From the NCBI RefSeq assembly GCF_000154725.1, contig NZ_DS544873.1, positions 1,503,432 through 1,567,431 of the forward strand: 64,000 nt of DNA, written 5' to 3'. Below, in pieces: positions 1 through 64,000 of the stretch. Source of the stretch: Kordia algicida OT-1. GTDB lineage: Bacteria; Bacteroidota; Bacteroidia; Flavobacteriales; Flavobacteriaceae. The translations under genes were made by a program, and so were the position numbers. The notes beneath the pieces are model-generated. The model did no database searches, had not been told where the DNA came from, and saw only the letters and a program-made list of their open reading frames with translations. Every line of letters starts with the position of its first letter. Within the stretch, counting starts at the first letter, position 1.

Positions 1-483
1 TATTTCTCCACATTGTGGCCAAGAAACAGTATCTATGTTATTACCTAGCAACCAGAAAGCTGGCCAAAGACCTTGTCCCCAAGGTAATTTGATACGTGCT
101 TCAAATCGTCCGTATTTTTTAGCGTACAATCCTTTGGTATTGATTCTTGCAGATGTATAACCAGATCCTTCAAAGCTTTCTTGCAATGCTGTTATTTTTA
201 GCATTCCGTTTTCTACAACTACATTTTCTGGTCTGTCAGTATAGTATTGTAGTTCATTGTTTCCCCAACCATTGTTTCCAGTTCCAATGTCATACGTCCA
301 TATTGCTGAGTTGGGAGCGCCATCAACATCAAAATCGTCTCGTAAGACAATGTTTGTCAGCGTTGTTACTTCCTGTGTTTCATCAGGATTACAACTTACT
401 GCCATTCCGCCTATGACAATTAAGAGGATGAGTGCAGCAAATGATTGCATGTATGTTGTCTTGATTTTAGATATAAAATTCAT
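1..483 (-). CDS. GH16 beta-glucanase (laminarinase-like) lipoprotein, 3' part missing
   Basis: The reading frame opens at an ATG at 483 and stays open through the window edge (161 codons). It starts with a lipoprotein signal (hydrophobic LILLIVIGGMAVSC). A family 16 glycosidase fold follows: WTYDIGTGNNGWGNNELQYY, then GRFEARIKLPWGQGLWPAFW, then WPQCGEI. That last stretch is the beginning of the GH16 catalytic motif (GEIDIxE), so the catalytic glutamates lie just outside the window. GH16 enzymes of this type cleave beta-1,3 or mixed-linkage glucans such as laminarin at the cell surface. It is the last visible gene of the leftward polysaccharide locus, 13 bp after the preceding gene. The family is certain; the exact glucan is inferred. 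Confidence 0.9.
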   Translation of the reverse strand, partial: MNFISKIKTTYMQSFAALILLIVIGGMAVSCNPDETQEVTTLTNIVLRDDFDVDGAPNSAIWTYDIGTGNNGWGNNELQYYTDRPENVVVENGMLKITALQESFEGSGYTSARINTKGLYAKKYGRFEARIKLPWGQGLWPAFWLLGNNIDTVSWPQCGEI

Positions 484-496
484 ATTCTTTGTTTTT

Positions 497-1936
497 TTAA
501 TTTTCAGCATAGAAATAGATATTGTCTAGAGATACATTAGCAATTGTACCATCTGACACAAATAACATCATACCAATGGCATCTCTTGCGGTGAGTCCTG
601 CAAAACTGGATAATGGAATGTCAAATTCTACCCATTCGTTGCTTGCTAATTGAGTTCCAGAGATTGGAAATGTACCTGATACTTCAGAAGCTTGCGTGAA
701 GTTGTTGTGCAATGATATGTTGATATAATCTGATGCATCAACTATTTCGTTTACTCTTATGTCTATGTGTAAGTGTGTCATTTCTGTCGCGTCTACAGGT
801 GGTACATCGCTTCCGTCTCTACCGTAGAATTCAATGGCTACAAAGTTGAAATTTGTGTACGTTATCACATTGTTTCCTCCTTCGTCTACCGCACCACCAA
901 GTGTGGTTTGAAAAGGTTCGTAGAATCCGTTGTAATTGTCTACCGCAACATTGGCAAATACATCACTAAAGATAGAGATGACATCAATGTTTACCGCTTC
1001 AATGGTTAGTGAACCTTCTGCTAGTTGCCCCGCGACACTTGCTGTGATTACCGAAGTATTGTCTACCATTCCTGTCACAGGATCAATTTCTCCTGGTCCT
1101 ACAACGGTTACCAAACCTTGTTCATTTACAGAAGCTACAAAAGGATTGGAACTTTCAAAATCGAAGTATGCTGATGCTGCCGTCACAGTTACATCTTGTC
1201 CGTTAGATAGGTTTGCTGTGTATTTTAAACCTATGATTGGAACAGTTGTATCTACGTTAGATTGTGCTGTTTGATCTTGTCCGCCTAATATTTCTGGTCT
1301 TGGTTGTCCAATTGTTCCAAGTCTTTCAAAACGAATTTCATCTATCCAAAAAGTATATCCTGCTCCACCAGTACTTTCTGTTCCTGCGGAGAAGATGAAC
1401 ATTCCTTTTTCTTGTACAAGTTTTGAAGGATCAGGAATTGGAATGATATATTTTTTCCAATCTGTTGATAGTTGAGTGTCTGCTAATGCTACTGCGTGCT
1501 TGTCTTCTATAAAATCTGTTCCAAAACCAAATAGTCCTATAGTTGCCGTTGTAGAACCTTTTGCCCAAAAAGTTAGCGCATCGTAACCTGTTAAGTCTCT
1601 ACCTTCGCCACGATCTCTAAAAATTCCGCCGATAAATCCTCCATCTGGATCGTTTGGTGCGGGTACATCAATTCGGATAGATGTCGTTCCTTCATAGGCT
1701 TCGTTATTGTCTGTTCCGAAACCGTTTGTGTTTGCACCTCCAGCAGGATCAAAGGAAATGAAAAATTCATCCGTAAGTCCTACAGGTGTATCTGTAAATA
1801 TTTCAGCGGTATTTGGAAAAGTGGCCAATTCTACATCATCAGAGAAGCCTCTTTCACAACTTACTATCACTAAAAACATCAACCCTAAAAGTGGAAGAAC
1901 AATAGTGTATTTTAAGTTTATTTTTTTCATAATCAT
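497..1936 (-). CDS. Ig-like surface lipoprotein, probable glycan-binding protein
   Basis: 479-residue lipoprotein whose signal peptide ends in FLVIVSC near residue 27. Residues about 50-205 form a beta-rich region (TFWAKGSTTATIGLFGFGTD, then FWIDEIRFERLG) like a carbohydrate-binding jelly roll. Residues about 225-310 look like a bacterial Ig-like (BIG2-type) domain with SNPFVASVNEQGLVTVVGPG. The C-terminus repeats a jelly-roll pattern ending in SLDNIYFYAEN. No catalytic motif is visible. It lies 5 bp after the glycosidase gene and 13 bp before the GH16 gene, so it probably holds polysaccharide at the surface for these enzymes (SusE/F or SGBP role, inferred). A second ATG two codons in (1930) is an equally good start. 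Confidence 0.7.
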   Translation of the reverse strand: MIMKKINLKYTIVLPLLGLMFLVIVSCERGFSDDVELATFPNTAEIFTDTPVGLTDEFFISFDPAGGANTNGFGTDNNEAYEGTTSIRIDVPAPNDPDGGFIGGIFRDRGEGRDLTGYDALTFWAKGSTTATIGLFGFGTDFIEDKHAVALADTQLSTDWKKYIIPIPDPSKLVQEKGMFIFSAGTESTGGAGYTFWIDEIRFERLGTIGQPRPEILGGQDQTAQSNVDTTVPIIGLKYTANLSNGQDVTVTAASAYFDFESSNPFVASVNEQGLVTVVGPGEIDPVTGMVDNTSVITASVAGQLAEGSLTIEAVNIDVISIFSDVFANVAVDNYNGFYEPFQTTLGGAVDEGGNNVITYTNFNFVAIEFYGRDGSDVPPVDATEMTHLHIDIRVNEIVDASDYINISLHNNFTQASEVSGTFPISGTQLASNEWVEFDIPLSSFAGLTARDAIGMMLFVSDGTIANVSLDNIYFYAEN

Positions 1937-1941
1937 AGTTT

Positions 1942-4900
1942 TTATTTGCCGATGTTAATGTGTATGTATGTTCTTATCTCCCATTCTCTACCGTTTGGAA
2001 ATCCTACTGGACTTACTATTGGTTCGTTCGAAAATTCTGCGGCTTGATTTGGTGAGTAACGCGGTGAGTTTTCGTCCATAGAACGCCATGTTCCTCTGAT
2101 TCCGATACGTGTACTTGGAAGGATGAACCAATCTGGTTTTCCTAGTGTTGTAGATACATCAAGCATCAATTGTACTGGATATGTTAGGTTGAAATCACGG
2201 TGGTAATCAAATGGTCCCCAATCGTTCAATTTTACTTGCGAAGTAATTTTGAAGTTTTTGTATAACATTCTAACGTCTCCACCGAAACGATCAATTGTTC
2301 TTTGCGAATCACCATTTGCTTGTCCGTTTCCGTAGTAGAAGTTACCGATGACACCAAGTTCTGGACTTAGTTTTGAAACGATTCTTGTGTGTGCTTCCCA
2401 TAGGTCTTCAGCTGGAGCAGATTGACTAAATGCAAAGAATGAACGATTTGCTAAGAAACCAATGTGCGCATCTTGCGTTGTAGGCAAACGTCTGTAAACA
2501 AATCCTGCACTTACGGCAAGTTTGGCATCTTCTGCTCTGTCATTATCCCATTCATACATCCATGAACCTGGAGTTGGATCGTAGGTTAGTAACATTTCGT
2601 ATCCGTACATTTCTCTGTTTCCACCGCGTACTGCAAATGGATCGTCAATTACGTTTCTTAGTCTTCCTGGTGCAAATACTCCGTTTGGCATCGGATCAAC
2701 TAATGGTTTTTGGTATAAGAAGTTTGGTGCAATTTGTAAGTCTCCCACTAAGTATGTAAATCCTGAGAGTACGTTTGTCATGTTTCCACTTCCTGAATCT
2801 TTTAGTCTCCATCCTGTGAATGTTCTGGTTTGATCTACTCCTGAATTGGCAACTAATCCCATGTACGAACCTTGTGCGTACCAGTTGAATCGTCCTCCTT
2901 GGTACTCAATTTTGGCTTTTGCTCCCCAATTGTCACTTGCTTGAACTTTGTCTGTTACTACAACATCATTAACTTCTTCATACATTTGAAATGTACTTCC
3001 GTTTAGTGGGCTACCTGCCCAAATTCCTCCGAGTGTGATACCAAATTTTCCAAATTCTTTTTCTAATACTAGCGTGGCTCTTTCTGTTGGCCATGCTGGA
3101 ATGATACCACTTCGCACTTGGTTTGCATCTAGTACACGTCTACCACTTTCGTCAAACTCTAAGTCTGTTTCTACATCTCGGTGATAGATTCCTGTTACAT
3201 CCCATCCTTTAATGTTTCTAGAGTATTTGAAAAGCATTGTAGGATTGGCTCCCCACCATAATTGTGGACCAAAAGCTGCTTTGAAACCTTCTAAGTCTCC
3301 TTTTGCATCAAATTCTACTCCTAGTATTTCTCCGTTGTATATGTCTAAGTTTGGACCATAGTTTGCTTCTGGATATAGGTTGAAGAAATCGCCTTCGTAT
3401 GCCCAGTGATAGTGTCCTGTACGGTAGAATCCTCTTAGATCGAATTTTTTATGATTCCATTCAAATTCTGCTTGATATACACGCAATCTATTGAAGTCGT
3501 TGACTTGGATATTTGTTTCGTTTCCGCCATCAACACCAACTACAGTAATTGGTCGTCCAACATTTTCATAGAAAATTTCGTCAATTGGATTTTCTGCAAC
3601 ATTTCCAAGAACGTTTAGTTTTACTTCTGCTCTCATTCCTGGCGCAGGATTTCCTTCTACACCAATGTAATATGATTCCATATGATCGAAACCTAATTGG
3701 TTAGGATACACATTGGCATCTGGATCTGGTGTTTCTGGTGTTGTGATTAAGCTTCCACCTGTGTTGAATGTTGTAAATTCTGCTCTTAATTCGCTGATTC
3801 GTATTTTTTGACTACTTCCGCCGTTTAATGCTGCTTTATCTCCTCGTGCTTTTAATACAGCATCCATGAGGTTTACATTTTTGAAATAATTTTCAACAAA
3901 TTCAGCATTTACACCTTGTTCATAAGGATTTAATTGATGTACTTCTTTTAATGCGTAATATGCGGCTCTAGGATATTCTGTAAAAAGTCCTCTAGAATTC
4001 GTTGGACCTTTGGCACAGATTCCAAACCATTCTTCGTTCATGTTGTTTTCTCCAGGCTGGTGATCTAAATAGTATCCTCCGTTTGACCAAGAGGCATTTG
4101 TGTCATGAACATCTAGATTTTTGGTTTGACCGAATTTCCACCATCCGTCACTAAATTGAAAGGTAAATCCTCCGATTGAGTTTCCTGTTTTCCCTAATCC
4201 TGAAGCATTTTCATATATTTCTTTCCAATTTTCAACCATGAAAAATGCTTGCATCTTTTGATCTTCTGAATTTGTTATAGCGTTAAAGGCATCTGAACCA
4301 AACTCTGAGAACATGATAGGCATCCCCAATTCTTTTTTGACACGCTCAAAAGCATCTCCAAACGATTTTCCACGATACATATTTGTTGCGTATATATCAA
4401 CATCTTTGCACTCCTCTGCAATTATTTCTACAAATAGCAAATCACCATTACATATTGCCATTGGATGAGAAGAATCAATTGTCTTCATTTTTACAATTGC
4501 ATCATTCATTAGCTTATACATTGGTCTTCCTCTATTTTCACCAACTGCTTTTTTTTGATCTTCTTCATCTGGAAAATCTTCTGTTTCTGCACCTGCCCAA
4601 AATAGTCCGTAGTTATTTTCGTTTCCTAACATGTACATTAATAATCCAGGAGTATTTTTATACTCCTCAGCCATTTTTGTGACTTCTGCCATTAATATTT
4701 CTTGTGTTTTTGGATCTGAATAATCAGTCACTGCCACCCAAGCGCCATCTATGGTAAGTCCATAACGACCGAATGAGTGATTAAGCATGGTATAGATACC
4801 GTAATTTTCATATATGTATTGAATCCATTTTGCAGGAACTCCAGTGTATTGTCTTATGGCATTTACATTCATGTTTTTTAGCAAGCTCATTTCTGCATCA

Positions 4901-5118
4901 AGAGCAGCTTTAATAACGTCATCCGACTGTTTCCAGAGGCTGTATGAATAATTGGTTCCTATGGGAACGTATCCCCAATTCATACCGTTAATCATAAATG
5001 GTTTTTCATTTACAATAAGTTTTGATCCTTCTTTATCATTTTCTATATAGATTTTTCCTTGCGCAAAAACCGAAGAAACTATAAAGAAGAATAGTAGTTT
5101 TATGAAGTGTTTTTTCAT
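1942..5118 (-). CDS. Glycosidase-like (clan GH-A) protein with C-terminal beta-barrel-like domain
   Basis: 1058 residues with a Sec signal peptide (cut near FAQ, residue 20). Residues about 25-400 look like a clan GH-A TIM barrel of the GH2-barrel/GH72 kind: GMNWGYVPIGTNYSYS, MLGNENNYGLFW with the likely acid/base Glu167, and IMFSEFGSDAF with the likely nucleophile Glu272. Residues about 470-1058 have no glycosidase motif. They read as alternating amphipathic strands rich in Tyr, Trp and Gly (for example FGITLGGIWAG, RFNWYAQGSYMG, IRTYIHINIGK), as in an outer-membrane beta-barrel. The gene sits in the polysaccharide locus between two lipoproteins. Substrate is unknown; a beta-glucan is inferred from the neighbouring GH16. 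The GH family number cannot be fixed from reading alone. Confidence 0.7.
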   Translation of the reverse strand: MKKHFIKLLFFFIVSSVFAQGKIYIENDKEGSKLIVNEKPFMINGMNWGYVPIGTNYSYSLWKQSDDVIKAALDAEMSLLKNMNVNAIRQYTGVPAKWIQYIYENYGIYTMLNHSFGRYGLTIDGAWVAVTDYSDPKTQEILMAEVTKMAEEYKNTPGLLMYMLGNENNYGLFWAGAETEDFPDEEDQKKAVGENRGRPMYKLMNDAIVKMKTIDSSHPMAICNGDLLFVEIIAEECKDVDIYATNMYRGKSFGDAFERVKKELGMPIMFSEFGSDAFNAITNSEDQKMQAFFMVENWKEIYENASGLGKTGNSIGGFTFQFSDGWWKFGQTKNLDVHDTNASWSNGGYYLDHQPGENNMNEEWFGICAKGPTNSRGLFTEYPRAAYYALKEVHQLNPYEQGVNAEFVENYFKNVNLMDAVLKARGDKAALNGGSSQKIRISELRAEFTTFNTGGSLITTPETPDPDANVYPNQLGFDHMESYYIGVEGNPAPGMRAEVKLNVLGNVAENPIDEIFYENVGRPITVVGVDGGNETNIQVNDFNRLRVYQAEFEWNHKKFDLRGFYRTGHYHWAYEGDFFNLYPEANYGPNLDIYNGEILGVEFDAKGDLEGFKAAFGPQLWWGANPTMLFKYSRNIKGWDVTGIYHRDVETDLEFDESGRRVLDANQVRSGIIPAWPTERATLVLEKEFGKFGITLGGIWAGSPLNGSTFQMYEEVNDVVVTDKVQASDNWGAKAKIEYQGGRFNWYAQGSYMGLVANSGVDQTRTFTGWRLKDSGSGNMTNVLSGFTYLVGDLQIAPNFLYQKPLVDPMPNGVFAPGRLRNVIDDPFAVRGGNREMYGYEMLLTYDPTPGSWMYEWDNDRAEDAKLAVSAGFVYRRLPTTQDAHIGFLANRSFFAFSQSAPAEDLWEAHTRIVSKLSPELGVIGNFYYGNGQANGDSQRTIDRFGGDVRMLYKNFKITSQVKLNDWGPFDYHRDFNLTYPVQLMLDVSTTLGKPDWFILPSTRIGIRGTWRSMDENSPRYSPNQAAEFSNEPIVSPVGFPNGREWEIRTYIHINIGK

Positions 5119-5197
5119 TTTGTAATTTTTAATTGGTCAGTATTTTAAGAGCAATGTGATTACTGGTTGCATCGCGCTTCTGAAATATGTTTTGATA

Positions 5198-5246
5198 AAA
5201 AACAAACCCTCAACGCTTTATTATTAGCGCATTGAGGGTTTTGTTT
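5198..5246 (-). terminator. Long hairpin inside the polysaccharide locus
   Basis: An inverted repeat pairs AACAAACCCTCAACGC with GCGCATTGAGGGTTTTGTT around a short A/T loop. On the minus strand the stem is followed by a run of T. It lies in the 133-bp gap between the triple-repeat lipoprotein gene and the glycosidase gene, so it would end or attenuate transcription after the susCD part and lower expression of the downstream enzymes. Confidence 0.75.
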
Positions 5247-5251
5247 TAGTA

Positions 5252-7108
5252 TTATTGTCTTACTAATTTAAAAGACCAATATCCTGTAGTACCAAAGGCT
5301 ATATCTAGTTCTAGTGTGTTACCATCACTTGATAAATTTGCTATGTATGTAATTGAGCTTACTGCATCATTTGGTGAAGCTAATTCGCCATCGTTGTTTA
5401 CTTTGGCCAATCCTAAGAATGCTCCTGTGCCATTGATAGTAATTGTTCCTGCTCCTTCATCATAGGTGTATGTAGCTGCAGAAGTTCCATCGTGAGGAAA
5501 AACTGGGGCTGCACAACCTTCTGGGTCGTTTCCTTGCCATGCTTCTACCCAAGTACTAGCTCCTAAGATGTTTTGGAAAGTTCCATCTGCATTGAATACG
5601 TATTCATCATCAAATAGACAGTCTCTAGTGTTTACATCATCAGATGAACTAGACCACCATGATACATCGTCTAAATTTGGACCAACTCCTAATGCTCCTG
5701 CTTCTGGTGCTAGTTTCCATGAGCCTTGAATTCCTGTAGGAACTACATCTTTTACAAGTTTGAATGACCAATATCCGATTCCACCAAATTCGATGTCTAA
5801 TTCTAATGTGTTTCCATCACTTGATAGTTCTGCTAGGTATGTAATTGAACTTGGTGCGTCGCCTGGAGAAGTTAATTCTCCATCATTGTTTACTTTGGCT
5901 AATCCTAAGAATGCTCCTGTTCCGTTGAGTGTTAACGTTCCTGCAGTGGCATCGTATGTGTAAGTTGCTGCGGCTGTTCCATCATGTGGAAATACTGGTG
6001 TACCACATGCTTCAGGATCTGTTCCTTGCCAAGCTTCTAACCAAGTATCAGCTCCTAATACGTTTTGGAAAGTTCCGTCTGCATTGAATACGTAAGCATC
6101 ATCAAATAAACAAGCTCTTGTGGTTACGTCTGCTGATGAACTAGACCACCACGACACATCGTTTAATGCTGGTCCTACTCCTAATGCTCCAGATTCTGGT
6201 GCTAGTCTCCATGTACCTTCTAATACAGATGGTGTTGGTGGTGCTTCTTTTACTAATTTGAATGACCAAAAACCTGTTGTACCGAAAGCAATGTCCAATT
6301 CTAAAGTATTTTCATCTACAAGAGTTGCGATGTAGGTAATTGAACTTGGTGCATCACCTGGTGCCGTTAATTCTCCATCATTATTCACTTTTGCTAATCC
6401 TAAGAAAGCTCCTGTTCCGTTGATTGTTATTGTTCCTGCCGCGGCATTGTAGTCATATGTTGCAGATGCCGTACCGTCATGTGGAAATACTGGTGTTCCA
6501 CATGCTTCAGGATCTGTTCCTTGCCAAGCTTCTAACCAAGTATCTGCTCCTAATACGTTTTGGAAACTTCCATCTGCATTAAATATGTATTCATCATCAA
6601 ATAAACAAGCTCTTGTTGCTACGTCGTCTACTGAGTTTGACCACCACGATACATCATCTTGCGCAGGACCTACACCTAACGCTCCTGCTTCTGGCGCAAG
6701 TCTCCATGTTCCTACTAATGGATTGTCACTTGGTTCTGGCGCATCTGGAATGACAACAACAGTGTAATCTTTCGTAATTGTAACATCGTCTCTACCTGGT
6801 AAGGAAGCAGTTACCGTAATTGTATACGTAGCTGTTTCTTCTGGGTATGTGTATATGACCATTGGTCCGCTAGTTTGCATTACATCATCATTGGCATCTG
6901 GGTTTCCAAAGTCTACTGTGTAAAGTATTCTACCATCTGGTGGAGTTGTAGAAGGTAATACTCCTACTTGATTTCCTTGAGGGTTTAATTTCGCAGTTAC
7001 AAAGTTTAAGCCTGCAATGATGTTTAGGTCATCATCTTTTTCACATGAAACTGTAATACCAAGTACAAATACCAACAGTATTAACAATCCGCCTTTAAAT
7101 ATTTTCAT
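5252..7108 (-). CDS. Lipoprotein with PKD-like domain and three tandem repeat domains
   Basis: About 618 residues from the ATG at 7108. That start gives a clean lipoprotein signal (LLILLVFVLGITVSC) and avoids the overlap with susD that an upstream ATG at 7162 would create. After the lipobox (CEKDDD) comes a PKD/Ig-like stretch (residues about 25-125). Three near-identical domains of about 160 residues follow, each opening with GTWRLAPE or GSWKLAPE and closing with WSFKLV. Each contains SWW, a CLFDD motif, FNADGTFQN, WLEAWQGTDPE and GTGAFLGLAKVNNDGEL. Its place right after susD is that of a SusE/F-type glycan-binding lipoprotein. I do not recognise the repeated domain; its conserved aromatics (SWW, WLEAWQ) would suit sugar stacking. 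Function is inferred from position. Confidence 0.75.
   Translation of the reverse strand: MKIFKGGLLILLVFVLGITVSCEKDDDLNIIAGLNFVTAKLNPQGNQVGVLPSTTPPDGRILYTVDFGNPDANDDVMQTSGPMVIYTYPEETATYTITVTASLPGRDDVTITKDYTVVVIPDAPEPSDNPLVGTWRLAPEAGALGVGPAQDDVSWWSNSVDDVATRACLFDDEYIFNADGSFQNVLGADTWLEAWQGTDPEACGTPVFPHDGTASATYDYNAAAGTITINGTGAFLGLAKVNNDGELTAPGDAPSSITYIATLVDENTLELDIAFGTTGFWSFKLVKEAPPTPSVLEGTWRLAPESGALGVGPALNDVSWWSSSSADVTTRACLFDDAYVFNADGTFQNVLGADTWLEAWQGTDPEACGTPVFPHDGTAAATYTYDATAGTLTLNGTGAFLGLAKVNNDGELTSPGDAPSSITYLAELSSDGNTLELDIEFGGIGYWSFKLVKDVVPTGIQGSWKLAPEAGALGVGPNLDDVSWWSSSSDDVNTRDCLFDDEYVFNADGTFQNILGASTWVEAWQGNDPEGCAAPVFPHDGTSAATYTYDEGAGTITINGTGAFLGLAKVNNDGELASPNDAVSSITYIANLSSDGNTLELDIAFGTTGYWSFKLVRQ
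5255..6716 (-). repeat. Three in-frame tandem copies of a ~480-bp coding repeat
   Basis: The copies begin (in the coding direction) near 6713, 6215 and 5725, each at a G[TS]W[RK]LAPE codon block, and end with WSFKLV. They differ mainly at synonymous or conservative positions, which indicates recent internal duplication or gene conversion. Confidence 0.85.
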
Positions 7109-7137
7109 TTCTTTACTTTTAGTGTTTAACATTTTTT

Positions 7138-8652
7138 TTAGTATCCTGGGTTTTGTCCCCAACGTTCCATAGCATTTGCTAGTTGTAATTCGATAAGTGG
7201 AATTGGGAAAACTTCATTTTTATTTACTTGAAAACCATCAATAGTATTGGCAGCTTTATTTGTTCTAACTAGATCGAAGAAACGATGTCCTTCTCCTGCT
7301 AGTTCTTTTCTTCTTTCGTTGTAGATTGCTTCTAGTAAGTCGCCTTCGCTTCCAGTGTAATCGTGACTGTTGTCTCCGTACGCTCTAGCTCTTACTGCAT
7401 TTAGATAGTTTTCTGCATTTGCACCTCCGCTTTGCGCTTCAGCCTCAGCTGCCATTAGTAATACATCTGCATAGCGAATTGAGCGGTAGTTTTGCGGATA
7501 GTTTAATGGATCTGATGAAAGGTTTCTATCTCCTTTTCTTGGCATATATTTTCTGTTAAAGAGTCCTGTGTCGTCTCTACCTTGCGAGTATGTGTCTTGT
7601 GCATCTCTTAAGTCATAGAAAGTAACGTTTCTTCTCATATCATTGTCATCAAATAAGTCGTATAAGTCTTGTGAAGGCAAGCAGAATCCCCAACCAGCGT
7701 CAAATTCTGGATTGTCATATGGTGATCTTGGTCCGCAGAATTTTGGGAAGTATGTTCCTTGACTACACGTGATACATGACCAACTTGCACCTTCTACACC
7801 TGTGTATTGAATTTCAAATACAGATTCAGAACCGTTTTCTCCCGCTCCTTCAAATAATACAGAATAGTCTGCACCAGTTGTTAAGCTGTATTGATTTCCA
7901 GAGATTACTTGATTTAATACGATGGCTGCATCTGAAAATTTTGATGCATCGTATGTTCCGTGGTATAGATATACTTTACCAAGTAATGCTTGTGCTGCGC
8001 CTTTGGTTGCTCTGTATGGCAAATCGTGAGTAACTGGTAAATTTGCAATTGCTTCTTTTAGGTCTTCTTCAATGATTTGATATGCAGTAGCGATGTCTGC
8101 CACTCTTGTCATTCCAAATTCATCTTCTGCAATTACGCGTTCGTTTACTATTCTTAAAACACCTCCACGATCTTCAGTTTTTAGAGGAATATTTCCGAAG
8201 TGCTTTACTAATTCAAATGTAAAATATGCTCTTAAAAAATACGCTTCTGCTATGAGTTGTTCTCGTCCTGGAAAGTCGGTTTTGTCTTTGAATTCTAAGA
8301 CATAGTTTGCTCTGTTTAATCCTGCATACATTAAACCCCAAATATCTCTTAATTGATTTTCATCGGAAGGTGTTTGTATCATTAAGTTGATGTTTTGTAG
8401 TGTAGGTTGGTCATAGTTAAATGGATCTCCTCCAGCCGCATAGTCATCAGAAGCAATGATTCCTACCAACACATTCCAAAATGTTGCTTGTAGCAAGTCA
8501 TATGCTCCAATTAATGCATTTTCATAATCTTCTTGCGAGTTGAAATAGTTGTCTGCATTTGATCCTGCAGGCTCAACTTCTACAAAGTCATCACTACATC
8601 CCATAAATTGGATGCATGTAATGGTTAATACTATTAATACTATTCTTTTCAT
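7138..8652 (-). CDS. susD: RagB/SusD family nutrient-uptake outer-membrane lipoprotein
   Basis: 504 residues. Lipoprotein signal with lipobox FMGC (Cys19) followed by SDDFVEVEPAG. It has the SusD hallmarks: NYFNSQEDYENALIGAYDLL near the N-terminus, TPR-like helices, and the C-terminal block RYADVLLMAAEAEAQSGG, then YNERRKELAGEGHRFFDLVR. SusD proteins bind polysaccharide at the surface and cap the SusC channel. The gene lies 5 bp after susC, so the two are co-translated. Family assignment is firm; the ligand is not visible. Confidence 0.97.
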   Translation of the reverse strand: MKRIVLIVLTITCIQFMGCSDDFVEVEPAGSNADNYFNSQEDYENALIGAYDLLQATFWNVLVGIIASDDYAAGGDPFNYDQPTLQNINLMIQTPSDENQLRDIWGLMYAGLNRANYVLEFKDKTDFPGREQLIAEAYFLRAYFTFELVKHFGNIPLKTEDRGGVLRIVNERVIAEDEFGMTRVADIATAYQIIEEDLKEAIANLPVTHDLPYRATKGAAQALLGKVYLYHGTYDASKFSDAAIVLNQVISGNQYSLTTGADYSVLFEGAGENGSESVFEIQYTGVEGASWSCITCSQGTYFPKFCGPRSPYDNPEFDAGWGFCLPSQDLYDLFDDNDMRRNVTFYDLRDAQDTYSQGRDDTGLFNRKYMPRKGDRNLSSDPLNYPQNYRSIRYADVLLMAAEAEAQSGGANAENYLNAVRARAYGDNSHDYTGSEGDLLEAIYNERRKELAGEGHRFFDLVRTNKAANTIDGFQVNKNEVFPIPLIELQLANAMERWGQNPGY

Positions 8653-8657
8653 GACAA

Positions 8658-11600
8658 TTAAAAGTTTAAATTAATTCCTAATAAATATGATGATGCAACT
8701 GGGTAAAAGCCTTTATCGATAGCTCCTCCAAGAGGTGCACCCGTATTTGCTGAAGGATCATAACCTAAGTAATCTGTTATTGTGAGTAAGTTGTTTCCTG
8801 ATACGTATACTCTTAGTTTGTCAATTCCTAAACTAGAGATAAAGTTGTCACCAAATGTGTAACCAACTTGCACATTTTGTAATCGTAAGAACGAAGCATC
8901 TTCCACAAAGAAATCTGAGAATATATCTGTATTTATAGAAGCTCCTGAGCTTGCTCTTGGTACAAAGTTGCTTGTACCAGAACCTTGCCAGCGTTCTAAC
9001 ATGTAAACGCCTCTGTTTGCATATAAGTCTTTACGCTCATAATCTCTTACCATTTCGTTTCCTAGCGATGCAAAGGCATTGGCACTGAAATCTATGTTTT
9101 TGTACGAAAACCCAATATTAAGTCCCATAGTTACATTTGGGATTGGATCTCCAAGATTTGTTCTGTCTTCTGGCGTTATTTCTCCATCGCCATTGATATC
9201 AACAAATTTTAAGTCTCCAGGAACAATGTCTCCTACCGTGCTGTATGTACCTGATGGAGCCGTTGCATTTAGTGCGTCTATTTCCGCTTGTGTTTGGTAT
9301 AGACCATCTGTTTGATATCCGTAGTAGTGTCCTAATGGTAATCCTGGAACCATACGCGTTACGTCTGTAATTCCTAATCCTACTCCGAACTCACCACCTA
9401 CAGGTGGAATTCTACCATTTAAAGATACAACTTCATTTGCAATTGTTGTAAGATTAAAGCTTACATTAAATTTAAAATCATCTGAAAAACTATCATTGTA
9501 TCCGATTACAAATTCAAAACCTTGATTTCTTACTGTTCCTGCATTTACGATTGGAGATGCAGATCCTGGCGCTGTTGTTCCCAATACTGCTGAAGCTTGC
9601 GGACGTATGAGTAAGTCTTTTGTTTCTTTTCGATAAATATCGGCAGAAAAGTTTAGTTTGTTATCAAATAATCGTACGTCCATACCAAGGTTTGCTGTTT
9701 CTTGTTCTTCCCATTTTAGATTTGGATTTCCAAGTTCTCCTGGCGCACTACCAAATACTAAACCACTGATTTGATTGATGTTTCCTGGATCAATGGTAGC
9801 CTGACCATTCAATCGCGTTATAAAGGCAAAGCTTGGAATTCTGTCGTTTCCGATGATTCCATAACTCGCTCTTAGTTTTAAATTGTTCAACCAAGATACT
9901 TCTTGTAGAAATGATTCTTCAGAGACATTCCATCCTAAAGAACCCGATGGAAAGTACCCAACATTGTTATCATCTACAGGAGAAAATTGAGACGATACAT
10001 CTCTACGCAATACTAATGATAGCAAGTATTTTTCTTTGTAGCTGTATTGTAATCTTGAGAATAGTGACGATAAACGCACGTCAAACCATTCTGCTCCATT
10101 TTCTATTGCCGCTGCATTGAAGCGTGGTTCTGCAGTCATTCCTACATCGGTAACAGATTGACCTGGTTGATTGGTTCCTGTTTCCGTCATTCCCGTGAAA
10201 CCGTAGAAAAATCCTTTGTTTCTGTATAGTGATGTTCCTAAAAGCACTGTAAGGTCGTGCGCGTCATTGAACGTGTTGTTGTATGAAATGTAGTTATCCC
10301 AAGTAAAATCATCATAATCTGCTCCAAAATCAACTACAAAGTTTGTGATGTTATCATCTGTAATGTCTCCAAAGTTGGCAGCTTTTCCGTTACCATAAAA
10401 TACTTCTGGTCTGAAAACATCGTCACGCACATTGGCATGATTTATTTGAAATTTTGAACTTGCTTTGAAGTTCTTTAAAAAGGTATAATCTAATCCAACT
10501 ACAGCACTAAATTTTGAGACTCTACTTGTATTGAATGTATTTTCTATTTGTGCTAGTGGGTTGATGATTTCAATTTGTGAAATATCGTTTGCTAGTGAAA
10601 AAGCACCATTTTCATCTCTTACCGCTAGTGTTGGGTTGATGTTTACTGCGTTGTATAGTACTGCACCAATTCCGCCCTCTTGTAGGTTTTGCTTTTCTGA
10701 AATGGTGTGCAAACCGTTTGCCGTTAGTTTTAAGTTTTCTAGTATGTCGTATTGGAAGTTGATTCTTGCGGTTAATCGTTCGAAGTTGTTTTTGCTTCCA
10801 CCTACAATACCATCTTGATTGAGATATGAAATACCAAATCCGTAAGCCGCTTTTTCAGTACCGCCATTTCCACTAAAGTTGATGCTACTGATTGCTGCAT
10901 TTTCAAATACTTCATCTTGCCAATCTGTTCCTTCTGGAGGAAATACGAAAAACTCAGTTGCATCTGCTGCATCGTTTACATAACGTGCAAAATCTGGTGC
11001 AGTGAGTAAGTCTATTTTTTTGCTCGTGGTTTGAAATCCTGTGTAGGAATCAAATTGAAATTTTAATTCGGTGTTTTTTCTACCTGATTTTGTTGTAATA
11101 AGTATGACACCATTTGCAGCTTGTACACCATATATACCAGCCGTAGCATCTTTTAGTACGTTGATCGATTTGATATCGTTTGGATTTAATACTGATAAAT
11201 CTGTGATTCGGTTTCCGTCTACTAATATTAAAGGAGCATTGTCTCCATTGGTTGTAATACCACGAATTCGAATGTTAGATCCGCTACCTGGCGAACCAGA
11301 GTTAGAAGTTACATTTACACCTGCAACTTGTCCTTGTAATGCTTGTTCTACTCGTACTGGATTGAGTTTTTCAATAGATTCAGCATCCAAAATACTTACG
11401 GCTCCAGTAACTTCCTTCTTTTTTTGCGTACCATAACCAATTACGATTACCGATTCTAACGATTCTGAATCTTCTGACATTGTAATGGTTAATTCTTTGC
11501 TTGAGGTTACTACGACTTCTTGTGTTGCGTATCCAAGTGATGTAAATACAAGCCTACTTCCTGTTGGTACATTTTTTAAAGTAAACAGACCATCGAAGTC

Positions 11601-11759
11601 TGTCGCAGTTCCTTGACTGGAATTTTTAATGAGTACATTAACTCCTGGAAGTGGCATGTTAGATCCTTCTTCCAATACTTTTCCTCTTATCTCTAAATTT
11701 TGTCCATAACTCCAAACGGAAGAAAGGATGAGAGAAAGCATGATTAAATAGCGGTTCAT
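8658..11759 (-). CDS. susC: SusC/RagA family TonB-linked outer-membrane porin
   Basis: 1033 residues. Signal peptide (residues 1-20), then a carboxypeptidase-D regulatory-like domain (about 22-100: IRGKVLEEGSNMPLPGVNVL), a linker VIVIGYGTQKKKEVTGAVS, a plug domain (GQVAGVNVTSNSGSPGSG, SNIRIRGITT, APLILVDGNRI) and a 22-strand-type barrel to the end. It imports oligosaccharides into the periplasm using TonB/ExbBD energy, with SusD as lid. First gene of the leftward locus, preceded by a roughly 540-bp spacer that would hold the promoter. Its length is typical of SusC proteins. Confidence 0.98.
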   Translation of the reverse strand: MNRYLIMLSLILSSVWSYGQNLEIRGKVLEEGSNMPLPGVNVLIKNSSQGTATDFDGLFTLKNVPTGSRLVFTSLGYATQEVVVTSSKELTITMSEDSESLESVIVIGYGTQKKKEVTGAVSILDAESIEKLNPVRVEQALQGQVAGVNVTSNSGSPGSGSNIRIRGITTNGDNAPLILVDGNRITDLSVLNPNDIKSINVLKDATAGIYGVQAANGVILITTKSGRKNTELKFQFDSYTGFQTTSKKIDLLTAPDFARYVNDAADATEFFVFPPEGTDWQDEVFENAAISSINFSGNGGTEKAAYGFGISYLNQDGIVGGSKNNFERLTARINFQYDILENLKLTANGLHTISEKQNLQEGGIGAVLYNAVNINPTLAVRDENGAFSLANDISQIEIINPLAQIENTFNTSRVSKFSAVVGLDYTFLKNFKASSKFQINHANVRDDVFRPEVFYGNGKAANFGDITDDNITNFVVDFGADYDDFTWDNYISYNNTFNDAHDLTVLLGTSLYRNKGFFYGFTGMTETGTNQPGQSVTDVGMTAEPRFNAAAIENGAEWFDVRLSSLFSRLQYSYKEKYLLSLVLRRDVSSQFSPVDDNNVGYFPSGSLGWNVSEESFLQEVSWLNNLKLRASYGIIGNDRIPSFAFITRLNGQATIDPGNINQISGLVFGSAPGELGNPNLKWEEQETANLGMDVRLFDNKLNFSADIYRKETKDLLIRPQASAVLGTTAPGSASPIVNAGTVRNQGFEFVIGYNDSFSDDFKFNVSFNLTTIANEVVSLNGRIPPVGGEFGVGLGITDVTRMVPGLPLGHYYGYQTDGLYQTQAEIDALNATAPSGTYSTVGDIVPGDLKFVDINGDGEITPEDRTNLGDPIPNVTMGLNIGFSYKNIDFSANAFASLGNEMVRDYERKDLYANRGVYMLERWQGSGTSNFVPRASSGASINTDIFSDFFVEDASFLRLQNVQVGYTFGDNFISSLGIDKLRVYVSGNNLLTITDYLGYDPSANTGAPLGGAIDKGFYPVASSYLLGINLNF

Positions 11760-12303
11760 ATTATTGGTTTTTTTTAAGCAGCAACAATGTATTTATAAAT
11801 TGTTAACGAATCCCTAAAAAATACCTATACAAAAAACATACATCTCAAAAAAACATAGGAAATATTATGAATTTCTCAATAAAAACCTAACAATGGTGTA
11901 GGATTGAAGTGATTGTAAGTAATTTAAAAAAGCGAGTGATGTAGTGAGTTATTGGGCACTATAACGTTATTGTTGTGGTAATGTTGTAGTGTTTTTGTGT
12001 GATGCTGTACCGCTTTTAGGTACTTTTTTTATACTTATTTATCATATTCTAACTTTTAGTGTTAAAAAATTGATAAAAAATGTAGTCTTTAAAATTACTA
12101 ATTGCTCAACTATATTTGCGTAGTAGTTTGCAAATTTATAAAACCATGCATACCTCAAATTATATGCTTGGTTAAATAATCATTAACCTTCATAGAAACT
12201 TTTTATACTAGCTTGGCAATTCTTCAAAAAAATTAAAAAGATATTTATAGAAGATCTAGTATTATTCTGTTTTTGAGACTTGTTTTTTAGAGAAAAATTC
12301 AGC
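11760..12303. other. Spacer upstream of susC; A+T rich, candidate control region
   Basis: No gene is visible. It separates susC from the upstream regulator gene, both on the minus strand. It contains a perfect 10-bp palindrome ATAACGTTAT at 11961-11970 and a flavobacterial-type promoter candidate at 12131-12158 (listed separately). Either could belong to regulation of the polysaccharide locus, but no operator can be proven. Confidence 0.5.
12131..12158 (-). promoter_or_regulatory. Candidate Bacteroidota promoter for susC
   Basis: Read on the minus strand: TTG (12158-12156), 17-bp spacer, TAAATTTG (12138-12131). This fits the flavobacterial TTG-N17-23-TAnnTTTG consensus. It would give a leader of about 365 nt before susC, long for a simple promoter, so the site is uncertain. 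Confidence 0.4.
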
Positions 12304-15102
12304 TTACAGATTTAAGAAATAATCATTTAGGTTGATTTCTCTTGCCAAACTAATTTTTTTACGCAGACGATAGCGTTTTATTTCTACACTTCGTACCGAG
12401 ATGTTTAGCAATGGAGCAATTTCTTTAGAAGAAAGATTTAAACGCAAGTATGCACATAATCGTAAATCGTTTGCCGTAAGTTGCGGATGCAATTCTTTTA
12501 CTTTTTTAAAGAAATCTTTGTCTGCATGATTAAAGGCTTCTTCAAAGAATTTCCAATCTTCGGCGTTGTTGATGTTTTTATCTATCAATCGTATTACAGG
12601 TTTTACACCTTGCGCATCGGTTTTTTGTTTTTGCAGTTCTTGTTTGATACTGTTTAGCGTTTCATTCTTTTTTATCATGTTCATGGTAGCAATTGCCAAT
12701 TCACGATTTTTAGCTTCAATATCTGTGTTTAGTTGTTTGTTTTTTAGCTGAATGATTTCTTTTTGTGCCTCTAATTCTTTTAAAGCCAATTCACGCGTTT
12801 TCTTTTCTAGTAAGCGTTCTCGTTGTTTTTTGTAATAACTTTTGTAAAAACTGTTGAGTCCTGTAAAGAGTAAAATAGTCAATATTATATAGATGAATAT
12901 TGCCAAATTTGACAGATACCAAGGTCTGTTGATGGTAAATGTGTAACTCGCTGTATTTGATGTAATTTGATTGTTGATGCGCGCTCTTACTTTGAATGTA
13001 TACGTTCCGTGAGATAAATTTTCGAAGCTTGCTTTTGCACGTGTGCTCCACTCACTCCATTCGTCATATATGCCTTCTAGTTTATAGGAGTATTCTGCAA
13101 CTTCGTATTTATTGTATGCTGGAATACTGTATTTGAATTCGAGAAAATTTTCTTTTGCGTCAAATTCGCCTTCATTTGTCAAAGCAATTTCCTGAACTCC
13201 TCCTAAAAGTGTATGATTGGCAATATGATTGATACTGATTTCATATTCTTTGTTGTGTATTTCAGACAAATTGATAATAATATATCCATCTGAAGTTCCT
13301 AAAAGATAGTTTTTCCCTGAAAGATGCGCAATGTTTTCATATCCTTTCATTTCCTTACGCAAAGATTGCGGAATGGCAATGCGTTGTATTTTGAAGTTTC
13401 CGTCTAACTTTTCTTTGGTAACATAGTTAACGTAATTTTTGGTAAATGCCCATAAATAGCCGACTTTATCTACAACCAATCTTCCAGAAGTATATTCATC
13501 TTTATTAAAAATACTACTGAGAATGGTATCTTTCTGAAAACTTTCTGTGGCAACATCATACCCGTAAATACCATTTTTATTCGCTTGATAGATAGTTTCG
13601 TCAAATTGAATAAGACTCGTATTGGCACTTTTTTGTATGGTTTCGTTCTTTTTATATTGAACAACTTCTTGGTAGTTTTCATCCAGCGTAAGTTCATATA
13701 CACCTTTATATTCGTGGTTTACCAAGATTTTTGTAGGTGTTGCCCATTCAAAGTGTTTTGATGAAATGTTGAATCCTTTTAATTTGTACGCCATGCGCCA
13801 TACATTGTTTTCTTTTGTCAACACGTACAATCCGTCATAATTTCCTTGAAGCAACATGTTTTCTTTTCCTGGAATTTCTTTAATATCCCAAGTTCCTGCA
13901 ATATTAGCAATGCGTTGTTGTGTACCTTCTTTGATGAGAAATGTTCCTGAATCATGTCCGCAAAACAATTCATCATTCATAATGCGTAAACTCCATACTT
14001 GTCCTTTAGTACCTTCGATGAAAGTAAAGTTGTCATTATGATTAGCTTTGTAAAATAATCCTTGATTGGTTCCTAAATACGTGTAACCGTTGTGCGTTAC
14101 AGAAGCGTAAATGGTTCCTAAACGTCCGCGCTGATCTGCATAGTATTTGAAAGGTTCTTTTATGTTGATGCAATTAATTCCGTTGTCCAAGCCAATCCAC
14201 ACATTGCCATCATTGTCTTCAAAAAGCGAAAGCGCGGTATTGTCGCCCAAACCATTTACTTTGTTAATTTGATATTGTAATTCGCCTTCAGCCGAAATAT
14301 GATAAATTCCATTAGCAATGGTTCCTAATACAAAACTTCCATCACTGAGTTGAATACTCGTGTATATACTTTTTTCACTGTATTCTTTTTGATACGGTTG
14401 TTGTATGCCTGTCAATCCGTTTTTATCAAACAAAAACCAACCATTGTCTCTAGTTACCATAAGTTTCTGATTGCCTTTTGGGAATATCCCTGCTATTCTA
14501 CTGTTGCGAAGAATTGCATTGTCGCTCAACAACTTTTTTTCTCCATCTTCAATCGTATACAAACCTTCTTCGAGAACTTGAAATAGCAATTCACCTTGAA
14601 TTTTAAAGAGTTTGGTAATGGTGCGTGAAGCTTTGATGATGTTCACGGTATTTTGTTCCGTGTGATAAATGTAGATTCTATCTAAAGACTGAAAAAGCAC
14701 CCATTTGTCCAACTGAATGATTTCCCAAAATTGCTCGTCTTCTTTCATATCGATCTTCAACAGATCGGTTAATGATGTATATACTAAAGTTCCTGTTTCA
14801 CTACGTTCCCAATAGCCAAAGTTCATGTAACAACCAGTATATACACGATTTCCAATTACTTTTACCGAACGCATAATGGTCTCATTTGGCGACTTGTAGA
14901 GTTTCCAATGTGCGCCATCATATTCAAGCAATCCTTTATTATTTGCCACATAAATATACGCTTCATCCGACTGCGTAATCATCCAATTTTGATTGTCGGC
15001 ATTGTAAATTTTGGGCGTATAATTAATGATAGGTGGCAATTCTTGTGCAAAAGAAAAGCTAGAAAGGAATATTAATAAAAGTACATGTATAAGGGTTCGC
15101 AA
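12304..15102 (-). CDS. Membrane-anchored beta-propeller / Y_Y_Y / LuxR-type transcriptional regulator
   Basis: 932 residues. Signal peptide (FLSSFSFAQ, about 1-19), two-component-regulator-type propeller blades (for example GYTYLGTNQGLFYKA, DGNVWIGLDNGINCI), a Y_Y_Y domain (about 650-725: EFKYSIPAYNKYEVAEYSYK, then GTYTFKVRARI), one membrane helix (about 735-757), a coiled coil of about 80 residues, and a C-terminal LuxR-like helix-turn-helix (LTANDLRLCAYLRLNLSSKE, then ISVRSVEIKRYRLRKKI). There is no histidine-kinase or receiver domain, so it is a one-component sensor spanning the inner membrane. It lies just upstream of the polysaccharide locus and probably controls it in response to a periplasmic oligosaccharide (inferred). 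Confidence 0.88.
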   Translation of the reverse strand: MRTLIHVLLLIFLSSFSFAQELPPIINYTPKIYNADNQNWMITQSDEAYIYVANNKGLLEYDGAHWKLYKSPNETIMRSVKVIGNRVYTGCYMNFGYWERSETGTLVYTSLTDLLKIDMKEDEQFWEIIQLDKWVLFQSLDRIYIYHTEQNTVNIIKASRTITKLFKIQGELLFQVLEEGLYTIEDGEKKLLSDNAILRNSRIAGIFPKGNQKLMVTRDNGWFLFDKNGLTGIQQPYQKEYSEKSIYTSIQLSDGSFVLGTIANGIYHISAEGELQYQINKVNGLGDNTALSLFEDNDGNVWIGLDNGINCINIKEPFKYYADQRGRLGTIYASVTHNGYTYLGTNQGLFYKANHNDNFTFIEGTKGQVWSLRIMNDELFCGHDSGTFLIKEGTQQRIANIAGTWDIKEIPGKENMLLQGNYDGLYVLTKENNVWRMAYKLKGFNISSKHFEWATPTKILVNHEYKGVYELTLDENYQEVVQYKKNETIQKSANTSLIQFDETIYQANKNGIYGYDVATESFQKDTILSSIFNKDEYTSGRLVVDKVGYLWAFTKNYVNYVTKEKLDGNFKIQRIAIPQSLRKEMKGYENIAHLSGKNYLLGTSDGYIIINLSEIHNKEYEISINHIANHTLLGGVQEIALTNEGEFDAKENFLEFKYSIPAYNKYEVAEYSYKLEGIYDEWSEWSTRAKASFENLSHGTYTFKVRARINNQITSNTASYTFTINRPWYLSNLAIFIYIILTILLFTGLNSFYKSYYKKQRERLLEKKTRELALKELEAQKEIIQLKNKQLNTDIEAKNRELAIATMNMIKKNETLNSIKQELQKQKTDAQGVKPVIRLIDKNINNAEDWKFFEEAFNHADKDFFKKVKELHPQLTANDLRLCAYLRLNLSSKEIAPLLNISVRSVEIKRYRLRKKISLAREINLNDYFLNL

Positions 15103-15231
15103 TTACTATTTCGGTTTTGTTGTAATGTAAAAATAAGGCTATTTTTTGACTTTATTCCAAATTGTGTGAAACGAAAATGTATCTAATGTTAGGAAAGTAG
15201 TAGATTTTTCGATGATTTGACTTGGAAACTT

Positions 15232-15239
15232 TACCTTTG
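15232..15239 (+). promoter_or_regulatory. -7 element TACCTTTG upstream of the mechanosensitive channel gene
   Basis: Matches the flavobacterial TAnnTTTG element and lies 18 bp before the ATG, implying a very short leader. No correctly spaced TTG -33 element is seen. Confidence 0.55.
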
Positions 15240-15257
15240 CCTGAAAATTTATAGTTA

Positions 15258-16499
15258 ATGGATGTACAAGAATTATTTTGTTTGGTAAATGATTTTTTGA
15301 TTGCAAAAGAATACGATCCTACAACCGCAATGTATCTTAATTTGATTGTGAATTGTATTGCTGTAGGAATTATTGCTTTTGTGATTGATTATGTTATTAG
15401 ACGTGTTTTGATTGCGTTAGCCTATCGAATTGCCCCAAAAACGAAGAATAATTTTGATGATTTTCTGATTAAGAACAAACTGCCGCAAAATGTAGCACAC
15501 TTGATTCCTGTGTTTTTTATAGAACAAATATCGCCTTTTTTGTTTGTAGATTTCCCTGATTTTCAACGTGGTTTTTTGACTGCTATAGATATTTTCTTGG
15601 TAATTTTAGTGATACGTGTAATTCGTAGTATTTTAAATTCACTTCGCGATTTTCTGAAGACTTTAAACGCTTTTAAAGACAAACCTATAGATAGTTATAT
15701 TCAGGTCTTTATGATTTTTGTGTGGACTGTGGGTATTATTCTAAGTTTTTCTATCCTTACGGGAAAATCTATTGTTGCCTTTGTAACCACTTTGGGAGCA
15801 TTATCTGCCGTTATTCTACTGATTTTCAGAGATACAATTCTCGGTTTTGTAGCAAGTATTCAGGTAGCTGTAAATGATATGGTTCGTATTGGCGATTGGA
15901 TTACGATGGAGAATTATGGTGCCGATGGCGATGTGATTGAGATTAATTTGGCTACCGTAAAAGTTCAGAATTTTGATAAAACCATCACAACAATTCCAAC
16001 ATACGCGTTGATTTCTGATTCTTTTAAAAATTGGCGTGGAATGAACGATTCTGGCGGAAGACGAATTAAACGTTCTATTATTATTAAAACAACAAGCATT
16101 CATTACCTCAGCGATGAAGAAATTGAAAGTTTGAAAAAGATACAATTGATTTCAGATTATTTGGTGCAACGTCAAGAAGATATTGAGAAATATAATGGAA
16201 AACGCGCTGTAGATAAGTCTTTGTTGATTAATGGACGAAATATGACTAATATTGGTGTGTTTCGGAAGTATGTAGAATCGTATCTAGAAACGCATCCAGC
16301 AATTAATAAAGAGATGACGATTATGAGTCGTCAGTTAGCACAAACTCCGCAGGGAATTCCGTTAGAAATTTATGCGTTTAGTCAGGATAAAGTCTGGAAA
16401 AACTACGAATACATTATGGGCGATATATTTGACCATTTGTTAGCGGCTGTTCCGTTTTTTTATTTGGAAGTATATGAGTTGGAAGTTGGTGGATCGTAG
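15258..16499 (+). CDS. MscS-family mechanosensitive channel (YbdG/miniconductance type)
   Basis: 413 residues, close to E. coli YbdG. Membrane helices lie at about 25-48, 72-95, 103-122, 142-163 and 168-195. The last is the pore-lining helix (IVAFVTTLGALSAVILLIFR) leading into DTILGFVASIQVAVNDMVRI and the MscS beta domain (GDWITMENYGADGDVIEIN, then TIPTYALISDSFKNWRGM). A cytoplasmic alpha/beta C-terminal domain follows. It releases solutes during osmotic downshock. Monocistronic: divergent from the regulator gene and followed by a repeat-rich spacer. Confidence 0.92.
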   Translation: MDVQELFCLVNDFLIAKEYDPTTAMYLNLIVNCIAVGIIAFVIDYVIRRVLIALAYRIAPKTKNNFDDFLIKNKLPQNVAHLIPVFFIEQISPFLFVDFPDFQRGFLTAIDIFLVILVIRVIRSILNSLRDFLKTLNAFKDKPIDSYIQVFMIFVWTVGIILSFSILTGKSIVAFVTTLGALSAVILLIFRDTILGFVASIQVAVNDMVRIGDWITMENYGADGDVIEINLATVKVQNFDKTITTIPTYALISDSFKNWRGMNDSGGRRIKRSIIIKTTSIHYLSDEEIESLKKIQLISDYLVQRQEDIEKYNGKRAVDKSLLINGRNMTNIGVFRKYVESYLETHPAINKEMTIMSRQLAQTPQGIPLEIYAFSQDKVWKNYEYIMGDIFDHLLAAVPFFYLEVYELEVGGS

Positions 16500-16572
16500 G
16501 CTTCGACTCCGCTCAGCCTACTCGACTCCGTTCAGCCTACTTTTGCTTTTGCTTTCGCTTTCGCTTTGCTCA
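16500..16572 (+). repeat. Dispersed CTTCGACTCCGCTCAGCC repeat and GCTTTC-type simple repeat
   Basis: Immediately after the channel stop codon the sequence reads CTTCGACTCCGCTCAGCCTA and then a near copy CTCGACTCCGTTCAGCCTA, followed by short TTTGCTTTTGCTTTCGC repeats. A related copy follows infC at about 40070-40088. This is a dispersed intergenic repeat, not a gene. Confidence 0.7.
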
Positions 16573-16756
16573 ATTGAAACATTCAAAAATTTAATGATTC
16601 AAAGTCGTTTCTGATAGCATTATTTGATTTTATATAAAAATGCTAAATGCTGAGTTTAAAATTTTAAATGTGTTTTTAAGAAAAATTTGAGTGTTGTTTG
16701 AAACTAATTGATACATTTCCAAATTTTCAAATTGCCACATTAATTAGACTCGCTTT

Positions 16757-17079
16757 GCTCATCAAAATTGAAAGATTTAAAAATTCAATAATTCAAGGTT
16801 GTTTCTAACACTATTTATAAATAAATCAATTCCTTTGAGGTCTTCAACTAAAAGTTTGATTAAAAAATTCTGAGATTGCTATCGCTCTTAATAAGATTTT
16901 TTTTTTTGTTAGAATTTACAATTACTCTTAGAACTTGACTAATACCTAATACCCAAAAGCTAATGCCTAATTTTTTAGCTTCGCTCATCACAATTGAAAG
17001 ATTTAAAAATTCAATAATTCAAGGTTGTTTCTAACTCTATTTACAAATAAACCAATTCCTTTGAGGTCTTCAATTAAAA
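16757..17079 (+). repeat. ~97-bp direct repeat pair, 226 bp apart
   Basis: 16757-16853 and 16983-17079 align without gaps at an offset of 226 bp and differ at only a few positions. Shared blocks include GAAAGATTTAAAAATTCAAT and CAATTCCTTTGAGGTCTTCAA-like sequence. The spacer between channel and Nudix gene carries no credible gene. The copies look like a duplicated intergenic segment. Confidence 0.85.
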
Positions 17080-17103
17080 AGGTTGACTATAGAAACTTCT
17101 CAA

Positions 17104-17139
17104 TACTAAATACTCAATACTCAATACTCAATTCTAATA
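17104..17139 (+). repeat. Heptanucleotide tandem repeat (TACTCAA)5
   Basis: Five consecutive 7-bp units, the first with one substitution (TACTAAA), lie just beyond the 3' end of the Nudix gene. Similar 7-bp arrays with other units occur at 19045-19077 and 33137-33358. Confidence 0.8.
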
Positions 17140-17147
17140 TCTCCATA

Positions 17148-17696
17148 CTACTCAAATAAATCATTTAGTTTTTCAAATACTTCTTTCGCGTAGGCTTTGT
17201 TAAACGGAACGTATTTTTTAGCGAGTTCCGTATCTGCTAACTCTGCTTCTATTTGTGCTAGCGGAAGTAAAGTGACGTCTGCCACCTCTTCTTCTTGGAG
17301 TGTTACTTGCAAAGGTTCGTCTGGAATTTCGCAGGCAAAGATGGTAATGAATTCCCGATCGTGGTAATCTTCTGCGTGTTGATAATCGATTCGGAAATGT
17401 CCTATTTGTAGTAGTTTTTCTGATTGAACTGTGATTCCAAGTTCTTCTTGCGCTTCACGGACGGCGGTTTGCAAAGCATCTTCTCCACTACTGATATGTC
17501 CTGCCACAGAAACGTCCCAACAGTTTGGAAAGTTCGGTTTGATCGCCGCACGCAATTGCAAAACTACTTTTCCTGTTTTGGTATACAACCACAAATGTGT
17601 AGACGCATGAAAATGTCCGTATCGATGCACTTCTCGTTTTGGAAGGATTTCGCCTGTAGGTTTTCCTTGTTCGTCTAGGATATCTATGAGTTCCAT
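17148..17696 (-). CDS. Nudix hydrolase (IPP-isomerase-like / YfcD-like)
   Basis: 182 residues. A complete Nudix box GHISSGEDALQTAVREAQEE-LGI (G-x5-E-x7-REUxEExGU) starts near residue 66. The N-terminal ELIDILDEQGKPTGEILPKR and HASTHLWLYTKTGKVVLQLR are typical of the subfamily related to isopentenyl-diphosphate isomerase. These proteins hydrolyse nucleoside-diphosphate-linked substrates with Mg2+; the true substrate is not predictable. Monocistronic, flanked by repeat-rich spacers. Confidence 0.92.
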   Translation of the reverse strand: MELIDILDEQGKPTGEILPKREVHRYGHFHASTHLWLYTKTGKVVLQLRAAIKPNFPNCWDVSVAGHISSGEDALQTAVREAQEELGITVQSEKLLQIGHFRIDYQHAEDYHDREFITIFACEIPDEPLQVTLQEEEVADVTLLPLAQIEAELADTELAKKYVPFNKAYAKEVFEKLNDLFE

Positions 17697-18010
17697 TGGT
17701 TTGTTGTTAGTTGTCAGTTGTTTTATAGTCTAAACTCGTACATTTATAGACTGCTGAACTTTTTGTTTTTTGTTTGCATTGAGCTTTTAGAAGTTTGGAT
17801 TTATTTTACTCATAACTCCTTTTAGTTCTTTAATAGAACTTTCTTCTTCTAAAGCTATTGTTTTTTGTCACGAATTCACAAATTATTTTGTGTTTACTCT
17901 TGTGTGTTTTTCACGAATTTTTGAGTGAGTTTACAGAGTTATTGGATGTTTTTTGATCTAATTTAAAATTTAGCATTTAACATTCAAAATACAAATACAA
18001 AATTAAGCAA
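17697..18010. other. Spacer with no recognisable feature
   Basis: A+T-rich sequence between two minus-strand genes. I see no gene, RNA or clear hairpin. Confidence 0.5.
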
Positions 18011-18688
18011 TTATACATTCTGACATTGTGGAACTATTGTCTTTAATGTTTGATTGATAATGGGTGATACAGCACTAGAAATTGCTTCCCGTACTTGTCC
18101 TTTAAAAATTGCCATAGTCATTTCTTCTAAAGGCACTGTAAATTCACTAAAAGCTCCTAATCCACCAACATGTACATTGACATTTCCATAGTTGATTACT
18201 GGCGGACTAAGCATTATAGCCTCTAAACACACCTTTTCTCCATCAATACTAGCAGTAAATGAACCTGTTGATTGCGCTTTTACCGCAGTTACATTCGCTG
18301 AACCGTTAATTCCCGTTGAGCGGTGCAAATATTCACACCTAGCTTGGAACTCACCACCAATATGAGCAGAAAGATTACTTGTTAATGAAGCTGTCATGGC
18401 AACAGTACCTACGAGCTCATTTGGATTGGCTCCTTGATGTGCTGCTGTAATTTGCAACTGATCTATGTGAAAAGAACTCAAACCTACCATGTTAATGATA
18501 TTAAAATTAGTCTCAACTCTGGCATGACAAATTCCCAAATTGATATTACCAGGCGAGTTTACTCTATGCGCAATTTGTCCCCAAGGATCTAGATGATTAC
18601 TCTTTATGGTTCCTTGAATTTCCGAATTAATTTTCGGTAACATATTTTTAATGATACTGTTTAAAACATCTTGGTTTGAATTGCTCAT
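18011..18688 (-). CDS. TULIP-like (group-7 allergen / JHBP-like) lipid-binding protein candidate
   Basis: 225 residues, no signal peptide or membrane segment. An N-terminal amphipathic helix (VLNSIIKNMLPKINSEIQGT) leads to LDPWGQI. A long beta-rich middle follows, then NVHVGGLGAFSEFTVPLEEM and a closing amphipathic helix (MAIFKGQVREAISSAVSPII). This order recalls the animal TULIP fold, especially mite group-7 allergens, which from memory carry DPxxV after the first helix and a GGLS...AIFQDTVRAEMTKVLAP helix at the end. Such proteins bind lipids in a hydrophobic groove. Three Cys (in GICHA, ARCEY, PQCQN) are conspicuous. The match is by eye and function is inferred. It stands alone between repeat-rich spacers. 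Confidence 0.5.
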   Translation of the reverse strand: MSNSNQDVLNSIIKNMLPKINSEIQGTIKSNHLDPWGQIAHRVNSPGNINLGICHARVETNFNIINMVGLSSFHIDQLQITAAHQGANPNELVGTVAMTASLTSNLSAHIGGEFQARCEYLHRSTGINGSANVTAVKAQSTGSFTASIDGEKVCLEAIMLSPPVINYGNVNVHVGGLGAFSEFTVPLEEMTMAIFKGQVREAISSAVSPIINQTLKTIVPQCQNV

Positions 18689-18925
18689 GTTTTATTTTTT
18701 GAAATGGTTAGTGTATCAAATGTAGCCAAATGTTTTTTATATGAAAAGCGTAGAATTACGTAATTTAAAAGTTGTGTATTGTCAGTTGGTCGCTTTGCTC
18801 TGTTGTCGGTTGCGTTGTTAACTCCCTGATTACATCAAAGTATAAACTCATATACTTATAAACGTCATTGTTTGTCAATTTGTTCACTTCACTATTTGTC
18901 TTTTTGTCAATTTGTTTGTTTGGTA

Positions 18926-19029
18926 CGTCATTACGAGGAACGCTAGTGACGTGGTAATCTGCTGCTTCAAAGTTCAAAACTTATACTACGATAAACGGAC
19001 TACCACGTCGTAAACTCCTCGTAGTGACG
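18926..19029. repeat. REP-like inverted repeat
   Basis: The left arm 18926-18959 (CGTCATTACGAGGAACGC...GTGGTAATC) pairs with the right arm 18998-19029 (GACTACCACGTC...CTCGTAGTGACG) around a 38-bp loop. The open frame across this region is an artefact of the repeat. It resembles dispersed palindromic repeats common between flavobacterial genes. Confidence 0.75.
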
Positions 19030-19044
19030 ATTCAAAGAATTCAG

Positions 19045-19077
19045 TATTCGTTATTCGTTATTCGTTATTCGTTATTC
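19045..19077 (+). repeat. Heptanucleotide tandem repeat (TATTCGT)4.7
   Basis: Perfect 7-bp repeat in the spacer just downstream of the small basic gene. Confidence 0.85.
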
Positions 19078-19100
19078 AAAAATACTTTTACATTCTGAAT

Positions 19101-19262
19101 TTATAATTCATCATTTTTAATTTGATTCGCTTTTTGTACAATCGCTTTTCGTCGTGCTTTTGTGGCTTCTTTGTCTGCGCGCTGTTTGTTGAGTTTGCGT
19201 TGTAGCAGTTTGGCGTGTTTGGCTTTGTTTTTGGTATTTTTTTGTCCTTTTGGTTTTGGCAT
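19101..19262 (-). CDS. Small highly basic protein (53 aa)
   Basis: ATG at 19262, stop TAA at 19103-19101. The sequence begins MPKPKGQKNTKNKAKHAK and continues as a Lys/Arg/Gln/Ala-rich helix (LLQRKLNKQRADKEATKARR). There is no signal peptide. The composition is that of a nucleic-acid- or ribosome-associated small protein. I recall similar unnamed basic proteins in Flavobacteriaceae, but no function is known to me. The codons read as coding and the frame is free of repeat sequence. Confidence 0.6.
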   Translation of the reverse strand: MPKPKGQKNTKNKAKHAKLLQRKLNKQRADKEATKARRKAIVQKANQIKNDEL

Positions 19263-19376
19263 TGAGTTAAAGTATAAATTATATCGAATCTATTTTAAAT
19301 TGACTCTTAAGTTTTTTAACAAAAGAAGCACTAAATACTAAATTATAGCTTTCCTTCTTTCTAACAGATTATGTTT

Positions 19377-21209
19377 TTAAAGAGTTAATATTTCTTCTTT
19401 CCTATTTAGCAATTCCAAAATATCATAATAGTGATTTAGAATCTGTTCTCTTTCCCACTTGTGTTCTTTGTTCGTTTTATTATACATGACCAGTTGTTTA
19501 GCTGGTAAATTACTCCTGTAAAACTTCCCTTTTATATCTGCTTTTCCTTTGGGAGACTCATCATTCATTTTAGAATTTCCACTTTTACTCACTAAACATA
19601 AATTCCCTAAACAATCCAATACATCTTCGTTTTCATAATTTGAATGAGATTGTGGTAAATGATGTTCCACAGAATTTCGATACTTAAACTCAAAGTGAAA
19701 TTTTTCTTTGTTCTCTGTCCAATATAAGTAATCTATAAAATTAAACAAGAAATGTGGAGTTCTCGTACCTTCACTATAAGGTAGTTTTTTTATTAGTTTA
19801 TCATAATTTCTGTTTTCATTAAATAGTTGAATTACTAAACTATTTAATTTGTTTAAATAATCTTTAGGCTTAATTTCTAAATCATCAGCATCATCAAACC
19901 AACTTAAAATTTCTTGTAAATAATTTTTATATTTCTTTGTTCTAAAGGTAACTTGCAACATTGAAAGACACTTAATTATAGGTTCTTGTAAGTCATCAAA
20001 ACTGTTTATGTATTGCAGTCTTCTGTATTTTTTTTTATTTTTTTTATAATAATACATTTTTGGTTTTTGCAAAATCCATTTCGTATTATCTTCAGATTTT
20101 TCGTCTTCAATAACCTTTACTATAAAACGATCAAAAACAACTCTGTAATACAACAGAAAATCAATAAACGTTAGTGGATCTATTTCATCTTCTAAATCTT
20201 CAAACCATTTTAATAACTCATCGCCATTTAAAGGAACATCTTTTTCTTTATCTAAAAAATAAAGCTTTAAAACATGCATTAAAAAGTTAGGGAAATCAAT
20301 GATTGCTTCAAAATCTTCATTTTTATCAAATTTTAAATTGTCTTCTTCTTCCAAGATAGATGTACCAGAAAGAATAGCACTAATACTAATTGAGCCATCA
20401 TCCTCTTTATTTTCTAATTCTTCTTCATCTGTTTCAAAATCATAACCATTGTAATTTTTCCCAAAAAAACAGGTTCTATCTTTTTTAAATAAACGCTGTA
20501 TAGGTGTATTCATTTGTGAACAAGCATCCCATATTTTAGCAAATTGAACAGAGCTCCTTTTTTTGCCCTGTATCTTATCTAAAAGCCTTGCCTTTACTAT
20601 TTCGTGTTCTTCTAGTTGTTCTCCTCTATTATTCATCACTTCAAAGTAATGAGCAACATCAATATCGGAAGGAATTTCAACTTTTACCAATTGCACTTGA
20701 TTGAAAAAATAGTCTTTAAAACCTTTTATAGCATCTTTTGTTAAGTAATCATTAAAGCGAAGTATTTCTGTAGGATCTTTTGCTTTTAAGTCTACGTTTT
20801 CAATATATTCAATGGCCTCATTAAAATGTGATACCAAATGATTTGTGGTCGTCGTTGCGACTGCTCCTCTTTGGTAATATGTACTTAAAAAACTTTCTAC
20901 TTCTGGTCTAGAATCGTATTGTAGCTTAGAGGTTTTAAGTGTTACATCTAATTTTTTTGCTATTAGTGAAAGTGTCGTTAACCGTTGTTGCCCATCTATT
21001 ACTTCAAAGTCTCCATTTTTTCTTTTTAAAACAACTAATGTTCCTATAAAGTAAAAGCTTTCTGGATTTTTAGAGTAGTTCTCATAAATGTCTCTGAGCA
21101 ATTGGTGTATTTCATTATCTGTCCAAGCATAGTTTCTTTGATATAAAGGCACTATGTAGTTGGACTGAAATATTTCGCGAATACTTTTATTTAAATCTTT
21201 TACCTCCAT
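19377..21209 (-). CDS. DUF262 + DUF1524 (GmrSD-like) protein
   Basis: 610 residues. The N-terminal DUF262 (ParB-like nuclease/NTPase fold, as in GmrS) shows IVPLYQRNYAWTDNEI (19-34) and DGQQRLTTLSL starting at Asp72. The C-terminal HNH-like DUF1524 module (as in GmrD) shows VEHHLPQSHSNYENED and LGNLCLVSKSGNSKMNDESP at about 515-560. The middle is long and acidic (EEELENKEDDG). GmrSD-type proteins are type IV restriction enzymes against modified phage DNA; SspE and BrxU share this architecture. Last gene of the restriction island, 5 bp after a second DUF262 gene, so translated with it. Target modification is unknown. Confidence 0.85.
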   Translation of the reverse strand: MEVKDLNKSIREIFQSNYIVPLYQRNYAWTDNEIHQLLRDIYENYSKNPESFYFIGTLVVLKRKNGDFEVIDGQQRLTTLSLIAKKLDVTLKTSKLQYDSRPEVESFLSTYYQRGAVATTTTNHLVSHFNEAIEYIENVDLKAKDPTEILRFNDYLTKDAIKGFKDYFFNQVQLVKVEIPSDIDVAHYFEVMNNRGEQLEEHEIVKARLLDKIQGKKRSSVQFAKIWDACSQMNTPIQRLFKKDRTCFFGKNYNGYDFETDEEELENKEDDGSISISAILSGTSILEEEDNLKFDKNEDFEAIIDFPNFLMHVLKLYFLDKEKDVPLNGDELLKWFEDLEDEIDPLTFIDFLLYYRVVFDRFIVKVIEDEKSEDNTKWILQKPKMYYYKKNKKKYRRLQYINSFDDLQEPIIKCLSMLQVTFRTKKYKNYLQEILSWFDDADDLEIKPKDYLNKLNSLVIQLFNENRNYDKLIKKLPYSEGTRTPHFLFNFIDYLYWTENKEKFHFEFKYRNSVEHHLPQSHSNYENEDVLDCLGNLCLVSKSGNSKMNDESPKGKADIKGKFYRSNLPAKQLVMYNKTNKEHKWEREQILNHYYDILELLNRKEEILTL

Positions 21210-21214
21210 GACTG

Positions 21215-22651
21215 TTAAGATTTTAATTTTGAATAATCGATATCAACCTTAAATTCATCAAAAAAAGAAATTATAATATCTTCTACTTTTACACAAACAA
21301 TGTCTTTTTTTGCTAGTTCTGTTATGGGTCTTAATTCAAAATAGTTTTTACTTTGTGCTATGATTGAAAAAATTGCTGTATCTGAAGGATATTTTGCCAC
21401 AGCAGCATATTTTACTTGCTGTTTTTCTAAGCGCAAGCGATATACAACAGCGTATAGTTCTTTATAGTATTTATGTACACCTTTTTCACCGTATTTATCA
21501 AAAAGTAAGATAATTAGTGATTTATAAAGCTCTCTTAAATATTGGTCGCCTGTTCTATAACTATTTTTATAAAAACATTGTTTCTGATAAAAATTTTTAA
21601 ATTCTTTTAAAAAATAAGGAGTTGCTTTATGAATGAAAAGTTGCTTGTAAATCTCTACATAAGATTCTATATAGTCAAAAAAAGACTTCCCATTGATTAT
21701 GGGTTGATTGATAGAAACAAAATCGTTCACATTAGAAAGATGCTTTTGGTTAAAACGAGATTTTATGCCCTTTACTTGCACTTGTAATCCATTAAAATAG
21801 TTTAAAGCAACTGCATGTAGTAAATTGCTGTTGTGAAATGGATATTCCATTTCTTCCTTCACTTTAATGGTGTGTCCTTTAAATTCTGCTATTTCATTTT
21901 TACTAAAACCAAAAGCTGCTTGCTTTTTGCTCCAGATTCTAGTTCTATACAATTGCTCATTAAACAACTGTTTTAAAACATCTTGTGGTTTGTGTTTCGT
22001 ATTTAATGGATCGATTACAAATCGCGTCGCATTTTCCCAACGTCGATCACTTTCCATTTTATCTTCATTCGTAGCTTGCTCATCTTCCATAGCTCTAATA
22101 TGATAGGCTTTTAAAAGATTATAAGCTTCTAAGCTTTTACCACGACTGTTTTGCGAATCAAACATTTGAAAAGATTCTGATAGTTTGCTAACTCGTACTT
22201 CTACAAACTCACAAAACTTATTGATGTAGTTTAAAAAGTCTGCTTTTTCTTGTGCAATATTTTCTGCTAACCAATACACAATAAAATCATTATTTTTGAG
22301 AATGCATTTTTCAGAATCACTATGGTTAAATTTTAAATTTTCTGATAAAGTAATTGCCTGCTCAGATGCTAACTGACGTAAAATTAGTATTAATGTAGTA
22401 ATGCGTTGTTGTCCATCAATAATTTGAAAACCACTTTCTGGCTTTTTTTTATCTTCATACAGAATAACACTCCCAATTCTATAAGCACTTTTTACTTGTT
22501 TCCAACTCCCATAAATATCTTCTAATAGTTGCAGTACATTTTTTTCTGTCCAACGATAAGGGCGTTGAAAACCTGGTATTTGTAGGTTTTGACTCAATAC
22601 ATCAGTAACCTTCTTTATTTCTGCCTGTATTGTTTTTTCTTGTTTACTCAA
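21215..22651 (-). CDS. DUF262 protein without obvious HNH domain
   Basis: 478 residues. DUF262 motifs are QIPGFQRPYRWTEKNV (24-39) and IIDGQQRITTLILI (Asp79), then MFDSQNSRGKSLEAYNLLKA, typical of the family. The C-terminal half (about 230-478) is Lys/Tyr-rich and helical. I see no His-x-x-Pro/Asn HNH signature like the one at the end of its downstream neighbour, so this copy may act as the sensor/NTPase half or rely on a partner. Fourth from last in the island's reading order is the small gene upstream (47-bp gap). Confidence 0.8.
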   Translation of the reverse strand: MSKQEKTIQAEIKKVTDVLSQNLQIPGFQRPYRWTEKNVLQLLEDIYGSWKQVKSAYRIGSVILYEDKKKPESGFQIIDGQQRITTLILILRQLASEQAITLSENLKFNHSDSEKCILKNNDFIVYWLAENIAQEKADFLNYINKFCEFVEVRVSKLSESFQMFDSQNSRGKSLEAYNLLKAYHIRAMEDEQATNEDKMESDRRWENATRFVIDPLNTKHKPQDVLKQLFNEQLYRTRIWSKKQAAFGFSKNEIAEFKGHTIKVKEEMEYPFHNSNLLHAVALNYFNGLQVQVKGIKSRFNQKHLSNVNDFVSINQPIINGKSFFDYIESYVEIYKQLFIHKATPYFLKEFKNFYQKQCFYKNSYRTGDQYLRELYKSLIILLFDKYGEKGVHKYYKELYAVVYRLRLEKQQVKYAAVAKYPSDTAIFSIIAQSKNYFELRPITELAKKDIVCVKVEDIIISFFDEFKVDIDYSKLKS

Positions 22652-22697
22652 ACCTCAACTGTTTTTTTTTGAATGGTATATTGTTTTTTGAAACAGA

Positions 22698-22937
22698 TTA
22701 CATTGGATGAATAATAACTCGGCTATTATTAATTGCACTTAATGAAACTGACATCGTAGAAAGACAATTTGTAATAGCTTCTAATAATTCCTCTAAATTT
22801 TTAAATTTATCTGACACTAATAAGAAACAAACAAGACACTCGTTAGGACTGTTCCTGTTTAATAAGTTTAACCGAGTTTCATTAGCTAGGTTGCATTTTG
22901 CTAATTGGTCACGTACTTTTATTAATAATTCATCCAT
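22698..22937 (-). CDS. Small unknown protein in the restriction operon (79 aa)
   Basis: 79 residues starting MDELLIKVRDQLAKCNLA. Two helical halves surround CLVCFLLVSDKFKNLEELLE. It lies 11 bp after the hsdS stop and 47 bp before the DUF262 gene, on the same strand, which supports a real operon member. I do not recognise it. It could be a regulator, an adaptor for the DUF262 proteins, or an anti-restriction-like modulator. Confidence 0.55.
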   Translation of the reverse strand: MDELLIKVRDQLAKCNLANETRLNLLNRNSPNECLVCFLLVSDKFKNLEELLEAITNCLSTMSVSLSAINNSRVIIHPM

Positions 22938-22948
22938 AATTATAGCTC

Positions 22949-24610
22949 TTAACTTGTTTCAAAAACCTCCCGCAAACAACTCTGCATCAACTGCGTACTA
23001 TATGCTTGGCTTTGTTGTACTTCTTCTTCGAGTTTATCACATAACTCCATCAATGCATTTACTTTTGCTACGATGGCTTTTTGTTCTTCTAGTGGTGGAA
23101 GTGGAAATGCATATAACTTAACCTTATTTGCAGATAAATTTGGTTGTGCTGAACCGTTATCAAAACGTAATAGTTGTCTCTTCCCTTCAGGACTAATTAA
23201 AAACCGATAAATAAAACCAGAGGAATCTTGTATATAAGCCCTTATTATCATTAATGATGAAGCAATCGCGCCTTTCTTAAATGGTGAAACATAAGCTGTT
23301 TTACCAAATGTTGCACCACGTAGACAATACACTAAATCTCCATCCTGAATTTTACCCCCTCGTAGAATGTCGAATTTATCTTCAGTTATATAGTTCATCT
23401 TTGATTCCGACAATGTTCCGTCTGGATTTATATGCCCTGTATTTATCCATGCAACTCCTTCATCTACGTATTCAGATTTATTTGGATAGTTCTTACCTCT
23501 ATCACCATTAATGAAGGTTGCTAAATCTCCAAAATTTACCCAAACCCAACCTTCAGGCACTTCATACGGAATTTCATCTTTGGTAATTGGTGGTAAGACT
23601 TTTTCCTTTTTTATTTTTTTGGCTGCAATGAGTTGTGCTTTTTCTTCTTGAATTTGTTTAAGGAGTTGGCTGGCATCTTCTGTATCTGGATTATTTACTC
23701 GCCAATTTGCTGTGAGCTTTCCTTGTACGGCTAATTGTAAAACGGTTTCTCGTAACTTTTTAATGTTGGTGGTTTCATTAAAGAAACTTTTAAAATGTTC
23801 TTGTAAAAACTTCCATTCTTGGTTGGCGTTTTTGGTAGTGAGTTGATGTAATGCTGAGGTTACAAAATCTTCTTTTAAACCAATACGTTTTACCGTTAAT
23901 TGCTCTAATTGCTCTACTTCTTTAAACAGGGTTTCTACTACTCTTACGATTTCTTTTTGTTCTTCTAGTGGTGGTAGACAAAATGCTTTTAATTTTAATA
24001 AACTGTAATGACGTGCATAACCTTTATTAGATAAATCAAAAAAAGAAATATGTAAATAAAAAAACTGTGAATCAATACCATCATATGGGTTAAGTATTTT
24101 AGTCCCATCTGCCCCAATGATGAAATCAAAATCAATAAATTTAACTTGTCTTGTATGGTCTCCAAATACAACGACTGGTTTGGCTAATTTTAATAATTTA
24201 CTTTCATCATCACTATAACCATCTATTTTATTTTTGCCTTGTGAAACAATTGGATATTTACCTCTCTCATTATAATTTTTGGATTTGATTTGATTTGATT
24301 TCCCACCAATTGTATAATAAAACTCAGTTATGTTTTTTGAAATCCAAGTTTCAGGAATTTTAAAACTTACTTCTTCTTTTAAAAATTCCTTTTTAGCAAT
24401 TTCTTTCCTAGCAATTTTTGACTTAACTAAATCCTCTTTGTTTTTAATTATTTTTTCTAATAATTCTGAAGCAGGTTCAATATCAGGATTTTCTGCTCTC
24501 CAATTCGCAGTCAATTTTCCTTGTATTGCCAATTGTAAAATCAACCCTTTTAGTTCTTGAGCATTTTTAGGACGAATGGTTAGTTCTTTAAAATGTTGTA
24601 GTAGTTTCAT
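22949..24610 (-). CDS. hsdS: Type I restriction-modification specificity subunit HsdS
   Basis: 553 residues with two target-recognition domains. The central repeats are duplicated: LILQLAIQGKLTANWR (about 25-40) and TVLQLAVQGKLTANWR (about 290). Each TRD ends in LPPLEEQKEIV or LPPLEEQKAIV followed by a coiled-coil spacer. Each TRD reads one half of a bipartite DNA site and guides HsdM and HsdR. Both halves are full length. It follows hsdM after a 41-bp gap that contains a small hairpin. Confidence 0.95.
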   Translation of the reverse strand: MKLLQHFKELTIRPKNAQELKGLILQLAIQGKLTANWRAENPDIEPASELLEKIIKNKEDLVKSKIARKEIAKKEFLKEEVSFKIPETWISKNITEFYYTIGGKSNQIKSKNYNERGKYPIVSQGKNKIDGYSDDESKLLKLAKPVVVFGDHTRQVKFIDFDFIIGADGTKILNPYDGIDSQFFYLHISFFDLSNKGYARHYSLLKLKAFCLPPLEEQKEIVRVVETLFKEVEQLEQLTVKRIGLKEDFVTSALHQLTTKNANQEWKFLQEHFKSFFNETTNIKKLRETVLQLAVQGKLTANWRVNNPDTEDASQLLKQIQEEKAQLIAAKKIKKEKVLPPITKDEIPYEVPEGWVWVNFGDLATFINGDRGKNYPNKSEYVDEGVAWINTGHINPDGTLSESKMNYITEDKFDILRGGKIQDGDLVYCLRGATFGKTAYVSPFKKGAIASSLMIIRAYIQDSSGFIYRFLISPEGKRQLLRFDNGSAQPNLSANKVKLYAFPLPPLEEQKAIVAKVNALMELCDKLEEEVQQSQAYSTQLMQSCLREVFETS

Positions 24611-24619
24611 AGTTAATAG

Positions 24620-24639
24620 ATTCCTGCCTCCGCAGGAAT
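24620..24639. repeat. Small perfect hairpin between hsdM and hsdS
   Basis: ATTCCTGC, loop CTCC, GCAGGAAT: an 8-bp stem between the hsdM stop and the hsdS start. It could be a dispersed mini-repeat or could tune the HsdM:HsdS ratio; there is no T-run, so not a terminator. Confidence 0.55.
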
Positions 24640-24651
24640 GAAAAGGCGGTT

Positions 24652-26082
24652 TTACTTTAGAGCTTCAGTTAATACATTGATAATTTCGTCTTGTATGCTA
24701 GAAATTTTAGTTTCCGTAGTTCTGAATTTTTCTAATAGTATTTCTGGGCTTTCTAAAGTATCGGCTTCTTGATGTGGGTTTTTGATATCTAGGTTGTAAT
24801 TGCGTTTTTTAATCTCGTCTATAGAAACTTTCCAAGCAAATTTATTTTCTACACGTTGGTGCCACCATTTTTTTTCTACCTCAAATTCTTTAATGTTAAT
24901 TGGTTTGGTTTTGTTATAGCTTTTGGCACCTTTTGGGTATTGATGTTCGTAATACCAAACTTCTTTGGTGGGTGTGCCTTTTTCAAAAAACAACAAGTTG
25001 GTTTTTATACCTGTGTAAGGGTTAAATACGCCATTGGGTAAACGTACAATGGTATGCAGGTTGCATTTGTGTAACAATTCTTCTTTTAGGCGTGTTTTCA
25101 TGCCTTCGCCAAATAATGTACCATCTGGCAATACAATGGCACAACGTCCTTTGTCTTTTAAAAGCTTAATGATTAAGGCTAAGAATAAATCGGCAGTTTC
25201 TTTGGTTCTAAATTTTTTAGGGAAATTGGTTTCGGTACCATCTTCTTCAACTCCTCCAAAAGGTGGATTAGACAAAATAATATCAAGTTTGTCTTTGGCG
25301 CCCCAATCTGCATAAGGTTTGCTTAGTAAATTGTCTCTGCGTACTACTGGCAAATCAAAACCGTGCAACATTAAGTTGGTCGTACATAATAAGTGTGGCA
25401 ATGGTTTTTTCTCAATACCACGTATCGATTTTTGTAATACGTCTCTATCTTTTGGTGTTTTTACTTGATTACGGACTGCATCAATTGTACAGGTTAAGAA
25501 TCCACCTGTACCACATGCAGGATCTAGTACGCTTTCTCCTAGTTGCGGATTTACCATATCTACCATAAACTGTGTTACCGCTCTTGGTGTGTAATATTCC
25601 CCAGAAGAACCTGCCGATTGCAGGTCTTTTAGTATGGTTTCGTAGATATCGTTGAATAGATGACGTTCTGTAGTACTGTTAAAATCAATTTCATTAATCA
25701 CATTGATAACCTGACGAAACAGTGTTCCGTTTTTCATGTAGTTATAGGTATCTTCAAAAACCGAACGTATAATTTTTGCTTGTGGACTTATGGTAATATC
25801 CAACTCTTTTAAGGTAGGGAACAACTCGTTTTCTATAAACTCCATTAAGGGATCGCCTGTGAGTCCTTCATCGTCTGCTGCCCAGTTTTGCCATTTTAGG
25901 TGTTCTGGTATTGGCGACTCGTAATTGTCTATGGTGATTTCCCATTCTTCTTCTTTATCGGCAAATATTTTCATAAAAAGCATCCACACCATTTGCGAAA
26001 TGCGTTGTGCGTCACCATCGACTCCTGTGTCTTTACGCATGATATCGCGTATGCCTTTTATGTTGGTTGTAATGTTACTCAT
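24652..26082 (-). CDS. hsdM: Type I restriction-modification DNA methyltransferase HsdM
   Basis: 476 residues. N-terminal HsdM helical domain (IKGIRDIMRKDTGVDGDAQR) followed by the N6-adenine methylase core: SAM-binding VLDPACGTGGFL and catalytic NPPFGG (the NPPF/Y motif). GEYYTPRAVTQFMVDM is characteristic of the family. It methylates the site chosen by HsdS and so protects the host. It sits between a DUF262 gene (23 bp upstream) and hsdS. Confidence 0.97.
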   Translation of the reverse strand: MSNITTNIKGIRDIMRKDTGVDGDAQRISQMVWMLFMKIFADKEEEWEITIDNYESPIPEHLKWQNWAADDEGLTGDPLMEFIENELFPTLKELDITISPQAKIIRSVFEDTYNYMKNGTLFRQVINVINEIDFNSTTERHLFNDIYETILKDLQSAGSSGEYYTPRAVTQFMVDMVNPQLGESVLDPACGTGGFLTCTIDAVRNQVKTPKDRDVLQKSIRGIEKKPLPHLLCTTNLMLHGFDLPVVRRDNLLSKPYADWGAKDKLDIILSNPPFGGVEEDGTETNFPKKFRTKETADLFLALIIKLLKDKGRCAIVLPDGTLFGEGMKTRLKEELLHKCNLHTIVRLPNGVFNPYTGIKTNLLFFEKGTPTKEVWYYEHQYPKGAKSYNKTKPINIKEFEVEKKWWHQRVENKFAWKVSIDEIKKRNYNLDIKNPHQEADTLESPEILLEKFRTTETKISSIQDEIINVLTEALK

Positions 26083-26105
26083 GTATGGTTATTCTCTTTA
26101 TTTTT

Positions 26106-27746
26106 TTACTCTATATTTTCTTCAATAATTTCATTATCTAATTCAGAAAACTCACCTACTTTTACTTTTTCAATAATTTTGGGCAATATTGTTTTCGCTC
26201 TTTCATTAATAAACAATTCAAAGTTATTATTTTGTGCTGCTTCTAATGCTGCTAAAGAAATAAAATGACTCGCTAAATCTACTTCTAAATTTTGGTTTTG
26301 AGCTGCATATTCTGCTAAATAATCAGAAGGGAAATCATTAGATATTTTTCTATTCAATCTTCCAGAGATTAAGGCAAAATTTAATAGTGCATTTATTCCT
26401 TTAACGGTTGTGCCAAATTTATCTCTTAATGAATACGGAAAAAAATGATGATTTTCTTTTCCGTTTGATTTTGCAATATTTGATTTATCTAATGTTACTA
26501 AAATACTATTGTCAAAATCTTTAGGGTTTTCAAGAGCCATTAAACAAATAACACCATTTTTAATCACAGATTTTGTTTGCATATTTACTTTTGTAAGTTC
26601 TTTAATAGTTAAAGAAACTCCAAATACGTTTTCTTCAAGAATGTTTTGCGACAAATTGCTTATCCAATCTGCATCATCTTTCATTTTTGTTAAACTTGAA
26701 CTCGAAAAACGTGCTGAAAACGTAGCTGTCCAAAACCAATTTTCAATATAATTAAAATGATTTGTCGCAATACTTTTTTTACCAGACTTAAAATAATAAA
26801 ACTGCAAAATGGGAAGAAAGGCATTGTAAGGTAGATAACCTATAAATTTAACACCAAAAATTTTTACAAAATCAAGACTTAGCCTAATAGCCTCTGTTGT
26901 CTTTATCCAATATTCTTCACAAATTTCAGCTGTTAAATTTAACTGATTTTTATTTTTACAATCTCCAAAGGCATTTAGTGACAAGGACTGAATAAACACT
27001 TCATTTTCAACACCTCCAAATGCTTTTACATTGGGTTCTGAATTAAAGGTTTTAATCTTATCTCGAAGGTCAAAGCTTGGCGACCAAGCACTGGCATGGA
27101 CTAAATCGAATAGTGATAATCTTTTTCCTCCTTGATTTATTCTTTCAAAAATGGTAACGACTTCATCAAGTTCCATTTTTAAAGTTTTTATAATACTTAT
27201 GGGATAATCTGAAAATATTTGTTGGCAATCTCTCCAAACTTCACTGTATTTTGTTCCATTTTCTCTATCATGGATTGCGTAATCAGTTAAAATATTTCCA
27301 TATTCTTGAGTATGAAAAAGTTTCCAAGCAGGAATGTTATGACTTTCATTCTTTAATCTCGGAATATGAAATATTTTTTTTTCAACATTATAGCATATTG
27401 AAGAATAATCTGTTTTGTTGATTGTTTTACCTTTTAAAGCTACATAGAGTGACGTAATTCGTTGCTGACCGTCTAAAATAAAACTATAATAATTTGATTC
27501 TGGTTCTTCTGGTAAGTTTAAATCTTTAATTTCACGACAAAAGTTTTTATACTCTTTACCAGCTTCCCAAACAAAAAAAGAACCAATAGGATATTGGCTT
27601 TGAATACTGTTAAGAAGTTTTACTATTTTACTTCTTTCCCATACATAACCACGTTGAAACCTTGGAATTTTCATATTTCCATTTTCCAATTGGTTGAATA
27701 CCTTTTGTAAATTCCAATTATTTATTATTTCAATTCTTTGTTCCAT
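26106..27746 (-). CDS. DUF262 protein between hsdR and hsdM
   Basis: 546 residues. DUF262 motifs MKIPRFQRGYVWERSKIVKL (25-44) and ILDGQQRITSLYVALKGK (Asp92), then ERINQGGKRLSLFDLVHASA. The C-terminal block KENHHFFPYSLRDKFGTT and NFALISGRLNRKISNDFPSD (about 420-470) resembles a divergent HNH/DUF1524 module. Its start overlaps the hsdR stop by one base (TAATG), so translation is coupled to hsdR. That position argues for a functional link with the type I enzyme and not mere proximity. What it does there is unknown; DUF262 relatives act as modification-dependent nucleases. Confidence 0.82.
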   Translation of the reverse strand: MEQRIEIINNWNLQKVFNQLENGNMKIPRFQRGYVWERSKIVKLLNSIQSQYPIGSFFVWEAGKEYKNFCREIKDLNLPEEPESNYYSFILDGQQRITSLYVALKGKTINKTDYSSICYNVEKKIFHIPRLKNESHNIPAWKLFHTQEYGNILTDYAIHDRENGTKYSEVWRDCQQIFSDYPISIIKTLKMELDEVVTIFERINQGGKRLSLFDLVHASAWSPSFDLRDKIKTFNSEPNVKAFGGVENEVFIQSLSLNAFGDCKNKNQLNLTAEICEEYWIKTTEAIRLSLDFVKIFGVKFIGYLPYNAFLPILQFYYFKSGKKSIATNHFNYIENWFWTATFSARFSSSSLTKMKDDADWISNLSQNILEENVFGVSLTIKELTKVNMQTKSVIKNGVICLMALENPKDFDNSILVTLDKSNIAKSNGKENHHFFPYSLRDKFGTTVKGINALLNFALISGRLNRKISNDFPSDYLAEYAAQNQNLEVDLASHFISLAALEAAQNNNFELFINERAKTILPKIIEKVKVGEFSELDNEIIEENIE

Positions 27747-30118
27747 TAAGCAATATTATATATTTCGTTTTCTAGATCTTTAATGGCTTGGTCAAAATCT
27801 TTCTTTTTCCCAAAAGCGCGTACTAATTCTACAGCAGATCCTATTTGATTTAAAGGTTGAACTTTTAAAATAGCATTGTCTTCTATAGATGCAATACCTT
27901 CTTGTTCGTATTTATCTAACAAGCTATGTAAAACTTTTTGTGCTGTTTCGCTGTATTTGGCAAAATAGTTTCGCTTTCGAACATTGTTTGCTCGTTCTTG
28001 TCGCGTTAAAGCTGGTTGGTCAAAAGCAATATGACAGATGAGATCAAAATCATCCAAATCTCGCCCAACTTCTTCGCGAAGCGCTTCTAGTAATATACCA
28101 TGCTCTGCCAATTCTTTTATGAGTTCTTCTTTCTTTTCAGCATCGTTCCATTTTTGAATAAAATCATCAAGCGAAGCAAATTCTTTTCCCAAATTCTTTT
28201 TGGAGTAATCTTTTAACGATTCTGTGATCAGCTTGCCATCTTTTCCGTAATATTGAACACGTTCATTTACGACCGAAACAGGAATATCATTCACATAATA
28301 TTTTTTTATTTCTTCTTCCGTATCATCAATATCAATATTAGGTATTGTGGGTTTAAAATCATCTGGGTTTGTTGGTGATGCATCATCATCAGGTGTAGTT
28401 GTTTCTCCTTCATCTGGCGGCACTACGGATTCTCCAGGTGCTGGTTCGTAGATTTGCACAGGATTACCATCAAAATCGGGGCGTGCAAATATGTTTGTTG
28501 CCTTTCTAAAGTCCATAATCGTAAAAAACACTTTGCCTTCAGCTTCTCGTATTCGAGTTCCACGACCAATAATTTGTTTAAATTCTGTAACGGATTGTAT
28601 GTTAGATTCTAGTACAATAAACTTTACCATTTTGGTATCTATTCCGGTGGTCAACATTTTAGAAGTGGTTGCAATTACGGGAAACGTTTCTTCTACATCA
28701 GTAAAATTATCGAGTTCTTGTTTTCCAACTTCATCATCGCCTGTTATTTTTACACAATAGTTCCAATGTTTGGCAACTAAGTCTGCATTTTCATTTATTA
28801 AAGCTTGACGCATTCTGTTTGCATGATCGATATCAGTACAAAATACAATGGTTTTTGCAAAACGGTCTGTTGCTTTTAAATATTCGGTAATTTTCTTAGC
28901 TACAACTTCTGTACGTTCGTCAATTGCCAACGTCTTATCATAATCTTTTAAGTTATAAATGCGGTCTTTTACTTCATTTCCGTATTTATCCAACAATCCT
29001 TTAGTTGGTCGCCAACCATCATCAACGCTGGTTGTAATACGCACTACTTTATATGGCGCCAAAAAGCCATCATCAATTCCTTGTTTTAAAGAATACGTAT
29101 ACACAGGCTCTCCAAAATATTCCATATTGGAAACATCTTTGGTTTCTTTTGGTGTGGCTGTGAGTCCAATTTGGGTAGCCGAATTAAAATAGGTTAATAC
29201 ATCTCGCCAAGCTGACGCTTCTGAGGCGCTACCTCTATGACACTCATCTATAACTATTAGATCAAAAAAATCTTTGCTAAACTCTTTATACGCGTTTTTG
29301 TCTTCCTCATTTGAAGTCAATCCTTGATATAATGCAAAATAGATTTGATAGGACTTATCAATCTTCCTATTCTTGATAATATGCATGATGTCATTTCCGA
29401 AAGGAGAGAAATCGCCATTTCTTGTTTGTGTTAATAAAGCATTTCTATCTGCCAAAAACAAAATTCTTTTTTTAACTCCTGTTTTCCACAAACGCCAAAT
29501 AATATTGAAAGCTGTGTATGTTTTTCCTGTTCCCGTTGCCATGACCAACAGAATTTTATCCTGTCCTTTTGCTATAGCCTCTAAAGTTCTGTTTACAGCA
29601 TTTTGTTGGTAATAGCGTGGCGTCTTTCCGCTATCATCCGCATAATAATCTTTTGCTACTATTTCTTGTGCTTCAGACGTTTCAATCTTAGTATATTGTA
29701 AATACTTTTTCCATAAAGTTTCAGGTGAAGGAAAATTATCTAAGGAAATTTCTTGTTCTAATACGCCCGTTGTTTTGGTTTTATCATGAAACACAAAAGA
29801 ATCTCCATTGGAAGTAAAGACAAAAGGGATTTGTAAAATTTCTGAATATTCTAATGCTTGCTGCATTCCATGTCCCACAGGCTTTTTGTTATCTTTTGCC
29901 TCAATAATAGCAATTGGAATGTTTGATTTATAATACAGAATGTAATCGGCTCTTTTTCGTTGTCCTCTAGTATGTAAGTTTCCTTGAACAATGATTCGCC
30001 CATCTGTAAAAAATACTTCTTCTCTCACTTGTGTTCGCATATTCCATCCTGACTTTTGCAATGCAGGATTGATAAACTTGGTACAAATGTCTCGTTCTGA
30101 AAGTTGTTTTTTATTCAA
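27746..30118 (-). CDS. hsdR: Type I restriction-modification endonuclease/translocase HsdR
   Basis: 790 residues starting at TTG (no closer ATG until residue 27, inside the conserved N-terminus SERDICTKFINPAL). PD-(D/E)xK nuclease: Asp58, then AIIEAKDNKK with Glu73 and Lys75, then GHGMQQALEYSEIL. SF2 motor: MATGTGKTYTAF, VIDECHRGS, GLTATPKE, QIIGRGTRIREA. A Pro/Asp/Thr-rich linker at about 560-605 precedes the C-terminal domain that binds HsdM/S. It cuts unmodified DNA after translocation. First gene of the leftward island. Confidence 0.96.
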   Translation of the reverse strand: MNKKQLSERDICTKFINPALQKSGWNMRTQVREEVFFTDGRIIVQGNLHTRGQRKRADYILYYKSNIPIAIIEAKDNKKPVGHGMQQALEYSEILQIPFVFTSNGDSFVFHDKTKTTGVLEQEISLDNFPSPETLWKKYLQYTKIETSEAQEIVAKDYYADDSGKTPRYYQQNAVNRTLEAIAKGQDKILLVMATGTGKTYTAFNIIWRLWKTGVKKRILFLADRNALLTQTRNGDFSPFGNDIMHIIKNRKIDKSYQIYFALYQGLTSNEEDKNAYKEFSKDFFDLIVIDECHRGSASEASAWRDVLTYFNSATQIGLTATPKETKDVSNMEYFGEPVYTYSLKQGIDDGFLAPYKVVRITTSVDDGWRPTKGLLDKYGNEVKDRIYNLKDYDKTLAIDERTEVVAKKITEYLKATDRFAKTIVFCTDIDHANRMRQALINENADLVAKHWNYCVKITGDDEVGKQELDNFTDVEETFPVIATTSKMLTTGIDTKMVKFIVLESNIQSVTEFKQIIGRGTRIREAEGKVFFTIMDFRKATNIFARPDFDGNPVQIYEPAPGESVVPPDEGETTTPDDDASPTNPDDFKPTIPNIDIDDTEEEIKKYYVNDIPVSVVNERVQYYGKDGKLITESLKDYSKKNLGKEFASLDDFIQKWNDAEKKEELIKELAEHGILLEALREEVGRDLDDFDLICHIAFDQPALTRQERANNVRKRNYFAKYSETAQKVLHSLLDKYEQEGIASIEDNAILKVQPLNQIGSAVELVRAFGKKKDFDQAIKDLENEIYNIA

Positions 30119-30436
30119 TGATTTCGGTAGTTTGCTTGATTAAAAATTAAAAATACTAATTTTTGATTAGCATTCTTTATCTAGAACACAATTAATTCTT
30201 ACAATACTAATTGAAAAATACGGAACACCTTTACGGAAAGCCATAATTAAAAAACATAAACATACTATGATACAAAAACTATTACGTCACTTTACTTCTA
30301 TTATACCAAACGAATAGAAGTAGGCAGTAACGCATCAAAAAGCTATACAATCCTACTTCACCTCAAAAACAGCAATTTTACACAATTCGTAATATTTTAA
30401 CAATTTTCAGTCATTTCATTGCATAATTATCAATAA
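30119..30436. other. Spacer upstream of hsdR with a 9-bp inverted repeat
   Basis: No gene is visible. ACTTCTATT (30294-30302) and AATAGAAGT (30313-30321) form an inverted repeat about 175 bp upstream of hsdR, a possible operator or the end of the repeat locus. The hsdR promoter must lie here, but I see no good TTG/TAnnTTTG pair. Confidence 0.5.
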
Positions 30437-30748
30437 AACAGCTCCCGAAACCGTCTCGCAGCAATGCAGGAAGCTTTCGGGAAAACCCGAAACGTTCTCG
30501 CAGACGTGCAACAAGCTTTCGGGAAGTCCCGAAACGTTCTCGCAGAGGTGCAACAAGCTTTCGGGAAAGCCCGAAACGTTCTCGCAGACCTGCAACAAGC
30601 TTTCGGGGAAGTACAAAACCGTCTCGCAGTGCTGCAACAAGCTTTTCGACACGTTGGAAACGTTCTCGCAGAGGTGCAGGAAGCTTTCAAACGCATTTTA
30701 TTTTGTCTCGCAGTGCTGCAACAAGCTTTCAAACAAAAAATTATTTAA
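30437..30748. repeat. 42-bp tandem repeat array, 7 units
   Basis: Seven consecutive units of exactly 42 bp start with CTCGCAG at about 30455. The core is CTCGCAGaggTGCAACAAGC followed by TTTCGGGAAagcCCGAAACGTT. The first three units carry a TTTCGGG/CCCGAAA hairpin; later units decay toward the 3' side. Because 42 is divisible by three and the unit has no stop, several frames on both strands stay open. On the plus strand the unit reads as a 14-residue amphipathic helix (QQAFGKARNVLAEV, two heptads). G+C is clearly higher than in the flanks. No ribosome-binding site or normal start is seen, so I list it as a repeat and not as a gene. Confidence 0.85.
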
Positions 30749-30863
30749 AAAAAGTGGGTAATGTTTTTAGGGTTGTTACCCATACTTACAGATCGATCTA
30801 TTGACGGAAACCTGAAAAGTCAATTTAAAACAAAGAGTAAGGAACTAATTAATTTAAAAAATC

Positions 30864-32246
30864 ATGAAAAATTTAAAAATTAATGTACTTGCCATCATTC
30901 TAATTATGCTTGCTTCTTGTACGCATGATGATGATGTGAAACTTGAAGATAATTCATCAGTTGCATTAAAAAATCAATCAACAAACGTACAGATGCCGTA
31001 TGTAGATAGCAATGGCATATTGTTTTTTAACGATCAGGCGCATATTGACCAATATTACGAGTTTTTAGGCGATATGGTAGATGCTGAACAAGAAAACCCA
31101 AATGCAAACAATCTAGATATAGATACAATTTTAGATCAGTTTGAGGCGCAATACAGCGGATTTACTTCTTTTAGAAAAACGTTCAATCAGCAATACAATT
31201 TTAATAATCAAGGATATTCTAAACAGCAAATTGTATCCATATTCGAAAATACCTTTATTAAAGGATTGGAGAAATCTATTTTTAATGAATATCACGAATT
31301 GGGAATAGGAAATAAAATCTACGTATATCTTTCGGAAGATATTGCCGTTGCTTTTGATAAAAACGAACAAAGCATTTTAAATGAGTTACGCGGTACGCCA
31401 AAAGGTACAGACGATTTGCCTGCTACGATTTTAGCCACGCATTATCAAGAGATTGAACTGATTTCAGATAATACAAGTCTCGGCACAATGATGCATCTAG
31501 ATGTTGATTACAACTTAGCATACGACTCCTATCCTATTTTACAAAATGAAGATTGTGATGTATTTAATAAAGCACTTGGTATGAATCTTACAGAAACCAT
31601 TAAAAACGATGAAGGTGCAATAGAAAGTACATCAACATATGCGTATGAGTTTGCAAATATTACAATAGATTGGGGCGATGGTTCAACACCAACAGTAAGT
31701 AATTATAGTACGTATAGTGGCGATCTTTTATGGCATACGTATACCAGTGTAGGAACATTTTATGCGACTGTAACGATTGGTTTTTATGATTTAAATGGTG
31801 ATTACCAAACCATGTCAGATCCTAAAACTGTGATTGTTGAATCTGCTTGTAGTGAAGCCAATGGTACTGTTACCGATACTGCCAATGATAGCAGTTGGTT
31901 GTTAGTTGGAGAATTAATTGTATCAAATGGTTTCTTTGGTTCTAGTAGAATTGAAGGTACCTCAAATGCATTTAAAAAAGATGGTGGCAGTTGGGTACGC
32001 GCCAGCAGAAGAAAACATAAACCATACTTAAAAGTATATGTTTCTGGAATTTTTAGAGATGCAAATTGTACTGTAAAAGATCATAAGGAAGGAACAGCAC
32101 AATCTACACACGCAAATGAAAAAATTAAGATTAAATCAAAACTTTGGAATAGTTACGATCATTCTAATGGAGATATTTATTCAGAACATCGTTTGCAAAA
32201 AGGTGATACGTATTTGAGTATCGATTTGGTGTATAATCCGTGTTAA
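30864..32246 (+). CDS. PKD-domain lipoprotein of unknown function
   Basis: 460 residues. Lipoprotein signal ending in LIMLASC (Cys19) then THDDDVK. Residues about 40-190 are a helical, acidic region without a known motif. A PKD-like domain (about 250-325) shows ITIDWGDGSTPTVSNY and WHTYTSVGTFYATVTIGFYD. The C-terminus (about 330-460) is Lys-rich and contains SRRKHKPYLKVYVSG. It is probably anchored to the outer membrane and binds a glycan or protein partner (inferred). Stands alone, ending at a strong hairpin. Confidence 0.75.
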   Translation: MKNLKINVLAIILIMLASCTHDDDVKLEDNSSVALKNQSTNVQMPYVDSNGILFFNDQAHIDQYYEFLGDMVDAEQENPNANNLDIDTILDQFEAQYSGFTSFRKTFNQQYNFNNQGYSKQQIVSIFENTFIKGLEKSIFNEYHELGIGNKIYVYLSEDIAVAFDKNEQSILNELRGTPKGTDDLPATILATHYQEIELISDNTSLGTMMHLDVDYNLAYDSYPILQNEDCDVFNKALGMNLTETIKNDEGAIESTSTYAYEFANITIDWGDGSTPTVSNYSTYSGDLLWHTYTSVGTFYATVTIGFYDLNGDYQTMSDPKTVIVESACSEANGTVTDTANDSSWLLVGELIVSNGFFGSSRIEGTSNAFKKDGGSWVRASRRKHKPYLKVYVSGIFRDANCTVKDHKEGTAQSTHANEKIKIKSKLWNSYDHSNGDIYSEHRLQKGDTYLSIDLVYNPC

Positions 32247-32290
32247 ATTGTACTTTTAAATAAGTGACATTCTGAGTTAACTTAATATAA

Positions 32291-32321
32291 AAACCGCCTT
32301 ACAACAACTGCAAGGCGGTTT
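32291..32321. terminator. Bidirectional terminator between PKD lipoprotein and Bax-inhibitor gene
   Basis: AAACCGCCTT, 11-nt loop, AAGGCGGTTT, with A-rich and T-rich flanks on the two sides. It serves the converging genes. Confidence 0.85.
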
Positions 32322-32346
32322 TCAATATATAAAGTATATCTATTAT

Positions 32347-33054
32347 TTATTCACTTAAAAAAATACTCACAACATACCAGAATAATAACATCAAAGAAGC
32401 AAACAGTCCTAAAGAAGCGGCTACATATTGATCTTCTTCGTATTTGTGAATCATGTTTGAGGTTTGGTATAAGATAGAAGCTGATGCTAATACGACCATA
32501 CCAACGCTAAACCATAATCCTAATTCAAAACCTCCAAAGAAGGTTCCGGCAACGATCAATCCTAACGCTAAGAAACTTCCAATGGTTATGATTGATTTTA
32601 GAAATGAAAAATCTTTTTTAGTGGTAAAAGCAACCATTGACAACCCAGCGAATAAAGCCAACGTCATGATGGCTGCTTGGGTTAAAATATCACTTTCTCT
32701 TGCTCCTGATACTTGTATCGCAATGTAAATAAGTGGTACAAAAATTAAGGCTTCAAGTATAACATATGCAAACAACATAGCATGATGTACCGTTTTGTCT
32801 TTTGATTTTATAGCGACAGTTTCTACATAATTTGTAGCAAACATAAATATCCCTAACACTACCAACCATGTCCAACCACCTTGCATCATTTGCATTCCTG
32901 TTTCAACAATAAATGGTACTTGCAAAAATAAGTATTCTACTACGATAAATAATAATACTGCAAAGGCTAAATAAGTATATGATTTTTTGTAAAAAGCCAC
33001 TCTTGCGTCTTCTCCTAAAGCGCTTACGGGCAATGTTTGTCTAAATTGTTCCAT
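32347..33054 (-). CDS. Bax inhibitor-1 / YccA family membrane protein
   Basis: About 235 residues from the ATG at 33054 (MEQFRQTLPVSALGEDARVA); nine upstream codons at 33081 are less likely to be translated. Seven membrane helices are visible, with the family-type SFLKSIITIGSFLALGLIVA and the final LFASLMLLFWYVVSIFLSE. The family (YbhL/YccA/TMBIM) forms pH-sensitive calcium-leak channels or modulates FtsH. Monocistronic. Confidence 0.88.
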   Translation of the reverse strand: MEQFRQTLPVSALGEDARVAFYKKSYTYLAFAVLLFIVVEYLFLQVPFIVETGMQMMQGGWTWLVVLGIFMFATNYVETVAIKSKDKTVHHAMLFAYVILEALIFVPLIYIAIQVSGARESDILTQAAIMTLALFAGLSMVAFTTKKDFSFLKSIITIGSFLALGLIVAGTFFGGFELGLWFSVGMVVLASASILYQTSNMIHKYEEDQYVAASLGLFASLMLLFWYVVSIFLSE

Positions 33055-33136
33055 GTTTTTCGGTTTTTTTAATAAAATCAAAAGTACTAATTTCCTTTTT
33101 AACTCTGCAATTGGAATCCCTTAAATGTATGTTAAT

Positions 33137-33358
33137 TGGTTACTGGTTACTGCTTACTGATTACTGCTTACTGATTACTGCTTACTGATTACTGCTTACT
33201 GATTACTGCTTACTGATTACTGATTACTGATTACTGATTACTGATTACTGATTACTGATTACTGATTACTGATTACTGATTACTGATTACTGATTACTGA
33301 TTACTGATTACTGATTACTGGTTACTGGTTACTGGTTACTGGTTACTGGTTACTGGTT
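33137..33358 (+). repeat. Long heptanucleotide tandem repeat (GATTACT/GGTTACT/GCTTACT), ~32 units
   Basis: About 222 bp of uninterrupted 7-bp periodicity. Units vary only at the base after G (A, C or G): GGTTACT units lie at both ends, alternating GCTTACT/GATTACT units on the left and a long run of identical GATTACT units in the middle. It occupies the spacer between the Bax-inhibitor gene (upstream side) and msrB (upstream side), so both genes are read away from it. Confidence 0.95.
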
Positions 33359-33526
33359 AAATTCTTTATTTTCGGTTTTGTTTCAAAATATAAATTGTTG
33401 AACTTATTGACTTAATGCATCATTTTGAACTTGTTTTCTGTGGAAATGTTCTAACAACTATAAATAACATAAAAAAAAGCCAAAAGCTAAGAGCCAAGAG
33501 CTAAAAACCAACACCTAAAAAACCCT

Positions 33527-33534
33527 TATCTTTG
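33527..33534 (+). promoter_or_regulatory. msrB: -7 element TATCTTTG upstream of msrB
   Basis: Matches TAnnTTTG and lies 15 bp before the chosen ATG (33550), implying a very short leader. No -33 TTG at the right distance is present. Confidence 0.5.
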
Positions 33535-33549
33535 CAAAAAGAAAAAACT

Positions 33550-33993
33550 ATGCTTACTTGGAAAGATATTATTCACTATGCCACAAACGGTAATAAAAAA
33601 CCTGATACGCGAGTAGAAAAAACAGAAGCGGAATGGAAAGCGCAGTTAACTCCTGAGCAATTCCGCATTACACGTTTAAAAGGGACAGAAAGTCCATTTT
33701 CTGGTGAACATTGCAGTCGTTATGATCCTGGAGTATACAATTGTGTGTGCTGTAAAACTCCTTTGTTTGATTCAAATTTAAAATTCGATTCAAGTAGTGG
33801 ATGGCCAAGCTTTACAGAACCTGTAAAAGATAATGTGATTGATTATATTAAAGATACTTCCTATGGTATGGTTCGCGTAGAAGTTACTTGCAGTACTTGT
33901 GATGCCCATTTAGGACATGTATTCCCTGACGGACCCGAACCAAGTGGTTTGCGTTTTTGTATCAATTCAGAATCGTTGGTGTTAGAAGATTAG
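33550..33993 (+). CDS. msrB: Peptide-methionine (R)-S-oxide reductase MsrB
   Basis: 147 residues from the ATG at 33550; an upstream TTG would run into the promoter element. It has the MsrB core: zinc-binding CVCC and CSTC pairs, [11 protein letters not shown], then [19 protein letters not shown] and CINSES, whose Cys is catalytic. It reduces methionine-R-sulfoxide in proteins using thioredoxin. No MsrA is fused or adjacent. Confidence 0.97.
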
Positions 33994-34171
33994 GCTTGGA
34001 CTTCCATTTGCCTAACTGCTGAATTTTCATGAGTATACTATACTATTTTTTCGAATTCGATAAATAAATGTTTAAAAACAGTAAAATCGTATATGCTTTT
34101 AGAGATTTTAAAATGCGGAATTTGAAGAAATAGTTGAATTTTTGGAAACACTTTTAAAGGAATAATACAAT

Positions 34172-34657
34172 ATGAATCTTGAACTTATTAAAAGTCGCTT
34201 ACAAACGGAAAATAGTTTCTTTTCTGAAGATGCTATTTTACATCAACCAACAGTTATTGGGTATGACAAACAATTTCGCTGGAGCTGGTTTGCAACACAA
34301 ATGAATACGTTTATAGTTGCAACTGATGTAAAAGAGGAAACGATTACCGTGCAAACCATTGAAGCTCACTTAAAAGAAGCGTTTGAATATTCTAGCAAAA
34401 ACTACAGTGGTTGGCCACGAGGTTTACAATCTGGTGTTGGAGTGATTTCTATTTTAATTTCTGAAAATATTACAGAAGAAGCCAAAGTTTATTGTAAAAA
34501 GCTAAAATCAGGTAAAAAATGGGCAGCATTTACCATTCCTGTTGTGATTGATGCTACTACGAAAGAAGCATTTTATTTTGATAAAAATCCAATGTGGGGA
34601 CGCATTTACTATCCGTTTTTTAAACGAATGATTCAGAAATTAACTTCTTCTGCATAA
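34172..34657 (+). CDS. Conserved-looking protein of unknown function (161 aa)
   Basis: 161 residues, no signal peptide. It contains FRWSWFATQMNTFIVATDVK, then EAFEYSSKNYSGWPRGLQSG and a hydrophobic strand-rich end (GRIYYPFFKRMIQKL). I do not recognise the family. The length and regular alpha/beta pattern suggest a compact cytosolic domain. Flanked by msrB and a small leader-peptide gene on the same strand, with ordinary spacing. Confidence 0.75.
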   Translation: MNLELIKSRLQTENSFFSEDAILHQPTVIGYDKQFRWSWFATQMNTFIVATDVKEETITVQTIEAHLKEAFEYSSKNYSGWPRGLQSGVGVISILISENITEEAKVYCKKLKSGKKWAAFTIPVVIDATTKEAFYFDKNPMWGRIYYPFFKRMIQKLTSSA

Positions 34658-34777
34658 CCGAACGAACTTATGTAATGCTTTCTTTCCTACAATTCACGGA
34701 ATTGTCAGATGAGTTACTATGTTTCTAATTCACAATCACTTAACTTGACTTTCATATTAATATTAAAATCAATTATT

Positions 34778-34864
34778 ATGTTAGACAAATTAAAAAAGTT
34801 CGAAATCAAAAACTCAAGTAAAATTGTAGGCGGAATTATGCCAAGAAAGAAAGCTATCGAATAA
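34778..34864 (+). CDS. Double-glycine leader peptide, type MLxxLKK (28 aa)
   Basis: ATG at 34778, stop at 34864. MLDKLKKFEIKNSSKIVGG then IMPRKKAIE. The MLxxLKKxE start and the GG at residues 18-19 match the peptides at 44344-44442 and 61609-61710. Such leaders direct bacteriocin-like or other small peptides to a C39-peptidase ABC exporter or a modification enzyme. The core here is very short and has no Cys. Function is inferred from the leader. Confidence 0.6.
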   Translation: MLDKLKKFEIKNSSKIVGGIMPRKKAIE

Positions 34865-34885
34865 ATTTGAGAGTTTTATCTGAGT

Positions 34886-35033
34886 AAAAAGAGGTTGTTT
34901 TAAAAGTTATTAGAAACGTCATTCTGGACTTGATCCAGAATCTTATCATATTGATTTTCAATTATTATAGAAAACCCGATCAAGCCTGTCTTGAGTGACA
35001 GTCGAAAGTTTAACTTCTAAAACAACCTCTTTC
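34886..35033. repeat. Long-stem dispersed repeat acting as terminator (copy 1)
   Basis: The outer arms AAAAAGAGGTTGTTTTA and TAAAACAACCTCTTT pair. The interior carries GAAACGTCATTCTGG, GATCCAGAATCTT and CAAGCCTGTCTTGAG. A second copy with the same interior but compensated outer arms is at 44169-44335. Lies between the small leader peptide and the converging helicase gene. Confidence 0.8.
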
Positions 35034-35050
35034 CTATTTGAAACTGATTA

Positions 35051-37387
35051 TTACAATACTTTAAGTTTGGCAAAACGCAACAACAATTTTTTAATGCCGC
35101 CAACTTGAAACTTTATTTCTGCTTTTTTATCACCGCCAACACCTTCCAATCGTAAAATTTCACCACGACCAAAACGTGTATGCTCCACCAATGTTCCAGG
35201 AACCAATTTTTCATCTAACAAACTTCCGCTTGGTGGCGAACTTTGAGAAGCTTCTGGTTTTATCTTTCGAAGCTTTCTAATTTGCTCTGGTGTCGGACTT
35301 CCCACAACTGGCGGACGACCCGATTTTGGTTTCTGTAAACGCAACTTACTCTTATCAACTTCGCCAAAAATATCATTATCAATCAAAGGTTTGAAACGAT
35401 AATTATCAATTGGCGTGATGTAGTCTAAATATTTATCGTCAATTTCTTCAATAAAACGACTCGGTTCAGCATCAACCAATTTTCCCCAACGGTAACGACT
35501 TTGCGTATACGTCAAATACGCCTGTTTTTCGGCTCTTGTCAGCGCCACATAAAACAAACGACGTTCTTCTTCCAATTCACTACGCGTATTCATACTCATG
35601 CCCGATGGAAACAAATCTTCTTCCATTCCCACAATATATACATACGGAAATTCGAGTCCTTTTGCTAAGTGAATCGTCATCAGTGCAACTCTATCGTCGT
35701 CACCTTTATCATTATCCATATCGGTAGCTAGCGCAACATCTTCTAGAAATTCTGCCAAAGCACCTGTCGCATCTGCCACTTCCACTTGTCCTTCAACGAA
35801 ATCTTTAATACCGTTCAGTAATTCTTCAATATTTTCAATTCGGGCAATTCCTTCTGGCGTTCCATCTTTCTTTAACTCTTGCACCAAACCTGTTTTTTTG
35901 GTAATGTGTTTTGTCAATTCAAAAGCATCTGCACCTTCATTCATCACTTGGAAACTACGAATCATCGTCACAAAGTTTTCGAGTTTTGTTTTGGTTCCTT
36001 TGTTAATTTTCAGATCGATCTTAGAAATATTTTCCATCACTTCAAACATAGAACGTCCGTAATGCTTTGCCGCGACAACCAACTTATCAATCGTAGTTTG
36101 TCCAATACCACGCGCAGGATAATTTATCACACGTTTCAAACTTTCTTCATCTTTCGGATTGACAACTAGACGTAAATATGCCAAAACATCTTTGATTTCT
36201 TTTCGTTGATAGAATGACAAACCACCGTAAATTCGATATGGAATATCACGTTTACGCAATGCATCTTCCATTGCTCTCGATTGTGCATTGGTACGATACA
36301 AAATGGCAAAATCGCCATTAGTCAATTGTTCACGCATTTTGGTTTCAAAAATAGAACCTGCTACAAAACGACCTTCTTCTCCATCGGTAACACTACGATT
36401 GACTTTTATTTTTCCGCCAGGATCGTTTGCTGTCCAAACAACTTTATCCAAACGTGTTTTATTATGTTCAATAACAGAATTGGCAGCTTCTACAATATTT
36501 TTGGTAGAACGGTAATTCTGTTCCAAGCGATACATGGCTACATTGTCATAATCTTGCTGAAAATTCAGAATATTGTTGATGTTTGCGCCACGAAATGCAT
36601 AAATACTTTGTGAATCATCACCTACGACACAAATGTTCTGAAAACGATCTGCCAAGGCTTTTACAATTAAATACTGTGAGTGATTGGTATCTTGGTACTC
36701 ATCTACCAAAATGTAGCGAAAACGATTCTGGTATTTTGCTAACACATCTGGGAAACGATTCAATAATTCGTTGGTTCTCAATAACAAATCATCAAAATCC
36801 ATCGCGCCAGCTTTAAAACAGCGATCTACATATTCTTTATAAATTTCGCCCATTCGCGGACGTTTTGCCATCGCATCAGCTTCTACCAAATCGGCATTAT
36901 TAAAATACGCTCTTACTGTAATTAAACTGTTCTTAAAGGAAGAAATTCGCGAACGTACTTGCTTGTACTTGTAAATATCTTTATCAAGTTGCATTTCTTT
37001 GATGATGGAACGAATCAAACGTTCAGAATCTTGGGTATCATAAATTGTAAAATTGCTCGGATACCCTAACTTATCTGCTTCAAAGCGTAAAATTTTGGCA
37101 AAAATAGAATGGAATGTTCCCATCCATAGATTTTTTGCTTCACTTCCACCAACAATATTAGCGATACGATTTTTCATCTCTCGCGCTGCTTTGTTGGTAA
37201 ATGTCAGCGATAAAATATTAAATGCATCAATACCTTGACTCATTAAATATGCAATGCGATACGTAAGTACTCTCGTTTTTCCAGAACCTGCACCAGCAAT
37301 AACCATTAACGCGCCATCTTTGTGAAGTGTAGGCGCTCGTTGTGCGTCATTTAACTGATTTATATAGTGATGAATGTCTTGCTCCAT
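35051..37387 (-). CDS. pcrA: UvrD/PcrA-type SF1A DNA helicase
   Basis: 778 residues. Q motif LNDAQRAPT; Walker A VIAGAGSGKTRVLTYR; LTFTNKAAREMKNR; DEYQDTNHSQY; VVGDDSQSIYAFRGA; MTIHLAKGLEFPYVYIVGME; LFYVALTRAEKQAYL. The C-terminus ends in a Tudor-like module (TLVEHTRFGRGEILRLEGVG) that contacts RNA polymerase in PcrA. It unwinds DNA 3'-5' in nucleotide-excision repair and replication restart. Monocistronic. Whether to call it uvrD or pcrA is a naming choice. Confidence 0.96.
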   Translation of the reverse strand: MEQDIHHYINQLNDAQRAPTLHKDGALMVIAGAGSGKTRVLTYRIAYLMSQGIDAFNILSLTFTNKAAREMKNRIANIVGGSEAKNLWMGTFHSIFAKILRFEADKLGYPSNFTIYDTQDSERLIRSIIKEMQLDKDIYKYKQVRSRISSFKNSLITVRAYFNNADLVEADAMAKRPRMGEIYKEYVDRCFKAGAMDFDDLLLRTNELLNRFPDVLAKYQNRFRYILVDEYQDTNHSQYLIVKALADRFQNICVVGDDSQSIYAFRGANINNILNFQQDYDNVAMYRLEQNYRSTKNIVEAANSVIEHNKTRLDKVVWTANDPGGKIKVNRSVTDGEEGRFVAGSIFETKMREQLTNGDFAILYRTNAQSRAMEDALRKRDIPYRIYGGLSFYQRKEIKDVLAYLRLVVNPKDEESLKRVINYPARGIGQTTIDKLVVAAKHYGRSMFEVMENISKIDLKINKGTKTKLENFVTMIRSFQVMNEGADAFELTKHITKKTGLVQELKKDGTPEGIARIENIEELLNGIKDFVEGQVEVADATGALAEFLEDVALATDMDNDKGDDDRVALMTIHLAKGLEFPYVYIVGMEEDLFPSGMSMNTRSELEEERRLFYVALTRAEKQAYLTYTQSRYRWGKLVDAEPSRFIEEIDDKYLDYITPIDNYRFKPLIDNDIFGEVDKSKLRLQKPKSGRPPVVGSPTPEQIRKLRKIKPEASQSSPPSGSLLDEKLVPGTLVEHTRFGRGEILRLEGVGGDKKAEIKFQVGGIKKLLLRFAKLKVL

Positions 37388-37395
37388 AATTGCTT

Positions 37396-37426
37396 CAAAA
37401 ATAAAACACTCTGCTCGCTATTACAA
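37396..37426 (-). promoter_or_regulatory. pcrA: Promoter of the UvrD/PcrA gene
   Basis: Minus-strand TTG (37426-37424), 20-bp spacer, TATTTTTG (37403-37396). It fits the flavobacterial consensus and implies a leader of only a few bases. Confidence 0.55.
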
Positions 37427-37496
37427 CAGTTATTTTTGAAAGTTATACACTTTTTTTAGCTGTTTTATTTTTTATCAGATATAATCCAAATATAAA

Positions 37497-37527
37497 TTGT
37501 ACAGGTGTATGGTTCGTATTATCTTTG
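37497..37527 (+). promoter_or_regulatory. thrS: Promoter of the thrS-infC-rpmI-rplT operon
   Basis: TTG (37497-37499), 20-bp spacer, TATCTTTG (37520-37527): a full flavobacterial promoter 22 bp before the thrS ATG. Confidence 0.7.
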
Positions 37528-37549
37528 TTAGCTTAATATTTATTTTTGT

Positions 37550-39493
37550 ATGATAAAAATTACATTGCCAGACGGCTCAGTTAGAGAATTTGATTCGAGT
37601 GTAACTCCCATGGATGTTGCCAAGAATATTAGTGAAGGTTTTGCCAGAAACGTGATTTCTGCAAACTTTAATGGTGTCACCGTAGAAACAACCACGCCAC
37701 TTACGGAAGATGGTTCGCTTATTTTATACACCTGGAAAGACGATGAAGGAAAGAAAGCTTTTTGGCATTCTTCCGCACATATTTTAGCACAAGCAATTCT
37801 GGAATTGTACCCAGATGCTAAATTATGGGTTGGTCCAGCGATTGATAATGGCTTCTACTATGATGTTGATATGGGAGATGAAACCATTACTGATAAAGAT
37901 TTTAAGACAATTGAAGATAAAATGCTTGAAATTGCGAGAGGAAAGCACGATTTTAAAATGCGCTCAGCAACAAAAGAGGAAGCATTAGCTTATTATAAAG
38001 ATAGAAACGACTATAAAGTTGAATTGGTAGAAGGTCTAGAAGATGGTACAATTACATTTTGTGACCATGACACATTTACCGATTTATGTCGTGGTGGACA
38101 TATTCCGAATACAGGAATTGTAAAAGCTGTAAAAGTAATGAGTGTTGCTGGAGCTTACTATAAAGGTGACGAAAACAACAAGCAATTAACACGTATTTAC
38201 GGAGTTTCTTTCCCAAAACAGAAAGAACTTAAAGAATATTTACACTTACTTGAAGAAGCTAAAAAACGCGATCACAGAAAACTTGGTAAGGAATTAGAAT
38301 TGTTTACCTTTTCACAAAAAGTAGGTCAAGGATTGCCATTATGGTTGCCAAAAGGAGCTGCTTTGCGTTCTCAGCTAGAAAATTTCTTGAAAAAAGCACA
38401 GCAAAAAGCTGGGTACGAAATGGTCATTTCTCCGCACATCGGACAGAAAGAATTGTATGTAACTTCTGGACATTACGCGAAATATGGAGAAGATAGTTTT
38501 CAAGCAATAAATACGCCTAAAGAAGATGAGGAATTTTTATTGAAACCGATGAACTGCCCGCATCATTGCGAAATTTACAATACGAAACCATTTAGTTATA
38601 AAGATTTACCGAAACGTTACGCAGAATTTGGAACAGTATATCGTTATGAGCAAAGTGGAGAATTGCACGGATTAACGCGTGTAAGAGGATTTACGCAAGA
38701 TGATGCACATATTTTTTGTACGCCAGATCAACTCGATCAGGAGTTTAAAAACGTGATTGACTTGGTTATGTATGTTTTTGAATCTTTAGGTTTTGATAAT
38801 TTTACGGCACAAGTTTCGTTACGTGATCCTGAAAAACCAGAAAAATATATTGGTTCTACAGAAAACTGGGAAAAGGCTGAAAATGCGATTATCAATGCTG
38901 CAAAGGAAAAAGAGCTTAATTATGTGATAGAATATGGAGAAGCTGCTTTTTACGGACCAAAGCTTGATTTTATGGTAAAAGATGCCTTAGGAAGAAGCTG
39001 GCAATTAGGAACAATTCAGGTAGATTACAACTTGCCTGAACGTTTCGATTTAACTTACAAAGGCAGTGATAACGAGCTTCACAGACCTGTAATGATTCAC
39101 CGTGCACCTTTTGGAAGTATGGAACGTTTCATTGCTATTTTGTTAGAACATACAGGCGGAAATTTCCCATTATGGCTAATGACAGAACAAGCAATTTTAT
39201 TACCTGTTAGTGAAAAATATGAGAATTACGGGAAAAAAGTTTTAACTTTGTTAGAAAATCACGAAATTCGCGCCCAAATCGACAATCGAAATGAGACTGT
39301 TGGTAAAAAAATTCGGGAAGCAGAAATGAGCAAAGTTCCTTTTATGCTTATCATTGGTGAGCAAGAAGAAAAAGATGGCACAGTTTCTGTACGAAGACAT
39401 GGAGTTGGCGATATCGGAACTTTAACTATGGAAGCATTTGCAGACATGGTGAAGGAAGAAATAAATAATAGCTTACAACCATTTAATGTTTAA
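37550..39493 (+). CDS. thrS: Threonyl-tRNA synthetase
   Basis: 647 residues, typical length. TGS domain (1-62: [20 protein letters not shown]), editing domain with [10 protein letters not shown] and [12 protein letters not shown], class II core with [20 protein letters not shown] (zinc Cys and motif 2 area), [15 protein letters not shown], and [20 protein letters not shown] (motif 3). Anticodon-binding domain at the end ([15 protein letters not shown]). First gene of the translation operon, ending 17 bp before the infC start. Confidence 0.98.
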
Positions 39494-39510
39494 CTTAAAA
39501 TTTTAGAACC

Positions 39511-40065
39511 ATAGCAATACGAAGAAAAAGAAGTAGAGCTCCTAGACGAGAAATCAAGGAAGATCCACACAGAATTAACAGAAAAATCAACGCTCCAGAA
39601 GTACGACTTGTAGGAGACAATGTTGAAGTTGGTGTTTATCCGACAAGGAAAGCACTTGCCATAGCAGATGAACAAGAATTAGATTTAGTTGAAATCTCAC
39701 CTAAAGCTAATCCACCTGTTTGTAAAATAATGGATTATAAGAAGTTCCTTTACGAACAGAAGAAACGTGAGAAATCATTAAAAGCCAAAGCATCAAAGGT
39801 AACTGTTAAGGAAATTCGTTTTGGTCCTCAAACAGATGAACACGATTATGAGTTTAAAAAGAAACACGCAATCAAGTTCCTTAAAGATGGTGCAAAATTA
39901 AAGGCATACGTATTCTTTAAAGGACGTTCAATTATCTACAAAGATCAAGGGCAAATTTTATTATTAAAATTAGCACAAGAACTTGAAGAATACGGTAAGG
40001 TTGAACAAATGCCTAAACTTGAAGGAAAGCGAATGATTATGTTCATCGCACCAAAAAAGAAATAA
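39511..40065 (+). CDS. infC: Translation initiation factor IF-3, apparent ATA start codon
   Basis: 184 residues if started at ATA (39511). The frame upstream of the first ATG (39730) clearly encodes IF-3: [60 protein letters not shown]. An in-frame TAA lies just before (39499-39501) and there is no ATG, GTG or TTG in between. infC commonly uses rare initiation codons (AUU in E. coli) so that IF-3 represses its own translation; an ATA start fits that. An ATG start at 39730 would delete the N-terminal domain. The C-terminal domain ([20 protein letters not shown]) is complete. Confidence 0.9.
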
Positions 40066-40155
40066 TGCTTCGACTTCGCTCAGCCTGATACAAAAATCTG
40101 TTGCGTGAAATCAAGTTAAAAATAATAAGCGAAATATTTAAATACATTAGGAATT

Positions 40156-40353
40156 ATGCCTAAAATGAAAACAAAATCCAGCGCAAAGAAGCGTTTTAAG
40201 CTTACTGGAACTGGTAAAATTAAAAGAAAGCACGCTTACAAAAGCCACATCTTAACAAAGAAGTCTAAAAAGCGTAAGCTAGCATTAACGCACAGTACAT
40301 TAGTACACGATAGTGACGTTAATAGTATTAAAGAACAATTACGTTTAAAGTAA
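40156..40353 (+). CDS. rpmI: 50S ribosomal protein bL35
   Basis: 65 residues, [20 protein letters not shown] then [20 protein letters not shown]: standard bL35 length and sequence. Lies between infC and rplT as in most bacteria. The 90-bp gap after infC contains a CTTCGACTTCGCTCAGCCTG dispersed repeat. Confidence 0.98.
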
Positions 40354-40475
40354 TCCGTTCTTTCGGTTAAAAACAATTTATAAACCCTGGAGTTAGGCTC
40401 AATTAAAGAATTCAAAATTCAGAATTTATAATTCAGAATTTTCGAATCGCCTACTACAAAAAATCATTTAAAAGT

Positions 40476-40820
40476 ATGCCAAGATCAGTAAACGCGGTTG
40501 CTCGTAGAGCCCGAAGAAAAAAGGTATTAAAACAAGCCAAAGGTTACTTTGGAAGACGTAAAAACGTTTGGACAGTTGCAAAGAATGCGGTTGACAAAGC
40601 TATGAGTTACTCATACAGAGACCGTAGAAACAAGAAAAGAACATTCCGTGCATTATGGATTACTCGTATTAATGCGGGAGCTAGATTAAACGGTATGTCA
40701 TATTCTCAGTTTATGGGGAAAGTAAAAGCTAATAACATCGAATTAAACCGTAAGGTTTTAGCTGATTTAGCAATGAATCACCCAGAAGCTTTCAAAGCAA
40801 TCGTTGAAAAAGTAAAATAA
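40476..40820 (+). CDS. rplT: 50S ribosomal protein bL20
   Basis: 114 residues, [60 protein letters not shown]. Binds 23S rRNA early in 50S assembly and in some bacteria represses its own operon. Last gene of the operon, followed by a strong terminator. The 122-bp gap before it holds AATTCAGAATTTATAATTC-type inverted repeats. Confidence 0.98.
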
Positions 40821-40850
40821 ATCGTCAAATAATATATATTTCGCTTATAA

Positions 40851-40880
40851 AACCGATACAAATTGTATCGGTTTTTTTTA
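40851..40880 (+). terminator. Terminator of the thrS-infC-rpmI-rplT operon
   Basis: AACCGATACAA, one-base loop region, TTGTATCGGTT followed by TTTTTT. Confidence 0.9.
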
Positions 40881-41238
40881 TGCTTTTACTTTCTAAATAT
40901 CTTCACTCCTATTCTCCTTAAAAATATGCTCTTGTAAAATTTAGTATTACACATATTTTTACAGTTTATTTGCACATTTCTTCAAAAAAGAGCTCTAAAA
41001 AGAAAAAATATTCAATTATTTCTACAGAACTTTGATTTTTTTTCAATTTACCCTACATTGCAACCTACAATTTCCCTATTGTATTGCTTATGACTACTAT
41101 ACAACCTCATGCACGCATTTTTAATGCTGCTAACGTATTACTAGAGTATCGAAATTTAACATCCTATCGGGCTTTTCTGCGCCGATGCATATTTGTCTTG
41201 AACATTCACTCAAAAACAAAACGTTAGCAAGCTATAAA
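40881..41238. other. Spacer upstream of the hybrid kinase gene; nothing firm
   Basis: A+T-rich region between the rplT terminator and the kinase. No RNA gene or convincing promoter is seen. The kinase frame extends upstream to an ATG at 41185, so its 3' end may be coding. Confidence 0.4.
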
Positions 41239-43587
41239 ATGTCGTATTTCAACAAAATTTTAAAGCGTTCTGCTCCGAAAGAATCTAGCAACCTTGATGC
41301 TTCTATAAGAAATACAATTTCTGTACTTTTAAAAGACCTGAAATCACAACTCAAAAAATACTATGTGCATTATGAGTTGAGCTCTAAATTGAAAGTCTAC
41401 GAAACTATGTCAAGCGATCATAAGCTAGAAAATTTACCGAGTATTTACTTGGAGATTGAAGAATTTCTTTCATCACAACTAGATGCAAAGCTTGATAAAT
41501 TTACGTTTCGTAGAAATATAAAACAGTCGTATCCGCTATTGTGTGAGAAAGATGAATTACACACTATTTTTATTGAAAGTGAAGACACTCAAAAGGTATT
41601 GCTCTCCCAATTATTCTTAAAGGAAGTATTGGTCAAATCTAGAGAAATGCTTGGTGATTTTGATCCAAACTTTTTAGTAGAAGCAGAAGATTTATTAATC
41701 AACACGCCGTTATCTTTTGAGATCATCACGCAACAAAAAGCAGCTTCAATCTTAAAAGAACTCTCTGAATATTCAAGTAATATTCAAAGGAAAATAAAGG
41801 AATATCTAGGCTCAAATGCCATGTTGAGCATTTATAATAATGCTTATAATAAGCTTTTTAACAATTATTATTTGCTGGAAAATTTTACGATTATTGTAAA
41901 TTTAGTTCCAGAACAATTATTGGTTACTGAAAATACCAATCTGCCAAGCAAAGGGCAATTACATCGCTTGCTCAAAGCACAAATCTCTAGCTTAGAAGAT
42001 ATCAATTCGAAATTGAGTAAAGAGATTTTTCAGAAATCACAAATTCAAAAAGAACTTGAAAATAATGAAAAGCTATATGCTGCGGTAATTCATAATTCGT
42101 TGGATGCCAATATTATTTTTAATGTTGATGGAATCATTATTCGATCTAACAAAAAAGCGGTAGAATTTATCAATGCGCATGAAAATCAAATCAACTTTTA
42201 CAAGCTTTTACCAAAAGAATTTTCTGAAAAATTAAAAACAATTATTGATGCATTTTCACGCAATACTTCATCGGGATTAGCACAAGACTTTTTTGAGTTT
42301 GAAGTGTATAAAAATGGAGAAACAATTTACTATAACTTAAAAGTAAATCCAATATATATAAACAATAAAATGCTTTTTTTCTGTGTGATTCGTGACATTT
42401 CAAAAGATATCAGAAACATGATCCGAATTGAAGAAGCTCGCGTTATTGCTGAAAAATCTGCCAAAGCAAAAACGACTTTTTTATCAAATATGAGTCACGA
42501 AATTCGAACACCTTTGAATGTGATTCTTGGCTTGTCTGAATTATTTAATAGAAAAGATTTTACAGGAACAGAAAAAGAATATGAGAATATTGAAGCGATT
42601 CGGTTTTCTACAGAAAACTTATTGATGATTGTCAATGATATTCTCGATTTCTCTAAAATTGAAGCAGGAAAACTTAATGTACAAAAGGTTGATTTTAATT
42701 TTACAGAACTTATTTCCAATCTAAATAAAGGCTTTAGGCTAAAAGCAGAAGAAAAAGGACTTGATTTTTCTATAAATATTACCAATTCGATTCCTAAATA
42801 TATAGTGGGCGATCAATACAGATTGAGTCAAATTTTAAATAATTTGATTGGAAATGCGATTAAATTCACCAAAAAAGGTTTTATAAATGTAAATATCACT
42901 GCAAAAGTACTAGAAGATAAAACTTTGCAATTGTACTTTACGATTGAAGATTCTGGTTACGGAATTCCAAAAGAGAACCTAAACAGTATTTTTGAAAGCT
43001 TCTACCAAACTTATCACAGTGAGCAAAAACCAAAAGGAACTGGTTTAGGACTGAGTATTACGAAAGAATTGGTGTCGCTTTTGGGTGGAAATTTAACGGT
43101 AAAAAGTGAAGTAAATGTTGGAACAACCTTTGATTTTGATTTGAATTATAAAGTCAGTGATTTAAGCGACTTAGAACTTCAAAATACACAAAATATTAAC
43201 CACAATCTTCGAAATAAGAAAATTTTAGTTGCGGAAGATAATAAGTTGAATCAGTTATTTATCAAGCAATTATTAAAAAAATGGGATGCCGAAACTACAA
43301 TAGTAGAAAACGGTCAGGAAGCTGTTGAGATTGTAAAATCGCAAGATTTCGACTTGATTTTGATGGACATACAAATGCCAGTTTTAGATGGTTTGGAAGC
43401 CACAATTGCTATTAGAGCGTTAGAAAAGGAGAAGAAAAAAATTCCAATTGTTGCCTGTTCTGCGGATGTTTTCCCTGAATCCAGACAAAAAGCCGAAGAA
43501 GCTGGCGTGAATTATTATATCACAAAACCTATCAGCGCAAAATCGATCAATGAGATATTATATTTGTTAACCACAAATTCTAATTAA
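41239..43587 (+). CDS. Hybrid sensor histidine kinase with receiver domain
   Basis: About 782 residues from ATG 41239 (MSYFNKILKRSAPKESSN); an ATG at 41185 would add 18 residues and cannot be excluded. Residues about 1-270 are helical without a known domain. A PAS domain follows (about 275-385), then HisKA with SNMSHEIRTPLNVIL (phospho-His420), HATPase with NNLIGNAIKFTKKG, DSGYGIPKENL and KGTGLGLSITKELV, and a C-terminal receiver with LILMDIQMPVLDG (phospho-Asp710). No membrane segment or signal peptide is seen, so it is a cytosolic sensor. No partner regulator lies nearby. Confidence 0.9.
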   Translation: MSYFNKILKRSAPKESSNLDASIRNTISVLLKDLKSQLKKYYVHYELSSKLKVYETMSSDHKLENLPSIYLEIEEFLSSQLDAKLDKFTFRRNIKQSYPLLCEKDELHTIFIESEDTQKVLLSQLFLKEVLVKSREMLGDFDPNFLVEAEDLLINTPLSFEIITQQKAASILKELSEYSSNIQRKIKEYLGSNAMLSIYNNAYNKLFNNYYLLENFTIIVNLVPEQLLVTENTNLPSKGQLHRLLKAQISSLEDINSKLSKEIFQKSQIQKELENNEKLYAAVIHNSLDANIIFNVDGIIIRSNKKAVEFINAHENQINFYKLLPKEFSEKLKTIIDAFSRNTSSGLAQDFFEFEVYKNGETIYYNLKVNPIYINNKMLFFCVIRDISKDIRNMIRIEEARVIAEKSAKAKTTFLSNMSHEIRTPLNVILGLSELFNRKDFTGTEKEYENIEAIRFSTENLLMIVNDILDFSKIEAGKLNVQKVDFNFTELISNLNKGFRLKAEEKGLDFSINITNSIPKYIVGDQYRLSQILNNLIGNAIKFTKKGFINVNITAKVLEDKTLQLYFTIEDSGYGIPKENLNSIFESFYQTYHSEQKPKGTGLGLSITKELVSLLGGNLTVKSEVNVGTTFDFDLNYKVSDLSDLELQNTQNINHNLRNKKILVAEDNKLNQLFIKQLLKKWDAETTIVENGQEAVEIVKSQDFDLILMDIQMPVLDGLEATIAIRALEKEKKKIPIVACSADVFPESRQKAEEAGVNYYITKPISAKSINEILYLLTTNSN

Positions 43588-43872
43588 CTGTTCTTCTATA
43601 TTTTATGATAAATCGAAATTAATTATATCAAACTCCTTTAGATTTGAATTTATAAATCAATCAATCATAAAGTCAACCCCGTAATTTCCCGTGGAAAAAA
43701 AGAGAATTACTTGTTTTATAAAATTACGTAATTGCTTCCTTATGTTCCAGTCATATTCTGTAGATATTTGTAATGTAATCAAATGAAAAATAGAGTACTA
43801 TGTTTTTCATTCTACAAAGGAAGAAACCGAAAATCCTAAAACAGAGTAGGTCAATTTTAAATACATAATATC

Positions 43873-44145
43873 ATGGCAGCAAATAATTTTTTTAATGTAG
43901 TAAACATTTCAGGCGGAGCTTTAAACGCAAAAATCAACGGAAATACCATTAGTGTTCCTACTGAAGGAGCACAATCTCCTGGACATACATTTCAAGCAGG
44001 AGAAAAAATCACAGTAACTGTAGAAGGGCAATCTGTAGATTTAAACTTGCCAGGCGGAGTTAATTCTTGGTCAACCATAGTATATACAACACAAGGAATT
44101 AATGTATTTCCATCTGCGCCAAATAGTGGAATTGTTCAGTACTAG
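43873..44145 (+). CDS. Small beta-rich protein of unknown function (90 aa)
   Basis: 90 residues, MAANNFFNVVNISGGALNAK, then PTEGAQSPGHTFQAGEKITV and VEGQSVDLNLPGGVNSWSTI. No signal peptide, no Cys. Gly, Ser, Val and Asn rich, with a beta-sandwich-like pattern. I do not recognise it. It ends 24 bp before a long-stem repeat/terminator. Confidence 0.65.
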   Translation: MAANNFFNVVNISGGALNAKINGNTISVPTEGAQSPGHTFQAGEKITVTVEGQSVDLNLPGGVNSWSTIVYTTQGINVFPSAPNSGIVQY

Positions 44146-44168
44146 ATCACTTTAAGCAATTTTTGTAA

Positions 44169-44335
44169 AAAAGAGGTCGTCTAAAAAACGTATAGAAACG
44201 TCATTCTGGGCGTGATCCAGAATCTTCTCATACAGATTATCAATCTATATGAGAAACTGAACCAAGCCTGTCTTGAGCGACAGTAGAAAGGTTCGGTTTG
44301 ACGAAACACTTATACTTTTAAGACGACCTCTTTTT
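44169..44335. repeat. Long-stem dispersed repeat acting as terminator (copy 2)
   Basis: The outer arms AAAGAGGTCGTCT(T)AA and AAGACGACCTCTTT pair. The interior shares GAAACGTCATTCTGG, GATCCAGAATCTTCTCATA and CAAGCCTGTCTTGAG with 34886-35033. The outer arm sequence differs between the copies (GTTGTTTT versus GTCGTCT) but pairing is kept. It lies between two converging small genes. Confidence 0.8.
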
Positions 44336-44343
44336 ATTTTGCT

Positions 44344-44442
44344 TCAATTCTTTCGCCACTTAGCTAAATCATCAGTAGCTGTACTTCCGCCTTTTACAGA
44401 ATTTGGTTGTTGAATTGAAAATTTCTTAAATTTTTCTAACAT
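44344..44442 (-). CDS. Double-glycine leader peptide, type MLxxLKK (32 aa)
   Basis: ATG at 44442, stop TGA at 44346-44344. MLEKFKKFSIQQPNSVKGG then STATDDLAKWRKN. The leader layout and GG at residues 18-19 match the peptides at 34778 and 61609; the core lacks Cys. Probably the substrate of a GG-cleaving exporter. The role of the mature peptide is unknown. Confidence 0.6.
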   Translation of the reverse strand: MLEKFKKFSIQQPNSVKGGSTATDDLAKWRKN

Positions 44443-44508
44443 GATTATTAAATTAAAAAGTTACACAAAATATCACGAAAACGATCAACTCATAAATTTA
44501 TGAATAAA

Positions 44509-45780
44509 TCACGTTTTCTGCTTTTTCTTTTTTGCTGCTGGAAATAGAATATTGTTGAGAATCAATCGATATCCGGGCGAATTTGGATGCAGCTCTAATT
44601 CCGTTTTTGGATCTCCTACTCTATGTTGATAATCTTCAGGATCATGTCCGCCATAAAACGTAAAAAATCCTTTTCCTTTGATTCCGTGAATGTAACGTCC
44701 TTCGCCGTTGATTCTGTTTTCGCCTAAAATTAGCACGGATGGTTTTATCTGAGAACGATCAAAACTTGTCGTTTGTCCCATAAAACCTTTTACTAAAGCC
44801 GTATGATTTTGACATAACATCGTTGGAATCGGATCCCATTTTGCAGAGAAATCCATTAACGTGAAATAATCAGCTTCCTTGGCAATTCTTCGTTTTGCAG
44901 TCATATCAATCGAAGAAAACTCATATTTTGTTGGACTTCGCTCTAAAGTAAAGTCTGTAAACGCAAAGGTTTTGTTGAAGTCTATTTTATTTTGGTAATT
45001 TCTATCCGACACATCGCCATCAAACATCGGTTCGCAAATATCTACACCTTCCGCGGCAAGTGCAATATCAAAACTATCAGTTGCGCTACACATCGCAAAC
45101 ATAAATCCGCCACCAATGACATAATCTCGAATTTTCAAAGCAACATCACGCTTTTCTTCCGAAACTTTACTATATCCAAGCTTTTTTGCCAACGCTTCTG
45201 CATCTTTTTTCTCACGAATATACCAAGGCGCCGAACGATAAATTCCGTAAAATTTTCCGTATTGTCCCGTAAAATCTTCATGGTGCAAGTGCAACCAATC
45301 GTATTTTATCAAATCGTCTGCCAACACTTCTTCATCGTACACTACGTCATAAGGGATTTCCGCATAGGTCAACACCATCGTCACTGCATCGTCCCAAGGC
45401 ACATTTCCTTTTGGAGAATATACGGCGACTTTAGGCGCTTTTTCCAGAATAACCGCTTCCTGATTTTTACTCGGACTTGCTATTTCTTCTAAAATTGTCG
45501 CTGTTTTAGCATCTGACAAAATTTCATACGAAACACCGCGGATTTTACATTCCTTTTCTACAGCATCAATTGCTGGCAATAAAAATGATCCGCCACGGTA
45601 ATTGAGCAACCATTTGACTTTGACCTTTTTTTCCAACGACCAATACGTAATTCCGTAGGCTTTTAAGTGATCTTTTTGAGAATCTGAATCCATCGGAATC
45701 AGAATGTATGAAGCGTAACTACTCACTGAAAACAGCAAAAGCACGATGAATGTGATAAAATTTTTGATTTTCAACTGCAT
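44509..45780 (-). CDS. Secreted protein of the family often labelled 'asparagine synthetase B'
   Basis: 423 residues with a Sec signal peptide (FIVLLLFSVSSYAS, about 1-24). Contains KVAVYSPKGNVPWDDAVTMV, YDWLHLHHEDFTGQYGKFYG, GGGFMFAMCSATDSFDIALA and GFFTFYGGHDPEDYQHRVGD. The pattern (Rossmann-like strand, GGxxFAMC, GGHDP) recalls a class-I glutamine-amidotransferase-like fold with a nucleophile Cys in FAMCSATD. From memory, databases call such Bacteroidota proteins asparagine synthetase B, but no AsnB glutaminase or synthetase domain is visible and it is exported. Function is unknown. Confidence 0.65.
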   Translation of the reverse strand: MQLKIKNFITFIVLLLFSVSSYASYILIPMDSDSQKDHLKAYGITYWSLEKKVKVKWLLNYRGGSFLLPAIDAVEKECKIRGVSYEILSDAKTATILEEIASPSKNQEAVILEKAPKVAVYSPKGNVPWDDAVTMVLTYAEIPYDVVYDEEVLADDLIKYDWLHLHHEDFTGQYGKFYGIYRSAPWYIREKKDAEALAKKLGYSKVSEEKRDVALKIRDYVIGGGFMFAMCSATDSFDIALAAEGVDICEPMFDGDVSDRNYQNKIDFNKTFAFTDFTLERSPTKYEFSSIDMTAKRRIAKEADYFTLMDFSAKWDPIPTMLCQNHTALVKGFMGQTTSFDRSQIKPSVLILGENRINGEGRYIHGIKGKGFFTFYGGHDPEDYQHRVGDPKTELELHPNSPGYRLILNNILFPAAKKKKQKT

Positions 45781-45896
45781 AATTTTTTGTACTACGGAAA
45801 GATACGCAAAAATTATACCTCAGTAAAAAAATTATCGTTTCTATAACAGATAATCGGATTTTAGAATCATTTTTCAAATAGTATTCACTTGTGAAG

Positions 45897-47042
45897 TTAT
45901 TTTAACTGTTTTACTCCAGAAGTCAAAAACGGCATGATTGGCAAGCAACGCATCACTTTTATATCTTCCCAAACCGAACTTTCATTACCTAAGAACGCTA
46001 AAATCGTTTCTATTTCACGATTTTTAAAGATGGTTGCAAAGATTTCTTTTCCTTCTAATTTTTCAGATAGAATGACTTCTAACAGTGTTCTGTCATACCA
46101 TTGAAACATCTTGTCACGAAATGTTAATTGTGGATTTGGATGCTTTCCTTTTTTTAACAGATGGATGATGTTTTCCGTGTGCTTTTGAACGAATTGAAAT
46201 GTGTAACCACTACTCGCTTTCGTAAATCCGCCCGCAGTGCCAAGATTGATAATGCATTTTTCATTAGGAACGTTTCTAGAGAATTTTGCCAAAGACATTG
46301 GAATGATACCGAATTCCGTATGTATAATTTCGTAATCATCAATTTGTAAATCATCTTTGATATATGCTTTAAGCGCCGCTTTGTATTGTTCCTTTTTTAA
46401 TACTTTTTCTGTAAATAATGTATATTCTACCAACGCTTCCGTTTCACTCGTTGGCAAAACGTACATAAATGTGGCACCGTGTTCTTGTGATAGTGTAAAA
46501 TCCATCAATCGACCAACATTCGGTTCAAAAACTGGCTTTTTTGATTTGATGACCCAACCTTCAAAGTGTTGTAATAATGAATTTTTAGTGTCCATTTTTG
46601 GGTAAAACAAACTTGTAGAATTGAATACATATGTTGCTTTGTACGTTGCATTTTCAGTGGAAACTTCCGCAAAATCATCCACAGAAGTGATTGCAATAAT
46701 ATTTTCTGAAATGAACGTTACATTGTCAAATTGTTTCGCAAAACCGATCACATGATTGTAAAAGTCAATTCCTAGAATCATTTTGTAACGATACTCCTTC
46801 ATGTGAAATTTACGCTGAAAATCGTCTGATAGAAACTCCAACGTTTCCCATTGATGTGTGACAACTTCTTCAAACAAACCACGTCCTTTTTCCCAAAAAC
46901 ACCACGTACGATCGTTTTTATTTTTTTGCGCTTTGTCTATGACTAATATTTGCTTTTTGCATAATTGCGAATCTTTTAAAATTCGGTAAAGCAAGCTCAA
47001 TCCTGCGCAACCTGATCCAGCAATAATGTAGTCATATTTCAT
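45897..47042 (-). CDS. crtY: Lycopene beta-cyclase, CrtY type
   Basis: 381 residues. N-terminal FAD-binding DYIIAGSGCAGLSLLYRI, followed by DRTWCFWEKG and IPMSLAKFSRNVPNEKCIIN, then NLGTAGGFTKASSGYTF, all typical of bacterial CrtY/CrtL. It closes the two beta rings on lycopene to give beta-carotene, the precursor of zeaxanthin-type pigments of marine flavobacteria. The other crt genes are not in the window. The downstream spacer (47043-47171) has a dispersed repeat. Confidence 0.93.
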   Translation of the reverse strand: MKYDYIIAGSGCAGLSLLYRILKDSQLCKKQILVIDKAQKNKNDRTWCFWEKGRGLFEEVVTHQWETLEFLSDDFQRKFHMKEYRYKMILGIDFYNHVIGFAKQFDNVTFISENIIAITSVDDFAEVSTENATYKATYVFNSTSLFYPKMDTKNSLLQHFEGWVIKSKKPVFEPNVGRLMDFTLSQEHGATFMYVLPTSETEALVEYTLFTEKVLKKEQYKAALKAYIKDDLQIDDYEIIHTEFGIIPMSLAKFSRNVPNEKCIINLGTAGGFTKASSGYTFQFVQKHTENIIHLLKKGKHPNPQLTFRDKMFQWYDRTLLEVILSEKLEGKEIFATIFKNREIETILAFLGNESSVWEDIKVMRCLPIMPFLTSGVKQLK

Positions 47043-47112
47043 GGAGTATATTTAGTTTTTGTCACTTCGATCATTATCATAGACACCAAGAAGTATTTGA
47101 TACGTAACATTC

Positions 47113-47143
47113 ATAGGAATCTCGACTGCGCTCGATTTGACAT
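47113..47143 (+). repeat. Dispersed repeat TCTCGACTGCGCTCGA-TTTGACA
   Basis: Near-identical core at 56229-56251 (TCTCGACTGCGCTCGAACTGACA). Lies in the spacer between crtY and dnaB. Confidence 0.65.
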
Positions 47144-47171
47144 GTATTTTACAAAAATACGGAATTCTACT

Positions 47172-48722
47172 CTAGAACGGAACTTCGTTGTCGTCTGGAT
47201 TAAAATCATCATTCATGGAACTTCCAAAAGCTTCGTCGGCACTTGGCAAGTTTTCTGTTTTGAACGTGTCATCGTTTGCGGCGTCGTTCATTTTTGAATG
47301 GAATTCAAATGGCGAATCAAAGGTTTCTAGGTTGTCAAACTTACCTAAATGTCCTAAGAATTTGAGTCGAATGTTGTCCAAACCACCATTTCTGTGTTTT
47401 GCAACAATGAATTCGGCTTGTCCATCTGTTGGCGAGCGTTCTTCATCATCCCATTCTTCAATTTTATAGTATTCAGGACGATAGATGAATGATACAATAT
47501 CTGCATCCTGCTCAATCGCTCCCGATTCACGTAAATCTGAAAGTAATGGACGTTTGCTTCCTCCACGCGTTTCTACCGCACGTGATAACTGTGATAAGGC
47601 AATTACAGGAACGTTTAATTCTTTTGCCAAAGCTTTTAAGTTACGCGAAATGGTCGAAATTTCCTGTTCACGGTTTCCTCCTTTTTGACTTCCTCCTGCG
47701 GTCATTAACTGCAAGTAGTCAATCATAATCATTTTGATGCCGTGTTGCGATGCCAAACGTCTTGCTTTTGCACGTAAATCAAAGATGGATAAGGAAGGTG
47801 TATCATCAATGAATAAAGGTGCTTTTTCGAGTCCTTTTACTTTTACATTGAGTTGTTCCCATTCGTGTTTTGCTAGTTTTCCCGTACGTAATTTTTCGGA
47901 AGACAATCCTGTTTCTGAAGAAATTAAACGTGTGATTAACTGTACGGAAGCCATCTCTAACGAGAAGAAAGCTACCGGAATATTTTGGTCTACAGCTATG
48001 TTTCGAGCCATTGATAAGGTTAAGGCTGTTTTTCCCATACCAGGACGCGCCGCTACAATAATTAAGTCACTTGGTTGCCATCCAGAAGTTAGTTTGTCTA
48101 GCTGTGTAAATCCTGTTGGAATTCCACTTAAACCTTCTTTGTTTGAGATTTCTTCAATTTTCTTTTTGGCTTGAATTACCAAACTTTGCGCCGTTTCTGA
48201 CGATTTTTTAATGTTTCCCTGTGTTACTTCGTATAATCGTGATTCTGCTTTGTCTAATAATGAAAATACGTCGGTTGTTTCGTCATATGCATCTTCAATG
48301 ATTTCGTTTGAGATTTTAATCAAACTACGTTGAATGAATTTCTGCAAGATGATACGTGCATGAAATTCGATATGTGCAGACGAAGATACTTTCTGCGTAA
48401 GTGAGATAAGATAAAAATCGCCACCCACAATTTCGAGGTTTGCATTTTTACGCAATTGCGACGAAACCGTTAATAAGTCAATTGGTTCAGAGTTCTCAAA
48501 GAGTTGAAAGATTGCCTCATACACAAGCTTGTTGGCTTCTTTATAGAATGCTTCTGGACTTAAGATATCAATGACCTCATCGACACCTTTTTTGTCAATC
48601 ATCATTGCGCCAAGTACAACTTCTTCTAAATCGACAGCTTGCGGTGGTAATTTACCTTTTTCAAGACTTATTAGATTACTTTTATCAGTTTTATATGTTT
48701 GCTTAGGGTTTACATTTTCCAT
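47172..48722 (-). CDS. dnaB: Replicative DNA helicase DnaB
   Basis: 516 residues. N-terminal PPQAVDLEEVVLGAMMID, RecA-type core with AARPGMGKTALTLSMARN (Walker A), FFSLEMASVQLITRLISSE, IDYLQLMTAGG (Walker B) and LRESGAIEQDADIVSFIYRP. Full length without an intein. Unwinds DNA 5'-3' at the replication fork. Monocistronic. Confidence 0.98.
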   Translation of the reverse strand: MENVNPKQTYKTDKSNLISLEKGKLPPQAVDLEEVVLGAMMIDKKGVDEVIDILSPEAFYKEANKLVYEAIFQLFENSEPIDLLTVSSQLRKNANLEIVGGDFYLISLTQKVSSSAHIEFHARIILQKFIQRSLIKISNEIIEDAYDETTDVFSLLDKAESRLYEVTQGNIKKSSETAQSLVIQAKKKIEEISNKEGLSGIPTGFTQLDKLTSGWQPSDLIIVAARPGMGKTALTLSMARNIAVDQNIPVAFFSLEMASVQLITRLISSETGLSSEKLRTGKLAKHEWEQLNVKVKGLEKAPLFIDDTPSLSIFDLRAKARRLASQHGIKMIMIDYLQLMTAGGSQKGGNREQEISTISRNLKALAKELNVPVIALSQLSRAVETRGGSKRPLLSDLRESGAIEQDADIVSFIYRPEYYKIEEWDDEERSPTDGQAEFIVAKHRNGGLDNIRLKFLGHLGKFDNLETFDSPFEFHSKMNDAANDDTFKTENLPSADEAFGSSMNDDFNPDDNEVPF

Positions 48723-48827
48723 GACTGCGAAAGTAAAAAATACTTTTACTTTGAGGTTTTTATTTTAAACTAGAATCTCAACAAAATTATTGTTGATAAG
48801 TTCTTTTTTTTGTTGATAAGCGGAAAA

Positions 48828-48855
48828 AAAATCCGAAGTCTTCACTTCGGATTTT
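48828..48855 (-). terminator. Terminator of accA
   Basis: AAAATCCGAAGT, loop CTTC, ACTTCGGATTTT; on the minus strand followed by a T-run. Lies 25 bp after the accA stop. Confidence 0.88.
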
Positions 48856-48879
48856 ACAATGTTCCTATGTAGTATAGGG

Positions 48880-49833
48880 TTATCCTTTAAATTCTCCCAT
48901 TTTAGAATATTTGTCCATGCGAGAACTGACTAAATCTTCTTGTGATAAGTTTTTTAATTTGTCATAGTTTGCAACAATGGCATCACGAACGGCAATAAAT
49001 GTTCCTTCGCGATCTGTGTGTGCTCCACCAAGAGGTTCTTTGATAATTTCGTCAATTACTTTAATTTTCATTGCATCGGTAGCGGTTAACTTTAAAGCTT
49101 CTGCTGCTTTTTCTTTATGTTCCCAACTACGCCATAAGATTGACGAACAGTTTTCTGGAGATATTACTGAATACCACGAGTTTTCTAACATGAGTACGCT
49201 GTCTCCAACACCGATTCCTAAGGCTCCACCAGAAGCACCTTCACCAATTATTACGGTGATGATTGGCACTTTTAAGCGTGTCATTTCTAGGATATTTCTC
49301 GCAATTGCTTCTCCTTGTCCGCGTTCTTCAGCTTCCAATCCTGGATAAGCTCCTGGAGTATCAATTAAGGTTACGACAGGAATTCCGAATTTTTCAGCGG
49401 ATTTCATTAATCGCAATGCTTTTCTGTATCCTTCTGGATTTGCCATTCCGAAGTTTCGGTATTGACGTGTTTTTGTGTTGTATCCTTTTTGCTGACCGAT
49501 AAACATGTATGACTGATCGCCAATTTTACCAAGTCCACCAATCATCGCTTTATCGTCTTTTACATTACGATCACCGTGTAATTCTAGGAAAGAATCGCCA
49601 CAAAGTGCTTCGATATAATCTAGCGTATATGGTCTGTTTGGATGACGTGATAGTTGTACACGTTGCCAAGCCGATAGGTTTTTGTAGATATCTTTTTTGG
49701 TATCTTCTAACTTCTTTTCTATTTGTTGACAAGTTTCAGTAACATCGATATCACTTTCATGCCCGATCGCTACACACTTTGTCAGTTGCTCTTCTAATTC
49801 TTTTATAGGTAGCTCAAAATCTAAATATTCCAT
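48880..49833 (-). CDS. accA: Acetyl-CoA carboxylase carboxyltransferase subunit alpha
   Basis: 317 residues, usual length. [60 protein letters not shown] and [20 protein letters not shown] are hallmark blocks. Transfers carboxyl from biotin to acetyl-CoA together with AccD, the first step of fatty-acid synthesis. accD is not adjacent. Confidence 0.98.
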
Positions 49834-49866
49834 GCTTTTGAGGTTGTGTTTAGTTGTTTCACTTTA

Positions 49867-49898
49867 CAAATATAAAATTTTAATTTAGGATATTTCAA
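49867..49898 (-). promoter_or_regulatory. accA: Promoter of accA
   Basis: Minus-strand TTG (49898-49896), 21-bp spacer, TATATTTG (49874-49867), about 33 bp before the start codon. It partly overlaps the end of the upstream transporter gene. Confidence 0.55.
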
Positions 49899-50796
49899 TA
49901 CCTTCTTGTGATTTTCTTTTTCTGCTGTTTTTTAGGATTCCATTTGCGAGTACCGTAGCAATTACGAGCAAGCTTCCTGAGTAAAATCCTGTGCTCATTT
50001 TTTCGTCTATCGGAAATAGTAATAAGGCTAAAATAATTCCGTAAATAATTTCTAAATTATAGGTCAATACGACTGTATACGGACTTATGTATCTCATTAT
50101 GTGTGTAGATGCAATAAAAGCATAGGCTGTACAAACCGATGCGAGTATGAAAATGTATATCCAATCGTTTAGACTTAACAGGAAGAAATCTTCTTTTAGG
50201 AAACCATCTGCGGCAAACGCTAAATAGACAGATATGAATAAAACTCCACAAATAAATTCGTAAAACGAAATGGTAGATGCGTCGTGTTTTTCAACAAATT
50301 TTCCGTTTAATACTGCAAATAATGATGATAGAAACGCCGAAGAAACACCTAAAATGATCCCGTAGATGTATTTGAATTCTGTTTTGATAATGATTGAAAC
50401 GCCAATAATAACAATGATTCCGAAGATAATTTCGTACCAAATTATTTTTCGCTTGTAAACTATAGGCTCTATGAAGGAAGCAAAAAACGCACCTGTAGAA
50501 AACATAACCAAAGTGATGGAAACGTTAGAAACATCAATTGCTCCAAAAAAAGTAATCCAATGCAATGCTACTACTATTCCCGCTACTGCAAATTTGAAAA
50601 ATGTTTGCAGGCTTATTTTGAGTTTGATTTTGGATATTTTGATAAATGCAAACATGAGTATTCCTGCAAGTAACATGCGAAACCAAACTAACGGAATTGC
50701 TTTGATACTGATAAGTTTGCCCAATATTGCCGTAAAACCAGCAATAAAGACCAATATGTGTAGATGCAAATAGTTTTTGAGTTTATCGCCTAGCAT
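49885..50796 (-). CDS. EamA/DMT-superfamily transporter
   Basis: 303 residues with ten hydrophobic helices in two EamA halves, for example HLHILVFIAGFTAILGKLIS, HWITFFGAIDVSNVSITLVM and IYIFILASVCTAYAFIASTH. Predicted inner-membrane drug/metabolite exporter; substrate unknown. Its start overlaps the upstream permease gene by 14 bp, so the two are translated together. Confidence 0.9.
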   Translation of the reverse strand: MLGDKLKNYLHLHILVFIAGFTAILGKLISIKAIPLVWFRMLLAGILMFAFIKISKIKLKISLQTFFKFAVAGIVVALHWITFFGAIDVSNVSITLVMFSTGAFFASFIEPIVYKRKIIWYEIIFGIIVIIGVSIIIKTEFKYIYGIILGVSSAFLSSLFAVLNGKFVEKHDASTISFYEFICGVLFISVYLAFAADGFLKEDFFLLSLNDWIYIFILASVCTAYAFIASTHIMRYISPYTVVLTYNLEIIYGIILALLLFPIDEKMSTGFYSGSLLVIATVLANGILKNSRKRKSQEGIEIS

Positions 50797-51862
50797 TGTA
50801 GAGTAAATATAAGGCTAATACTCCAAAGACAAGATTAGGTACCCAAACCGCTAACATAGGAGAGAAACCAGATTTTTCTGCCATGGTGCCGAATATTTTA
50901 TCAAAAAAGATGTAAATAAAAGCAATGGCAATACCAAAAGCGAGATTGAATCCCATTCCGCCTCTACGCTTCATAGAAGATACTGCAACTGCAATAATCG
51001 TAAGGATAAAAGCCGTAATTGGCAAACTCCAACGTTTGTATTTTACTAATAAATGCTTGTTAACATTTGGCGAACCTGATTGTTTTTCTTTGGCTATAAA
51101 TTTGTCTAATTCCTGATAGTTTAACGTTTCTGCCATGTAGGTTACTGGCGTTAAATCGTCTACTTCAAACGGAAATATGGTGTCAAATTTTCGTTGGTTG
51201 ACAAGACTATCATTCATAGCACCAACAATACGTTTTTTAAAACCTCGCAAGGTGTATGTACTATCGTCTTCATTATATTTTATACTACGAGCTTGTATTT
51301 TGTATTCCAATACATTGTCTTCAAAATGCTCTAGCGTAAAGTTGTCTCCACGTTTGCTATCAAAACTGAAACTTTTTAGATAAATAAAATCGTTTTCTGT
51401 GACTTGCTTGTAGATTTCTAAATTGTCACGTACTTTTTTTCGTCCTTTTTTGATGTATTCGAATCGGAATTCGTTAAAACCTTTGCTAGCGTTTGGAACG
51501 ATATACATTCCCATGACAAAAGCTACAATTGCTACAATGGATGCAGCTACTAAAAATGGTCGTAAGAAACGTAAATACGAAACTCCCGAACTTAAGATCG
51601 CGATAATTTCGGTGTCGTTGGCAAGCTTAGACGTAAACCAAATTACCGAAAGAAATAAGAATATGGGAAATAAGAGATTGGCAAAGTAAATGACAAAGTT
51701 TACATAATAGAGAACGATTTCGTCTGTTGGCGCTTTTGATGCCAACATTTTATCAATATTTTCAGAAATATCTACCATAATCCCAATTGGGACAAATAGT
51801 AATAACATTACAGAGAACGTTAAGAGATATTTTTTAATGATATACCAATCTAGTATTTTCAT
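50783..51862 (-). CDS. LptF/LptG-family permease (LPS export)
   Basis: 359 residues. N-terminal membrane helices (MKILDWYIIKKYLLTFSVML) with the typical DISENIDKML, a periplasmic beta-jellyroll middle (about 115-260) and three C-terminal helices (SLPITAFILTIIAVAVSSMK, FNLAFGIAIAFIYIFFDKIF). These permeases pull lipopolysaccharide from the inner membrane with LptB2. Order and length fit LptG slightly better than LptF, but reading alone cannot decide. 21 bp after tgt. Confidence 0.88.
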   Translation of the reverse strand: MKILDWYIIKKYLLTFSVMLLLFVPIGIMVDISENIDKMLASKAPTDEIVLYYVNFVIYFANLLFPIFLFLSVIWFTSKLANDTEIIAILSSGVSYLRFLRPFLVAASIVAIVAFVMGMYIVPNASKGFNEFRFEYIKKGRKKVRDNLEIYKQVTENDFIYLKSFSFDSKRGDNFTLEHFEDNVLEYKIQARSIKYNEDDSTYTLRGFKKRIVGAMNDSLVNQRKFDTIFPFEVDDLTPVTYMAETLNYQELDKFIAKEKQSGSPNVNKHLLVKYKRWSLPITAFILTIIAVAVSSMKRRGGMGFNLAFGIAIAFIYIFFDKIFGTMAEKSGFSPMLAVWVPNLVFGVLALYLLYNARR

Positions 51863-51883
51863 TTGCTCACTTTGTATTGTTTG

Positions 51884-53014
51884 TTACAGACGTTTATCCA
51901 TTTGTTTGACCATTTTATTTTTCCAAGCGTCAAAATCTCCTGCTAATATATGTTTTCTTGCTTCCCTAACCAACCAAAGGTAAAATCCTAGATTGTGAAT
52001 GGTTGCAATTTGTTTTCCAAGTAACTCATTTACTGTAAATAAGTGACGTACATATGCTTTTGAATATTCCAAATCGACATAAGTAATGCCCATTTCATCA
52101 ATTGGAGAAAAATCGTCTGCCCATTTTTTATTTTTGATGTTGATGGTTCCGTGTGCCGTAAATAACATTCCGTTTCTGGCATTACGTGTTGGCATGACAC
52201 AGTCAAACATATCGACGCCTAAAGCGATGTTTTCTAAAATATTGATAGGTGTTCCAACGCCCATTAAATAACGTGGTTTGTCTTCTGGAAGAATGGAACA
52301 TACAACATCTGTCATTGCATACATTTCTTCGGCTGGTTCTCCTACAGATAATCCGCCAATGGCATTTCCTTCCGCTTCACGAGAAGCAATGAATTCTGCT
52401 GATTGTTTACGTAAGTCTTTGTACGTACTTCCTTGAACAATCGGAAAAAATGTTTGACTGTAATCGTATTTATAGGGTGTTTTTTCTAAATGTGCAATGC
52501 AACGATCTAGCCAACGATGTGTCATGTGCATCGAACGCTTTGCATAACGATAATCACACGGATATGGCGTACATTCGTCAAAAGCCATAATGATATCAGC
52601 TCCAATAGTACGTTGAATTTCCATGACATTTTCTGGTGTAAAGAAATGATACGAACCGTCAATATGTGATTTGAATTTTACACCTTCTTCCTTTATTTTT
52701 CTGTTGGCAGAAAGCGAATATACTTGATATCCGCCAGAATCTGTCAATATATTACGATCCCAATTGATGAATTTATGCAATCCGCCTGCTTTTTCTAAAA
52801 TTTCAGTTTGTGGACGTAAGTATAAATGATAGGTGTTTCCTAAAATAATATCTGGATTGATGTCTTCTTTTAGTTCACGTTGGTGCACACCTTTTACGGT
52901 TCCAATGGTTCCCACAGGCATAAAAATGGGTGTTTCAATCGTTCCGTGATCGGTAGTAAGCGTTGCCGCTCTTGCCTTGCTTAATGGGTCTTTTCCTTGT
53001 AATTCAAATTTCAT
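51884..53014 (-). CDS. tgt: tRNA-guanine transglycosylase (queuosine pathway)
   Basis: 376 residues. Catalytic and substrate blocks are intact: ILTDSGGYQVYSLSANRKIK, IIMAFDECTPYPCDY, FFPIVQGSTYKDLR, GGLSVGEPAEEM and DMFDCVMPTRNARNGMLFTA. It swaps guanine 34 for preQ1 in tRNA-Asp/Asn/His/Tyr. The C-terminal zinc motif of E. coli-type Tgt (CxCxxC before the AYLRHL block) is replaced by EMGITYVDLEYSKAYVRHLF without cysteines. From memory this is shared by other Bacteroidota Tgt proteins. First gene of the tgt-permease-transporter run. Confidence 0.95.
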   Translation of the reverse strand: MKFELQGKDPLSKARAATLTTDHGTIETPIFMPVGTIGTVKGVHQRELKEDINPDIILGNTYHLYLRPQTEILEKAGGLHKFINWDRNILTDSGGYQVYSLSANRKIKEEGVKFKSHIDGSYHFFTPENVMEIQRTIGADIIMAFDECTPYPCDYRYAKRSMHMTHRWLDRCIAHLEKTPYKYDYSQTFFPIVQGSTYKDLRKQSAEFIASREAEGNAIGGLSVGEPAEEMYAMTDVVCSILPEDKPRYLMGVGTPINILENIALGVDMFDCVMPTRNARNGMLFTAHGTINIKNKKWADDFSPIDEMGITYVDLEYSKAYVRHLFTVNELLGKQIATIHNLGFYLWLVREARKHILAGDFDAWKNKMVKQMDKRL

Positions 53015-53344
53015 TATCGAGTCGCTATTGCCTGTTTTTTGTTTGTATGTTTCCGAGAGACACTTCTGGCGAAAGCCGTAAAAGTATCATTTTTTATACA
53101 ACATACATTTGGCGTCATCAGTTGGCAAATATAGGTAAGATTCACTGATGATTTTACTAATAAAAAATTAAAATTTGGGAATTCACAGTTGATTCTTTTT
53201 TCTTATTCACTTTTTTTAGTTTCAACAAAGTCATTACCTATTCATTTTCAATTATTTACCTATCATCTTTCACTTTTAGGTTTATTCACAGCATTTCGTT
53301 AATAAAAGCCTACAAACTTGTTTTGTTAACGCCGTTTTATAACT
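53015..53344. other. Divergent spacer between tgt and transketolase
   Basis: No gene. It contains the transketolase promoter (53323-53352) on the plus strand and a TATATTTG-like -7 element for tgt on the minus strand at 53126-53133, without a clear -33 partner. Confidence 0.5.
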
Positions 53345-53352
53345 TACTTTTG
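53323..53352 (+). promoter_or_regulatory. Promoter of the split transketolase operon
   Basis: TTG (53323-53325), 19-bp spacer, TACTTTTG (53345-53352), about 31 bp before the ATG: the canonical flavobacterial layout. Confidence 0.75.
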
Positions 53353-53382
53353 GGACTTTAAAAAACTACTAATAAACACACA

Positions 53383-54228
53383 ATGTCTGATAACAAATCA
53401 TTAGAAAATTTAGTCACTCAAGTTCGTAGAGATATCTTGAGAATGGTACATAAAGTAAATTCTGGGCATCCAGGAGGTTCTTTAGGATGTGCTGAATTTT
53501 TAGTCACACTGTATAATGATATAATGAAACTGAATGACGGTTTCGCAATGGACGGAAAAGAAGAAGATGTTTTCTTTTTGTCAAATGGTCATATTTCCCC
53601 TGTAATTTATAGCGTTTTGGCACGTAGAGGTTATTTCCCTGTGGAAGAATTAAACACATTTCGTTTGCTAGATTCTCGTCTGCAAGGACATCCAACAACG
53701 CATGAAGGTTTGCCAGGAATTCGTATTGCTTCTGGTTCGCTTGGACAAGGAATGTCGGTCGCTATTGGAACAGCATTAACAAAGAAATTAAACGGAGACA
53801 ATCACTTGGTATATTCTTTACATGGTGATGGCGAATTGCAAGAAGGACAAATTTGGGAAGCTGCAATGTATGCTGCCGGAAATAAGGTTGATAATTATAT
53901 TGCTACGATTGATTATAACAAAAAGCAAATTGATGGCGCAACAGACGATGTGTTACCTTTAGGCTCACTTACTGCAAAATTTGAAGCCTTTGGTTGGGAT
54001 GTATTAGCCATTGAAAACGGAAACGATATTCAAGCGATTAAAGATGGATTAGCAGAAGCAAAATCAAGAACTGGAAAAGGAAAACCTGTTTGTGTGCTAT
54101 TACACACGGAAATGGGGAATGGTGTTGATTTTATGATGCATACACACGCTTGGCACGGAAAAGCACCAAACGACGAACAACTAGAAAGCGCCTTGGCGCA
54201 AAACCCTGAAACGTTAGGCGATTATTAA
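53383..54228 (+). CDS. Transketolase, N-terminal (TPP-binding) subunit
   Basis: 281 residues with the thiamine-diphosphate half: MVHKVNSGHPGGSLGCAEFL, ASGSLGQGMSVAIGTALTKK, and SLHGDGELQEGQIWEAAMYA (GDG...N-type TPP motif). The pyrimidine-binding half is the next gene. Together they interconvert pentose-phosphate sugars. 64-bp gap to the partner. Confidence 0.96.
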   Translation: MSDNKSLENLVTQVRRDILRMVHKVNSGHPGGSLGCAEFLVTLYNDIMKLNDGFAMDGKEEDVFFLSNGHISPVIYSVLARRGYFPVEELNTFRLLDSRLQGHPTTHEGLPGIRIASGSLGQGMSVAIGTALTKKLNGDNHLVYSLHGDGELQEGQIWEAAMYAAGNKVDNYIATIDYNKKQIDGATDDVLPLGSLTAKFEAFGWDVLAIENGNDIQAIKDGLAEAKSRTGKGKPVCVLLHTEMGNGVDFMMHTHAWHGKAPNDEQLESALAQNPETLGDY

Positions 54229-54292
54229 TTCCTAATGTTCTAAAAACTAAGTTTAACTACAAAAAGTTACCCGATTTCTCGGGCATTTAAAG

Positions 54293-55246
54293 ATGAAAAA
54301 ATATACAAATACAGGAAATAAAGATACACGTTCAGGGTTTGGAGACGGATTAACTGAGCTTGGAAAAACGAATGAAAATGTCGTAGCACTCTGTGCTGAT
54401 TTAACAGGATCATTGAAAATGAATGCTTTTAAAGACAATCATCCAGAACGTTTTTTCCAAATTGGAATTGCAGAAGCTAACATGATCGGAATTGCCGCAG
54501 GAATGACGATTGGTGGAAAGATTCCGTTTACAGGAACTTTTGCTAACTTTTCTACAGGTCGTGTATACGATCAAATTCGTCAATCGGTTGCGTATTCTGA
54601 TAAAAACGTAAAAATTTGTGCTTCACACGCAGGAATTACATTAGGTGAAGATGGTGCAACTCACCAAATTTTAGAAGATATCGGTTTGATGAAAATGTTA
54701 CCAGGCATGACAGTAATTAACACCTGTGATTACAACCAAACCAAAGCGGCAACTTTAGCAATCGCAGAACATCACGGACCTGTGTATTTGCGTTTCGGTC
54801 GTCCAAAAGTAGCGAATTTTACTCCAGAAGATCAAAAATTTGAAATTGGAAAAGCAGTACAACTTACCGAAGGAACTGATGTAACAATTGTGGCAACAGG
54901 ACATTTGGTTTGGGAAGCATTGCAAGCTGCTGAAACTTTAGAAGCAGCAGGAATTTCTGCAGAAGTAATCAATATTCACACCATTAAACCCTTAGACGAA
55001 GAAGCTATTTTAACTTCAGTTGGAAAAACTGGTTGTGTTGTTACTGCAGAAGAACATAATTTCCTTGGAGGATTGGGCGAAAGTGTTGCACGTACACTCG
55101 CATTAAACACACCTGCTCCACAAGAATTTGTTGCCACACAAGATACCTTTGGGGAATCTGGAACGCCAGCACAATTGATGGAAAAATATGGTTTAAATGC
55201 CGCTTCAATTGTAAAAGCTACGAAAAAAGTAATTAGCAGAAAATAA
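54293..55246 (+). CDS. Transketolase, C-terminal (pyrimidine-binding) subunit
   Basis: 317 residues. Transketolase pyrimidine domain (FQIGIAEANMIGIAAGMTIG, FANFSTGRVYDQIRQSVAYS, HAGITLGEDGATHQILEDIG) and C-terminal domain (VTAEEHNFLGGLGESVARTL). The conserved Glu of IAEAN activates TPP. Forms one active enzyme with the preceding subunit. Confidence 0.96.
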   Translation: MKKYTNTGNKDTRSGFGDGLTELGKTNENVVALCADLTGSLKMNAFKDNHPERFFQIGIAEANMIGIAAGMTIGGKIPFTGTFANFSTGRVYDQIRQSVAYSDKNVKICASHAGITLGEDGATHQILEDIGLMKMLPGMTVINTCDYNQTKAATLAIAEHHGPVYLRFGRPKVANFTPEDQKFEIGKAVQLTEGTDVTIVATGHLVWEALQAAETLEAAGISAEVINIHTIKPLDEEAILTSVGKTGCVVTAEEHNFLGGLGESVARTLALNTPAPQEFVATQDTFGESGTPAQLMEKYGLNAASIVKATKKVISRK

Positions 55247-55296
55247 TAAATGTTGAAATAAAATCGTTTCTTTAGTATAACAAAAACATTAAAATC

Positions 55297-55881
55297 ATGA
55301 AAAACAACCTATTATGTTTCGTATTTCTGTTGGCTTCTGCAACGTGTTTTGCACAGTTTGGAGTGAAAGCAGGATTGAATTTTAACTCAAACGGAGAATT
55401 GCGTGAAATTGTTACGGCTGGAGAAAATATTATTGAAGACAGCGGTGATGCAAAAATTGGCTATCACATTGGTGCATACTACGAATTGAATTTTAGCAAA
55501 TTGTATTTACGACCAGAAGTTGTCTACACAAAAACGAAAAGTGAATACGGCTCTAGCGCGTACGACATGTCAAAAATTGATGTTCCTGTGTTATTAGGAT
55601 TAGACGTTATCGGACCGCTTAGTGTATTTGCCGGACCTTCATTTCAGTACACGTTAGATAATGATTTGGAAGATGCAACCATTTCAGATGTAGAAAATGA
55701 TATTACGGTTGGTTTCAACTTTGGAGCTGCGGTAAAATTTGGAAATATCGGATTGGATGTGCGCTATGAAAGAGGTTTTACAGAAAATGAAGCGAATATT
55801 TTAGACTCAAATAATGTGCAAATAGGAACTTTAGATTCTAGACCGAGTCAACTTATTTTCAGTCTTTCATTACGATTGTAA
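55297..55881 (+). CDS. Outer-membrane beta-barrel protein (porin-family / OmpW-OprF barrel type)
   Basis: 194 residues. Signal peptide (FLLASATCFAQ, about 1-19) then FGVKAGLNFNSNGE, alternating strands such as KIGYHIGAYYELNFSKLYLR and NDITVGFNFGAAVKFGNIGL, ending SQLIFSLSLRL. An eight-strand-type barrel (PF13568-like). Role unknown; expressed 50 bp after transketolase and ended by its own terminator. Confidence 0.85.
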   Translation: MKNNLLCFVFLLASATCFAQFGVKAGLNFNSNGELREIVTAGENIIEDSGDAKIGYHIGAYYELNFSKLYLRPEVVYTKTKSEYGSSAYDMSKIDVPVLLGLDVIGPLSVFAGPSFQYTLDNDLEDATISDVENDITVGFNFGAAVKFGNIGLDVRYERGFTENEANILDSNNVQIGTLDSRPSQLIFSLSLRL

Positions 55882-55904
55882 ACTATATTTCAATAAAAAA
55901 TACA

Positions 55905-55940
55905 AAAGCACTTTTCTCATTACGGAAAGTGCTTTTTTTT
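55905..55940 (+). terminator. Terminator after the beta-barrel gene
   Basis: AAAGCACTTT, 11-nt loop, AAAGTGCTTT followed by TTTTT. Confidence 0.88.
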
Positions 55941-56076
55941 GTTCCCTTTCGGGAGAATTGATCTATTTTCAAAAATCATTTCGGGGAATCTTACTAGAAC
56001 AGTTTCTACATCAAAACAGATGCATCAGGTGTTTTCTAAAACTATTGAAACGTCTCTGATACATAAGTTATTTAAC

Positions 56077-56251
56077 GTCAGTTCGATATAACTATTTCAT
56101 TATAAAATTGATTGTCAGCAGATTATACTTAATGTCAAATCGAGCATTATTGAAATTAAAATATATTTTAATTGAAGATACCTAGCGTAGCTATCGAGAT
56201 TCAATCGAAATTTTATTTTTTATAGTGTTCTCGACTGCGCTCGAACTGACA
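56077..56251. repeat. Dispersed repeat cluster (CGTCAGTTCGA / GTCAAATCGAGC / TCTCGACTGCGCTCGAAC)
   Basis: The 500-bp spacer after the barrel gene holds CGTCAGTTCGATATAAC (56077-56093), ATGTCAAATCGAGC (56132-56145) and TCTCGACTGCGCTCGAACTGACA (56229-56251). These are facing and partly complementary fragments, related to the copy at 47113-47143. No gene is seen in 55941-56389. Confidence 0.6.
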
Positions 56252-56389
56252 ATTAGTTATTTTTCAGTGAATTATGAACTATATAGTGATTTGTTAAGTC
56301 GAACTCACGTTACTTACTATTTTTAAGCGAAAATTACACACGATTCCTAACTGCTAAAATACTTTCTAAAGAAGAAATCCAATCACAAA

Positions 56390-56415
56390 AAAAGCACCTC
56401 TTTCGAAGTGCTTTT
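56390..56415 (-). terminator. Terminator of the FKBP-type lipoprotein gene
   Basis: AAAAGCAC, loop, GTGCTTTT; on the minus strand followed by T residues, 23 bp after the stop codon. Confidence 0.75.
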
Positions 56416-56438
56416 CAGTAGTTATATTTCAGTTTGCT

Positions 56439-57440
56439 TTAGTTTGCATCTAAATAATCTGGTATACCATCACCATCAGTATCTGTCAACACAACAGTTC
56501 TTATTGTTGTTACACCATCATCATCGGTATCACGTGTTTTTTCAAACTCATTAGAAGCCAAAACAGGTTCAGCATCGCCAGGATTTAATGTATACGTATT
56601 TTGAACAACTTCATTTACTGTAATCGTTCCATCGCCATCATCGTCAGAATCTCTAAAATTTGCAATTCCATCACCATCTGTATCATCATCCAACACATCA
56701 TTATCTCCATCTAAATCTTCCATAGAAGACAACAATCCGTCAACATCCGTATCTAGAAAATCTGCATCAAATACATTAAAAGTGAAAATTAATGGAGAAT
56801 ACGCAGGAATTCCAGGTTGTAATACACTAAAATACCCCAAACCTGATGGAATAAAGATCGCTCCTATTCCACCGTTTCTAGCTTCTAAGAAACCATTAGA
56901 ACCTTCTACGATATCTTCTGCCGTATGAAACTCAGGCAATCCTAATTGAAAACCTCTTACAGTACTTACCGTAGCACCTACTAAAGGAATTGTTTCTTGT
57001 GTAATTCTAACATCAAAAGTATCCAAATTTAACAATTGTCCTCTGTACGTCAACTCAACTGCATCAAAGCTAGTGTATTCTTTTCCGCCACCTTCACGAA
57101 GTTTCAATACATAATATTTGTAATCAACATCAAGATACGTAGTTGTTCTTACTTCAACTTGATCTATCAATGGAATTTTATCCGCATTTGCGCCTGCAAT
57201 CGTATCTAAAACCATTACAAAATTATCATTTGCGGCACTTTCAGGATTCGTTAAATCGAAATCATCATAATTATAAAAATGTGTGCTTAAAAATTCTATC
57301 AGCGCGGCATCATCTTCTACTTGTTGTTCTGCTCTATCGCGCAATTCTGCAAAAGTTGCGACATCATCATCACTTTTGCACGAAAAAATAATGGCAAACG
57401 CGACTGTCATTAGGAATGTAAATTTTACAAACTTCATCAT
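56439..57440 (-). CDS. FKBP-type peptidyl-prolyl isomerase lipoprotein with TSP3-like calcium repeats
   Basis: About 333 residues from the tandem ATGATG at 57440/57437, which places the lipobox (AFAIIFSC) correctly; an ATG at 57470 would push the signal inward. After CKSDDD comes a helical stretch, then an FKBP-like fold (about 90-215: YVLKLREGGGKEYTSFDAVE, LTYRGQLLNLDTFD, FIPSGLGYFSVLQPGIPAYS, LIFTFNVFD). Asp/Gly-rich repeats follow (DTDVDGLLSSMEDLDGDNDV, DDDTDGDGIANFRDSDDDGD, DTDGDGIPDYLDAN) that resemble thrombospondin-3/EF-like calcium sites. Probably an outer-membrane folding helper. Gliding/type IX secretion gene clusters have relatives of this protein. Confidence 0.8.
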   Translation of the reverse strand: MMKFVKFTFLMTVAFAIIFSCKSDDDVATFAELRDRAEQQVEDDAALIEFLSTHFYNYDDFDLTNPESAANDNFVMVLDTIAGANADKIPLIDQVEVRTTTYLDVDYKYYVLKLREGGGKEYTSFDAVELTYRGQLLNLDTFDVRITQETIPLVGATVSTVRGFQLGLPEFHTAEDIVEGSNGFLEARNGGIGAIFIPSGLGYFSVLQPGIPAYSPLIFTFNVFDADFLDTDVDGLLSSMEDLDGDNDVLDDDTDGDGIANFRDSDDDGDGTITVNEVVQNTYTLNPGDAEPVLASNEFEKTRDTDDDGVTTIRTVVLTDTDGDGIPDYLDAN

Positions 57441-57457
57441 TGTTTTTAAATTTTGGG

Positions 57458-57486
57458 TTGCAAGATACAATTTTATCCTACTTTTG
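57458..57486 (+). promoter_or_regulatory. Promoter of the Hsp15-like gene
   Basis: TTG (57458-57460), 18-bp spacer, TACTTTTG (57479-57486), 33 bp before the ATG. Confidence 0.7.
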
Positions 57487-57519
57487 TATATTCTTTAACG
57501 TAGTTTTTAGAGATTTTGT

Positions 57520-57912
57520 ATGAGGATAGATAAATACCTTTGGTGTGTGCGTTATTATAAAACCCGAAACATGGCAACAACTGCATGTAAGAAGGGACAT
57601 GTAAAGATAAATGGCGCTACTGTAAAACCATCACGAGATGTATATGCAACCGATAAAATAGAAGTTCGTAAAGATCAAATTACAAGACATTTAACCGTGT
57701 TAGATATTCCGCCGAGTCGTGTTGGCGCTAAATTAGTTGATATTTACCGAGTAGATACAACTCCAAAAGAAAACTTTGAACATCTTGAATTATTGAAGTT
57801 TTCAAAAGATCATTATCGAAAGAAAGGAATGGGAAGACCAACGAAGAAAGATCGTCGGGAAATTGATGAATATCTAGATGATAATCTTGATGATGATGAA
57901 AGTAATTCTTAA
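57520..57912 (+). CDS. S4-domain RNA-binding protein, Hsp15-like
   Basis: 130 residues. The S4 fold sits at the N-terminus: MRIDKYLWCVRYYKTRNMAT, ACKKGHVKINGATVKPSRDV, KIEVRKDQITRHLTVLDIP. Basic and then acidic tail (DEYLDDNLDDDESNS). Hsp15 relatives bind 50S subunits carrying stalled nascent chains and free them for reuse. 105 bp before the phosphoribosyltransferase gene. Confidence 0.88.
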   Translation: MRIDKYLWCVRYYKTRNMATTACKKGHVKINGATVKPSRDVYATDKIEVRKDQITRHLTVLDIPPSRVGAKLVDIYRVDTTPKENFEHLELLKFSKDHYRKKGMGRPTKKDRREIDEYLDDNLDDDESNS

Positions 57913-58016
57913 TTTTACTCCATTATCAAGCATATAAAAGCTTAAATTTTACCCTGCAATCAAACACAGCTACTTTACAAGTTTTCACTGTAGTCGTTTA
58001 TTTAAATTTTGAACTT

Positions 58017-58520
58017 ATGACCGTAACGGGAAATATTATATTAAATCACCAACAAATTCAGCACAAAACACGTCGTATTGCGTATCAAATTTTGGAATCG
58101 AATGTAAATGAAGAAGAAATTATCATCGCAGGAATTGCCAACAACGGATTTATATTCGCTCAAAAAATCAAAGTGGAATTAGAAAAAATTACAGATGCTA
58201 CCATTACGTTGTGCGAAGTAAAGGTTGACAAGCAAAATCCGTTGCAAAACATCACAACTTCATTATCCAAAGAAGACTATACCAACAAACCTTTGGTTTT
58301 AATTGATGATGTACTTAACTCAGGTACAACACTCATTTATGGTGTAAGACACTTTTTAGACGTGCCTTTAAAGAATTTTAAAACAGCAGTATTGGTAAAT
58401 AGAAATCACAAGAAATATCCTATAAAGGCAGATTTTAAAGGAATTTCACTGTCTACTTCTATTCAAGAACACATTGATGTTGTTTTTGCGAAAGAAAATG
58501 ACACTGCGTATTTAGTGTAA
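58017..58520 (+). CDS. PRPP-dependent phosphoribosyltransferase (PyrR-like fold)
   Basis: 167 residues. The PRPP-binding motif is LVLIDDVLNSGTTLIYGV; the hood region is IIAGIANNGFIFAQKIKVEL. Resembles PyrR/uracil or purine phosphoribosyltransferases, but the base specificity is not readable. Its 3' end overlaps the converging shikimate kinase gene by 9 bp. Confidence 0.85.
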   Translation: MTVTGNIILNHQQIQHKTRRIAYQILESNVNEEEIIIAGIANNGFIFAQKIKVELEKITDATITLCEVKVDKQNPLQNITTSLSKEDYTNKPLVLIDDVLNSGTTLIYGVRHFLDVPLKNFKTAVLVNRNHKKYPIKADFKGISLSTSIQEHIDVVFAKENDTAYLV

Positions 58521-59027
58521 ACTTTCTCTAATTTCTTCAACCAATATTTCTATCGTTTTATTATCTGTAAAAATATGATGTGTTGCCTGTTGGTAGAAAA
58601 CATTTCGTTCAAACAAATGCTTTCCTATAAATTCTGGCAAATCTTCATCAGAAATGTTTCGAATCAATGGTCGTTTTGCTTTTTCGTCCTTCACTCTATT
58701 GATAATCTCTGGAATGGAAGTCTGTAAATAAAATGTATCTTTCGTGTATTCATGGATGAGATTCATATTATTCGCATAACAAGGTGTTCCGCCACCTAAA
58801 GATAAAATCATCGCTTCTTTAGTTTCCAAAACCTCTTTTAAATATTGGTGCTCTTTCATTCTAAAATAGATTTCTCCTTTCGTTTCAAAAATCTCTGCAA
58901 TGGTTTTTTCCTCTTTTATCTCAATATAAGTATCTAAATCTATCACAGGAAGTGCTAACAGTTTTCCCAACAATTTTGAAACTGAACTCTTTCCACTTGC
59001 CATATATCCTAAAAGTACGATTGTCAT
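58512..59027 (-). CDS. aroK: Shikimate kinase
   Basis: 171 residues. Walker A GYMASGKSSVSKLLG, IDLDTYIEIKEEKTIAEIFE, LSLGGGTPCYANNMNLI and the lid RPLIRN region. Phosphorylates shikimate in aromatic amino-acid synthesis. Converges on the phosphoribosyltransferase gene. Confidence 0.95.
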   Translation of the reverse strand: MTIVLLGYMASGKSSVSKLLGKLLALPVIDLDTYIEIKEEKTIAEIFETKGEIYFRMKEHQYLKEVLETKEAMILSLGGGTPCYANNMNLIHEYTKDTFYLQTSIPEIINRVKDEKAKRPLIRNISDEDLPEFIGKHLFERNVFYQQATHHIFTDNKTIEILVEEIRESLH

Positions 59028-59104
59028 CTGTGTATTATAATTAATTTATTTTTAAGTGCTTACAAAAATCAGAAAAAAAAAGATGAAATTATATTAAAAA
59101 ACAC

Positions 59105-59134
59105 TTGAAAAATAAAATTATGATGTTATATTTG
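59105..59134 (+). promoter_or_regulatory. Promoter of the tRNA-Lys pair
   Basis: TTG (59105-59107), 19-bp spacer, TATATTTG (59127-59134), about 40 bp before the first tRNA. Confidence 0.75.
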
Positions 59135-59173
59135 CACCCGCATTCAGGGAATTAATTATTATTCTTTTTGAAT

Positions 59174-59246
59174 GACCTGGTAGCTCAGTTGGTAGAGCAT
59201 CTCCCTTTTAAGGAGAGGGTCCTGGGTTCGAGCCCCAGCCAGGTCA
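59174..59246 (+). tRNA. tRNA-Lys (UUU), copy 1
   Basis: 73 nt. The acceptor stem GACCTGG pairs with CCAGGTC; D arm GCTC...GAGC; anticodon loop CTTTTAA with anticodon TTT; T loop GGTTCGAGCC; discriminator A. CCA is not encoded. Confidence 0.98.
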
Positions 59247-59270
59247 CAAATTATACCACAAAGGTCTTAT

Positions 59271-59343
59271 GACCTGGTAGCTCAGTTGGTAGAGCATCTC
59301 CCTTTTAAGGAGAGGGTCCTGGGTTCGAGCCCCAGCCAGGTCA
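59271..59343 (+). tRNA. tRNA-Lys (UUU), copy 2
   Basis: Base-for-base identical to the copy at 59174-59246, 24 bp downstream in the same transcript. Confidence 0.98.
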
Positions 59344-59350
59344 CAAAAGG

Positions 59351-59383
59351 AGTTAAGCAATTGCTTAACTTTTTTTATTTTTG
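59351..59383 (+). terminator. Terminator of the tRNA-Lys pair, merging into the tRNA-Leu promoter
   Basis: A perfect 20-bp palindrome starting AGTTAAGCAA (59351-59370) is followed by a long T-run. The T-run ends in TATTTTTG (59376-59383), which matches the -7 element for the following tRNA-Leu. Confidence 0.8.
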
Positions 59384-59396
59384 CAAAGCACATTTT

Positions 59397-59480
59397 ACCG
59401 AAGTGCTGGAATTGGTAGACAGGCATGGTTGAGGGCCATGTGTTCATTAGAGCGTGTGGGTTCGACTCCCATCTTCGGTA
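59397..59480 (+). tRNA. tRNA-Leu (GAG)
   Basis: 84 nt with a long variable arm (TGTTCATTAGAGCG region). Acceptor ACCGAAG / CTTCGGT; anticodon loop TTGAGGG with anticodon GAG; T loop GGTTCGACTCC; discriminator A. Confidence 0.95.
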
Positions 59481-59500
59481 CTGAAATTATTTTTAAGCAA

Positions 59501-59530
59501 AATCCCAACAGCAATGTTGGGATTTTTTAT
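59501..59530 (+). terminator. Terminator of tRNA-Leu
   Basis: AATCCCAACA, loop GCAA, TGTTGGGATT followed by TTTTT. Confidence 0.9.
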
Positions 59531-59619
59531 ATATAAAACTACTTTAACTTTTGTTTAATATTATTTTCATTTTGTTTTTGTTTCTTAGCTATATTATTAA
59601 TTAAAAAAAATGATTACTC

Positions 59620-59823
59620 ATGAAAAAAAGAAATCTTAAATCGTTAAATCTTAACAAAAAGTCTATTTCTAATTTAGATGTTTCAGAATCAAGGATATTT
59701 GGAGGAGAAAGCGGTAATATGCTTTGTGTGCCGCCACCAAACCCTGATACAAAAAACCCTGGTACATGTGTTGATAATAGTGGGCTTAGACTTTGTCAAT
59801 CAAATGTTCTTAATTGCAATTAA
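59620..59823 (+). CDS. RiPP-like precursor peptide, LNKKSIS double-glycine leader (67 aa)
   Basis: MKKRNLKSLNLNKKSISNLD leader with GG at residues 28-29, then a core (ESGNMLCVPPPNPDTKNPGT, CVDNSGLRLCQSNVLNCN) with four Cys and several Ser/Thr. In Bacteroidota such leaders are annotated as class I lanthipeptide or GG-type natural-product precursors, modified and exported by LanB/C-type or radical-SAM enzymes and C39 peptidase transporters. None of these enzymes is in the window. The class is inferred from the leader. Confidence 0.75.
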   Translation: MKKRNLKSLNLNKKSISNLDVSESRIFGGESGNMLCVPPPNPDTKNPGTCVDNSGLRLCQSNVLNCN

Positions 59824-59878
59824 TGCGTTAAACAATTTATTTAGTCTTCTTCAAAATGAAGATATAAATTCTAATTAA

Positions 59879-59902
59879 AGCGAACTTCGGTTCGCTTTTT
59901 TT
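59879..59902 (+). terminator. UUCG-tetraloop terminator after the first precursor
   Basis: GCGAAC, loop TTCG, GTTCGC followed by TTTTTTT. Confidence 0.9.
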
Positions 59903-60025
59903 AATATATTTAAAATCAATTGAATAAGTATTACATGAAATATATAAATCAAGATATATATTTTTTGCTTTCATAATTCTTTATGGCTTACTTTGATACA
60001 TTATAAACCTTTAAATTATTTAATT

Positions 60026-60169
60026 ATGAAAAAAAGAGATTTAAAATCGTTAGCACTTAACAAAAAATTAGTTTCTAATTTTGACACTCCTGTGATTAAA
60101 GGAGGAGGAACTCATTATGAGTCAATTTGTGATTGTCCAACTACCATACGTACAATTACTTTTAAATAA
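60026..60169 (+). CDS. RiPP-like precursor peptide (47 aa)
   Basis: ATG 60026, stop 60169. The leader MKKRDLKSLALNKKLVSNFD is close to that at 59620; GG at 26-27; core GTHYESICDCPTTIRTITFK with two Cys (CDC) and five Thr. Cys plus Thr in a short core suits thioether or other cyclisation. It is a paralogue of the precursor 200 bp upstream. Confidence 0.7.
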   Translation: MKKRDLKSLALNKKLVSNFDTPVIKGGGTHYESICDCPTTIRTITFK

Positions 60170-60190
60170 TTTGATTTTACATCAAATAAA

Positions 60191-60262
60191 ATGTGAACTT
60201 CGGTACACTTTTTTAATATATTTAAAACAAAAATCCCAACATGTAAATCATGTTGGGATTTT
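60191..60262. terminator. Two hairpins between the second precursor and the metallopeptidase gene
   Basis: First, GTGAAC-TTCG-GTACAC followed by T's (60192-60214), a decayed twin of the UUCG terminator at 59879. Second, AAAATCCCAACATG...CATGTTGGGATTTT (60229-60262), a bidirectional terminator for the converging metallopeptidase gene. Confidence 0.8.
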
Positions 60263-60292
60263 AATTTTATAGAGAAATTTTTACAATCATTT

Positions 60293-61348
60293 TTACCAAT
60301 TGTAATTTGCTTCAGTCATCTTACTTTCGTTACCATTGGCATCAACAGCAGTGACCATCATTTTATATCCGCTTCGAAACTTACGTTTTAATTCTCTACT
60401 ATAACTATTGGATGTTCTGGTACGATAATGATACCAACCTGTTTTTCCTGTTTCTTTAATATTATTGTAGATTTTATAACTCATCGCGCCTGGTACAGCA
60501 TTCCAAGTCATTGTAAGTTCCTCATCGCCATCGTGGTATGCTTGTACATTAGTTGGCGCAGTGATTCCTAATGGATATAATGTATCCACAGCAGTTCTAT
60601 CACCTGTAGAAAGTCCACTGCTCAACGTACAAGCTGTTCCGCCATTCATTACAGAATTAGAATCGCTCGTAGGTGTTCCTGCAATGTGAGTTCCGAATGA
60701 AGTATTGGTATGTGCAAATGTCAAACAGTGTCCTAATTCATGAATCATGTTGTAAAAACGCAAATTATTGGTTAAGGTACATGGATTAAAGTCCAAATTG
60801 ATTCGAACTCTATAACCTGGCATTCCGTCAGACGTTGGAAATTCTGCTGCAGCAATTGTACTGCTTGGTAACGGATCAGAACTGTCGCTCATCACTTCAA
60901 TTTCAGGATTGAATAAAAATCCACCGTTATACGGCCAATAGTAATCAGTTTCATACAAGAATATAGAACTACCAGAATTTGCATTCCAATGATTCATTGC
61001 ATCTCTAGTGGCTGTCTTCCAATTAGAAGGTAAAGAAGGATCAATACGAACACCAATTGTATTATGGTCTACCAAATAGGTTGTTCTTCGTTGCTTAGGC
61101 GTCATATTATCATCCGTGCGTTGTGGTCTTCCAGTTTTGGAAAACATAATATCATCTCCAACTAAGAAATACGAACCCATGTCTAAGATATCTTTTTCAG
61201 AAAATCCTAAGTTGATAATCTCTTTTAATACCAATTCAGATTGATCTTCAAGGACACTACTTTCCTCTACAGTTTCAATAGTATCCGTACTACAACTAAA
61301 CATTGCAAAGAATACCATAACTATTAATAAAAATTTACTTTTTTTCAT
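60293..61348 (-). CDS. M57-type (HExxH) metallopeptidase lipoprotein with fibronectin III domain
   Basis: 351 residues. Lipoprotein signal ending MFSC (Cys19). Catalytic zinc motif HELGHCLTFAHT (HExGHxxxxxH) near residue 205-216, preceded by the GVRIDPSLPSNWKTATRDAM peptidase domain. This matches the dual-action HEIGH/M57 zincin family. A C-terminal FN3-like domain shows GITAPTNVQAYHDGDEELTM and SYKIYNNIKETGKTGWYHYR. Probably a surface or secreted protease. Monocistronic. Confidence 0.85.
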   Translation of the reverse strand: MKKSKFLLIVMVFFAMFSCSTDTIETVEESSVLEDQSELVLKEIINLGFSEKDILDMGSYFLVGDDIMFSKTGRPQRTDDNMTPKQRRTTYLVDHNTIGVRIDPSLPSNWKTATRDAMNHWNANSGSSIFLYETDYYWPYNGGFLFNPEIEVMSDSSDPLPSSTIAAAEFPTSDGMPGYRVRINLDFNPCTLTNNLRFYNMIHELGHCLTFAHTNTSFGTHIAGTPTSDSNSVMNGGTACTLSSGLSTGDRTAVDTLYPLGITAPTNVQAYHDGDEELTMTWNAVPGAMSYKIYNNIKETGKTGWYHYRTRTSNSYSRELKRKFRSGYKMMVTAVDANGNESKMTEANYNW

Positions 61349-61608
61349 GTTGAATATTTTTTTGGTTTTCCAAACTTATCCAAACATCATCAGGCAAACG
61401 TATGGAAAAATAGTATTTTATCTACGGTTACAATAAGTTAACACCTACATTAAGTTTTAATAATGAATTAATATTGATAAGTTTACAAATAGTGTAGCGA
61501 CATGCTTTTTTAGCATCCTAAATTTGATGATTTAGGGTAATATTGCTTGTTTTCAGTAGCCAATTGATAGTTATTTGATGCAATTATTAATTGTTAAAAT
61601 CAAATATT

Positions 61609-61710
61609 ATGTTAGAAAATCTTAAAAAGTACGAAACAGAAAATGCTCAATTTTTACAAGGTGGCGTGGGAAGCGACGGCGGAAACAGTGAAAGTCAAAG
61701 TGATTTTTAG
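61609..61710 (+). CDS. Double-glycine leader peptide, type MLxxLKK (33 aa)
   Basis: MLENLKKYETENAQFLQGG then VGSDGGNSESQSDF. GG at residues 18-19 exactly as in the peptides at 34778 and 44344. The core is Gly/Ser/acidic without Cys. Ends just before a 15-bp-stem terminator. Confidence 0.6.
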   Translation: MLENLKKYETENAQFLQGGVGSDGGNSESQSDF

Positions 61711-61731
61711 AAACATCTTTTATCTTTAACG

Positions 61732-61769
61732 ATAACTAATCTTTAGATGTCACACTAAAGATTAGTTAT
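61732..61769. terminator. Bidirectional terminator between leader peptide and WGR-like gene
   Basis: ATAACTAATCTTTAG and CTAAAGATTAGTTAT form a perfect 15-bp stem with an 8-nt loop, flanked by T-rich sequence. Confidence 0.88.
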
Positions 61770-62242
61770 TTCATTTCTTGAATCTGCGTATAATCTGCGA
61801 ATTCGGTATTTTCTAATTCTTTTTGAATGACTTTTTTGGCAATTTCAGCATCAACAACCAAGCAAGCGACTTCCATTGTTCCGCTACCAATACTTCCTCC
61901 ATCAACTTCCCCAAGTCCTGTCCAGCCTAAAATTTGATCTAGTTTTTCTTCTAAAAGATATCTTTTATCCAAATCTGCTTCGCTGCCAAAACCATCAACC
62001 GTATACACAATTTCGAGTATAGTTTTTGCATCATCTTCAAATTCGTGATATCCTTCTTTTATTTTTTGATCGATGAGTTTTTGAATCGATTTTTGAAGAC
62101 TTGAAAAAAAACCAACTGTGATTTCCTTAAATTCACCTTCGTCGCCAACAATTCCCCAATGAATAGTTGCTGTTTTACGACTATCTTCCCAAGTTTCCCA
62201 ATAATGCAATTTTCCGTTTACCGTTTTATAGAGTTTTAGCAT
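61766..62242 (-). CDS. WGR-like domain protein of unknown function (158 aa)
   Basis: MLKLYKTVNGKLHYWETWED, then ATIHWGIVGDEGEFKEI: the Trp-Gly pattern after an LYK/W start resembles the WGR domain, which in other proteins binds DNA or nucleotides. C-terminus (about 80-158) is acidic with GFGSEADLDKRYLLEEKLDQ. No signal peptide. Family match is by eye. Confidence 0.6.
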   Translation of the reverse strand: MLKLYKTVNGKLHYWETWEDSRKTATIHWGIVGDEGEFKEITVGFFSSLQKSIQKLIDQKIKEGYHEFEDDAKTILEIVYTVDGFGSEADLDKRYLLEEKLDQILGWTGLGEVDGGSIGSGTMEVACLVVDAEIAKKVIQKELENTEFADYTQIQEMK

Positions 62243-62361
62243 GTGCTGAATTTTATATAAAATATTCCTTAATTTACTGTTTTTACAAGAATTACGGAGT
62301 TACCGTAAAAGATTCTCAATTTATTTTTTTAATTTTTTGATCGAAATTAAAACATATTCTT

Positions 62362-62559
62362 ATGAAAAGAAAAACTTTAAAAACGTTGAAATTAAACAAA
62401 AAATCTATTTCTAACTTGAACGCTTCTTCAATTAAAGGTGGTACATTAATATCTATTGTTAATCCAATAATTTGTGCACAAACAGAAGGAACTTGCATTA
62501 ATACTCATTGTGAAGACGGAATAGTTTGTGACCTACAAGATCCTAAACCAAAGCAGTAA
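62362..62559 (+). CDS. RiPP-like precursor peptide, LNKKSIS double-glycine leader (65 aa)
   Basis: Leader MKRKTLKTLKLNKKSISNLN, GG at 26-27, core with four Cys (NPIICAQTEGTCINTHCEDG, IVCDLQDP). Close relative of the precursor at 59620. Cys spacing differs, which suggests a diversified product set. Confidence 0.72.
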   Translation: MKRKTLKTLKLNKKSISNLNASSIKGGTLISIVNPIICAQTEGTCINTHCEDGIVCDLQDPKPKQ

Positions 62560-62611
62560 ACCCTGTTAAATTGGCAACTATTTTAATTTTAATCGAATCA
62601 AAACACATTTT

Positions 62612-62674
62612 AATAAAAGAATATTGAAAAGATTGAAATTAAACAAAAAATCTATTTCAACTTATAAAATATAA
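62612..62674 (+). pseudogene. Decayed leader copy of the 62362 precursor
   Basis: The frame AAT AAA AGA ATA TTG ... TAA reads NKRILKRLKLNKKSISTYKI. It aligns to the leader start of the 62362 gene, but the initiator ATG is AAT and the core is gone. The DNA upstream also matches (ATCGAATCAAAACACATT versus ATCGAAATTAAAACATATT). A truncated duplicate. Confidence 0.75.
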
Positions 62675-62703
62675 AATCTCAGCAGCAATGTTGAGATTTT
62701 TTT
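62675..62703 (+). terminator. Terminator after the precursor cluster
   Basis: AATCTCA...TGAGATT followed by TTTTT. Confidence 0.75.
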
Positions 62704-62784
62704 ATTGGTCGTAGAATACAATTGAATCTCGTTTTCGGTACAAATTTTGTGCGTTTATATAGATAAACCGATTAAATTGAAATT

Positions 62785-64000
62785 ATGAAAACAATGACCA
62801 CACTACTCGTTACCACTTTGTGTGTGTTTGTGAGCGTTACCTCGAAAGCGCAAAACAATTGCAAAGAAATTTTGTCACTTTTTGATGAAAATGTTAAAAC
62901 AAAACGCTTTGAACAAGCCAAACCGCAATTGGCTTTTCTGCGGGAAAATTGTGCAACTTTACATTACGGAATTTACGCTCGTGGCGAAACATTGCTGAAA
63001 CATGAATTGAAGAAAGCTTCCGATAAGAAAACGGTCGCTCTAAAACTGATTACTTTGTATGAAGACCGATTGAAATTGTATCCTGAAAAAACTAAGAAAG
63101 GAACGTTTTTACCAAGAATTGGCGCATTAATGATTAATCATGAGATTGGAACTACGGAAGCACAATACAAGCTCTTTCACGAAGCTTTTACTACTGATAA
63201 AACAAATTTTAAACACGTACGGCATTTATATCATTATTTTGAGTTGTATTACAAAATGTACAAATCAGAGAATTATGGCGTTTCTCTCGAAAACCTGATA
63301 GAAAAGTATGAAGTTGTTTCAAAGAAGTTTGCTACCGAAAAAACACGCCTTATCAACATTCAAAACACTTCTAAAGAACAGAAAAAAATAGATCGAGCAA
63401 CGAAAACTATTTCAGGAATCGATCAGTTTACAAAAAATATGAACATTATTATTGAAAAAGAAGCAACTTGCGAAACGCTGATTCCGATGTATGAAAAGGA
63501 GTTTCAAACACATAAAAGTGATCTGCAATGGATGCGAAAAGCCGCTGGAAAATTGGACGCAAAAGCATGTAAAAATGATGCATTATTCATAGAACTCGTA
63601 GAAACTATTGATGCGCTAGAACCAAGTGCAAACTCCAAGTTGTATTTGCATAAGATTCACGCTCGCAAAGGCAATTCCGCGAAAGCGAAAACTTATTTAG
63701 ATGCGTATTTAGCTCTAGAAACAGATAGAATTAAAAAAGCAAAAATATTGAATAAGGAAGGAGACAAAGCCGCTAAAAAAGGACAGAAAGCCAAAGCACG
63801 TACATATTATTTGGCAGCTGTAAAGGCGAATCCGAATTCAGGAAGATCATATTTGAAGCTCGCCAAATTGTACGCTACAAGCGCAAATGCCTGCGGAACT
63901 GATGAATTTACCAAAAAAGCAGTGTATTGGAAAGCCGCCGAAATGGCGAGAAAAGCTGCAAGTGTAGATGCTTCCGCAAAGAAAGAAGCTACCGAATGGA
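62785..64000 (+). CDS. Secreted TPR-like repeat protein, 3' end outside window
   Basis: At least 405 residues, open to the window edge. Signal peptide (TLLVTTLCVFVSVTSKAQ, about 1-23), then helical repeats: RFEQAKPQLAFLRENCATLH, YLHKIHARKGNSAKAKTYLD, AKKGQKAKARTYYLAAVKAN and SYLKLAKLYATSANACGTDE. TPR-like pairs become regular after about residue 290. Probably a periplasmic scaffold; no enzyme motif is seen. Confidence 0.75.
   Translation, partial: MKTMTTLLVTTLCVFVSVTSKAQNNCKEILSLFDENVKTKRFEQAKPQLAFLRENCATLHYGIYARGETLLKHELKKASDKKTVALKLITLYEDRLKLYPEKTKKGTFLPRIGALMINHEIGTTEAQYKLFHEAFTTDKTNFKHVRHLYHYFELYYKMYKSENYGVSLENLIEKYEVVSKKFATEKTRLINIQNTSKEQKKIDRATKTISGIDQFTKNMNIIIEKEATCETLIPMYEKEFQTHKSDLQWMRKAAGKLDAKACKNDALFIELVETIDALEPSANSKLYLHKIHARKGNSAKAKTYLDAYLALETDRIKKAKILNKEGDKAAKKGQKAKARTYYLAAVKANPNSGRSYLKLAKLYATSANACGTDEFTKKAVYWKAAEMARKAASVDASAKKEATEW

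What the first reader, a model, noticed from the sequence alone, without database searches (positions are those of the whole stretch)
19377..30118. Type I restriction system interleaved with three different DUF262 (GmrSD-like) genes
The order hsdR-DUF262-hsdM-hsdS-small gene-DUF262-DUF262/DUF1524 is compact: the first DUF262 overlaps hsdR by one base (TAATG), and the last two are 5 bp apart. One enzyme set cuts unmodified DNA and DUF262 families typically cut modified DNA, so the locus may close both escape routes for phages, or the DUF262 proteins may read HsdM methylation. The three DUF262 proteins differ widely in sequence and length, so they are not recent duplicates.
Basis: partly seen in the sequence, partly recalled or inferred. 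Interest (0 to 1): 0.78.

Follow-up and report, generated by a model that had tools for sequence, protein, structure and literature searches.

The report
Restriction operon with three add-on genes
A flavobacterium carries a classic DNA-restriction operon into which three further restriction-type genes have been slotted, probably so that viruses that hide their DNA by chemical modification are also attacked; the kind of arrangement is already known, but the tidy slot it uses and the stacking of two different add-ons are of some interest.

Summary
It is a type I (EcoAI-family) system carrying two separate GmrSD-type add-ons. A is a single-protein, BrxU-like enzyme. B (DUF262+DUF7834, no nuclease motif) and C (DUF262+His-Me nuclease) form a pair with the TgvAB layout (Vizzarro 2024). 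The order is conserved: 8 of 10 close relatives of A lie between hsdR and hsdM. But that junction is a general cargo slot (filled in 17 of 22 related loci, by nine recognisable kinds of gene plus three without a known domain), and the TAATG overlap also joins hsdR directly to hsdM in empty loci. A's tree conflicts with HsdR's, HsdS differs between carriers, and one 72% relative has no hsd neighbours, so I favour modular, independently acting add-ons over DUF262 proteins that read HsdM methylation. The locus sits in a chromosomal defence hotspot of the genus. Type I loci with embedded GmrSD genes are published (RloF, TgvAB); what seems new is the stacking of both add-on types and the seamless slot. 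No activity was tested.

The parts
27746..30118 (-). hsdR, EcoAI-family type I restriction subunit (790 aa, TTG start)
   Evidence: NF046051 1172.6 bits, cut-off 550; IIEAKD, ATGTGKT, DECHR motifs
26106..27746 (-). DUF262-A: single-protein BrxU-like GmrSD-family protein (546 aa) in the hsdR|hsdM slot
   Evidence: GmrSD_N 111.8 bits; BrxU 7p9k phmmer E 8.4e-17, Foldseek E 2.1e-14 prob 1.00; DGQQR at 92, HHFFP at 433, H433, H434, N456, N465 invariant in 24 sequences; Pfam GmrSD_C does not hit
24652..26082 (-). hsdM, type I adenine methyltransferase (476 aa)
   Evidence: N6_Mtase + HsdM_N; DPACGTGGF, NPPFGG
22949..24610 (-). hsdS, specificity subunit with two target-recognition stretches (553 aa)
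   Evidence: Methylase_S, 2 stretches
22698..22937 (-). 79-aa ORF without recognised relatives; may or may not be a gene
   Evidence: no Pfam, PADLOC or NCBIfam hit; found in 1 of 99 genomes, the window's own; no tblastn match in the loci held
21215..22651 (-). DUF262-B: GmrSD_N + DUF7834, no His-Me nuclease motif found (478 aa); TgvA-like partner
   Evidence: PF03235 107.2 bits, PF25202 157.1 bits; QRPY, DGQQR, FDSQN; next to a C-type gene in 9 of 9 Flavobacteriaceae genomes with DUF7834, in pieces in one
19377..21209 (-). DUF262-C: GmrSD_N + GmrSD_C (His-Me) (610 aa); TgvB-like nuclease partner
   Evidence: PF03235 116.3 bits, PF07510 30.3 bits; EHHLPQ at 515, GNLCL..NS with N at 536
27744..27748 (-). 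TAATG stop/start overlap between hsdR and DUF262-A, the same as the hsdR/hsdM overlap of empty loci
   Evidence: junctions of window, L022, L023, L024, L164
17148..17696 (-). NUDIX gene, one edge of the chromosomal hotspot
   Evidence: match in 10 of 11 genomes of the genus
32347..33081 (-). gene of unchecked product, other edge of the hotspot
   Evidence: match in 11 of 11 genomes of the genus

Best explanation
The locus is a layered, modular restriction cluster. Layer 1: an EcoAI-type type I system (HsdRMS) methylates its own sites and cuts DNA that lacks the mark. Layer 2: DUF262-A, a BrxU/GmrSD-like single protein (nucleotide-driven sensor domain plus His-Me nuclease), cuts DNA carrying foreign modifications. 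Layer 3: DUF262-B and -C work together like TgvA and TgvB, B as nuclease-less partner and C as modification-dependent nuclease. A sits in the hsdR|hsdM stop/start overlap, a cargo slot that keeps the genes translationally linked, and B-C sits behind hsdS. The add-ons act independently of HsdM specificity; co-location serves shared expression and joint transfer and gives complementary cover against unmodified and modified phages. Shown here: gene content, intact motifs, conserved slot, B-C pairing, incongruent histories, hotspot. Inferred: nuclease activity, modified-DNA targeting, co-expression, benefit.
For: Slot census: of 36 HsdR places over the NF046051 cut-off in 299 Flavobacteriaceae genomes (window included), 22 have hsdR followed by hsdM; the junction is filled in 17 and empty in 5: A (2), DUF262-AlbA_2 fusion, AAA+RloB, FRG, AlbA_2, HNH (3), AAA/SMC (3), PDDEXK_4, Fic-like_C, no known domain (3). 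A clade: of 10 relatives at 62% identity or more, 8 have hsdR before and hsdM after, 1 is cut by the contig edge with hsdM after, 1 has no hsd match; of 70 kept relatives at 33% or less, 2. With at least 1.5 kb on both sides: 6 of 7 against 2 of 48. A's data reject the HsdR topology (p-AU 0.009) and HsdR's data reject A's (p-AU 1e-79), 8 taxa, while R and M identities correlate at 0.99. HsdS only 44-46% identical to those of the two nearest carriers, where R and M are 83-91%. A resembles BrxU. B-C pair; R-M-S-B-C on a Vibrio aerogenes plasmid, M-S-B-C-IS-R on an E. coli plasmid; no annotated type I gene within 7 kb on plasmids of Pseudoalteromonas, V. parahaemolyticus, Aliarcobacter and Picosynechococcus. 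TgvAB in its type I operon protects against T-even phages whether or not HsdR can cut (PMC11411939, section 8).
Against: No activity, expression or substrate data. Pfam's nuclease model does not hit A; its nuclease motif rests on alignment. A's near-confinement to the slot could mean a working partnership with HsdR. The AF2 model of A is middling (pLDDT 72.5, TM to BrxU about 0.4); that of B is poor (pLDDT 52). B and C were not aligned to VC1767/VC1766 themselves. In the TgvAB study tgvAB alone protected 10- to 100-fold less than the whole five-gene cluster against several phages; the authors blame expression balance (PMC11411939, section 8), but a real contribution of the type I genes is not excluded. 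Whether phages of this host carry modified DNA is unknown.
Confidence: 0.68

Rival explanations
1. Guardian model: DUF262-A is a latent nuclease held by the type I complex (through its hsdR linkage) and set free when a phage inhibitor blocks HsdRMS, as PrrC is held by EcoprrI.
For: PrrC is embedded in a type IC operon and sequestered by it (PMC3874165 passages; PMC12707154 passages); A's close clade is almost confined to the hsdR|hsdM slot (8 of 10); other slot cargo includes AAA+RloB and AAA/SMC genes.
Against: A has been swapped between HsdR backbones; one 72% relative has no hsd match within 8 kb; the slot holds many unrelated families; BrxU acts independently of its BREX neighbours (PMC12707154 passages) and TgvAB without HsdR cutting (PMC11411939, section 8).
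Confidence: 0.12
2. Methylation reader: the DUF262 proteins use HsdM's adenine methylation as self or target mark, in the manner of SspE with phosphorothioate.
For: SspE is a DUF262-DUF1524 enzyme tied to its own modification system (PMC12707154 passages); all three genes lie in a methylase operon.
Against: A occurs with HsdM proteins only 52-54% identical to the window's and with HsdS proteins that differ; A relatives and B-C genes also occur with no type I gene seen nearby.
Confidence: 0.07
3. Plain hitch-hiking: defence genes pile up in a hotspot and inside an operon because insertions there are tolerated; no functional link, some may be inactive.
For: The NUDIX-to-32347 interval carries different defence sets in four congeners; slot contents vary widely.
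Against: Tight junctions and intact motifs in the genes tested; the A clade is retained in one slot across genera; B-C pairing in 9 of 9 genomes.
Confidence: 0.13

Closest known systems
TgvAB inside the type I operon of Vibrio pathogenicity island 2 (Vizzarro et al. 2024, PMC11411939)
   Same: Two neighbouring DUF262 genes, only the second with DUF1524, within a type I locus; B-C match this layout, and B-C relatives also occur in the order M-S-B-C-R (L052, L056, L057 and an E. coli plasmid).
   Different: Here hsdR comes first, B-C follows hsdS at the operon end, and a third, BrxU-like DUF262 gene sits between hsdR and hsdM. Direct sequence identity to VC1767/VC1766 not tested.
BrxU / HEC-05 (Picton et al. 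2021, PMC8565348; PDB 7p9k)
   Same: Single-protein GmrSD-family enzyme beside a methylation-based defence system; best match of A by sequence and fold.
   Different: BrxU lies with BREX; A lies in a type I operon slot. Identity is low (20% in the Foldseek alignment).
RloF and other R-linked ORFs of Campylobacter jejuni hsd loci (Miller 2005, as cited in PMC4619093; itself not seen)
   Same: DUF262 and other genes lodged inside type I operons; type I domains are the defence genes most frequent near GmrSD homologues (PMC4619093 passages).
   Different: There between hsdS and hsdR; here at the hsdR|hsdM overlap of EcoAI-type operons.
PrrC / EcoprrI
   Same: Accessory nuclease embedded in a type I operon (PMC3874165 passages).
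   Different: PrrC is an anticodon nuclease silenced by the type I enzyme; nothing here shows such silencing.

Membership tests
Type I R-M, EcoAI (IB) family | HsdR, HsdM and HsdS with family-level HsdR score and intact motifs | tested here: met
Type I R-M, EcoAI (IB) family | Active methylation and restriction | not testable with these tools
   no methylation or phage data held
GmrSD family (type IV) | DUF262 with QR, DGQQR and FxxxN motifs | tested here: met
   A, B, C: PF03235 over cut-off; motifs in the alignments and scan
GmrSD family (type IV) | C-terminal DUF1524 / His-Me nuclease in A | tested here: inconclusive
   Pfam GmrSD_C no hit up to E 5; H433, H434, N456, N465 invariant in 24 sequences; best fold match BrxU
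GmrSD family (type IV) | C-terminal DUF1524 / His-Me nuclease in B | tested here: not met
   PF25202 instead; no nuclease motif in the alignment
GmrSD family (type IV) | C-terminal DUF1524 / His-Me nuclease in C | tested here: met
   PF07510 30.3 bits, cut-off 23; EHHLPQ...GNLCL..NS
GmrSD family (type IV) | Cuts modified DNA only | not testable with these tools
   needs enzyme or phage assay
TgvAB | Two adjacent DUF262 genes, second with DUF1524, inside or beside a type I locus | tested here: met
   B-C; relatives
TgvAB | Sequence homology to VC1767 and VC1766 | not tested
   I did not obtain those sequences
TgvAB | Both proteins needed together | not testable with these tools
   pairing in 9 of 9 genomes is only indirect support
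BrxU / HEC-05 | Best sequence and fold match among solved GmrSD enzymes | tested here: met
   PADLOC HEC-05 E 5.8e-41, but PDC-M55C is slightly better at 6.7e-42
PrrC-like guardian | Silenced by the linked type I enzyme, freed by its inhibitor | not testable with these tools
   needs expression with and without HsdR and an inhibitor

The most novel reading that the evidence does not exclude
The hsdR/hsdM stop-start overlap of EcoAI-type operons is a dedicated docking slot in which defence genes are exchanged seamlessly between backbones without disturbing translation, and residents such as DUF262-A work as back-ups or guards of the type I enzyme they are co-translated with; type I operons would then be carriers of interchangeable immune cargo, here stacked three layers deep.
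Probability: 0.2. Interest if true: 0.72.

Novelty: new variant of a known kind. Interest (0 to 1): 0.45.

Why it matters
If true, one operon gives cover against unmodified DNA and, through two separate enzymes, against modified DNA, and type I operons serve as swap-in chassis for other defences. Junction-guided mining of the hsdR|hsdM slot (nine recognisable cargo kinds plus three genes without a known domain in one bacterial family) would be a cheap way to find new defence genes, and the DUF262-A clade offers a direct test of whether such cargo merely rides along or depends on its host enzyme.

Tried and rejected
Three recent duplicates: rejected, best local identities 23-35%. DUF262 genes scattered in the genome: rejected, exactly three found and all here. 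TAATG as a sign of hsdR-DUF262 partnership: rejected, the same overlap joins hsdR to hsdM in empty loci L022, L023, L024 and in L164, and hsdR to other cargo in L017, L025, L027 and L030; the other two empty loci, L026 and L028, have gaps of 0 and 1 bp, and in L020 and L036 the join reads otherwise. Own promoters for the DUF262 genes: the sigma-70 scan found 48 sites against 49.5 in shuffles, and a Bacteroidetes-type pattern (recalled) found none in the locus (9 in the window, 5.6 expected); uninformative. Terminators: 5 against 5.8. RNA families: none at gathering score in 15000-36000. The 79-aa ORF: no relative in the 98 other genomes searched. DUF262-B structure: too poor to use, so no fold search was made with it. 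Phage collection: 10 records with A relatives, 2 covering 80% of the query; no help.

Limits: one search scored at most three candidates of each genome; one search kept 80 of 177 relatives; 22 of the 70 distant ones had less than 1.5 kb on a side or no callable ORF. Junction letters were printed for 20 loci only, window included. The tree test has 8 taxa. If L104 and L125, whose slot protein is a different DUF262 subfamily, are included, the correlation of A with R falls from 0.75 to 0.36 and with M from 0.90 to 0.45. In five further congeners the two hotspot edges lie on different contigs; the stretches opened round the NUDIX gene (L165-L169, L166 only 3 kb) gave no match to the window's hsd or DUF262 proteins, though L167 has an ORF with a DGxQR motif. 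Neighbour calls used the window's own proteins as queries and can miss distant type I genes, as L056, L057 and L053 showed before they were scanned with Pfam.
Full report
What is there. The window lies on a 5.03 Mb single-contig genome. Its family is Flavobacteriaceae by inference: genome G127 of the same family holds A's relative on a contig of 27,141 bases, the length of the Flavobacterium limi contig found (L069). The genus is unnamed. All seven ORFs are on the minus strand in the order hsdR, DUF262-A, hsdM, hsdS, a 79-aa ORF, DUF262-B, DUF262-C. HsdR is an EcoAI-family subunit (1172.6 bits, cut-off 550), HsdM and HsdS match their Pfam families, and the motifs looked for are intact. By Pfam A carries GmrSD_N only; B GmrSD_N plus DUF7834; C GmrSD_N plus GmrSD_C. 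These three are the only PF03235 matches in the genome.

A. By sequence A's only match (E up to 1) among solved structures is BrxU (7p9k, E 8.4e-17). Its AF2 model (24 sequences, pLDDT 72.5) has BrxU as best Foldseek match (E 2.1e-14, probability 1.00, TM about 0.4), followed by 9jfl of a phosphorothioate-sensing system. Pfam's nuclease model does not hit, but H433, H434, N456 and N465 are invariant in 24 sequences. I read A as a single-chain GmrSD-type enzyme.

B and C. B has the sensor domain but no nuclease motif; C has both. Nine of 299 genomes of the family have DUF7834, window included. In all nine a B-type gene is followed directly by a C-type gene, though in L054 both are in pieces. 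Type I genes lie in the neighbourhood in seven of the nine: the window, L050 (M-S-R-B-C), L051 (R-B-C-M-S), L052, L056 and L057 (M-S-B-C-R), and L053 (an HsdR-type gene upstream). L055 has a KAP NTPase instead, and L054 a 1172-aa neighbour without a family. Of six plasmid hits opened out of 884 records, Vibrio aerogenes has EcoAI-type R-M-S-B-C, like the window without A, E. coli has M-S-B-C-IS-R, and four have no annotated type I gene within 7 kb, one of these with the C gene in pieces (PLSDB gene tables are incomplete). This is the TgvAB layout (PMC11411939, abstract and sections 5, 8, 9, 10 read), where both proteins are needed and act on T-even phages whether or not HsdR can cut. Against full independence, tgvAB alone was 10- to 100-fold weaker than the whole cluster against several phages; the authors suggest unbalanced expression.

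The slot. I fetched all 35 non-window HsdR places over the NF046051 cut-off in 299 genomes. Twenty-one have hsdM downstream of hsdR, 12 have it upstream, 2 show no hsdM. With the window that makes 22 R-to-M loci: 17 have one or two genes between hsdR and hsdM, 5 do not. Cargo: A (window, L029); a DUF262-AlbA_2 fusion (L018); AAA+RloB (L015); FRG (L016); AlbA_2 (L020); HNH (L025, L027, L030); AAA/SMC (L031, L033, L034); PDDEXK_4 (L032); Fic-like_C (L036); no family (L017, L019, L021). In L022, L023, L024 and the congener locus L164, hsdR's stop and hsdM's start share TAATG; in L017, L025, L027 and L030 the same TAATG joins hsdR to other cargo; in the window, L064, L065 and L068 it joins hsdR to A. 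The other A loci printed have gaps of 0 (L072), 1 (L063), 47 (L069) and 416 bp (L070, where a further 138-aa ORF stands between).

The A clade. A scan of a collection of 84,980 genomes gave 10 relatives at 62-84% identity and 70 kept ones at 33% or less. Of the 10, 8 have hsdR before and hsdM after (L063, L064, L065, L066, L068, L069, L070, L072; L069 and L029 appear to be the same contig), L071 starts inside A with hsdM after, and L067 has no hsd match within 8 kb and reads DGQRR instead of DGQQR. Of the 70 distant ones only L104 and L125 have the order; both are DUF262-AlbA_2 fusions. Counting only loci with at least 1.5 kb on both sides, it is 6 of 7 against 2 of 48; 9 of those 48 have any HsdR or HsdM match. 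Carriers include Flavobacterium, Tenacibaculum, Marinoscillum and Bacteroidota MAGs.

History. R and M identities correlate at 0.99 over 7 loci; A with R at 0.75 and A with M at 0.90 over 8 each, falling to 0.36 and 0.45 when L104 and L125 are added. A's alignment rejects the HsdR tree (p-AU 0.009) and HsdR's rejects A's (p-AU 1e-79), 8 taxa. L065 shows it: its HsdR is nearer L069/L070 (72-74%) than the window (59%), but its A is nearer the window (72%) than L069/L070 (65-66%). HsdS of the two nearest carriers is 44-46% identical to the window's. Behind hsdS, L063 has an AAA ATPase and L064 a reverse transcriptase. The window's R/A/M are 85/82/91% identical to those of Tenacibaculum L064, but R and M only 77/75% to congener L164 at the same chromosomal site: I infer that the block has travelled between genera.

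The hotspot. The NUDIX gene and the gene at 32347 have matches in 10 of 11 and 11 of 11 genomes of the genus. In the four congeners where both lie on one contig (L160, L161, L162+L163, L164), the interval holds different defence content: two further type I systems with other HsdR types (L160; L161, whose HsdR scores 128 bits against the window's), KAP and DUF262-HNH genes (L162; L163 was not scanned), and an EcoAI-type R-M-S with empty slot followed by an AAA ATPase and two other DUF262 genes (L164). Three of the 11 genomes carry DUF262 genes in this interval: the window's own, G300 and G306. In five other congeners the edges lie on different contigs and no hsd or DUF262 match was seen beside the NUDIX gene; one lacks a NUDIX match at the threshold.

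Mechanism. Shown: gene content, motifs, slot, pairing, exchange, hotspot. Inferred from BrxU (PMC8565348, passages) and TgvAB: A and B-C recognise and cut modified DNA, so that phages that evade HsdRMS by modification are caught, with layers acting independently. Evidence against a methylation reader: different HsdM and HsdS partners, and relatives with none seen. Left open: a guard role like PrrC (PMC3874165, PMC12707154, passages), since A is so faithful to the slot.

Literature. DUF262/GmrSD genes near or inside type I loci are established: PMC4619093 (passages) found type I domains the most frequent defence neighbours of GmrSD homologues and cites RloF; PMC11411939 demonstrates TgvAB. The search listings showed no paper whose title or abstract start describes an hsdR|hsdM cargo slot of EcoAI-type operons or a type I locus carrying both a BrxU-like and a TgvAB-like add-on; I did not open most of those papers, and most subscription papers are not held, so this is weak evidence of novelty.

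Verdict. A real, conserved and well-preserved example of a known kind, with an unusual stacking of two add-on types and a neat, general cargo slot. Interest 0.45.

Noticed in passing
window 30443-30688: Array of about six 42-bp units upstream of hsdR; a core pattern occurs 12 times in the genome in three clusters, and similar sequence lies in the same hotspot of L163 and L164.
   Followed up: partly
window about 24618-24640: Palindrome ATTCCTGCGGAGGCAGGAAT between hsdM and hsdS; the pattern matches at 10 places in the genome, reversed-pattern control 0: a dispersed REP-like element inside the operon.
   Followed up: partly
window 22698-22937: 79-aa ORF between hsdS and DUF262-B with no relative in 98 other genomes and no family hit.
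   Followed up: yes
L018 9339-11480, L104 and L125 7956-10079, L059 525-2651: DUF262 fused to a Schlafen/AlbA_2 domain; L018, L104 and L125 sit in the hsdR|hsdM slot.
   Followed up: partly
L067 8001-9668: A relative (72%) without hsd neighbours in a Candidatus Desantisbacteria MAG, with DGQRR in place of DGQQR.
   Followed up: partly
plasmid collection: 884 plasmid records hold a DUF262-B relative, 848 of them Klebsiella; only six hits were opened, none from Klebsiella.
   Followed up: no
L064 8286-9890: Reverse transcriptase gene (RVT_1) behind hsdS in the Tenacibaculum locus that carries hsdR-A-hsdM.
   Followed up: no
L017 10994-11656, L019 6176-6610, L021 10905-11468, L070 3804-4220: Slot cargo of 138-220 aa without any Pfam family: candidates for unknown defence genes.
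   Followed up: no
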